From Deltaproteobacteria bacterium (lineage in GTDB: Bacteria > Myxococcota_A > UBA9042 > DTJE01), in the NCBI GenBank assembly GCA_029555025.1, contig JAKPTZ010000097.1, forward strand, positions 1-33,747: DNA of 33,747 bases. Direction: 5' to 3'. Positions 1 through 33,747 of this stretch are shown here, piece after piece. Under the pieces are notes generated by a model. That model was given only the letters and a program-made list of their open reading frames with translations, did not search any database and was not told the DNA's origin. Each line of letters begins with the position of its first letter. The stretch's first letter is position 1. Both the position numbers and the translations under genes were made by a program.

Positions 1-969
1 CTTCGATGTGTTTGCCTTGAATTTTGCGTCAAGGCGGATGTGCTCGAGATGCAGTCCGATGATCGAGACCAGGAAGTAAGTGGCAACGACGACTAGGAAG
101 AGCCTGTCGAGCCTGTCCGGTCTGTCTTTGAGCTTGTACTGGCCAAGACTCCAACCGAAGCGGGAATTTTTGGAATCGCGGAAGAATTCCTCGATGGTAA
201 AGCGCCTGCCGTAAAGTGCGACGATGTCTCTTGCGTGCAGGTCGAGGTCTGAGAACAGCAGCCATGGCTCCTTCTGGTCTCGGTCAAAGACGGCAACGAG
301 CCTGACGTCCTCGGGCTTGTCCATGGTTGCCATGACGTGGCCGAAATCCTTGACGATGCCGGAAGAAAGTTTTAGTCCGCGCAGAGCAATTTTTTCACCT
401 GCCTCGGTCATTACGTGCACGTCGGAGCAACTTCTGATGACGAAGTGAAAGCCCAGTTTCTTGATGTGTTTGACAAGCGAGACGCGTCTGAAGCCGCGGT
501 CAAATAGCAGAATCGCGTTAACGTTTCTGGGAATAATGTCCCGCAGGACGACAAGGAAACTGTTTTCAAAGGCATTCTGACTGCGCTGGAGCTTCCTGAA
601 GTCGCAGGTGGCCCAGTAGATGGGAATGCCGCGTCTTCTGATGACGACCGACGCGACCAGAACGGGCCAGGGCCCGATCTTTGTCCAGTCGATAGCGATC
701 TTTACGGACTTGCGCGGGCCCAGGACAGTGGCGAACAGAGCTTTGCACCAGTCGCAGACGACGACGTTATCGTTTCCCAGGAAGCGGTCGACGCGCTTGA
801 TGGAGTGCTTGAAAGCGGTCCTGGAGTGGATGCCGCGGCCAAGCGCGGCAACACCTGCCCTGCCGGTCACGAGCAGGGCTGCCATGAGTACAGCCAAAGT
901 CTGTCGATTTTTTGCATGAAGGCCTTGAAAAATGCGTCCGACTACGATTACCATTCTCTTTGCTGACAT
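1..969 (-). CDS. IS4-family DDE transposase, C-terminus beyond left edge
   Basis: An open frame of 323 codons runs from an ATG at 969 to the left edge without a stop, so the C-terminus is missing. The protein is a cut-and-paste transposase of the IS4/Tnp_DDE type. Catalytic motifs visible in order are IDWTKIG (first Asp), LLFDRGF (second Asp) and the IS4 signature Y-(2)-R-(3)-E-(6)-K, seen as YGRRFTIEEFFRDSK, which supplies the catalytic Glu. The ATG is preceded by a clear AAGGAG ribosome binding site about 8 bases upstream. I see no frameshift in the visible part, so the copy could be intact. The start codon lies in the stem of an inverted repeat at 962-1012 (separate entry). Identification as an IS4-family transposase is secure; the exact IS subgroup cannot be assigned without the other end. 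Confidence 0.9.
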   Translation of the reverse strand, partial: MSAKRMVIVVGRIFQGLHAKNRQTLAVLMAALLVTGRAGVAALGRGIHSRTAFKHSIKRVDRFLGNDNVVVCDWCKALFATVLGPRKSVKIAIDWTKIGPWPVLVASVVIRRRGIPIYWATCDFRKLQRSQNAFENSFLVVLRDIIPRNVNAILLFDRGFRRVSLVKHIKKLGFHFVIRSCSDVHVMTEAGEKIALRGLKLSSGIVKDFGHVMATMDKPEDVRLVAVFDRDQKEPWLLFSDLDLHARDIVALYGRRFTIEEFFRDSKNSRFGWSLGQYKLKDRPDRLDRLFLVVVATYFLVSIIGLHLEHIRLDAKFKANTSK

Positions 970-1012
970 CGGGTAACTCCTTGATTTTGCACAAGAATTA
1001 TCCGATGTCGGC
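962..1012 (-). promoter_or_regulatory. Inverted repeat enclosing the transposase start and ribosome binding site
   Basis: GCTGACATCGG at 962-972 and CCGATGTCGGC at 1002-1012 are complementary at 10 of 11 positions. In a minus-strand transcript starting outside the element, they would form a stem with the AUG inside it and the AAGGAG sequence in the loop. Comparable fold-back structures in IS10 and IS50 reduce translation from read-through transcripts. The pairing is seen directly; the regulatory role is inferred. Confidence 0.5.
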
Positions 1013-1016
1013 ATCT

Positions 1017-1460
1017 TTTTATCCAGTTAAAATCGGCACATTTCTCAAAGTTTTCAACAGGTTATTGAAGTCGCGCTCCGATAATCGCCGGGCGTACGCC
1101 GATGGCCGCGGCAGGCGGCGGGGAAGCCTGGAGCGGCATACCCCACCCGATGCGATGCGAGGGCGTGAACAGGAGTGAGAGAGGAATAGAGGCCGGCGAA
1201 TCGGCGCGGTACAATCCAAAAACAAGCGACATCGTGCATCAGCCGACCGAGCCGACGCCCGAACGAACGACGTGAACGCACCGCACTCGCACGGGAAGGG
1301 GTGAAGGGGGAGCCGCGGAAGGGTTTACCGCCGACCGCCAACCATCACGGGGCGTACTCCCTTTCCTATGAGGGGATGGCTCAGGGATAAGCTGCCCGCG
1401 CCCTGTTCACAAAGCGGTTTCGGGAATAGAATCATGCGTCGGTCGGTTTTCGGCGCGGCG
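1017..1460. other. Intergenic stretch without a convincing gene
   Basis: About 450 bases separate the insertion sequence from the ABC transporter operon. Frames on both strands exist (for example 1054-1341 minus, 95 residues) but are rich in Arg, Ser and Pro, match no family I recognise and lack a good ribosome binding site. No tRNA-like fold or array of repeats is evident. The composition, with runs such as GAACGAACGACG and GGGAAGGGGTGAAGGGGG, looks unlike the flanking coding DNA, so this may be debris of an older mobile element or a non-coding spacer. Confidence 0.5.
1404..1432 (+). promoter_or_regulatory. Weak candidate promoter of the ABC transporter operon
   Basis: A TAGAAT -10 hexamer at 1427-1432 lies 63 bases before the first ATG of the operon. 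The only -35 options are poor: TGTTCA at 17-bp spacing, or TTCACA at 15-bp spacing. It is listed because nothing better is visible upstream. Confidence 0.25.
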
Positions 1461-1495
1461 GTTTGTCAGGTTCGCCATCATGTGTTGGTCACCCA

Positions 1496-2470
1496 ATGAT
1501 TGAAGTCAGGCGCCTGGTTAAGGATTATGGCCCGCTTCGGGCCCTTGACGGGATTTCGTTTTCGGTCGGGGCCGGGGAGGTGGCCGGTTTTCTTGGGCCG
1601 AACGGTGCCGGCAAGACCACATGCATGAAGATCGTGACCGGGTTCATTTCGGCCACTTCCGGAAGCGTGGCCGTCAACGGGCTGGATACGGTTGACCAGG
1701 GTGTCGAGGCAAGGCGTCTTATGGGATACCTGCCGGAAAACGCGCCGGTCTATGGCGAAATGACGGTTGGAGAGTACCTGACCTTCATCGCGCGCGTCCG
1801 CATGATCCCGAAGCGCTCGATCGCGCGCCGGGTGATGGAGGTCGCCGAGACCACCGGTGTTCAGCACCGCCTCAACCAGGAAACGGGAACCCTTTCGCGC
1901 GGATTCAGGCAGCGCACCGGGCTTGCGGCGGCGCTTATCCACAATCCACAGATTCTGATCCTGGACGAGCCGACGTCAGGGCTGGATCCGAACCAGATCG
2001 TTGAAATCAGATCCCTTATCAGGGACATTGGACGCGACAGAACGGTAATACTTTCGACCCATAACCTGGCCGAGGTGACCGCCGTCTGCAACCGCATCAT
2101 CATCGTCCATCTGGGGCGAATCGTGGCGGACGGCACTTGTGATGCAATCAGCCGGGATCATGGCCACGCGGATTCGTGCCTGGTGTCGTTTTCGACCGAC
2201 GGTCTGCCCGATCACGGGGAAGTCGCGGCCGATCTTGGACGGCTCGAGGGCTGCATGGACGTCACCCCGGTCAGGGACGGTGTCAGGCAGCAGTTGACAT
2301 TCCGGCTTCGCGCCGAGTCAGGTCGGGATTTGCGCCCCGCCATATTCTCGCTTGCCGCGGGACGCAACTGGGGGCTGGTCGAATTGCGCAGCGAAAGGCT
2401 CGACCTGGAAACGATCTTTTCCCGCCTGACGCGCCAGGCGACATGGGCTGGTGACAGATGGGAAGAGTGA
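1496..2470 (+). CDS. ABC transporter ATPase, GldA/NosF-like
   Basis: Nucleotide-binding subunit of an ABC-2 type exporter. Walker A is GPNGAGKTT at residues 34-42. The signature is LSRGF rather than LSGGQ, which is common in the GldA/gliding-type subgroup (family knowledge). Walker B is ILILDEPTSGLDP and the H-loop is LSTHNL. At 324 residues it has a roughly 90-residue C-terminal extension, typical of ABC-2 ATPases of this group. I chose ATG 1496 because the alignable domain begins at once (MIEVRRLVKDYG); a TTG at 1463 in frame would add 11 residues of no obvious value. It overlaps the permease by 13 bases, which implies translational coupling. The operon order ATPase, permease, GldG-like, DUF4340 recurs in several bacterial phyla; the substrate is unknown. 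Confidence 0.93.
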   Translation: MIEVRRLVKDYGPLRALDGISFSVGAGEVAGFLGPNGAGKTTCMKIVTGFISATSGSVAVNGLDTVDQGVEARRLMGYLPENAPVYGEMTVGEYLTFIARVRMIPKRSIARRVMEVAETTGVQHRLNQETGTLSRGFRQRTGLAAALIHNPQILILDEPTSGLDPNQIVEIRSLIRDIGRDRTVILSTHNLAEVTAVCNRIIIVHLGRIVADGTCDAISRDHGHADSCLVSFSTDGLPDHGEVAADLGRLEGCMDVTPVRDGVRQQLTFRLRAESGRDLRPAIFSLAAGRNWGLVELRSERLDLETIFSRLTRQATWAGDRWEE

Positions 2471-3204
2471 TTGCCATTGCCCGCCGTGAGTTTTTTGCAC
2501 ATTTCGGGTCGCCGGCCGCCTGGGTGGCGATTGCGATCTTCCTGTCGCTTCTGGGCGTCACATTTTTCTTCAATATGCCGTTTTTCATTGTCAAGCCGGC
2601 CTTCTTCCTGGCACGCGAGGCGTCCTTGAGATGGCTTTTCGAATGGATGATGTTCCTTTTCACCATCATCCTGCCGGCCATTTCAATGCGTCTTCTGGCC
2701 GAGGAGCGCAAGCTGGGAACGATGGAAATACTGCTTACCCTGCCTGTTGATGAATTCGATGTCGTCGTCGGCAAGCTTGTCGGTTCGATCGGGTTCCTTC
2801 TTGTGGCCTTGAGCCTGACCCTTTTCTATCCGTTGATGCTGGTCATTCTTGGCCAGCCCGATCCGGGGCCAATCCTGGGCGGGTATATCGGGGTGACGCT
2901 GGCAGGCGCGGCGTATCTGGCCATTGGGCTTCTGGCCTCGTCCTGGACGTCATCCCAGATCACGGCATTCATTATTGCGATAGCCATCTGCGCCGGCATG
3001 TCGTTTGCCGACAGGATTCCCGAGGCGCTCGGGCTTCACTCACTGCCGCTGCTGGACGCCTTTTCGTTCGGTAGTCATTTCCAGTCCATAGCTCGTGGCG
3101 TCATAGACACCCGCGACATACTCTATTTCCTTGGTGTCCTCTTCACGGCCGTTGCGTGGACCATCTTCTCGGTGGAATCACGCAAGTGGAAAAAGGGGGC
3201 ATAG
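2458..3204 (+). CDS. ABC-2 type permease, GldF-like
   Basis: Integral membrane subunit of the exporter. The 248-residue protein opens with the amphipathic stretch MGRVIAIARREFFAHFGSP typical of ABC-2 permeases, followed by about six hydrophobic helices. The conserved cytoplasmic segment LLAEERKLGTMEILLTLPV between the second and third helices is diagnostic of the NatB/GldF/NosY permease group. The ATG at 2458 lies inside the end of the ATPase gene (13-base overlap). It should pair with that ATPase and with the GldG-like and DUF4340 proteins that follow. The transported substrate cannot be read from sequence. Confidence 0.93.
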   Translation: MGRVIAIARREFFAHFGSPAAWVAIAIFLSLLGVTFFFNMPFFIVKPAFFLAREASLRWLFEWMMFLFTIILPAISMRLLAEERKLGTMEILLTLPVDEFDVVVGKLVGSIGFLLVALSLTLFYPLMLVILGQPDPGPILGGYIGVTLAGAAYLAIGLLASSWTSSQITAFIIAIAICAGMSFADRIPEALGLHSLPLLDAFSFGSHFQSIARGVIDTRDILYFLGVLFTAVAWTIFSVESRKWKKGA

Positions 3205-3205
3205 C

Positions 3206-5488
3206 ATGTCGTCACGCAGCCGCAGGAATGCCGTCCTTGCCGCACTCGCGATTTCGGGCATCGCGGTGCTTCTTAACGTGCTCGGGTTCTGGTTTTTCGG
3301 GCGTGTCGATCTTACCCGGAATTCAAGGTATTCCCTGTCGCAGACCAGCCGGGACGCGGTTCGGATGCTCGATGGCCTGGACGTGCAGGTATTCATCAGC
3401 AGCGATCTTCCGACGTCGATGGTTTACCAGGGGCGTCAGATCCAGATCAGGGGTTTTGATCGGGAACTGCTTGACAGGCTTGGCGAATATCAGTCCTGGT
3501 CGGCCGGTGGAATGCGAATTTCGGTCGTGCGCGACGACGTCGAGCCCAAGGCGGCGCGTGCAAGGCTGGAACTCTTTTCCTGGAAGGACGCCGAGGTTCG
3601 CGGCGGGCGTCTGGAATTTCGGAAGTACGCTCTCGGGGCGGTCTTTTCGTATCGCAACCAGACCGAGGTGCTGCCGATTGTCACCGATCCGGATTCCCTT
3701 GAGTTTGAAATCACCAGGATTCTGACAAGGCTGGCGGAAAAATACGCGAAGTCAAGGGCCATCGAGCCCTACGTCAAATCCGGGTCGGAAATTCACGATG
3801 CGGCGCGTGCGTGCATGGACAAGGTTGCCGAGCTTCTGCGGGCACCTGCCGGCGGTGTTGCCGCGATGATGGGTCTGGCCCAGCCGGGAATCGCCGATAA
3901 GCTGGCCGTCGATGTGCCCGGTATCGCCAGGGATTGTGGAAGCATCGGCGGATCCATTGCCGCCGCCGCCGGTTCAGCCGGTCAGAACGCGACGCTGGAC
4001 GCGCTTGTCAGGGCAGCACGGCTCTTTTCCGAATCGGCCGACAGCCTGATTGCAGCGTTGTCCGGAAAGACCGCGATGAACCAGCAGGACGTCGTCCAGA
4101 TTGTTTCCAGGATGGAGTCGGGCTTCCGGGTGCTCGATATCGAGGCAGGCAACCTTGGCAATCTCTCGACCCGCAGGAAGGTCGGCTTCCTGTGTGGCGG
4201 GCGTGCCTTCTGTCCCTTCCAGGACGAAAGCCGTCTGATCGAAAAGGACGTGGGCGAGGCGATAGCCGCCCGCAACCCCGATTTCAGACCGTTCCTTGCC
4301 GGCGTGGAACAGATTCAGAACCAGATAAACATCATCAACAACGGTCTTCGACAGGGAATGTTCGAGAACCGGGGCCTGAATGTCGTGAAGGTCGAATCCG
4401 GCCGCGAACTGCCGGGGGATCTGGATGCCCTGGTGGTTTTCGGGCCCGAAATGCCTCTTTCCGAACAGGACAGGTACAGGATCGATCAGTTCCTTCTTTC
4501 GGGACGTACGGTAATCTTTTTTGTTAACGCCTGGGACGTGGCCCTTTTCAATATCGACGAGGCCGGTGATTTTGAAAACGGGATTCCAATGGCGCCGCCA
4601 CGGCTTGAGTCCAGGACTGGAAACCTGAAGTCCGTTCTTGAGCCCTACGGGGTTCGCTTGCGCGGCGACCTGGTCGTCGGCCTGAAGTCGTTTGGCGATC
4701 TCGCGGTCTCAAGGCCGGGAGGGCAGTCCCAGGGCCAGAACAGTTTTCCGTACCCCCTTCTGCCGTTCCTGGACGTGATGGACAGAACCCACGTGCTTGT
4801 CAGGAACATGCCGGGAATCATCCTTCCATTCGCCACGACGGTGGAGCCGGATCCGAATGTCGGGCAACTTGAGTTTGCCCGCCTGATAAGCACGTCGCCC
4901 GAAACCGCCTATGTGACCGCGGGACTGGATATCGTTCCGGAACGGCTTGTGCAGTCAGTCGCAACGATGAAGGCCGGAAAGCCGGTCTCGTTGGCCCTGG
5001 CAGTTTCCGGGCCTTTCAAGTCGGCATTCGAGACCGTCCCCGAGGCCGTAGCATCCGGGGAAAACGGTCATCTTGCCCAGGGCGAAGGCCGGCTTCTGGT
5101 GATCGGCTCTTCCATGGGACTTGAAAACCTGTCTTCGGAAAAGGTGTTTTACGGCTTTTCGCTTTCCAGGCTTACATCCGGGATGGTCTCGCCAGCGTCC
5201 GAAATGGCCAGGTACGCGGCGCGTTTCCAGAACTGGCAGATGCGCCTTTCCCAGGTTTCGCCGGTGGTCGCCCAGAACATGGGGTTTGTGTATAACTGCC
5301 TCGACTGGGGCGTGATGAACGAGGCGCTTGTCGATATCAGATCCAAGACCGACGACAGGCGCCCGATTGACCAGGTCACGCCGGTGGCGGCGCGGATAAT
5401 CGAGCTTGCCTTCATAATTGGCCTTCCCCTGCTGTTTGCAGGGATCGGGGTCGTCCGACACAGGATGCGCCGCAACAGGCCCTGGTGA
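3206..5488 (+). CDS. GldG-like ABC transporter auxiliary protein with a helical insertion
   Basis: A 760-residue membrane-anchored periplasmic protein of the ABC_transp_aux (GldG) type. A transmembrane helix at about residues 8-32 is followed by FGRVDLTRNSRYSLSQTSRD, the hallmark of the family (D-x-T-x-x-x-x-Y-S-L-S). A second helix lies near the C-terminus (about 728-748) with a basic tail. The segment at about 180-322 is Ala/Gly-rich, predicted helical, and interrupts the usual passage from the N-terminal domain to the KVGFL strand. Cys330 and Cys336 follow it. ATG 3206 lies 1 base after the permease stop (TAG 3202-3204) with GGGGG just upstream; the frame stays open further 5' but inside the permease gene. 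The stop overlaps the next start as GTGA. Function of the family is unproven outside Bacteroidetes gliding. Confidence 0.88.
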   Translation: MSSRSRRNAVLAALAISGIAVLLNVLGFWFFGRVDLTRNSRYSLSQTSRDAVRMLDGLDVQVFISSDLPTSMVYQGRQIQIRGFDRELLDRLGEYQSWSAGGMRISVVRDDVEPKAARARLELFSWKDAEVRGGRLEFRKYALGAVFSYRNQTEVLPIVTDPDSLEFEITRILTRLAEKYAKSRAIEPYVKSGSEIHDAARACMDKVAELLRAPAGGVAAMMGLAQPGIADKLAVDVPGIARDCGSIGGSIAAAAGSAGQNATLDALVRAARLFSESADSLIAALSGKTAMNQQDVVQIVSRMESGFRVLDIEAGNLGNLSTRRKVGFLCGGRAFCPFQDESRLIEKDVGEAIAARNPDFRPFLAGVEQIQNQINIINNGLRQGMFENRGLNVVKVESGRELPGDLDALVVFGPEMPLSEQDRYRIDQFLLSGRTVIFFVNAWDVALFNIDEAGDFENGIPMAPPRLESRTGNLKSVLEPYGVRLRGDLVVGLKSFGDLAVSRPGGQSQGQNSFPYPLLPFLDVMDRTHVLVRNMPGIILPFATTVEPDPNVGQLEFARLISTSPETAYVTAGLDIVPERLVQSVATMKAGKPVSLALAVSGPFKSAFETVPEAVASGENGHLAQGEGRLLVIGSSMGLENLSSEKVFYGFSLSRLTSGMVSPASEMARYAARFQNWQMRLSQVSPVVAQNMGFVYNCLDWGVMNEALVDIRSKTDDRRPIDQVTPVAARIIELAFIIGLPLLFAGIGVVRHRMRRNRPW

Positions 5489-7272
5489 ATTCGAAGCCGT
5501 CCGGGGGAAACTTGAGGAAGAGCACCAGGATACTCCTGCTGGCCTTTGTGATGCTGCTTGCAGGGTTTGGCGCAACGTATCTGTCCAGGAGGCTGGATCA
5601 AAGGGATACCTTGCTTATTCCGGCGATTGCCGACAAGTCGTCAGTCCGTCTTATCGAACTGTCCTCAGGATCCCGCCTGGTGAAGCTTTCAAGGCTGCCC
5701 GATGGTGAATGGTCATTCTTCCCGCCGGCTGGCGCGCGTGCCGACCGGCTTGCGGTGAACGGTCTGCTGGATGCCTTTTCCAGCGACCTGGTTTCAGTGA
5801 TTCCGGTTGACACCGAGGCCGGGGCGGCCGAATACGGGCTTGACCCCGACACGGCGATCCGGGTTGCCTTCGACATCGGCAGCGGGTCTTCACAGGACAT
5901 TGAAATCGGTTCCGTGCAGGATAATCCCGATGCAGGCCCGGACACTTTCGTGCGCATGTCGGGCGCAGATCAGGTCTTCAGGCTGACCGGGCACGATCTT
6001 CGCAGACCCTTTCCCAGGGGCCTGGATTCGATGCGGTCGTCAAGGTTGTTTTCCTTCGGTGTCGGCGACGTAAAAACAGTCACGTTTTCCAGATTGGATG
6101 GCGATTCGAAATGGGAGGCTGTCACCGTGACATACGAAGGTGACAGAAAAAGTCCCCTTGCCAGGATGGGCTGGCGAATCGTGTCGCCTGGCGGGTGGGA
6201 GCCTGGTGGAATTGAAGAGGTCGTCGGCCAGGCAAGCCTTGTGCTTGTCGATTCGTGGGCCGAATCGCTTCCCGAAGGGGTTTTTATCTCTTCCCCGGTC
6301 GCGAAGGTGACCTTCGGGCTTGTCGATGGACGCACGGTGGAAGTTGTCCTTTCGGCTGAGAGCGCCGGATTTGTCTGGGTTGCCACCAGCGAAGTTGCCG
6401 GGTTCGCGCGCCTTCGTTCCGCCGACGCCGGGCTTCTTGCAAAATCGCTTTTCGATCTGGCGGATCTGAGCCTTGTGAAGTCATCGCCGGAAGAAATCGA
6501 GTCCGTCCTGATCGAAGGCGAGGGCCGTCGCCTGGCGATTCGAAGGGAAGGTGCCGGGATTGTCTCCGACGGCATGCCGGCGCCCCTGGATCGCAGCGAG
6601 GTCGAGACCTGGCTGCGTTCGATAAGCGAGATGGATGCTTCAGGCGTGATTTCCGGAAAGGCGGCGTCTTCCGCCTTCCAATCCGATCTTCGATTGAAGG
6701 TGACCAGAACCGATAGAAGTGTCATTTCCGTTTCGTTCGGCCCGAGGGAACGGGATGGACGAAGGCACGCCATGGTTGATGGCTTGCCAGGCATCGCGGT
6801 TGTGACCGCAGCCGAACTCGCGCCGCTGGACATCACCGTTGACCGGCTGATGGCAAGATCCGTCTTTCCCCGCGATTCATCGACTCTCAGGAAGATCCGC
6901 GTCTGGTCGCCGGTGTTCGGAACCGCAGTGATAAGGCCGCCCGAAAAGGGCGAAAAGAACTTCAGCGTCCAGTTCGGAAACAGCCCGGCCATATCCTCCC
7001 AGGCAGTGACATCGATTGCGACCGCGGCGATTTCGATGCGCGCCCATTCATTTGTCGATGATGTGCGGCCGTCCCGGATCAGGGCGGATCACCTTTCGGT
7101 CACCTTCACGGCCGAAGGCGGCGATATCGTCCTGAAGGTTTCCTCGGCCGAAAGAGGCGGTGGATTTGTTGCCGCCACGACCGGCAATCGTTTCATGGAC
7201 AGCCGGGCCTTCGTGATTCCGGCTTCGATGATTGATGCGGTTTCCGCGGTATTCGCCATCAGGGAACTGTGA
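5485..7272 (+). CDS. DUF4340 domain protein
   Basis: A 595-residue protein with one N-terminal transmembrane helix at about residues 14-32 and a large periplasmic part. The pattern of a short hydrophobic anchor, then 'SVRLIELSSG..LVKLSRLPDGEWSF' and 'YGLDPDTAIRVAFD', matches the DUF4340 family, which usually sits beside GldG-like proteins. Further internal segments (about 195-290 and 335-430) have the same strand-rich character and may be repeats of the fold. Translation starts at GTG 5485, which overlaps the previous stop in a GTGA junction, so the gene is coupled to the transporter. Its TGA stop abuts the stop of the convergent gene on the other strand, with no spacer. Role unknown; probably a periplasmic accessory of the exporter. 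Confidence 0.85.
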   Translation: MNSKPSGGNLRKSTRILLLAFVMLLAGFGATYLSRRLDQRDTLLIPAIADKSSVRLIELSSGSRLVKLSRLPDGEWSFFPPAGARADRLAVNGLLDAFSSDLVSVIPVDTEAGAAEYGLDPDTAIRVAFDIGSGSSQDIEIGSVQDNPDAGPDTFVRMSGADQVFRLTGHDLRRPFPRGLDSMRSSRLFSFGVGDVKTVTFSRLDGDSKWEAVTVTYEGDRKSPLARMGWRIVSPGGWEPGGIEEVVGQASLVLVDSWAESLPEGVFISSPVAKVTFGLVDGRTVEVVLSAESAGFVWVATSEVAGFARLRSADAGLLAKSLFDLADLSLVKSSPEEIESVLIEGEGRRLAIRREGAGIVSDGMPAPLDRSEVETWLRSISEMDASGVISGKAASSAFQSDLRLKVTRTDRSVISVSFGPRERDGRRHAMVDGLPGIAVVTAAELAPLDITVDRLMARSVFPRDSSTLRKIRVWSPVFGTAVIRPPEKGEKNFSVQFGNSPAISSQAVTSIATAAISMRAHSFVDDVRPSRIRADHLSVTFTAEGGDIVLKVSSAERGGGFVAATTGNRFMDSRAFVIPASMIDAVSAVFAIREL

Positions 7273-8100
7273 TCATTCCCGACAGTCCTGGGAGCCTTTC
7301 GGGCAGGCAAACCTTACATGCGCGTGCCTGAAGTGGCCCTTTGCATGCCTGATGATGCCGCTTTTCGCGCTTTCCCCCTTCGGGTACTGAAACAGGTAAT
7401 CCAACTGAGCGTCGCTGTATCCCATGTCGCGCGCGGCCTGGAAAAAGAACTTCTGCAGCGCGTAATTGATGAAGATGAAGCTGACGCGTCCCGTCGAAAC
7501 CAGGTTCACCAGAAGCGCAAGCGACTTTTCGAAGTCGATTTGTGCCGGATCAAGATCGCCGAATGTTCGCAGGGGCACGTTTTCACGGGCAAAAAATGCG
7601 ATATCGACATCGCGGCCGGATTGGTGTGACTTGTGTGGCGGAATCGGGCCTCCGTCAGCGTCCGACAGCGATCCGACAAGGGCCGGCACCGAGTTCGGGT
7701 AGTCCCGCAGAAGCTCGCCGGCCGCGAACATCACAAGCATGACGGTCTCATCCGTCCCGAAAGGGGCCGTCCCGGTCTGGATGAAACCGGGGCCACTTCT
7801 TCCGATATCCTTTCCATTGACCAGGCTTCCCGACGAAGGGCTGCCAATCGAACTTGAACGCACGGGAAATCTGAGCGTCATCGGCTCGCCCCTGGGGGTG
7901 ACGAACTGGATCGTCGCCCAGGCCGGCGCCTGTCCGGATTCATCTGTCGCGGTCTCGACGGTCTCTTCCGCTGGCGGCGATTCCTCAACTCCCTGGTCGT
8001 TTTCGCCGGGCGTCGGGGAATCATCTTCCTTCACCTGGCTTCCCGCGGCCGCGCATGAGAGGAGCATCGAAATGATGGCGACGTATCGAAGCCTTATCAT
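7273..8100 (-). CDS. MepA-like murein endopeptidase lipoprotein (peptidase M74)
   Basis: A 275-residue LAS-type zinc metallopeptidase, likely cleaving peptidoglycan cross-links in the periplasm. The motifs are SHQSGRDVDIAFF (His159 and Asp166) and HFRHAHVRFACP (His259 and His261), the expected zinc ligands and catalytic residues of the MepA fold. The N-terminus has a type II signal peptide with a lipobox ending LLSC (Cys16), then an acidic Pro/Glu-rich linker to about residue 58. Classical E. coli MepA is a soluble periplasmic protein, so lipid anchoring is a lineage difference. The start overlaps the stop of the upstream lipoprotein gene as ATGA, so the two are co-translated. The last two Cys (266 and 273) could form a disulfide. 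Confidence 0.85.
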   Translation of the reverse strand: MIRLRYVAIISMLLSCAAAGSQVKEDDSPTPGENDQGVEESPPAEETVETATDESGQAPAWATIQFVTPRGEPMTLRFPVRSSSIGSPSSGSLVNGKDIGRSGPGFIQTGTAPFGTDETVMLVMFAAGELLRDYPNSVPALVGSLSDADGGPIPPHKSHQSGRDVDIAFFARENVPLRTFGDLDPAQIDFEKSLALLVNLVSTGRVSFIFINYALQKFFFQAARDMGYSDAQLDYLFQYPKGESAKSGIIRHAKGHFRHAHVRFACPKGSQDCRE

Positions 8101-8732
8101 CGGGGGGCTTTCCCGGTTTCTGAATCAAGCGAATCGACGACGGCCTTGACGTTGATGTAAAGCTCGCTGGCCGCCTTGTAGTTCATTCGGAAAAGACGGG
8201 CCTGGTCGTCGGGAGGCTCGATTCCGTAAGTGTTGTCCTGATTCAGGACAAGGTTGATCTGGCGTCCCGCAATCGTGGTGACGACGTAATTGCGACTTCC
8301 CTTCCTGGTTTCCGAAATCCTGGAAATGGATGTTTCAACCGAGTGTCTTGAATCGCCCGGAACCAGCGACACCGGGAAAGCGGATCGCATCAACGCACCG
8401 AAGTACTGTTGCGGCGACGCCGCATTCCTGATTTCGGCAGATCCGATCTCGGAAAGGTAGTTCTGCTTCAGCGCCGCCGGAATGCTGGACTCAATCAGGC
8501 TGGCAGTCTTGCGGTTCATCTGCCAGGTTCTTGTGATGTTGTCCTTGACCTCGGGGATCATCAGGGGAAAGACACCTTCCCAGTCACCCCGCAACAGGTG
8601 CGCCCGAAACGATTCGTATGCGGCCTCGGGAGAGGTCAGGTCAACGGTCTTCTGGCCGCATCCGCATGCCGGAATCAGCATCGCGACAAGCACGAGGGCG
8701 AAAATCGGGGATGACGATGAAAAACGGTTCAC
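8097..8732 (-). CDS. Lipoprotein, possibly NTF2-like
   Basis: A 211-residue protein with a signal peptide and lipobox LIPAC (Cys23). I do not recognise it firmly. After the anchor, the segment SPEAAYESFRAHLLRGDWEG resembles the first helix of NTF2-like/DUF4878 lipoproteins, in which a small alpha+beta cone fold follows the anchor; this is an inference from pattern only. The last 50 residues include the hydrophilic stretch NYKAASELYINVKAVVDSL. It is coupled to the MepA-like gene through an ATGA overlap, which suggests a joint role in envelope or peptidoglycan maintenance. The gene is 42 bases downstream of the small lipoprotein gene and may share its promoter. Confidence 0.75.
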   Translation of the reverse strand: MNRFSSSSPIFALVLVAMLIPACGCGQKTVDLTSPEAAYESFRAHLLRGDWEGVFPLMIPEVKDNITRTWQMNRKTASLIESSIPAALKQNYLSEIGSAEIRNAASPQQYFGALMRSAFPVSLVPGDSRHSVETSISRISETRKGSRNYVVTTIAGRQINLVLNQDNTYGIEPPDDQARLFRMNYKAASELYINVKAVVDSLDSETGKAPR

Positions 8733-8774
8733 ACCGGCCTCGCTGCAACGGGAACGGAAAGGAGGAAGCGGGAA

Positions 8775-8999
8775 TCACTCCTCTTCTTCTTCCCCACCGG
8801 TGTCGCCGCCGGCGTCGATCACGAATCCACCGTCAGGCGCCGTGTAGTTTCCGGTTCCGCCGCCGACGAAGGAATACCTGTTCGTCCCACCGCCCTCGGT
8901 GTAGGAACCTTCTGCGGGCGTGAAGCGGGGAAGCCCGGTATCGCAGGCCGCGAAAAGCATCGTCATCAGGCCGAGCACAAGCAGAAACGCCTTTCTCAT
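8775..8999 (-). CDS. Small lipoprotein with Gly-rich body and Glu tail
   Basis: A 74-residue protein: MRKAFLLVLGLMTMLFAAC is a lipoprotein signal with lipobox FAAC (Cys19). The mature part is only about 56 residues, rich in Gly, Thr, Tyr and Ser (for example EGGGTNRYSFVGGGTGNYT) and ends in five Glu residues. ATG 8999 was chosen because the signal peptide starts there and a GGAGGG ribosome binding site lies upstream; a longer in-frame extension to 9101 would bury the signal peptide. A candidate promoter sits just upstream. No family is recognised. It may be a short envelope spacer, or a remnant, but the signals look intact. Confidence 0.7.
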   Translation of the reverse strand: MRKAFLLVLGLMTMLFAACDTGLPRFTPAEGSYTEGGGTNRYSFVGGGTGNYTAPDGGFVIDAGGDTGGEEEEE

Positions 9000-9025
9000 G
9001 GCGTACCCTCCATTCATCACACAGG

Positions 9026-9055
9026 ATTCTATCGCCGGACAAGCGCGCGTTACAA
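9026..9055 (-). promoter_or_regulatory. Candidate sigma-70 promoter for the lipoprotein/MepA genes
   Basis: On the minus strand TTGTAA (9050-9055) and TAGAAT (9026-9031) are separated by 18 bases. The start of the small lipoprotein gene follows 26 bases after the -10 hexamer. It lies in the 79-base gap after the 650-residue protein gene, which supports a separate transcription unit. Confidence 0.45.
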
Positions 9056-9078
9056 ATTCGCGACACCTTGAAAAGACG

Positions 9079-11031
9079 TCATCGTCGGGGCGATTCGCCA
9101 ATCCCGGTTCTGGCGGCCATCTTCTTCAGTCCCTTGGCCGTATCGTCGATGGCATCCTCGAAAAGAACCCTGGAATTTGTTGCCACGGCTTCGACCCCCC
9201 GTCGCAGAACCTCGCGCATCCTCTGTGGCGCGTCATCCACAAGCCCCGTCTTTCTTGACGGTCCGCCCGCGGCGGCTTCGGCGTACATCCCGATGGCCCT
9301 TTCCAGGCCGGGGCGTGCGACCGGACTCAGCATCCTCAGGCCGTATTTTACGAATCCAAGCGGCCTGTCCCTGTCCTCCCAGCGCCGGTACTGCTTGAAC
9401 TGGTCGCGGTTATCGATGAATCTGACGTCGCTGTCGGGCCTGCCGTCCCGGTCGCGGCCCAGGGCCACCAGGACGTTTCTGGTCGAATAACCGTAGGTTC
9501 CGCGAACGAAAAGATCGATGCCGGCATCGTCGGGGCGAAGATCCGGAATGTGGCCGGTCTCCGTGTAGTACCGATACGCAAGGACGAAAAAGACCAGGAG
9601 CTTGCCCGGGAGTTCGGGGTGTGCCTGCAGGATCTTCCGGCCCGATGGACGGTAAAGATCCTCCAGCGTGATGGTTTCTTCAAGGGTGCCACGAGATTTC
9701 ATCTGGTACTGCGCCAGCTCCTGGAAGCTGAAGAACGTGCGGTTGACGCGCTTCCAGGGCCAGATCCGTCCCTGGTTGTCCGGCACGCCACCATGAATGG
9801 CGACTTCCCACAGGATCCGGTTGACCAGCGAAAGGAAATCCTCGCGTTCGACCTCGTCCATCCTGTCCAGGAAGAATGCCAGGGCGCTTGAACGCCTTGC
9901 GATTTCATCGGTGATGGCGTTTCGCCTGTCCGGCAGCACGACGTCGGCGGCCTGGATTGTCGCCCAGAACGCGGATCGCGCGACGAGCCTGGCCGTGGCG
10001 GTGCTGAACACGCCGCTAACCGGATCGACTTCGAATTCCGGGTAGTCGAAGTGGATTTCCAGAATGGCCGAAGCAACGGCCTCGATTTCCTTTTCGCCCA
10101 TTCCCGCGAAAGTGTCGGCCGGCGCCCGTTCCTTCAGGAGCTCAGCGAAGCTGGCCGCCGCGCGGGAGTTTTCCCGATTCATGTCCAGAACGCATTCCGG
10201 GCTGTATTCCATCGAACTGGTGTAGTAGTTGAATTCCGGCGGGAGGAACGTTTCCCTTCCGTATTTCTCAAAACTTTCAAGGATTACGGCCCTTGCCCTG
10301 TCCCATCCCAGGGACGGGTGCCTGGAGCCTTCGAGAAAGCGCAGCGTGTCCCGGAACCCGACCGTTATGGGCGAATTGAAAAAGTCCCCGAGGATCGTTT
10401 CGGTTGCCGAATCGATCGGGTTGACGCGCAGGAATTCCTGGTAGCGTCGCAGTTCCTCGAAAGATCCGATTCTGCTTCTGAAGAAAGGATCCTCGGTCAG
10501 CAACTGACGGATGGACATCTTCCTGATTCCGTCCGGCGTATCCTGGACAAGGAAGGTGCCGTCGGCCGAGTCGCCTTCAGGCCTGCCGGAAATGCACCTT
10601 GCTATGTCGCCCAGCACGTCGGGCGCAAGCTGCTGACGTCTTGAACCGAACGACATGAACGGTATCTGCCGCGCCGCCTCGCGAACATCGGTAAGCACCT
10701 TGCCGACCGTCGGCGCCAGGTTGTATCCGCCGGGGCCGAATGCTTCCGAGGGATGCTGACGCCTTATCACGGACTCCCGACCATCCTTCAGCTTCACTAT
10801 GTAGTCGTGGATGTTCCCGACTTTGACGATGAACCGGCTTCCAATCCTGATTCCAAGCTCACGCGCCTTTTCCCGGGCGCCAGGAACGGCTGCTTCGGCC
10901 AGGATGGCGCCCAGCTTCTGCTCGTCGATGAAGTAAATCTTGGAGTGCGAACCGCCGGCCTCACGCGGCAGCGGTATGAAGGCCGGCTTCATCAGGCTTA
11001 CGATCGAAAAGGAATCCAAGCCCCTCATCAC
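9079..11031 (-). CDS. Large protein of unknown function
   Basis: A 650-residue soluble protein (no signal peptide, no clear membrane helix) that I do not recognise. The N-terminal third holds KIYFIDEQKLGAILAEA and a basic segment FMSFGSRRQQLAPDVLGDIA (about 126-145). The centre is helical. The C-terminal part carries GTYGYSTRNVLVAL (about 511-524) followed 15 residues later by VRFIDNRDQFKQYRRWEDR (536-554), which is loosely like the Asn and metal-binding Asp of the protein/aminoglycoside kinase catalytic region, though the catalytic HxD is not evident. A GTG at 11031 overlaps the HIT gene stop by 4 bases; an ATG at 11028 gives a TGATG junction and is equally likely. Coupling to the HIT gene is the only contextual clue. 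Confidence 0.85.
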   Translation of the reverse strand: MMRGLDSFSIVSLMKPAFIPLPREAGGSHSKIYFIDEQKLGAILAEAAVPGAREKARELGIRIGSRFIVKVGNIHDYIVKLKDGRESVIRRQHPSEAFGPGGYNLAPTVGKVLTDVREAARQIPFMSFGSRRQQLAPDVLGDIARCISGRPEGDSADGTFLVQDTPDGIRKMSIRQLLTEDPFFRSRIGSFEELRRYQEFLRVNPIDSATETILGDFFNSPITVGFRDTLRFLEGSRHPSLGWDRARAVILESFEKYGRETFLPPEFNYYTSSMEYSPECVLDMNRENSRAAASFAELLKERAPADTFAGMGEKEIEAVASAILEIHFDYPEFEVDPVSGVFSTATARLVARSAFWATIQAADVVLPDRRNAITDEIARRSSALAFFLDRMDEVEREDFLSLVNRILWEVAIHGGVPDNQGRIWPWKRVNRTFFSFQELAQYQMKSRGTLEETITLEDLYRPSGRKILQAHPELPGKLLVFFVLAYRYYTETGHIPDLRPDDAGIDLFVRGTYGYSTRNVLVALGRDRDGRPDSDVRFIDNRDQFKQYRRWEDRDRPLGFVKYGLRMLSPVARPGLERAIGMYAEAAAGGPSRKTGLVDDAPQRMREVLRRGVEAVATNSRVLFEDAIDDTAKGLKKMAARTGIGESPRR

Positions 11032-11462
11032 GATTCCCCCGGTTCACGAAGGTCAAGCCGCCGCCGGATAGCGCCGGCAATTTCCGCCATTTCCCCTTCC
11101 CGGTAGGTCTGCGGGTCTATGGACAGCTTCATTCCGTCTCCCGCCTTTCTTGGAATGACGTGCAGGTGGTGGTGGAAAACCTCCTGCCCTGAAGCCGCGC
11201 CGTTGGTGTTGAACAGGTTGAAGTCGGTCATCCCGGTCGCCGCCAGCACCGCCGCGGCGATCCTTGCGGCAAGCACCAGTTCCCTTGAAAGGATGGACTC
11301 CGGAAGATCCGTGACGCGTTCGGCGTGAACCTTCGGGATGATCAACACGTGGCCGTGGTTCGCCGGCCTGATGTCCAGGAATGCCAGGAAATCATCGTCT
11401 TCATAAATCTTCGCGGATGGAATCAAGCCCTGAACAATTTTGCAGAAGATGCAGTCGTTCAT
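11028..11462 (-). CDS. HIT family protein
   Basis: A 144-residue histidine-triad nucleotide hydrolase or transferase of the Hint/HinT type. The zinc-binding start CIFCKI (Cys4, Cys7) is followed by ANHGHVLIIPKVHAERV and the catalytic triad EVFHHHLHVIPR (His97, His99, His101), with His98 in a position usually held by a hydrophobic residue such as Leu. Members hydrolyse purine nucleoside phosphoramidates or related adducts. The gene lies 62 bases downstream of the deacetylase gene and its stop overlaps the start of the following 650-residue protein gene. The C-terminus is slightly longer than in the shortest Hint proteins. Confidence 0.92.
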   Translation of the reverse strand: MNDCIFCKIVQGLIPSAKIYEDDDFLAFLDIRPANHGHVLIIPKVHAERVTDLPESILSRELVLAARIAAAVLAATGMTDFNLFNTNGAASGQEVFHHHLHVIPRKAGDGMKLSIDPQTYREGEMAEIAGAIRRRLDLREPGES

Positions 11463-11524
11463 GTTGCCTCTTCAAAGCACGGGAATCGGATTGTCACATG
11501 AAAAAGGAAATGATTGAAGACTTG

Positions 11525-12445
11525 TCAGGATGCGTTGAAGGAAGCGGCCAGCGTTGCCAGGGTCGGGCTTCGGCGCCCCTCGCCAAGCATCCGCAGGGCC
11601 AGGTCGAAATTATGCATGCGCTCGGCCAGCGGGATCTTCAGGGCCGGTTCGACCAGCAGTTCAGGCTCAAGTCCATCGGCCTCGCGGTCGAGGAAGTCGA
11701 TTCCGTGGAATTCGATGTTCACGAATTCGCGCCCGCGGGCAATCGTGACCGCCTGCCGGACAAGCGCGCCCCGGCCAGCCAGCGTCGTTCCGATCAGGGG
11801 CAGGAACAAGGGGCCCGCCGTTGTGATGGGAAATTCGACCAGGCCCTTCCCCGGCCCGCCCCAGACGAACGGGCGATGTCCCCTGAAGAAGTCCCTGGCC
11901 CTTCCCGTAATCGAGGAACTCTTCCTGCCCGTGGCCGCCATTGCCGCGATAATCAAGGCGCGCGCCAGCCAGTACGGTGGACTGGACATGATTGACGTGT
12001 CGTAAAGAAAGCCCGCCCGGATCAGGCCGTCCAGCAGGTCTGGCGTCAAGTTGTAGCCCGGCCCCCGAAAGCCGGTCGGCTCGATTCCGCAGGCATTCAG
12101 GATGTCCCTGCGCGACCCGGCCAGTTCGGCCGCGATTGAATCCGGATCGCGGCGGGAGATGCCGTAATCGTGGGATCTGGTATGGCTGGCAATCTCGTGG
12201 CCACGGCGGGCCGCGTCCCGGATGGCCTCGGACACACCCGGAATTTTCAGGTCGTCGGTGATTACAAACAGCGTTGCCTTGATTTCATGCCTTTCGCACA
12301 GATCCAGGAAGCGCGGCAGTCCCAGCTTGAAGATTTCCGCGTTCTCCGGCTGCTGCGGAAGGGCGTGAATCCCGCGATAGAAGCGAAGATCGTCAAGATC
12401 GATGTTTACTGCGAGTACCCGGTTCATCAAGGCCCCCGGAATCAT
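11525..12445 (-). CDS. NodB-type polysaccharide deacetylase family protein
   Basis: A 306-residue protein with the NodB homology fold. Visible motifs are NIDLDD (Asp16, Asp18, Asp19), SHTRSH (metal-binding His88 and His92), FRGPGY (126-131, the motif 3 Arg region) and EFHGID (His247). These preserve the metal site expected of a carbohydrate or amide deacetylase. It lacks a signal peptide, so it probably acts in the cytoplasm on a lipid- or nucleotide-linked sugar. The start ATG 12445 overlaps the glycosyltransferase stop in TGATG and has AAGAAGG upstream; an ATG at 12427 is a possible alternative. Position after a flavin oxidoreductase and a glycosyltransferase points to glycan or glycolipid biosynthesis. 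Confidence 0.88.
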   Translation of the reverse strand: MIPGALMNRVLAVNIDLDDLRFYRGIHALPQQPENAEIFKLGLPRFLDLCERHEIKATLFVITDDLKIPGVSEAIRDAARRGHEIASHTRSHDYGISRRDPDSIAAELAGSRRDILNACGIEPTGFRGPGYNLTPDLLDGLIRAGFLYDTSIMSSPPYWLARALIIAAMAATGRKSSSITGRARDFFRGHRPFVWGGPGKGLVEFPITTAGPLFLPLIGTTLAGRGALVRQAVTIARGREFVNIEFHGIDFLDREADGLEPELLVEPALKIPLAERMHNFDLALRMLGEGRRSPTLATLAASFNAS

Positions 12446-13164
12446 CAGGCCTTCTTTCCCAGGCGGATGATCAGAAACAGCCTGAAGATGTTGCGAAGGA
12501 CGTTCGGGACGCGCTTGAAAAGGTTGATCGCGGGCGGGCGCTTTTCCACGATGGTCACCGGGATTTCCTTCACCCGGATAAGTCTTTCGGCCCTTATGAC
12601 CAGTTCGCTCGCGAACATGTCCTTCTCGACGATGCATCTGGAAACGACCGGGAGCGTGGCCTCGCGGACGAACGCCTTCAGGCCGTGCGTGTCGGTTCCC
12701 CTGAATCCGGTCGCCACGCGCAGCATCATGTTGACGACCCACGTCGCGAAACGGCGGAAGGCCGGCCTGGCGTCCCTCGCGTCGGGGTGCCGCTTGCTTC
12801 CGACAACCATGTCGAATTCGCCGCCCTTCAGGATTTCAAGTGCCGCCTTGTGGAAGTTGACGTCGCAGATGTCGATTTCATCGCACATGACGAAGACGCC
12901 GGAAGCGGTTTCGATGCCCTTGCGCAGGGCCTTTCCATAATTCGGTTCGCCGGTGTGAAGAACCTTCAGGAACGGATAGCGCCGGGCAAGGTCGTTCGCG
13001 ATTTCAACCGTGCGATCGGTACTTCCATTTTCGGTGATGATGATTTCCTTTTCCCAGCCGAGCTCGTTCAGCTTGAGCACAAGGTCGTTGATCGCCGTTT
13101 CCAGCAGTCCCTCTTCGTTGAACACCGGTATTACGATTGAGACCTCGGTTCTTTCCGATCCCAT
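12445..13164 (-). CDS. Family 2 glycosyltransferase, dolichyl-phosphate mannose synthase-like
   Basis: A 239-residue GT-A fold enzyme. It opens with VSIVIPVFNEEGLLETAI, the nucleotide-sugar binding strand of GT2 enzymes, and ITENGSTDRTVEIA. The acidic motif at 94-98 is CDEID, which stands where the DxD is normally found. Later, VVGSKRHPDARDARPAFRR and DTHGLKAF are typical of polyprenyl-phosphate glycosyltransferases in this group. No C-terminal transmembrane helices are obvious, but the last 30 residues are basic and hydrophobic and may sit on the membrane. It likely transfers a sugar to a lipid carrier. The next gene overlaps by 1 base, and the upstream oxidoreductase gene is 33 bases away. 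Confidence 0.9.
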   Translation of the reverse strand: MGSERTEVSIVIPVFNEEGLLETAINDLVLKLNELGWEKEIIITENGSTDRTVEIANDLARRYPFLKVLHTGEPNYGKALRKGIETASGVFVMCDEIDICDVNFHKAALEILKGGEFDMVVGSKRHPDARDARPAFRRFATWVVNMMLRVATGFRGTDTHGLKAFVREATLPVVSRCIVEKDMFASELVIRAERLIRVKEIPVTIVEKRPPAINLFKRVPNVLRNIFRLFLIIRLGKKA

Positions 13165-13197
13165 ATTGATGCACCCCCGGGCGTTCGGGCGCCCTGT

Positions 13198-14484
13198 TCA
13201 GCCGGCAGCGGCCATCGCTTCCAGCATGGCGTCTTCCATCGAATTGTAAGTCCAGGCCCCGTATCGGCCGATGGATTTTATACCTTTTGACCGGTACCAG
13301 CCCAGAATCAGGTCGCGGGCCGGCACGCAGCGTTCGTCGAAGATTACGTATCCCCACGGATGATTGCGGTACCTGGCGAAAAGCAACTGGGACTTTTCGG
13401 TGATACTGCCGATTTCAATAAGGAAGTCCTGAAGCGCCGCGGTGATTTCGGCCTCGGGCATCGTGGTGTCGGGGGCCAGTTCGACGTACAGAGACGATTT
13501 GCCGGCCGGGGCAAGGCTTTTCACGGCGTTGGAGAAACAGCCGACGCGATAGAACGGATATTTCGTTTCAGGCAGGTAAATCCAGTGGTTGCCGTCCAGC
13601 GGGGTCGGCACGTCCAGCGCGACGTTTACAAACCTCAGCGGCGAGCAGCGAAGTTCTGCCGCGGCCTTCCTGATCACGTCGGGGGCATCGACGGTCATCT
13701 TCACCAGGTCGGGAAGCGCCGTGGTGCTTACAAGCCTGTCCCAGGAAATCCGTCTGCCCCCGGCTTCGACCCAGCGTTCATCGGCGTTCAGCGCGGTCGG
13801 GGCCGTGTTGAACATAATCCTTGAATGGTCAAGCCTGGCCGCCATGGCGCGGGGGATCGATTCGATGCCACCGGTTGCCGGATAAATGAACGAAACGTTG
13901 TACCCCATTGCCTGGGCCGAAAATCCGAGGGCGCCGTCGATAATCTGGGCGATGTCCGGCATGGGCACGAATCTCTGGGTCCACTCCGCGGTCACCTCGG
14001 AAGGCGGGACGCCCCACAGTTTCGTGTTGTATGGAACGATGAAATGCCGCGCGATCCCACGTCCGAAATGAATGTTCGCGTATTCCTCGAAATTGCCGGG
14101 AACGGCGGCCGTTCCCGCCGCCCGGCTGACGGCCGAGGCAACGGCTTCCTGCAGGCATTCCCGGATGACGGCCGGCGGCAGTCCGAACAGGTTGGCCTGG
14201 AAGGGAAAAAGCGTCATGACGCCGTTTGACCAGATGGCGGCCTTCCTGTTGACGGTGACCATTCCGTCCCCCATCAGGTCGGCAATGAAATCCTTTGTCC
14301 GGGGGTCCCGAAGGTGCAGCCAGTGGCCGGTGAAATCGAACAGGAATCCTTCGATGTCCTCGGTCTTCAGCAGTCCGCCCGGTCGAGACGATTTTTCCAG
14401 CAGAAGGAAATCGTCCCTTGAAAAGAGCGCTGTCGTCAGGCCGGAAAGGCCTGCGCCGATGATTACGAGTCCGGCGTCCGCCAT
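13198..14484 (-). CDS. FAD-dependent amine oxidase / UDP-galactopyranose mutase-like oxidoreductase
   Basis: A 428-residue flavoprotein. The Rossmann motif VIIGAGLSGLTTAL at residues 7-20, the Glu-Lys of LLLEKSSRPGG and the C-terminal flavin contact SIGRYGAWTYNSMEDAM define the NAD(P)-binding-8/amine oxidase superfamily. FTGHWLHL and PYNTKLWGVPPSEV resemble members placed in polysaccharide clusters, near UDP-galactopyranose mutase and protoporphyrinogen oxidase-like proteins. Because it leads an operon with a GT2 enzyme and a NodB-type deacetylase, a role in modifying a sugar nucleotide or lipid-linked glycan is more likely than haem synthesis. A promoter (TTGACC, 17 bp, TAGTTT) lies 30-58 bases upstream. 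Confidence 0.87.
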   Translation of the reverse strand: MADAGLVIIGAGLSGLTTALFSRDDFLLLEKSSRPGGLLKTEDIEGFLFDFTGHWLHLRDPRTKDFIADLMGDGMVTVNRKAAIWSNGVMTLFPFQANLFGLPPAVIRECLQEAVASAVSRAAGTAAVPGNFEEYANIHFGRGIARHFIVPYNTKLWGVPPSEVTAEWTQRFVPMPDIAQIIDGALGFSAQAMGYNVSFIYPATGGIESIPRAMAARLDHSRIMFNTAPTALNADERWVEAGGRRISWDRLVSTTALPDLVKMTVDAPDVIRKAAAELRCSPLRFVNVALDVPTPLDGNHWIYLPETKYPFYRVGCFSNAVKSLAPAGKSSLYVELAPDTTMPEAEITAALQDFLIEIGSITEKSQLLFARYRNHPWGYVIFDERCVPARDLILGWYRSKGIKSIGRYGAWTYNSMEDAMLEAMAAAG

Positions 14485-14513
14485 CGTGCCCCCGAATTGG
14501 GATTGCCGCGCAA

Positions 14514-14542
14514 AAACTACAGGATTGCGGGTTCAAGGTCAA
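14514..14542 (-). promoter_or_regulatory. Candidate promoter of the glycan module operon
   Basis: On the minus strand TTGACC (14537-14542) and TAGTTT (14514-14519) are spaced by 17 bases and lie 30 bases before the oxidoreductase ATG. It faces away from the clan CD lipoprotein promoter. Confidence 0.4.
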
Positions 14543-14584
14543 TGGCCGACGGTGACGTCATGAAAAGGTTCCCCCCTTCAACAA

Positions 14585-14626
14585 TGCCGCCCTTACTATT
14601 AATCGGTAGTATCATTGAAGGCGGCA
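14585..14626. promoter_or_regulatory. Nested dyad in divergent intergenic region, candidate operator
   Basis: TGCCGCC (14585-14591) is complementary to GGCGGCA (14620-14626), and inside it TACTA (14594-14598) is complementary to TAGTA (14607-14611). The right half overlaps the -35 hexamer of the promoter for the lipoprotein gene at 14707. Such a placement suits a repressor or activator site. Confidence 0.4.
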
Positions 14627-14643
14627 CGGTCCTTCCTTACAAT
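14615..14643 (+). promoter_or_regulatory. Candidate sigma-70 promoter of the clan CD lipoprotein gene
   Basis: TTGAAG (14615-14620) and TACAAT (14638-14643) are separated by exactly 17 bases. The start codon at 14707 lies 63 bases after the -10, leaving a leader of about 55 bases. The GGAG at 14697-14700 serves as ribosome binding site. Confidence 0.5.
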
Positions 14644-14706
14644 CGGCGCAGCGGACCCCGCGTGCGCCAGGGCCCGGCAATTCGATGGCGATCCGCGGAG
14701 GTTTTG

Positions 14707-17421
14707 ATGAAGTCGTCCGCCGCAAGGCATTTTTCATTTATCGTTCTGCTCGTCGCGGCCGGGTGCTCCGGCAATGTCGTCTATACCGATACGTCCGGCG
14801 ATGACGTCGGTCACGATGCTGTCGTGCAGGACACCGGTACCGAAGACGATGCAGGTGACGTCGTCGTGTTTCCCGACATGGGCGGCAACGGAACCGTCTC
14901 GGCCACCCTGCCATCGGCCGAGATGGCGGTCAGGATAACGACACCGTCGAATCGCGGGTACTACGCGACTCAGGCCGGCACGGTTGCCCTTGGGGGCATA
15001 TACTTCGGAAACCTGGAATCAATCGTTTTCGAGGCCGAAGGCGTCACCGGCGGCCAGGTCATCAGTGAGTCGTCAAGTCCTTACTGGCAGACTGCCGCCA
15101 TTTCCCTGAAGCCTGGCGACAATCTGATAACGGTAATCGCCCGCGGGCGCGGGGACAGGGACGATGTTGAACAGCCGCCGGTCACGGTCAGGGACAGCAT
15201 CGTAATCACCTACAACCCGAACATGTACTTCCCGGCGCCTATGCGCATGTCGCCGCCAACCGTCTTTTCCGGCAGGACCCAGGCCGTCCTGGCAAAGGTC
15301 AACATGGGGCTCTTCGGCACGGCGGCGGGCGACCGCATGTACGTCGTAAGGCAGTTTGAGGACGGTCGTCTTTCCGAAAACCTGGGGGGCATGTCGGACG
15401 GCGGCATGGTTAACGGATCGGCCGATGAAATTCAGGGCGACGGCGTTTTCACCGGGCGGGTAACGGTCAAGTGCGATGCCGTTGGAACCCAGCTCTATCG
15501 AGCGGCGCTTGAGGTGACGTCGGATTCGGGAAGTTATGTGGCCCTGTCCGCGCCATTTGAGCTCAGATGCATCGAGAACATTGATTCCGCGACTTGTTCG
15601 GCCCACAAGGAAACTCTGAGCAAGGCGACAAAGGCGTTCATGGCCAAGGTCGATGCCGGAATGCCGGAACAGGCCAGGGCTGCCGCTTTCAAGGTGATTG
15701 CGGCCGATACGTCGATTGCCGAGACAAGCCAGTCCGATGAATCGGGCGGCGGTATCTGGGTCAGGTTCAACGACGGCGTGCTCGGGGCGCTTAACCTGTA
15801 TGCCGAAGGTCAGCGTGGCGGTGGCGGTTCGGACGTTGACGAGGTTCCGGTCAGTCTGCGCGCGGCCGATTTGCGGTCGCTCGACCGCAACCAGATAAGC
15901 AGCCGCGAAACGCTTCTGCTGGCGCCTTTCTTCACCGAATTCGGCCGTCAGGACGAAATTCCGGCGATTGCCGAGATCGTTTCCGAAATCAATTGTCCGG
16001 TCTTCACGCTTAAGGGCCCGTATCTTGGGTCGGGCGCGAGCCTGGAAAAGTTCAGGCAGCTTTCGACCAGCGGAATCATCGCCATATCGACGCACTCCGA
16101 CGTCTATTTCGCCGGCCTTTCCGGCGCCGTCAGGGCCGGCCTTCCGTGGCGCCATCGTGGCGGCCAGGAGATCCTGTGGAGCGGAGAATCGGTCAACTGC
16201 GGCAGGATCGGGTCGTCCGACCAGGAATGCGAGTCGTCGGCGGACTGCCCGGCGGGCTCCACCTGCATCATCACTGATCCGCCGGAGGAATACACCGAGC
16301 AGGTCGAAACCGACGCCGGGATCCAGCAGGTAACCAAGATGACGAAGCCCTCGGGAACGTGTTACGACACGACCCACGCCGACCTGATGTCGGGACGTCT
16401 GGTCATGGGCGATCGAAACTGGGGCGTCACGCCGGAGTTTGTCGAGTACTACGCCGACGAGCAGCGCCTGCCGGGAAGTCTTGTGTATCTGGGCGGCTGC
16501 AGGACGCTTTACAACGGCAGCCTTGCCATGGCGCTCCTGGCCTCCGGCGCCAGGACGGTCCTTGGCTACACCAACCGGGTCTCTTCCGAATTCGCATTCA
16601 AGTCGGGCCGCGACTTCTTCTTTAACTTCCTTCTTCGCACATTGTCGGCAAGCGAGTCATACGGCGGCGGCGACGTCGATCCGGAAAACCCCGGCGGCTT
16701 CTTCAGGCTCTTTGGTGCCCTTGACCTGTCAGTCAAGTACTCGAACATCCTGAACCCCGGGTTCGAAACCTCGGACGCGGCAGCCTGGGTCACCCAGGGT
16801 GACGGCCGCGTAATCACCAGGCTCGGCGAAACCGAGCCGATCGCCGGCAAGTTCATGGGAATCATCTCGACCGGCCTTGGATTCACCGATAAAACCGGAA
16901 CGATTTCGCAGAGTTTCTGCATCCCGGCGGGCGCCCGGGAACTGGTTTTTTACTGGAAGTACTACTCCGAGGAATTTCACGAGTTCTGCGGGACTCTTTA
17001 CCAGGACGCATTCGTCGCCCGCCTGACGACGAAGGACGGCACCGAGTATCCGGTCGTGGATATCAAGGTCGATGACCTGTGCGCGAAAGACGGTTCGACA
17101 ACGCCGCCGGAACTGTGTTTTGAATACGAAGGCTCGTGCGATCCCGAAAAGTGCACGAACAAGGTCAGCGGCAAGCTCGAGTGCCGAAAGTATCACTGCG
17201 AGGCCGACCAGTGCGGCAGCAAGTTCGTGGGCCTCGAGCCATCAGACATCGATTTCGACAGGGGCGACACGTACATGACCGGATGGCAGAAGGCCGTCTT
17301 CCCGCTTGACGCCTTTGATCCCGAGCGCGACGCGCCGGTCACGATATCGTTTTATTGCACCGACAAGGGCGACTCGATCTTCGATACCGCTGTGCTGGTC
17401 GATTCGGTCAGCTTCAGGTAA
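14707..17421 (+). CDS. Lipoprotein with caspase/gingipain/CHAT-like (clan CD) domain
   Basis: A 904-residue outer-surface candidate: signal peptide with lipobox VAAGC (Cys20), then an Asp-rich linker to about residue 60. Residues about 75-330 are strand-rich (Ig-like). The segment at about 398-660 looks like a caspase-hemoglobinase fold: strand TLLLAPFF, helix, ASLEKFRQLSTSG, strand IIAISTHSDV with His463, then SLVYLGGCRTLYNG with Cys598 and ALLASGARTVLGYTNRV, closely paralleling the His/Cys dyad strands of CHAT and C25 peptidases. An insertion of roughly 100 residues between His and Cys carries a Cys-rich DCPAGSTC motif. The last 220 residues (NPGFE onward) resemble a jelly-roll domain with several Cys pairs. 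ATG 14707 was chosen because it starts the signal peptide. The start of an upstream extension to 14497 would precede the promoter. Confidence 0.85.
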   Translation: MKSSAARHFSFIVLLVAAGCSGNVVYTDTSGDDVGHDAVVQDTGTEDDAGDVVVFPDMGGNGTVSATLPSAEMAVRITTPSNRGYYATQAGTVALGGIYFGNLESIVFEAEGVTGGQVISESSSPYWQTAAISLKPGDNLITVIARGRGDRDDVEQPPVTVRDSIVITYNPNMYFPAPMRMSPPTVFSGRTQAVLAKVNMGLFGTAAGDRMYVVRQFEDGRLSENLGGMSDGGMVNGSADEIQGDGVFTGRVTVKCDAVGTQLYRAALEVTSDSGSYVALSAPFELRCIENIDSATCSAHKETLSKATKAFMAKVDAGMPEQARAAAFKVIAADTSIAETSQSDESGGGIWVRFNDGVLGALNLYAEGQRGGGGSDVDEVPVSLRAADLRSLDRNQISSRETLLLAPFFTEFGRQDEIPAIAEIVSEINCPVFTLKGPYLGSGASLEKFRQLSTSGIIAISTHSDVYFAGLSGAVRAGLPWRHRGGQEILWSGESVNCGRIGSSDQECESSADCPAGSTCIITDPPEEYTEQVETDAGIQQVTKMTKPSGTCYDTTHADLMSGRLVMGDRNWGVTPEFVEYYADEQRLPGSLVYLGGCRTLYNGSLAMALLASGARTVLGYTNRVSSEFAFKSGRDFFFNFLLRTLSASESYGGGDVDPENPGGFFRLFGALDLSVKYSNILNPGFETSDAAAWVTQGDGRVITRLGETEPIAGKFMGIISTGLGFTDKTGTISQSFCIPAGARELVFYWKYYSEEFHEFCGTLYQDAFVARLTTKDGTEYPVVDIKVDDLCAKDGSTTPPELCFEYEGSCDPEKCTNKVSGKLECRKYHCEADQCGSKFVGLEPSDIDFDRGDTYMTGWQKAVFPLDAFDPERDAPVTISFYCTDKGDSIFDTAVLVDSVSFR

Positions 17422-17471
17422 CAAACAGGAAATCACTTCCGGGGAATCATGGCGTCGGCGCGGGCGCGATT

Positions 17472-20400
17472 CTATTCAAGGTGGCCCTGAACCGCGGTGA
17501 AGCCGTTCTGTCTGAAGAACTGCTCGACGAAGAACTTGACGTTGGTTCCCGTCGGGATATCGGACACCAGGCTGTTCAGGTCGATGACCGGGATCGGGAA
17601 GTCCAGCAGTTGTTCACAGGTTGGAAGCTGTTCGAGCAGAGGCCCGATCATCGGAAGGATTATGTCGTTGTAGAACTGATCCTTGGTCCATCCGTTGGTG
17701 GCCAGGAATTCCGGATCGACGCTGATGACGTCGAGCATGATCTTCGGAACGTTCAGAAGTCGGATCTTGATTGTCGAGTTGCCTGCCTCGTCCTCGCCCG
17801 CCGCAAGATCGACAAGCCCGATGGCCTGAACGAACACTTCCATGTACATCGGCATCCCGAACACATCGCCTTCAATCCTTGCATACGCATCGCCGAGCTG
17901 GAGCTGCATGACCTGTTCGGGCGCGACCGTGCAGTCCCCCTCGAACGTCTCCGGGTCAAAGACGTACTCTGGATTGCATCCGGTGATGACCGGAGGCGAA
18001 TAGAAGTCCAGGTCAACCTTCTTCAGCACGACGACCGGTATGTCAAGTCCGCCAAGGATGTCCTCGCCAATCGTCAGGTTCAGCGTGCCTGCGTTCCATA
18101 CCGCGTACAGAATCTGGTTCAGGACGTCGTCGTACGCCGCGAAGCCGACCTGGGCGTCTTCCGGAATCACGAACGGGTCGGTGTTGACTTTCAGGCAGTT
18201 GGCGCGTCCGATTGATCCCAGGTTCTCGTGGGCGACGCCCTTCTGTGAATAGATGACCGCGTCCATGTCCAGCCACATCCCGGGGTGATCCAGCTTGAAC
18301 TTTGAAGGCATCGTCATCAGGGAAACTTCCACCGGCTTCGAACCGAGGATGGAAGGAATCTCCAGTGAAGTCTCGATCTTGAACTGATCCAGGAGATCGA
18401 CGATGACATCGTTCAGCATGGTTTCAAGCTGGCCTTTTATGGCCTTCTCGATGGCGTCCGCGAAGACATCGACGATTGAATCGATCAGCCAGTCAAGCAG
18501 GTCGCCGATAAAGCCTTCCAGATCTATGTCCAATCCCGCGATATTGAAATTGGCGAACTTCATCGTCGATGTGAAGACGGCGTTTTCGTCCATCTTGATG
18601 TGCAGTTCGGTATCGACCTCAAATGCATCGGCATATACGTGCCCGGTGACATCCGGACACCAGTCGATGATGAACTGGCACTTGCCTTCGGCCTCGACCT
18701 CCAGGTGGAAATTTCTGATGTCGATGCCAAGCGCGAGGTAGTCCGTCTCGGGGCTCAGGCTGACCGACGGTTTGTCGTACTCGATCTTGCGTATCCAGAC
18801 CTTGTAGGGTCCGGCCGACGCGATCGGGTTGGGAATCAGGTTCTGCAGTTTCAGGCCCCCGACAATCTGCTCCATCAGGGTCGCCACGTCATCCGGCGGC
18901 GGGTTCCGGTTGCCGTCGTCGAAGAAGCTCCTGCCAAGGTATGCCTTGATCGCGCCAGGAACCATCGAGCCTTCAAGGTCGGTCAGATCGACGTCGTAAT
19001 ACTTGGTCGAGAAGAAGAAGCCCCTGGTTTCGGAGGCCTTTTTTCCCATGCTGTTTTCAATGTTGATTTCAACGGTGTTCAGGCCCTGATGGATCTTGGG
19101 CAACTGGTATGTCAGGGTTCCGTTCTTGATGAATTTCGAAGGAGTTTCCTCCTTGCCGTTGACCACCAGCTTCGTGATCCCGGACAGGGCATCGTCTATG
19201 CTCGCCACGACCGCGACCGAAGGCTTGCCGTCGATTGTGGCGCCGCGTGGCGGATAAATTATCGAGAGCATCGGCCCGCTGCCATCGACGCGGATTTCAA
19301 GATCCCTGAACAGCCCCTGGTTCTGGACCAGCCTGAACGTAAGGATGTATCGCCCTTCCTTCTTAAGCAGGAATTCGCCGGACGTGTCGCCGTTAAGCAT
19401 CTTGATTCCGTCCGAAGGCGACTGGACGACGACGACGTTACCTTCCCCGTCCATCGATTCGTAGTCCATCGGCATGATGGTTACCGGCGAGAAGGCCGCC
19501 TTGGGAATCACGTTTCCAAACCGGTCGGTCGCCGTCATCGTCACCTGGATCTTCTGGTTCGTTCCATACACCGGCTTGTTCGGCACGACCTTCAATTCGA
19601 TGTTTTCCGCCGGCGCGGCCCCGACGGTCAGGGCAACCGGGAACAGTTCGAAAAGATCCCATTTTTCAGTCTGCGGGACGCACTTGACCGTATAGATGCC
19701 TGCCTGTTCCGTGTAAAGCTCCTTGCCCTTCAACTGCAGCGCGGGCGGATGGCTGACGGACAGGCCGATGGAACTGACCTTGTTTTCATAGAAGTCACGG
19801 ACTTCACAGTCAACCCGGGATGACTCGCCGGCCACGATCGATTGAGGGTCAAGCTTCGTGTAGATTTTACGGGCGTTGTTCGGCTCGACCGTCACCTGGA
19901 CCGGCGTCGAATCCAGCATCGTCGTGTTTTCAATGCCGCAGGCGATATCGAAGGTTCCGACCGCGATGAACTGGACGTCAAGCCCCGATGTCTTGACGCC
20001 GTTCTGGGGCGTCACAGCGGGGAAAAACCCCGAAGTAATGGGATTGTCCCAGCGATCCTTGCCGGTGCACGTCACATGAACCCAGGCGCCGGCCTTGACC
20101 AGCGTCGGTGTTGCCTCGGTATCGATTTGAACGGCCATTCCGGGATCCACGCTTATGCGTTCGGGCTGAAGATCGATCATCCCGGCGTCGGGCGCGTAAC
20201 AGGTCACGTTGAAAGAGCCGGTCACCGTGAACGTAAGCCTTCCGTCTTCAAGCTCTATGCCTTCCGGAAGTTCCATCGTGTCCGGATCGAGTTTCGTGAT
20301 TTCAGGATTATCGCCTTCCTGGGGTTCGCCCTCCTGTCCGAAATCGATGGTCGCTTTCTTCGGATCCCACACAAGGATTCTGGCAAGGCCAGGTTCCCAT

Positions 20401-20627
20401 CCGCTTCCGATGCAATCGACCTTCACCGGCAGCCCGGCCTGGGTCATGTTCGAGGCGACGACGGTGTCGATCGAGTCGACCGGAATGCCGGAATCCAGGG
20501 AATCGGCGCCGATATCGCCGGAAATCGTATCGGGCGAGGTATTCGGACCACCGCCGCAGCCGGCTGCCGAAGCAAGCGTCATCATCGCAGCAGCCAGGAA
20601 TATCGACAGCCTTCGTGACTTTGTCAT
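17472..20627 (-). CDS. Lipoprotein with Ig-like repeats and TULIP (BPI/LBP)-like lipid-binding half
   Basis: A 1051-residue lipoprotein: signal peptide with Cys24 in SAAGC, then an Asp/Ser-rich linker. Residues about 60-530 contain four or five Ig-like units, several with the phrase 'VTCTGKDRWDNP' or 'VTMTATDRFGNV'. From about 545 the character changes. The amphipathic helix at 700-750 (LEGFIGDLLDWLIDSIVDVF and following) and the stretch YDDVLNQILYAVWNAGTLNL at 832-851 match the two half-domains of tubular lipid-binding (TULIP) proteins such as BPI, where the second begins with a similar 'LN..L...W..G.L' helix. The end contains further helix/strand segments. It likely binds a lipid or other hydrophobic ligand at the cell envelope; this is inference. 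GGAGG precedes the ATG. Confidence 0.88.
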   Translation of the reverse strand: MTKSRRLSIFLAAAMMTLASAAGCGGGPNTSPDTISGDIGADSLDSGIPVDSIDTVVASNMTQAGLPVKVDCIGSGWEPGLARILVWDPKKATIDFGQEGEPQEGDNPEITKLDPDTMELPEGIELEDGRLTFTVTGSFNVTCYAPDAGMIDLQPERISVDPGMAVQIDTEATPTLVKAGAWVHVTCTGKDRWDNPITSGFFPAVTPQNGVKTSGLDVQFIAVGTFDIACGIENTTMLDSTPVQVTVEPNNARKIYTKLDPQSIVAGESSRVDCEVRDFYENKVSSIGLSVSHPPALQLKGKELYTEQAGIYTVKCVPQTEKWDLFELFPVALTVGAAPAENIELKVVPNKPVYGTNQKIQVTMTATDRFGNVIPKAAFSPVTIMPMDYESMDGEGNVVVVQSPSDGIKMLNGDTSGEFLLKKEGRYILTFRLVQNQGLFRDLEIRVDGSGPMLSIIYPPRGATIDGKPSVAVVASIDDALSGITKLVVNGKEETPSKFIKNGTLTYQLPKIHQGLNTVEINIENSMGKKASETRGFFFSTKYYDVDLTDLEGSMVPGAIKAYLGRSFFDDGNRNPPPDDVATLMEQIVGGLKLQNLIPNPIASAGPYKVWIRKIEYDKPSVSLSPETDYLALGIDIRNFHLEVEAEGKCQFIIDWCPDVTGHVYADAFEVDTELHIKMDENAVFTSTMKFANFNIAGLDIDLEGFIGDLLDWLIDSIVDVFADAIEKAIKGQLETMLNDVIVDLLDQFKIETSLEIPSILGSKPVEVSLMTMPSKFKLDHPGMWLDMDAVIYSQKGVAHENLGSIGRANCLKVNTDPFVIPEDAQVGFAAYDDVLNQILYAVWNAGTLNLTIGEDILGGLDIPVVVLKKVDLDFYSPPVITGCNPEYVFDPETFEGDCTVAPEQVMQLQLGDAYARIEGDVFGMPMYMEVFVQAIGLVDLAAGEDEAGNSTIKIRLLNVPKIMLDVISVDPEFLATNGWTKDQFYNDIILPMIGPLLEQLPTCEQLLDFPIPVIDLNSLVSDIPTGTNVKFFVEQFFRQNGFTAVQGHLE

Positions 20628-20671
20628 TGGGGGACCTCCGGTTTCATCGAAACCCAGTCAGGGGACAGAAA

Positions 20672-20700
20672 ATTCTAGGTATATATTGAAGATCATGCAA
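20672..20700 (-). promoter_or_regulatory. Candidate promoter of the TULIP-like lipoprotein gene
   Basis: On the minus strand TTGCAT (20695-20700) and TAGAAT (20672-20677) are separated by 17 bases. The ATG at 20627 follows 44 bases after the -10, with a GGAGGT ribosome binding site. It overlaps no other gene; the metallophosphoesterase gene ends at 20709. Confidence 0.45.
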
Positions 20701-20708
20701 GGAATGGT

Positions 20709-21821
20709 TCATTCGGTGACGACTTCCGTAACCTGCCGGAATCCGTGCCATTTCATCAGGTTCACCATTGGCGGCCCTTTGCGGGGGTATCCGACGATCG
20801 CGTACGTCAGGTCGTTCCTGGCACCCAGGTCGTCCAGTTCCAGTCGGATGGTTCTTGTCCAGCTCCCGGTGTTCACATAGGTGCGGTTCCCGGGGAAGCG
20901 GCGAACCATCGGTCTGTGGCTGTGGCCGGTTATCAACGTGGAATATTCCTCCAGGTTCCGGACCTGGGCCCGCATCTGGCGGTCGAAGTCGGTGAAAAGG
21001 CTGATCTGCTCGATTGCGTTCCTGGCTTTCTGCAGCAGCCCGTGGCCTCGATCCGGCGACGTTCCCAGCCTGGTCCGCAGGAAAAACGCGATTGAGCGGG
21101 CGAGCAGCTTCATCGTGAACCTGCTTTCGAAAATGAGTCCATACAGCATGTAAGTTGAAAGCGGGGACACGTGATCGATTACCGGGTTTTCACCCTTGAC
21201 AGGCACCAGGCATTCGATGAGGTAGCGGCTTCCAAGAGGCAGGTTCAGTATCTTCCTGCCGTCGGAGGTCGAAGTGATTGCCTGTCCCGGCGGTATCCTG
21301 TTGAGCGATTCAAACCCGTTGCCATGACAGATGATAACGCCCATGGGCAGGCGGATGAATTCATTGTCAGTGATGAATGTCATCGCTTCCGGCCGTTCCA
21401 GAACTCCAAGGCGGGCACGGAGGACTTTCTGGACCAGGGGCCACGCCACGTCGATGTCGTGATTGCCCGCGTTGTAGGTGATGGTGTGTCCAGGCACCCC
21501 CGCGAACGCGGCAAGCGCGTCGAAAACGGCCGGATGCCCCTTGATGCAGCGGGCGACCTTCCAGGCGGAAGCCTCTTCCGTTATTTCGGTCGTGTGATGT
21601 CCCTCGAAAGGGATTTTTATGGTGTCCAGGAAGTCGCCGTTAATAAACAGTTCCACCGGCACGTCCGCCCATTCGCCGGTGCTGTAATGCCGAATCAGGT
21701 CGGACAGTTCCCGGTCGTGGTGAAAGTCCTCGAAAGGGTTGACGATTCCCGGTGCGTGGCCAGCCCCCAGATGGGTGTCCGAGAAGATGACCTTGATTTC
21801 CGAGAGGCCTGCCGGAGTCAT
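20709..21821 (-). CDS. Calcineurin-like metallophosphoesterase
   Basis: A 370-residue phosphoesterase. All five family motifs are present: FSDTHLG (Asp15, His17), NGDFLD, YNAGNHD, VIICHGN and LITGHSHRP. These bind two metal ions for phosphate ester hydrolysis. The length exceeds LpxH (about 240 residues), and a long middle section (residues 195-300) with hydrophobic helices may sit on the membrane, so I do not name it lpxH. ATG 21821 is preferred because GGAAG lies 6 bases upstream and the phosphoesterase domain starts at once; an ATG at 21863 (14 residues longer) lacks a ribosome binding site. It is divergent from the ExbD-like lipoprotein gene at 21987. Substrate unknown. Confidence 0.85.
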   Translation of the reverse strand: MTPAGLSEIKVIFSDTHLGAGHAPGIVNPFEDFHHDRELSDLIRHYSTGEWADVPVELFINGDFLDTIKIPFEGHHTTEITEEASAWKVARCIKGHPAVFDALAAFAGVPGHTITYNAGNHDIDVAWPLVQKVLRARLGVLERPEAMTFITDNEFIRLPMGVIICHGNGFESLNRIPPGQAITSTSDGRKILNLPLGSRYLIECLVPVKGENPVIDHVSPLSTYMLYGLIFESRFTMKLLARSIAFFLRTRLGTSPDRGHGLLQKARNAIEQISLFTDFDRQMRAQVRNLEEYSTLITGHSHRPMVRRFPGNRTYVNTGSWTRTIRLELDDLGARNDLTYAIVGYPRKGPPMVNLMKWHGFRQVTEVVTE

Positions 21822-21876
21822 TTTCGCTTCCACAAGGGATTGACCTGCCTGACCGTCAGTCATGACACTGTAACGG

Positions 21877-21899
21877 TTGATGAACAATGGTATCATCAA
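21877..21899. promoter_or_regulatory. Dyad between metallophosphoesterase and lipoprotein genes
   Basis: TTGATGA (21877-21883) and TCATCAA (21893-21899) are perfect complements around a 9-base centre. The repeat lies between the two divergent genes, a common place for an operator. A second palindrome follows at 21906-21919. Confidence 0.3.
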
Positions 21900-21905
21900 G
21901 CGCGT

Positions 21906-21919
21906 TCCGTTGAAACGGA
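21906..21919. repeat. Short palindrome TCCGTT-GA-AACGGA
   Basis: A 6-bp perfect stem with a 2-base centre, 68 bases before the lipoprotein ATG. It is too short to be a terminator and lacks a T tract; it could be a protein binding site or chance. Confidence 0.25.
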
Positions 21920-21986
21920 TTGGGGGCCGTCGTGCCGCCGGACCGCGGACGGAACCCGAACTGTTCATCATTCCAGCGGGGGAAAG

Positions 21987-23552
21987 ATGCGAAAGGCGTT
22001 GCTTCCGGTCTTGTTGTTCGTGTTGTTCGCGGGGGGCTGCCGCGGGGACGGATCGTCGATTCTTGGAGGGTTCGGCCAACTCGATTCCTGCGATTATGCT
22101 GCTTCATGCGCCCAGGCCATCGCACGCGCCTCGTCGGCGGAGGATATTTCGCCGGAGCTCGGGGCCAGGCTCCTGGCGCTGAAGATGAATGCCCTGATGA
22201 AATTCCCGCCGGTCGAGGAAGAATTCCTTTCTTCGATAGGTATCGTTCAGGATGCGGGATACACGAATCTGTTGCCGATCCTTGAGAAGCTGGCCGCCGA
22301 GCCAGAAGGGAAGGTGTTTGCGGATCAGGCAGCGCACGTGGTTGAGTTCATGAAGGAGCCGGTCTGCACGCGCTTCATGGAACTGGAGGCGGTACAGAAA
22401 GGCGCCGGCCCGTTCGCCGCATCGGCCGCGATTGCCAGAATCTCATCTCTTATCCAGGTTCTCTCGGCCGTGACCCCGGAAAACAGCGCGTGGGTGGCCG
22501 GCGCCATACGCCAGGTGGTTGGATGTTCGCTTTCGGACAGGGCGGAAGGCGGCGCGGTCATGCTGGCCGCCCGGACGATGCTTGGCGAGGCGATGGCGGC
22601 CTGTCCGGCCGGCGATTCCGGCGACCTTGTGCTTCGAACCGTGTGTGAACAGGGGCGCAGGCTTCTGGCCGAGGTGTCGATTCCGCTTCCAATGGTGGAA
22701 AGCAGATCCGGTGAACTTGCGGGGGCTCTGCTGCCAATCGGCCGATCGATCGGCATTTCGTTCAATCCGCCCTGGATGATTGTCCTTTCGGCGGGTCGTC
22801 TGATGCTGGTCGATCAGGCGGTGCTTACCCCCGATGGCATGCAGGTTCCGCAGTTTCAGCCGCAGCAGCTCCTTGATCTTCGCCAGCCGCACAGGCAGGA
22901 AGACATCAAGACCGCGCTCCACCAGGCTTTGAAGACCAGGAAGCCGTGGACCAGGCCGGGTGATGATCGATCGACATACATATTCCTTGTCGTTGACCGC
23001 AGCACGACTTTCGCCGACCTGGCCGAGGTTGCCGGCGGGTTCCTCGCGGAAAGCGAGTCGGTACCCCTGGTCGCCGTCCTTCCGGCGGGGGGCTCACTGG
23101 CACTGTGGCAGCCCCTGAACTTCTTCATCAGTTCAAGGCCGCTTTATACGCTGGACGGCAGGATGGGCACTTTCATCGACGTCAGGGCTGATGGCAAGCC
23201 GGGGCCCAACGCGGTGTTTGAGCTGACGCCATTTGGCATCAAGGCCGGCGGCAGGGCGGTCGAAATTTCCCGTTCCGGCGATGGATCCTCGCAGTCAGGA
23301 CCGGATCTGAGGGACGTCAACAGGCTTGCGGCCGAACTGGTGGCCGGTGGAGCGGCTCATGCGGCGACGTTGAAAGTCTCGCAGGCGGTCACCGTGGAAC
23401 ACCTGCTTTCAGTTATGCAGTCGCTCTCGTACCGCATGCCCGAAACCGCCTTTGCGTCCGCCGGGGCCTACCTTTCATCGCAGGAAGTCCGCAAGCGGCT
23501 TGGTGAATACGACTACCTGACGGCCTGGCTCGTGCTTGATCGCAACTGGTAG
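21987..23552 (+). CDS. Lipoprotein with ExbD/TolR-like segments
   Basis: A 521-residue lipoprotein (Cys18 in FAGGC). The N-terminal half (about 30-240) is helical and alanine-rich with seven or so Cys residues, including CDYAASC near residue 35. In the C-terminal half, two segments recall the periplasmic fold of ExbD/TolR: STYIFLVVDRSTTFADLAEV (about 328-347, followed by a Gly and VPLVAVLPAG) and AATLKVSQAVTVEHLLSVMQ (about 459-478). In true ExbD, a transmembrane anchor precedes one such domain; here there is a lipid anchor instead. The gene does not adjoin exbB or tolQ in this window. GGGGGAAAG precedes ATG 21987. A much longer upstream frame is antisense to the metallophosphoesterase and is ignored. 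Function uncertain. Confidence 0.8.
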   Translation: MRKALLPVLLFVLFAGGCRGDGSSILGGFGQLDSCDYAASCAQAIARASSAEDISPELGARLLALKMNALMKFPPVEEEFLSSIGIVQDAGYTNLLPILEKLAAEPEGKVFADQAAHVVEFMKEPVCTRFMELEAVQKGAGPFAASAAIARISSLIQVLSAVTPENSAWVAGAIRQVVGCSLSDRAEGGAVMLAARTMLGEAMAACPAGDSGDLVLRTVCEQGRRLLAEVSIPLPMVESRSGELAGALLPIGRSIGISFNPPWMIVLSAGRLMLVDQAVLTPDGMQVPQFQPQQLLDLRQPHRQEDIKTALHQALKTRKPWTRPGDDRSTYIFLVVDRSTTFADLAEVAGGFLAESESVPLVAVLPAGGSLALWQPLNFFISSRPLYTLDGRMGTFIDVRADGKPGPNAVFELTPFGIKAGGRAVEISRSGDGSSQSGPDLRDVNRLAAELVAGGAAHAATLKVSQAVTVEHLLSVMQSLSYRMPETAFASAGAYLSSQEVRKRLGEYDYLTAWLVLDRNW

Positions 23553-23588
23553 CCACGTTGCCGAATCTTTTCGGAGGCATTGACACAG

Positions 23589-24623
23589 ATGGAAGGAATC
23601 GTTGTTGATTTTCGTTCAGACACCCTGACGCGGCCGACGCCGGCCATGATGCAGGCAATTTCGTCCGCCGTCCTTGGCGACGACGTCTATGGGGAAGACC
23701 CGACCGTAAATGAACTGGAGGCGATTGCCGCGCAGTTGAGCGGCAAGGAAGCCGCGATTTACACGGTGACGGGCACCATGGCCAATTCGCTGGCAATCAG
23801 GCTTCAGACCGAGCCCGGCGATGAACTTCTGATGCACGGGCTGTGTCATCCGTTCCACCACGAGGGCGGGTCGCCCGCTTCGGTTTCGGGCGTGACGGTC
23901 AGGCCGCTTTCCGGCGAGTACGGCCTGGTAACCGCCGACATCCTTAAGGCGTCCCTTAGGCCAGATAACCGTCACATGAGTCGTCAGAAGATGTTCTGGA
24001 TGGAGAACACGCATAACGCCGGCGGCGGCGCGGTGCTTCCGTTCGACGTGATGCGCCAGACCGCGGGAATCGCACGCGACGCCGGCCTGAAGGTCCATAT
24101 CGACGGGGCCAGGATTTTTAACGCATCGGTCGCATCCGGGATTCCGGTCAGCGAATACGCCGGCCTTGCCGATACGATGAGTTTCTGCCTGTCGAAGGGA
24201 CTCGGGGCGCCGGTAGGAAGCCTGCTGTGCGGATCGGCTGAACTGGTTCACAAGGCCCGCAGGTTCAGGCACATGCTTGGCGGCGGCTGGAGGCAGGCCG
24301 GGATTCTCGCGGCCGCGGGGATTTATGCCCTTCGAAACAATGTTTCCAGGCTGTCCATCGATCACGCCAATGCCAGGCGCCTTGCGGAAGCGATCGATGC
24401 CGGCGGTCACCTGAAGGTCACCGCCCCGGTTCACACCAACATGGTGATGTTCGCCCCGCGGGATCCTTCGGTTTCAACGGCGGATCTCGTCACGAAGCTT
24501 GCGGGACTCGGCATCAAGGTTGGCCGGAGCACTTGCGGATCCTGTCGGGCGGTCACACATCTTGACATCGGCCCCGAAGAAATGGCTCGGGCGGCCGAGG
24601 TATTTTCAAGTTTCAGGATGTGA
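23589..24623 (+). CDS. ltaE: Low-specificity L-threonine aldolase
   Basis: A 344-residue PLP enzyme that cleaves L-threonine and L-allo-threonine to glycine and acetaldehyde. Motifs are FRSDTLTRPT at the start, GDDVYGEDPTVNELE, the cofactor-pairing Asp of HIDGAR (Asp172), and SFCLSKGLGAPVGS with the Schiff-base Lys203. These match the aldolase (beta-eliminating lyase) family throughout, and length is normal. Start choice: ATG 23589 with GGAGG 11 bases upstream, or TTG 23580 with the same GGAGG only 2 bases upstream; the ATG is preferred. The lipoprotein gene ends 36 bases before, so it may be read through from that promoter. Confidence 0.93.
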   Translation: MEGIVVDFRSDTLTRPTPAMMQAISSAVLGDDVYGEDPTVNELEAIAAQLSGKEAAIYTVTGTMANSLAIRLQTEPGDELLMHGLCHPFHHEGGSPASVSGVTVRPLSGEYGLVTADILKASLRPDNRHMSRQKMFWMENTHNAGGGAVLPFDVMRQTAGIARDAGLKVHIDGARIFNASVASGIPVSEYAGLADTMSFCLSKGLGAPVGSLLCGSAELVHKARRFRHMLGGGWRQAGILAAAGIYALRNNVSRLSIDHANARRLAEAIDAGGHLKVTAPVHTNMVMFAPRDPSVSTADLVTKLAGLGIKVGRSTCGSCRAVTHLDIGPEEMARAAEVFSSFRM

Positions 24624-24627
24624 TCGG

Positions 24628-24647
24628 GACATCCCGTTCGGGATGTC
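24628..24647 (+). repeat. Perfect 8-bp hairpin between ltaE and the CoA-binding gene
   Basis: GACATCCC (24628-24635) and GGGATGTC (24640-24647) are perfect complements around GTTC. It begins 5 bases after the ltaE stop and ends a few bases before the ribosome binding site GGGAGG. There is no T tract, so it does not look like an intrinsic terminator; mRNA processing or translational control are alternatives. Confidence 0.5.
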
Positions 24648-24659
24648 GGGAGGTGCCCC

Positions 24660-25085
24660 ATGATTCCGGCGCACGTTGAACAGATTGTTGCCTCCGGCGG
24701 CGCGGCCGGCGGCGTTGTCGTGGTCGGCGCCTCCGCCAGCCGCGAGAAGTATGGGAATATGATTGTCAGGAGGCTGCTTGAAAACGGATTCAAGGTCTAT
24801 CCGATCAATCCGAAGGAGAAGCAGATCGAGGGCGTCGATGCCTTCCAGAGTCCGTCCGATGTGGATGAAAACGTCGCGATGGTCAGTTTCGTGACGCCAC
24901 CTCCCGTCACGCTGCATGTCCTTCAGGGTATGGATCCTTCCCGCTTCAAGGTGGTTTGGTTCCAGGACGGCTCCTTTGACGAGCATGTGATCCGGTTCGC
25001 GGAAGGCCGGTTCGAGACCGTTGTAAGGGATGCCTGCGTGCTGGTCGCGCTTTCAAGGCTGGGGCGTGCTTCCGCCGGAAACTAG
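24660..25085 (+). CDS. CoA-binding domain protein
   Basis: A 141-residue single-domain protein of the CoA-binding (YccU-like) family. The Rossmann-type fold is shown by VVVVGASASREKYGN near residue 20, with the KYGN segment common to the family, VYPINPKEKQIEGVDAFQS (about 47-65) and a conserved middle stretch VSFVTPPPVT. Such proteins bind CoA or a related nucleotide and their role is often unknown. GGGAGG lies 6 bases before the ATG. It is convergent with the acyl-CoA ligase gene, with 11 bases between the stops and no recognisable terminator. Confidence 0.85.
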   Translation: MIPAHVEQIVASGGAAGGVVVVGASASREKYGNMIVRRLLENGFKVYPINPKEKQIEGVDAFQSPSDVDENVAMVSFVTPPPVTLHVLQGMDPSRFKVVWFQDGSFDEHVIRFAEGRFETVVRDACVLVALSRLGRASAGN

Positions 25086-25096
25086 CGATTCCGCGG

Positions 25097-26848
25097 TCAC
25101 TGTTCCGACTTCATCATTTCCAGTCCGATTTCCTTCAGTTCACGTCGAAGCACCTTCCCGACAGTCGTCCTTGGAAGCGAGTCCCGGAATATGACGCGTC
25201 TTGGAATTTTGTACCTGGCCAGGTACTTGGCGCACCAGCGCTCGACGGATTCGGCGGTCAGCGTCGCGCCGGGCTTCAGAACCACGAAGGCCCAGACGGT
25301 TTCGCCACGGTGTTGATCCGGCATTCCGACGACGACGGCCTCCTGGATTTCCGGGTGCATGTACAGAACTTCGTCGATTTCACGCGGATAGATGTTGTAC
25401 CCGCCGGCGATGATCATTTCCTTTTTGCGGCCGACAATGAAGAAATAGCCGTCCTGATCCATGGTGGCGATATCGCCGGTGTACAGCCATCCGTCCCGCA
25501 GGGCGATGGCCGTTTCCTCAGGCTGGTTCCAGTATTCCTTCATGACCTGCGGTCCCCGGATGATCAACTCGCCCGGTTCACCGACCGGCAAATCGACAAG
25601 GCCGGTTTCAAGATCAACGACCCTTGCGTCCGTCCCGGGCATCGGAACCCCGATGGATCCTTCCTTTCTAAGCCCGAACAGCGGGTTGACGTGTGTGACC
25701 GGCGAAGATTCGGTAAGACCGAAACCTTCGGTAATCCTTGCCCCGGTCAGGGCTTCGAACCTGGACATTACTTCAAGGGAAAGCGGGGCCGAACCCGAGA
25801 AACATCCTCGTATGGACGAAAGGTCGCGCCTGTCGATGCCGGGGAACCTGTTGATGCCTTCGAAAAGGGCAGGAACCGCCGGGAACAGTGTCGGGCGCAG
25901 TTTTTCGATCTTGCCGATGAGCCCCTTCAGGTTCCTCGGGTCGGTAACCAGCACCATGCAGGCGCCGATCGATATGGCCGTGTTCAGGCATACCGTCATA
26001 CCGAAGACGTGGAAGAACGGAAGCGCGCACATGAAGATTTCCTTTCCCGGCTGAAGGCCTGGAAACCACACGCAGATCTGGTGGACGTTCGATATCAGGT
26101 TCCGGTGGGTCAACACCGCGCCCTTGGATATGCCGGTCGTGCCGCCGGTGTACTGCAGGCATGCCGGGTCGTCTGGCCCGCCGGGGTTGGCCGGCAGTTC
26201 GGCGGGATCCGGCCACTTCTCTTCCGGTTCAACCATGTCGAGGAATCTGTAAACACCCTGTTCCCGGCGAACCTTTTCCCAAACGCCCTTACGCTTTCCG
26301 ATAATGGGGAAGATCTGCTTTTTGGGGAACGGAAGGTAATCGGCGATGCTCGTGACGATGACGGCGCGAAGGGCGGTTGAAGTCTTGATGCGACGGATCT
26401 TGTGAACCCAGTAGGCGTCGAGGGTGATGACGGCCGCGGCCCCGGAGTCGGCGAAGGTGTGGGCAAGCTCCGGCGTGACATACATCGGGTTGGCCATCAC
26501 GGCGATTGCGCCAATCCTGTGAACCGCGTAGTACGATATTACCGTCTGGGGCAGGTTGGGCAGGTTAATCACGACCCGGTCGCCATGCTTGACCCCCAGC
26601 CTGCACAGCGCGACCGCGAACTGGTCGGTCAAGGCCTTCAACTGTCGGTAGGTCAGGCTTGTTCCCTCGAATACGATTGCGATGCTGTCGGGCCAGGCGT
26701 GCGCGGTACGTTCAAACTGTTCCCACAGTGAAGACGCCGGGCCGTCATCGCCATCCCCGCACAGCGTGCAAGTCTCCGGAAAACTGGTCGGAACCGATGG
26801 TTCGTAAAACTTCAGCCAGGGTCGGTCGTTGATTTCGACATGATCCAT
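25097..26848 (-). CDS. fadD: Long-chain acyl-CoA ligase
   Basis: A 583-residue adenylate-forming enzyme that activates fatty acids to acyl-CoA. The AMP-binding motif YTGGTTGISKGAVLTH lies at 233-248. GFGLTESSP and GWLYTGD (the Asp that contacts ribose) are present, and the C-terminal catalytic Lys is in TVGKVLRREL (Lys565). The stretch before the first domain, including PETCTLCGDGDDG, is typical of fadD homologues. The gene is convergent with the CoA-binding protein gene and follows the CPBP protease gene on the same strand with 109 bases between. ATG 26848 has only a weak ribosome binding site. The symbol fadD is used by family; chain length specificity is not known. Confidence 0.9.
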   Translation of the reverse strand: MDHVEINDRPWLKFYEPSVPTSFPETCTLCGDGDDGPASSLWEQFERTAHAWPDSIAIVFEGTSLTYRQLKALTDQFAVALCRLGVKHGDRVVINLPNLPQTVISYYAVHRIGAIAVMANPMYVTPELAHTFADSGAAAVITLDAYWVHKIRRIKTSTALRAVIVTSIADYLPFPKKQIFPIIGKRKGVWEKVRREQGVYRFLDMVEPEEKWPDPAELPANPGGPDDPACLQYTGGTTGISKGAVLTHRNLISNVHQICVWFPGLQPGKEIFMCALPFFHVFGMTVCLNTAISIGACMVLVTDPRNLKGLIGKIEKLRPTLFPAVPALFEGINRFPGIDRRDLSSIRGCFSGSAPLSLEVMSRFEALTGARITEGFGLTESSPVTHVNPLFGLRKEGSIGVPMPGTDARVVDLETGLVDLPVGEPGELIIRGPQVMKEYWNQPEETAIALRDGWLYTGDIATMDQDGYFFIVGRKKEMIIAGGYNIYPREIDEVLYMHPEIQEAVVVGMPDQHRGETVWAFVVLKPGATLTAESVERWCAKYLARYKIPRRVIFRDSLPRTTVGKVLRRELKEIGLEMMKSEQ

Positions 26849-26957
26849 CGAATATGTCCGTGCAGGAGTTAATTGAATTTTGCATTCCAGCCGTGTCCGC
26901 GGTCAAAGATGTCGGAAGGAAATCTTGTTATTATCAGGCGTTCCCTTGCTGATGCGC
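26849..26957. other. Spacer between the CPBP and acyl-CoA ligase genes
   Basis: 109 bases, AT-richer than the neighbouring genes. No tRNA, clear terminator or promoter of good quality is seen, although AT-rich segments such as ATTCAATTAA could support a promoter for the ligase. Confidence 0.4.
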
Positions 26958-28331
26958 CTAGTTGAAAAGGGAAAGGATGCTTATGGACGTCCCCAGGTTC
27001 CACAATCCGTGGACTATCATCGATGACTTCAGGCTTCCGGAATACTCGTATGCAAGTCCAAGGGTGAAGCCAATGGCCCACAACTGAAGGAATCCGGATG
27101 CCGGGAAGTGGGCGGCGGCGAAGATGAAGCCGCTGGCGGCGGCCGCGCCGTACGGGGAGAGGATGACGCGAAGCCTGCGGTAAAAAAGTCCCCGGAACAC
27201 CGGTTCCTCGAAGATCGGGGCCAGGATTACGGCCGAAAGGACAAGAAGCACCCTTCCGGAAATGTCCTTCTCGGTGATCAGGAAAAGGGAAACGGGGTTG
27301 TCCAGGCCGCTTCCGGTGTCGCCGATGAATGAGCCGATCAGTGTGGCGACGATTACGATCGGCCATACCATGGAATAGCCGTCCAGGGCGGCCCTCAAGG
27401 AACCCTTTCGCGGGAAGGCGGCCGGGGGAGGCGGCAGCGTTGAAGTGAAGCCGAGTGCCGACTTCCAGTCGTTCTCGGACGGGCTTCTTCCGAACCAGGC
27501 CGCGATGATCAGTCCACCGCCGCCGGTTACCGAATAGACGATGATGGACATCACTGGGGCGGAAAGGTTGAAGAACTGAAGCCATTGGGGCAACAGGAGT
27601 CCGACGGCCAGGAACCAGGCAGTGAACCAGATATACGTGGAAAACAGTCCCGTCAGCGGGCTTTCGGCCGCCGGTTCGCGTTCACGCGCGCCAAGGACTT
27701 CGGCAAACTGCCTTCGCCGCCATCTGGACCAGCAGACGATGCCCCAGATCAGCACGGAAATTCCGGCCAGCATGGCCACGGTCGCGGCGGCCGAAAGAAT
27801 CGCCGACCGGTTCCCTTCGCGGGTCTCCTCGGGAAGATTCGGGAACTGCGGTTTGAAAATCCTGGTCACGGCACGATCCCTGGCCCACTGTCGGCAGTTC
27901 ATGGCCCGGATTGCCTGAAGATCGGTCATGCTCGGCGTAAATGACGGATCCGCCGCCCATCGGACGATTGACATGGCGCCAGGCACGGAACCGGCATGCG
28001 GCGCCGCGAAAAGCATGGCAGTGTGCCTTGCTCCCAGGGCCACCGAAGCTGCCGCGGCGGTCAGGCCGTCCGAATCGGTCATGAAGCTCCGGCCGGCCAG
28101 CTCTTCAAGCATGCCGGTGGCAATCGAGTCGTACGGCGCCGGCTGGTCTGCCGGAAGGATGCCGGAATTCCCCGACGGAAGTGATCCGGCCAGGAAAAGG
28201 GCCTGCCGCAGTTCGATGGTGTTGGTCGTCTCGACGGGAAGCGGCTCGGGCTCGATCGTTTCGACGAAAATCGCCGCCGCGATCACGAAAATGGCCCCGC
28301 CGGCCAGCATGGCGTTCTTTGAAGCGTTCAT
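26958..28331 (-). CDS. CPBP family intramembrane metalloprotease
   Basis: A 457-residue membrane protein. The C-terminal domain carries the CPBP (Rce1/CAAX-type, 'Abi') motifs: EEPVFRGLFYRRLR (Glu375, Glu376, Arg380), FIFAAAHFP (His408) and HGLWN (His441, Asn445), all on hydrophobic helices. An N-terminal transmembrane segment (about 8-25) is followed by a long extracytoplasmic part of some 150 residues with no family I recognise, before a second helix at 178-200. Most CPBP proteins are shorter. Bacterial members are linked to immunity, peptide processing or protein anchoring; the role here is unknown. It has no ribosome binding site and a -10 element ends 6 bases before the ATG (separate entry). 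Confidence 0.88.
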   Translation of the reverse strand: MNASKNAMLAGGAIFVIAAAIFVETIEPEPLPVETTNTIELRQALFLAGSLPSGNSGILPADQPAPYDSIATGMLEELAGRSFMTDSDGLTAAAASVALGARHTAMLFAAPHAGSVPGAMSIVRWAADPSFTPSMTDLQAIRAMNCRQWARDRAVTRIFKPQFPNLPEETREGNRSAILSAAATVAMLAGISVLIWGIVCWSRWRRRQFAEVLGAREREPAAESPLTGLFSTYIWFTAWFLAVGLLLPQWLQFFNLSAPVMSIIVYSVTGGGGLIIAAWFGRSPSENDWKSALGFTSTLPPPPAAFPRKGSLRAALDGYSMVWPIVIVATLIGSFIGDTGSGLDNPVSLFLITEKDISGRVLLVLSAVILAPIFEEPVFRGLFYRRLRVILSPYGAAAASGFIFAAAHFPASGFLQLWAIGFTLGLAYEYSGSLKSSMIVHGLWNLGTSISILSLFN

Positions 28332-28337
28332 GCGCGG

Positions 28338-28343
28338 ACTATA
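28338..28343 (-). promoter_or_regulatory. -10 element for a possibly leaderless CPBP gene
   Basis: On the minus strand TATAGT (28338-28343) is followed by just six bases and then the ATG. A transcript starting the usual 7 bases after the -10 would begin at the A of the start codon. No ribosome binding site is present, which fits a leaderless mRNA. A convincing -35 is absent. Confidence 0.4.
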
Positions 28344-28381
28344 GCAGATAGTCGCCCTTGATCGACAATCATGAACGAAGA

Positions 28382-28410
28382 TTGACAGCGATCGGATTGG
28401 AACCTATTTT
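28382..28410 (+). promoter_or_regulatory. Candidate promoter of the cysS operon
   Basis: TTGACA (28382-28387), a 17-base spacer and TATTTT (28405-28410) form a strong sigma-70 promoter 37 bases before the cysS start. It is divergent from the CPBP gene. Confidence 0.6.
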
Positions 28411-28447
28411 CACACGGAAGTCTTTGTGTTCTTCCCGGAGGATGCCA

Positions 28448-29890
28448 GTGGGTCTGAAACTTTTTAATACGATTACGCGTTCCAAGGTTGACTTCGAGCC
28501 CATCGAGGACGGCAAGGTCGGAATGTACGTTTGCGGCGTCACGGTTTATGACAGATGCCACATCGGTCATGCCCGGGCTTATGTCGCGTTTGACACGATC
28601 CAGAAGTACCTGCGGTATTCCGGATTCCAGGTCAGGTACGTCCGCAATTTCACCGATGTCGATGACAAGATCATAAGTCGCGCGAACGAAAGGGGAATTT
28701 CCGTCAACGAACTGACGGACACCTTTATCGAGGCGTTCAACCAGGACATGGCCGAACTGGGGATTTCGCCGGCCGACGTTGAACCAAGGGTGACCGGGCA
28801 TATCCCGGAAATCATCGAGACGGTAAAGACCATAATTGATCGTGGTCACGCGTATGTGTCGGGCGGGGACGTCTATTACGACATCCAGTCCTATCCGGGA
28901 TACCTGGGCCTCTCCGGCCGCCGGCTGGACGACATGCAGGCGGGGGCGAGCGACAGGGTCGATTCGACCGACGCGAAAAGGCACCCGATGGACTTCGCCC
29001 TGTGGAAGGCGGCGAAGCCGGGCGAACCGGCGTGGGACAGCCCGTGGGGCCCGGGAAGGCCAGGCTGGCACATCGAATGCTCGACGATGAGCGCCAAGTA
29101 CCTTGGCGACGTGTTCGACATCCACGGCGGCGGGGCGGATCTGGTCTTTCCACACCATGAGAACGAGCGCGCCCAGTCCTGGGCCGTGTCCGGAAAGGAC
29201 TTCGTCAGATACTGGATGCACAACGGTTTCGTCCAGGTTGACAAGGAAAAGATGTCGAAGTCGCTCGGTAACTTTTTCACCATCCGGGACGTCATCGCGC
29301 GTTTCCACCCCGAGTCCCTTCGTTACTTCCTGATGACGACGCATTATCGCAGTCCCATCAATTTCACGGATTCCGCGATTGACGAGGCCGAGAACCGCGT
29401 CGAATACCTGTACGAAGGCGTGCTCGCCGCCAGGAAGTGGCTGTCGGCGCATCCGGCGGATGCCGTTGCCGCCGACCTTGCAGCCTATCGGGAGCGGTTC
29501 GTGCAGATAATGGACGACGATTTCAACACGGCGGCGGCCCTGGGCCTGCTGGCCGAAGAGGCGCGCGGGCTGAACGAGGCCCTGGCCACCAAGGGCAAGT
29601 CCCCCGAGAAGTCGGCAAGGATTGCGACGCTGCTTGCGGCCATAATGGATCAGGGCGGCGTGCTGGGATTGTGCGTAAGGGATCCCGAGGAGACCCTGGC
29701 CCGGATTCAGGCGGGAAAACTTGCCAGATCGGGGCTTGATCGCGAGGCGATTATCGCCCTTGTCGATGAACGCAACCGTGCAAGGGCGGACAAGGACTTC
29801 GCGCGTGCCGACGACGCCAGGAACAGGCTTCTTCAGATGGGCGTGTCGGTCATGGACACCCCGGAGGGTACCAGGTGGAAGCTGAACTGA
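28448..29890 (+). CDS. cysS: Cysteinyl-tRNA synthetase
   Basis: Charges tRNA-Cys with cysteine in the cytoplasm. A class I synthetase of 480 residues with CGVTVYDRCHIGHAR (zinc ligand Cys29, HIGH motif at 38-41), ECSTMSAKYLG, DIHGGGADLVFPHHENE and KMSKS (268-272). The family start is typically M-x-LKLYNT. GTG 28448 gives MGLKLFNT and lies 6 bases after GGAGG (28437-28441), whereas the in-frame ATG 28442 directly abuts GGAGG, so GTG is chosen. The C-terminal domain is normal and the stop overlaps the next gene by 16 bases. First gene of a translation operon with def and fmt. Confidence 0.96.
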   Translation: MGLKLFNTITRSKVDFEPIEDGKVGMYVCGVTVYDRCHIGHARAYVAFDTIQKYLRYSGFQVRYVRNFTDVDDKIISRANERGISVNELTDTFIEAFNQDMAELGISPADVEPRVTGHIPEIIETVKTIIDRGHAYVSGGDVYYDIQSYPGYLGLSGRRLDDMQAGASDRVDSTDAKRHPMDFALWKAAKPGEPAWDSPWGPGRPGWHIECSTMSAKYLGDVFDIHGGGADLVFPHHENERAQSWAVSGKDFVRYWMHNGFVQVDKEKMSKSLGNFFTIRDVIARFHPESLRYFLMTTHYRSPINFTDSAIDEAENRVEYLYEGVLAARKWLSAHPADAVAADLAAYRERFVQIMDDDFNTAAALGLLAEEARGLNEALATKGKSPEKSARIATLLAAIMDQGGVLGLCVRDPEETLARIQAGKLARSGLDREAIIALVDERNRARADKDFARADDARNRLLQMGVSVMDTPEGTRWKLN

Positions 29891-30207
29891 AGCGTCGGCG
29901 CAACCCGCCGGGCCGTCCGGATCGTGGTGCGTCATCCGCTGGCGACATGGTGGCTCAACTGTGGGATCGCGCCAGGGCCGGGACGTATTTCGACTGTCTG
30001 GGCCTTGCGCCCGATGCCGGCACCGGCGACGTCCGCGAGGCGTGGTTGAGGATGTCCGAGGCAATGGCCGGCCTGCGCCAGTCGGTGGCCGGTGATCCCC
30101 AGGCGCTGGAAATTCTGGCGCGCGTGGAAAAAGTGGCTTCCGATGGATTCGAGGTGCTTTCCGATCCCGACCTGCGCCTTGCGTACGTCAAGGCGCTTGA
30201 CAAGTGA
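29875..30207 (+). CDS. J-domain-like small protein lacking HPD
   Basis: A 110-residue protein starting at GTG 29875, inside the end of cysS (16-base overlap). TYFDCLGLAPDAGTGDVREAWLRM (about 37-60) resembles helices I and II of a J domain, and GFEVLSDPDLRLAYVKAL (91-108) resembles helix III and its C-terminal Arg-Tyr signature. The HPD loop that stimulates Hsp70 ATPase is not found; the region between them is expanded and reads AGLRQSVAGDPQALEILARV. It may therefore be a degenerate or adaptor-type J protein. The N-terminus is basic and Pro/Gly-rich. Coupling to cysS and the following def gene suggests a role near translation, but I cannot state it. Confidence 0.7.
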   Translation: MEAELKRRRNPPGRPDRGASSAGDMVAQLWDRARAGTYFDCLGLAPDAGTGDVREAWLRMSEAMAGLRQSVAGDPQALEILARVEKVASDGFEVLSDPDLRLAYVKALDK

Positions 30208-30234
30208 TGGCCGCGGCCGGGATGGAGGTGGCGT

Positions 30235-30750
30235 ATGGCAATTCTGAAGATAGTCAAATGGCCAGAGGAAATTCTTTCCCGCAAGACCGTCCAGGTCGAA
30301 TCTGTCGATGACGCGGTTCGGCGCCTTCTGGATGACATGGCCGAGACCATGTACGCCAGCAACGGCATCGGACTTGCCGCGCCGCAGGTTGGAAGTTCCC
30401 TGCGCGTTGCCGTCATAGATGTCCCGGCCGATGGCGACAATCCGGCGACCGGCCTGGTCTGCCTGGTCAATCCGCTTGTTGTTTCGGGGGATGGAACGGT
30501 CTCGATCGATGAAGGGTGTCTTTCTTTTCCCGGTATAGAGGTTCCAGTCAAGCGCAGCGGTCACGTCGTGGTCGAGTATCTGGACAGGAACGGCGTGCCG
30601 TCGAGGATCGAGGCAACCGACCTTGCCGCGATATGCCTGCAGCACGAGATTGACCACCTTGACGGCATCACCATGATTGACCGCGTCGGTCCAATCCGGC
30701 GCAAGCTGGCGATTCGCGATTACCAGAAGGCCATGCATAAGGTTTTATGA
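30235..30750 (+). CDS. def: Peptide deformylase
   Basis: Removes the N-formyl group from nascent polypeptides. The 171-residue protein carries the three deformylase motifs: GIGLAAPQVG (44-53), EGCLSFPG (metal ligand Cys95) and QHEIDHLDG (His137, Glu138, His141). Length and order are those of the usual bacterial enzyme. GGAGGTG precedes ATG 30235. Its stop overlaps the fmt start as ATGA, the pairing of def and fmt being common in bacteria because one enzyme undoes what the other adds. The C-terminal basic helix is intact. Confidence 0.97.
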   Translation: MAILKIVKWPEEILSRKTVQVESVDDAVRRLLDDMAETMYASNGIGLAAPQVGSSLRVAVIDVPADGDNPATGLVCLVNPLVVSGDGTVSIDEGCLSFPGIEVPVKRSGHVVVEYLDRNGVPSRIEATDLAAICLQHEIDHLDGITMIDRVGPIRRKLAIRDYQKAMHKVL

Positions 30751-31760
30751 ATCCAATCCACGGTCTGAGAGTGGTCTTCATGGGTACCGCCGACTTCGCG
30801 GTGCCGTCCCTGCGCGCCATCGTGGATGCCGGATGCGTCGTGCCCCTTGTGGTGACGAGGCCCGACAAGCCCGTCGGTCGTGGCTTGGAGATGTCCATGA
30901 CCCCGGTCAAGACGGCGGCCATGGAGCTTGGCCTGGAAGTATTCCAGCCTGCAGGGCTGCGCGATACTGCCGTTCAGGATCGTCTTCGTGCGTGCGATGC
31001 GGATTTTTTCGTCGTGGCCGCGTACGGCCGGATTCTTCCGTCAGCGGTGCTTCGGATGCCGCGGCTTGGCTGCGTCAACGTTCATGGCAGCATCTTGCCG
31101 TCCTACAGGGGCGCCGCACCGATTCAATGGGCGGTTATCAACGGCGAGTCCGAGACCGGCGTCACAATAATGATGATGGATGAAGGTTGCGATACCGGCG
31201 ACATCCTTCTGATCGGCAGGACTCCGATATCCGCAACCGACACGGCCGCAACCCTGTTCGAACGGCTGTCGCAGATGGGGCCGCCGCTGCTTCTGCAGGC
31301 GCTTGGCCAGCTTGCCTGCGGTGCCGCGGTGCGGATTGCTCAGGATCATTCGCTTGCCACCGTCGCACCGATGATCGACAAGTCCGTTGGCCTGATCGAC
31401 TGGACGTCCTCTTCAAGGTCGATTGCGAACCTGGTCAGGGGCGTTGACCCATGGCCTGGCGCGTTTACATTCACGCCCGACGGGACAAGGATCAGGGTAT
31501 TTCCCTTCCTTCGTGAGGCATCCGAATCGGTCGCGATTCCGGATTCCGGGGCGGCTCTCCCGGGTACCGTGCTTGTAATCGGGTGTTCCGGCGACGGAAC
31601 CGGTCGTGGCGATTCAATGCTTGTAAGGACAGGGGACGGAGCCGTCGTAGTGGATGCCGTCCAGGCGGCCGGAGCAAGACGGATGGCGCCGGCCGCGATG
31701 GCCGCCGGGCGCCGGATCGCCGCCGGTCAGGTTCTGTGCATGGATGGGGTGCGTGGATGA
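30747..31760 (+). CDS. fmt: Methionyl-tRNA formyltransferase
   Basis: Formylates initiator Met-tRNA with 10-formyltetrahydrofolate. The 337-residue enzyme shows VVFMGTADFAVPSL at the start, CVNVHGSILPSYRGAAPIQW with catalytic Asn111 and His113, and GCDTGDIL with Asp149. A C-terminal OB-like domain follows from about residue 210 (SVGLIDWTSSSRSIANLVRG). The start overlaps def by 4 bases, and its stop overlaps the next lipoprotein start as ATGA. Nothing unusual. Confidence 0.96.
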   Translation: MNPIHGLRVVFMGTADFAVPSLRAIVDAGCVVPLVVTRPDKPVGRGLEMSMTPVKTAAMELGLEVFQPAGLRDTAVQDRLRACDADFFVVAAYGRILPSAVLRMPRLGCVNVHGSILPSYRGAAPIQWAVINGESETGVTIMMMDEGCDTGDILLIGRTPISATDTAATLFERLSQMGPPLLLQALGQLACGAAVRIAQDHSLATVAPMIDKSVGLIDWTSSSRSIANLVRGVDPWPGAFTFTPDGTRIRVFPFLREASESVAIPDSGAALPGTVLVIGCSGDGTGRGDSMLVRTGDGAVVVDAVQAAGARRMAPAAMAAGRRIAAGQVLCMDGVRG

Positions 31761-32635
31761 AGTTTGACCTTGCCGTCATCGTCCTTGCCACTGCGCTGCT
31801 GGTTCCGGGGTGTTCCGATCCGGGGCCGAAGGGGGCCTCAGGCGCGGTCGATACGGCGGGCAGGCCCGTCGCCGAGACGCCGGCATGGAGCCTGCGGTAC
31901 TTCATGCAGACCGGCTTTCATGCGGAATCAAATCTTACAATGGTTATCAGGCGCGCCGATCGTACGGTGGAGATTGTCGATTCGGCCACGATGAACCTGC
32001 TGGCCGACGGCGAGATGTCGTTTGTACGGAGCCGCACCCACAAGGGGGCCGCGGAAGGCGTGTCGGTCGAGAGCTTTTCGGCCACCCGCAAGGATGGAAG
32101 CTGGTTCACGGCCGGTTCATCCGGCCAGTGGGTGCGATGGGACGATGCGATCACGCAGCCGTCCGCGATGGTCGATTCCTTCATTGCCGGCGAGGACTCC
32201 CTTCTTCGCATCGCGCATGACTGCGGACGCCAGGGAAAGCCCGACGAGGAAGGTCGGGTTCCGTTGACGCTGCTTGCCGACAGGTGCCGTTTTGAAACAT
32301 CCGTGATGCCGGGATCGACAAAGACCTTCGGCGGAAGGGTGAACTCGCTGTCGGGTTATCTTGTGATGTCTGGAAACGCTCCGGCCGGCGCCGCCATCCG
32401 GATTGAGTTCGTATCGACCCACGGGGGTGGCGAGACCCCGGTTTCGCTCAACTACGAGCTTCGCGTCTCGCCCGGTGGAATTCCCGGCCAGATTGCGGCG
32501 CCGAAGCACTTCGTGGAGTCGCGCCGGCCCCGGCCGGTGAAAATGGTGGAGTCGGTTCTTTCGGGGATTGTGAAGGATTGGGGGCCCGGCGCCCCCGAGG
32601 TTCTGAGGAAGCGGCCGCCCGGATCCGGCCGCTGA
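31757..32635 (+). CDS. Lipoprotein of unknown function
   Basis: A 292-residue protein with signal peptide and lipobox VPGC (Cys19), followed by a Gly/Ala/Ser-rich linker. The remainder is strand-rich, with segments such as LTMVIRRADRTVEIVDSATMNLLADGEMS and a Cys pair at positions in IAHDCGRQG and LLADRCRFET, which may form a disulfide. I recognise no family. The start ATG 31757 was picked for the signal peptide and the ATGA overlap with the fmt stop; the frame stays open 5' but that lies inside fmt. The C-terminus is basic (RKRPPGSGR). It shares the operon of cysS, def and fmt but a role in translation is unlikely. Confidence 0.8.
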   Translation: MKFDLAVIVLATALLVPGCSDPGPKGASGAVDTAGRPVAETPAWSLRYFMQTGFHAESNLTMVIRRADRTVEIVDSATMNLLADGEMSFVRSRTHKGAAEGVSVESFSATRKDGSWFTAGSSGQWVRWDDAITQPSAMVDSFIAGEDSLLRIAHDCGRQGKPDEEGRVPLTLLADRCRFETSVMPGSTKTFGGRVNSLSGYLVMSGNAPAGAAIRIEFVSTHGGGETPVSLNYELRVSPGGIPGQIAAPKHFVESRRPRPVKMVESVLSGIVKDWGPGAPEVLRKRPPGSGR

Positions 32636-32652
32636 TGCGCAAGGAGCATGCG

Positions 32653-32958
32653 ATGTGGTCTGACGAGATTGACGACATTACGGTCGAGTACGAGGAAGAT
32701 GGGCAGCAGGTGGTGAAGGAAGAGGCGAAGGCGATCATTGCAAGGGGCGCCTGGCCGGTCCTGGTCTTCAAGTACCGGGAGTGGTCCAGAGCCGAGAACG
32801 CCTTTGGGCCGCCGAAATACACCATAAGAAAGTACCGGAAGCACAACGGTTCGTACCGCATCGAGGCGAAATTCAACATCGGCAAGCCGGAGCAGGCCGT
32901 GGAAATCGCCGCGATCCTCAAGGAATGGGCCACCTCCGATCTGCCCGTGGCCGACTGA
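32653..32958 (+). CDS. Small conserved-looking protein of unknown function
   Basis: A 101-residue soluble protein: an acidic start (MWSDEIDDITVEYEEDGQQ), then YREWSRAENAFGPPKYTIRK and NGSYRIEAKFNIGKPEQA, and a helix AVEIAAILKEW. The pattern FGPPKYTIRKYRKHNGSYR is strongly basic and could bind nucleic acid, but no known family is recognised. ATG 32653 follows AAGGAG at a spacing of 6 bases; an ATG at 32635 overlapping the previous stop (TGATG) is an alternative that adds six residues. It is the last gene before the rRNA promoters. Confidence 0.75.
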   Translation: MWSDEIDDITVEYEEDGQQVVKEEAKAIIARGAWPVLVFKYREWSRAENAFGPPKYTIRKYRKHNGSYRIEAKFNIGKPEQAVEIAAILKEWATSDLPVAD

Positions 32959-33025
32959 GACCAGATGCTTCTGCCTTCCCGAACGGGCACTTGCACAATT
33001 CTTTTCCAGATAGTCCAAAAACCGC

Positions 33026-33054
33026 TTGACAGCATGACACGGGCCGCCTATCAT
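33026..33054 (+). promoter_or_regulatory. rRNA promoter P1
   Basis: TTGACA (33026-33031), 17-base spacer, TATCAT (33049-33054). The bases after the -10 are GC-rich (TCGCGCCGC), as in promoters under stringent control. Confidence 0.75.
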
Positions 33055-33130
33055 TCGCGCCGCTTCGCTCGGACAGGGCGATGATTGACAATCAGTCGAA
33101 AGGCGACGCGACCTGAGTGAAAGAAAGTTC

Positions 33131-33159
33131 TTGACAGGTTTGCCTGGCGGAAATATTCT
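33131..33159 (+). promoter_or_regulatory. rRNA promoter P2
   Basis: TTGACA (33131-33136), 17-base spacer, TATTCT (33154-33159). Preceded by GAAAGAAAGTTC. Confidence 0.75.
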
Positions 33160-33268
33160 ATTGCTCCGCGTCGCCGAAACCGGCTGATTGCGGTGTTTGA
33201 AAATCGGTTCAAAGCGGCGGCGCGACGATGGTCGGTCCGTTGGCTGAAAAGAAAGTTGAAAAAACTTC

Positions 33269-33297
33269 TTGACAGTCGAAAGGGCCTGACTCATAAT
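33269..33297 (+). promoter_or_regulatory. rRNA promoter P3
   Basis: TTGACA (33269-33274), 17-base spacer, CATAAT (33292-33297), preceded by an A-rich tract resembling an UP element and followed by the GC-rich discriminator CCCGTCCC. Confidence 0.75.
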
Positions 33298-33307
33298 CCC
33301 GTCCCGC

Positions 33308-33325
33308 TCCGCCAGAAAAGGCGGA
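33308..33325 (+). repeat. Hairpin just after the P3 start
   Basis: TCCGCC (33308-33313) and GGCGGA (33320-33325) pair around AGAAAA, within the first bases of the P3 transcript. It may protect the leader or be part of antitermination. Confidence 0.4.
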
Positions 33326-33393
33326 CTGATTGAAAACCAGTGAAGTCGGACGCAAGGCGACGAGACAAAGAAGCCTGCGGTCGAAGATGGCTT

Positions 33394-33405
33394 CGCTCCT
33401 TGAAA
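33394..33405 (+). promoter_or_regulatory. boxA-like antitermination element
   Basis: CGCTCCTTGAAA resembles the boxA consensus TGCTCTTTAACA of rRNA leaders and is followed by ACTGAATAGCA, as in many rRNA leaders. It should help NusB/NusE-dependent antitermination. Confidence 0.5.
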
Positions 33406-33492
33406 ACTGAATAGCAGGTTACGTGAAAATGATCCCGTTCAATTCATGACCAGAAACGGTTGGGGCTTCGGTCGCAACCATTTCAATAAATC

Positions 33493-33747
<255 letters not shown>

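Follow-up and report, generated by a model that had tools for sequence, protein, structure and literature searches.

Lipoprotein Gene and Domain Architecture

The window, i.e., the whole 33,747-nucleotide stretch of DNA analyzed here, contains a protein-coding ORF of 904 amino acids (905 codons with the stop) at 14707–17421 on the + strand, and the features of this gene given below all lie on the same strand. A Shine-Dalgarno-like GGAGG (14697–14701), read from the sequence, is located five bases 5′ of the ATG at 14707, and the ORF boundaries in the first-pass annotation are exact. In the translation, the N-terminus MKSSAARHFSFIVLLVAAGC is a signal peptide with a lipobox at Cys20 (14707–14766; the codon of the lipid-carrying Cys20 is 14764–14766). 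Because the signal peptide, comprising the first 20 residues, ends in a lipobox, the mature protein should begin at lipid-modified Cys20, and the lipid anchor proposed earlier is thus borne out as a sequence-based prediction. The gene was present as a single copy in its own genome in a genome-wide search.

Following the lipobox is an Asp/Gly-rich linker (residues 21–70; 14767–14916), recognized in the sequence, whose end is of low confidence in the structural model, and then two beta domains. The first (residues 72–168; 14920–15210) is Ig-like, as judged by the strands in the model and weak Glucodextran_B and Big_7 matches in relatives, and the second (residues 178–290; 15238–15576) is choice-of-anchor X-like, based on the model and relatives, with D231, G233, D240, and D245 invariant. 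The alignment and model next define a helical pre-domain with a conserved hairpin, GGGIWVRFNDGVLGAL (residues 294–371; 15586–15819; G357 invariant), which is separated by a linker that is variable in the alignment (residues 372–392; 15820–15882; mean pLDDT about 52–55) from a CHAT-like/clan CD catalytic domain (residues 399–672; 15901–16722) recognized by alignment, profile, model, and Foldseek. The remainder (residues 673–904; 16723–17418) is a Cys-containing, choice-of-anchor L-like beta domain. The choice-of-anchor L model (NF038133) matched the window protein weakly (E 0.0064, 16 bits, below the 27-bit cut-off) and matched 7 of 10 distant relatives above the cut-off over the same C-terminal domain, which is all-beta in the AlphaFold2 model of residues 60–904; the first-pass annotation had called it jelly-roll-like. 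The middle of the protein was not recognized by curated libraries (Pfam, NCBIfam), and when the window protein was used as the query, neither these libraries nor the PDB sequences gave anything decisive. A Roadblock match (E 0.65–0.72) was discounted.

Predicted Fold and the His463-Cys598 Dyad

The full AlphaFold2 model (residues 60–904) has a pLDDT of 88.2 and a pTM of 0.90. Since the Foldseek search with this model was swamped by Ig-domain matches, the catalytic region (residues 294–672) was modeled separately, with a pLDDT of 92.2 and a pTM of 0.90. When the order of elements was compared, the catalytic-region model had six core strands in clan CD order, b-a-a-b-a-b(His)...a-b(Cys)-a-b-a-b. 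His463 (within IIAISTHSDV) is located three residues past the strand 457–460, and Cys598 (within SLVYLGGCRT) three residues past the strand 592–595; the definition of clan CD requires the dyad to follow immediately on strands 3 and 4 (PMC4357240). The putative catalytic His after strand 3 is encoded at 16093–16095 and the putative nucleophile after strand 4 at 16498–16500.

Among the Foldseek matches listed, those with a probability of at least 0.75 were all named CHAT or hit by a CHAT profile, namely DdvA (8rot/8rw5), Csx29/TPR-CHAT (7y84/7y85/8eey/7zoq), and SAVED-CHAT (8tl0). These CHAT matches had probabilities of 0.75–1.00 and weak E-values, from 1.7e-3 (best) to 4e-2 with none below 0.001, and their TM-scores were low because the matches are multi-domain. 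IDH matches (probability about 0.1) were discounted as chance. The clan CD fold suggested by the first-pass annotation is supported at the level of prediction, by a confident model with the clan CD order and with plausible matches that are all CHAT proteins. The paper describing the DdvA structure was not found in our literature search.

Both dyad residues are present without exception in the close relatives (29/29) and occur in 78 of 82 wider relatives, which span many phyla with identity down to about 20%. The exceptions among these 82 rows are one fragment and three paralogs without both residues; no relative has just one of the two. His463 and Cys598 are also invariant in two alignments from which fragments and dyad-less paralogs were excluded: in the alignment of 72 longer sequences they are two of nine invariant columns, and among the 74 sequences aligned over residues 294–672 they share this status only with G357 and G456. 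The residue following His463 is Ser in the window protein and Gly in 74 of the 82 relatives. The dyad that had been proposed thus lies at the predicted residues and strands, and the homolog survey found it conserved.

Relationship to CHAT and Other Clan CD Families

Taken alone, the sequence of the window protein had no match to CHAT, C25, or solved clan CD chains. For Pfam CHAT (PF12770), there was likewise no match to the window protein, and the best relative scored 22.4 bits (gathering cut-off, 24 bits); a Schekmanbacteria relative matched at 9.2e-5. For the hhalign comparisons, the CHAT and C25 profiles were built with proteins from the same bacterial class. Against CHAT, the comparison gave a probability of 75–82%, E of 1e-5 to 2.5e-5, and a score of 42, far above the shuffled (n = 60; mean 13.2, SD 2.1, maximum 20.4) and reversed (14.1) controls, and it placed His on the CHAT His and Cys on the CHAT Cys. 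A second profile comparison against CHAT gave 77.4%, with the alignment over the Cys half only. Given that C25 and CHAT, two accepted relatives, give 85% by the same method, the signal between our family and CHAT has roughly the strength expected for such a known pair.

By contrast, membership in C25 (gingipain) was rejected, as the comparisons gave a probability of 0.3–4% and, in the cleaned test, a score of 16.8, within the shuffled range (maximum 19.6). Therefore, of the clan CD relatives put forward in the first-pass annotation, CHAT was retained, on the basis of profile and Foldseek, and gingipain was not. For C14, C11, and C80, no match was present among the Pfam hits or the 50 Foldseek matches listed (no direct profile comparison). 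A true C25 peptidase of the gingipain type (E 3.3e-54; L116, G000:C150:19-1125) is encoded in the same genome.

The family shares with CHAT proteins (Csx29/TPR-CHAT, SAVED-CHAT, and DdvA) the element order, the register of His and Cys, the profile match, and the Foldseek matches. However, it falls below the Pfam cut-off, is without a TPR or SAVED partner, and places the domain on a lipoprotein that is exported and also contains Ig-like and choice-of-anchor domains. The His-Cys spacer also differs, at 68–135 residues compared to 45–93 in the CHAT proteins compared; the dyad of TPR-CHAT is H585/C627 (PMC9729208). With C25 (PF01364), the family has in common clan CD, an exported bacterial enzyme, a His-Cys dyad, and occurrence in the same bacterial class, but the profile score is not above control and the C25 spacer is 27–54 residues. 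A Paenibacillus relative, and only this one, weakly matched the YabG sporulation peptidase (TIGR02855; E 0.014). YabG, a proposed clan CD member whose clan CD-type dyad was likewise missed by standard families (PMC12445089), does not share this lipoprotein architecture. Overall, the profile match with the dyad aligned, the model and Foldseek matches, and the conservation of the dyad support an assignment to clan CD that is CHAT-like rather than C25/gingipain-like, and the middle part of the protein is very probably a CHAT-type, caspase-related cysteine protease.

Distribution of the Family

Matches were found in 50 of 90 related genomes, often several per genome, and tblastn against plasmids gave zero matches. 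A genome-wide pattern scan yielded 79 loci, with hosts including Myxococcota-type MAGs, Nitrosomonas, Photobacterium, Alteromonadaceae, Paenibacillus, Brocadia and other Planctomycetota, as well as WOR-3, Schekmanbacteria, Hydrogenedentes, Eisenbacteria, Bacteroidetes, and Ignavibacteria. Among named relatives, the closest is from a Myxococcota bacterium MAG. One record titled Klebsiella pneumoniae (CAMDBH010000023.1; L066) holds a Myxococcota-type gene, and this MAG label is probably wrong. Of the 85 relatives whose N-terminus could be read, at least 59 have one that is lipobox-like, and in the Paenibacillus relative three SLH domains take the place of the lipobox; cell-surface anchoring therefore looks like a trait of the family.

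Our literature search found no published account of this family. CHAT proteases that have been studied, such as Csx29 and SAVED-CHAT, are intracellular, switched defense effectors. If our assignment is true, a widespread exported and membrane-anchored CHAT-like family would represent the same machine working outside the cell, and it would also annotate proteins that are without any curated match.

Cysteine-Rich Insert Between His and Cys

The alignment of Myxococcota-type rows reveals a Cys-rich insert at residues 498–552 (16198–16362), containing C498, C508, C514, C520, and C552, with the DCPAGSTC motif at residues 513–520. C508, C514, C520, and C552 are found in 60 of 61 Myxococcota-type rows, and C498 in 56 of 61. 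The spacer between His and Cys is 135 residues in the window protein, 112–135 in the Myxococcota-type branch, and 68–91 outside it. Because relatives free of the insert already have a spacer of 68–91 residues, the added stretch amounts to about 55 residues in the window protein and 33–55 across the branch; the insertion noted in the first-pass annotation is therefore real, but its size had been overestimated at roughly 100 residues. The insert is absent from 17–18 distant relatives and confined to the Myxococcota-type branch, and is thus an addition of that lineage. It is beta-rich and well predicted in the catalytic-region AlphaFold2 model, and may perhaps be a disulfide-braced exosite.

Dyad-Less Paralogs

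Besides the three paralogs among the 82 rows, one more dyad-less paralog was found later, and each of the four has lost His and Cys together. Nine other divergent paralogs have all kept both residues. All dyad-less proteins fall into a single clade (support 1.0), so there was one loss event rather than several. They have kept the rest of the protein, although two motifs in the C-terminal domain, SEEF and GDSIxDTA, have changed too. In three genomes, the dyad-less gene is directly downstream of an intact copy (L043:8440-11184, L085:8440-11082, and L093:1224-3947), and each of these three genes is then followed by a small gene of 169–172 aa with Cys motifs (CGCP, CPxC). Such natural dyad-less paralogs provide a ready-made control for activity tests.

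Possible Functions

The envelope anchoring together with the dyad points to a site-specific endopeptidase outside the cytoplasm. We consider it likely that the window protein is an exported CHAT-like clan CD endopeptidase, with site-specific processing of envelope or extracellular proteins as its most likely use. After export and lipidation at Cys20, it would stay anchored in the cell envelope, probably at the outer membrane, where the two Ig-like domains might form a stalk presenting the CHAT-like cysteine endopeptidase. His463 would activate Cys598 for attack on a peptide bond, and the Cys-rich insert, together with the beta domain at the C-terminus, may serve in substrate binding or in stabilizing the enzyme outside the cell. 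The gene structure, the lipobox, the conservation of the dyad, the homology at the level of CHAT, and the predicted fold are shown by the analysis; proteolysis, surface exposure, and these roles of the flanking domains are inferences. More speculatively, the low-confidence variable linker (residues 372–392) between the pre-domain and the catalytic domain could be a site of self-cleavage.

The same fold and dyad could also serve a transpeptidase or ligase (PorU and legumain can act as such) whose task would be to attach or trim proteins at the surface. Known ligases occur within clan CD, and the protein is exported and anchored, with choice-of-anchor domains of the kind found on sorted surface proteins; however, the gene neighborhood yielded neither a sorting system nor a sorting signal paired with it, and we regard this activity as unlikely. 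It is a little less likely that the protein has retained the fold only to bind, as an adhesin or a regulatory pseudo-protease, with His and Cys conserved for structural reasons. The dyad-less clade does suggest that the scaffold can serve without the dyad. Outside that clade, by contrast, the dyad stays invariant in relatives as distant as about 20% identity, with variable residues around it, and within the clade the joint loss of His and Cys, accompanied by changes in SEEF and GDSIxDTA, also argues against a mere binding role. That the domain is a look-alike alpha/beta fold outside clan CD with a chance His-Cys pair is nearly refuted: within the window protein, no curated model covers the catalytic domain, and the Foldseek E-values exceed 0.001, but the profile match aligns the dyad residues and scores far over both kinds of control, shuffled and reversed, and the plausible structural matches among those listed are all CHAT proteins.

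Returning to the exported endopeptidase, a broader reading, which falls somewhat short of probable, is that the proteins represent an unrecognized clan CD family near CHAT, whose members in many phyla are permanently exported and anchored to the surface, and in which one lineage pairs the intact enzyme with a tandem dyad-less regulator or decoy.

Gene Neighborhood

Beyond the order, no neighboring gene hints at a substrate, and no partner is common beyond subgroups. The tail-to-tail neighbor in the window (17472–20627, − strand) encodes a 1051-aa lipoprotein with a weak match to Grp7_allergen (TULIP-like; E 0.0035), and is conserved in nine relatives of the order. An M74 murein endopeptidase is encoded at 7273–8100 (− strand) of the window, and an M74 gene is also located 2.5–3.6 kb upstream of one paralog group (L050, L053, L054, L068, L070, L074, L078, and L079). 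In addition, a gene that by eye resembles apolipoprotein N-acyltransferase lies 5.7–9 kb downstream of one paralog group (L056, L066, L069, and others).
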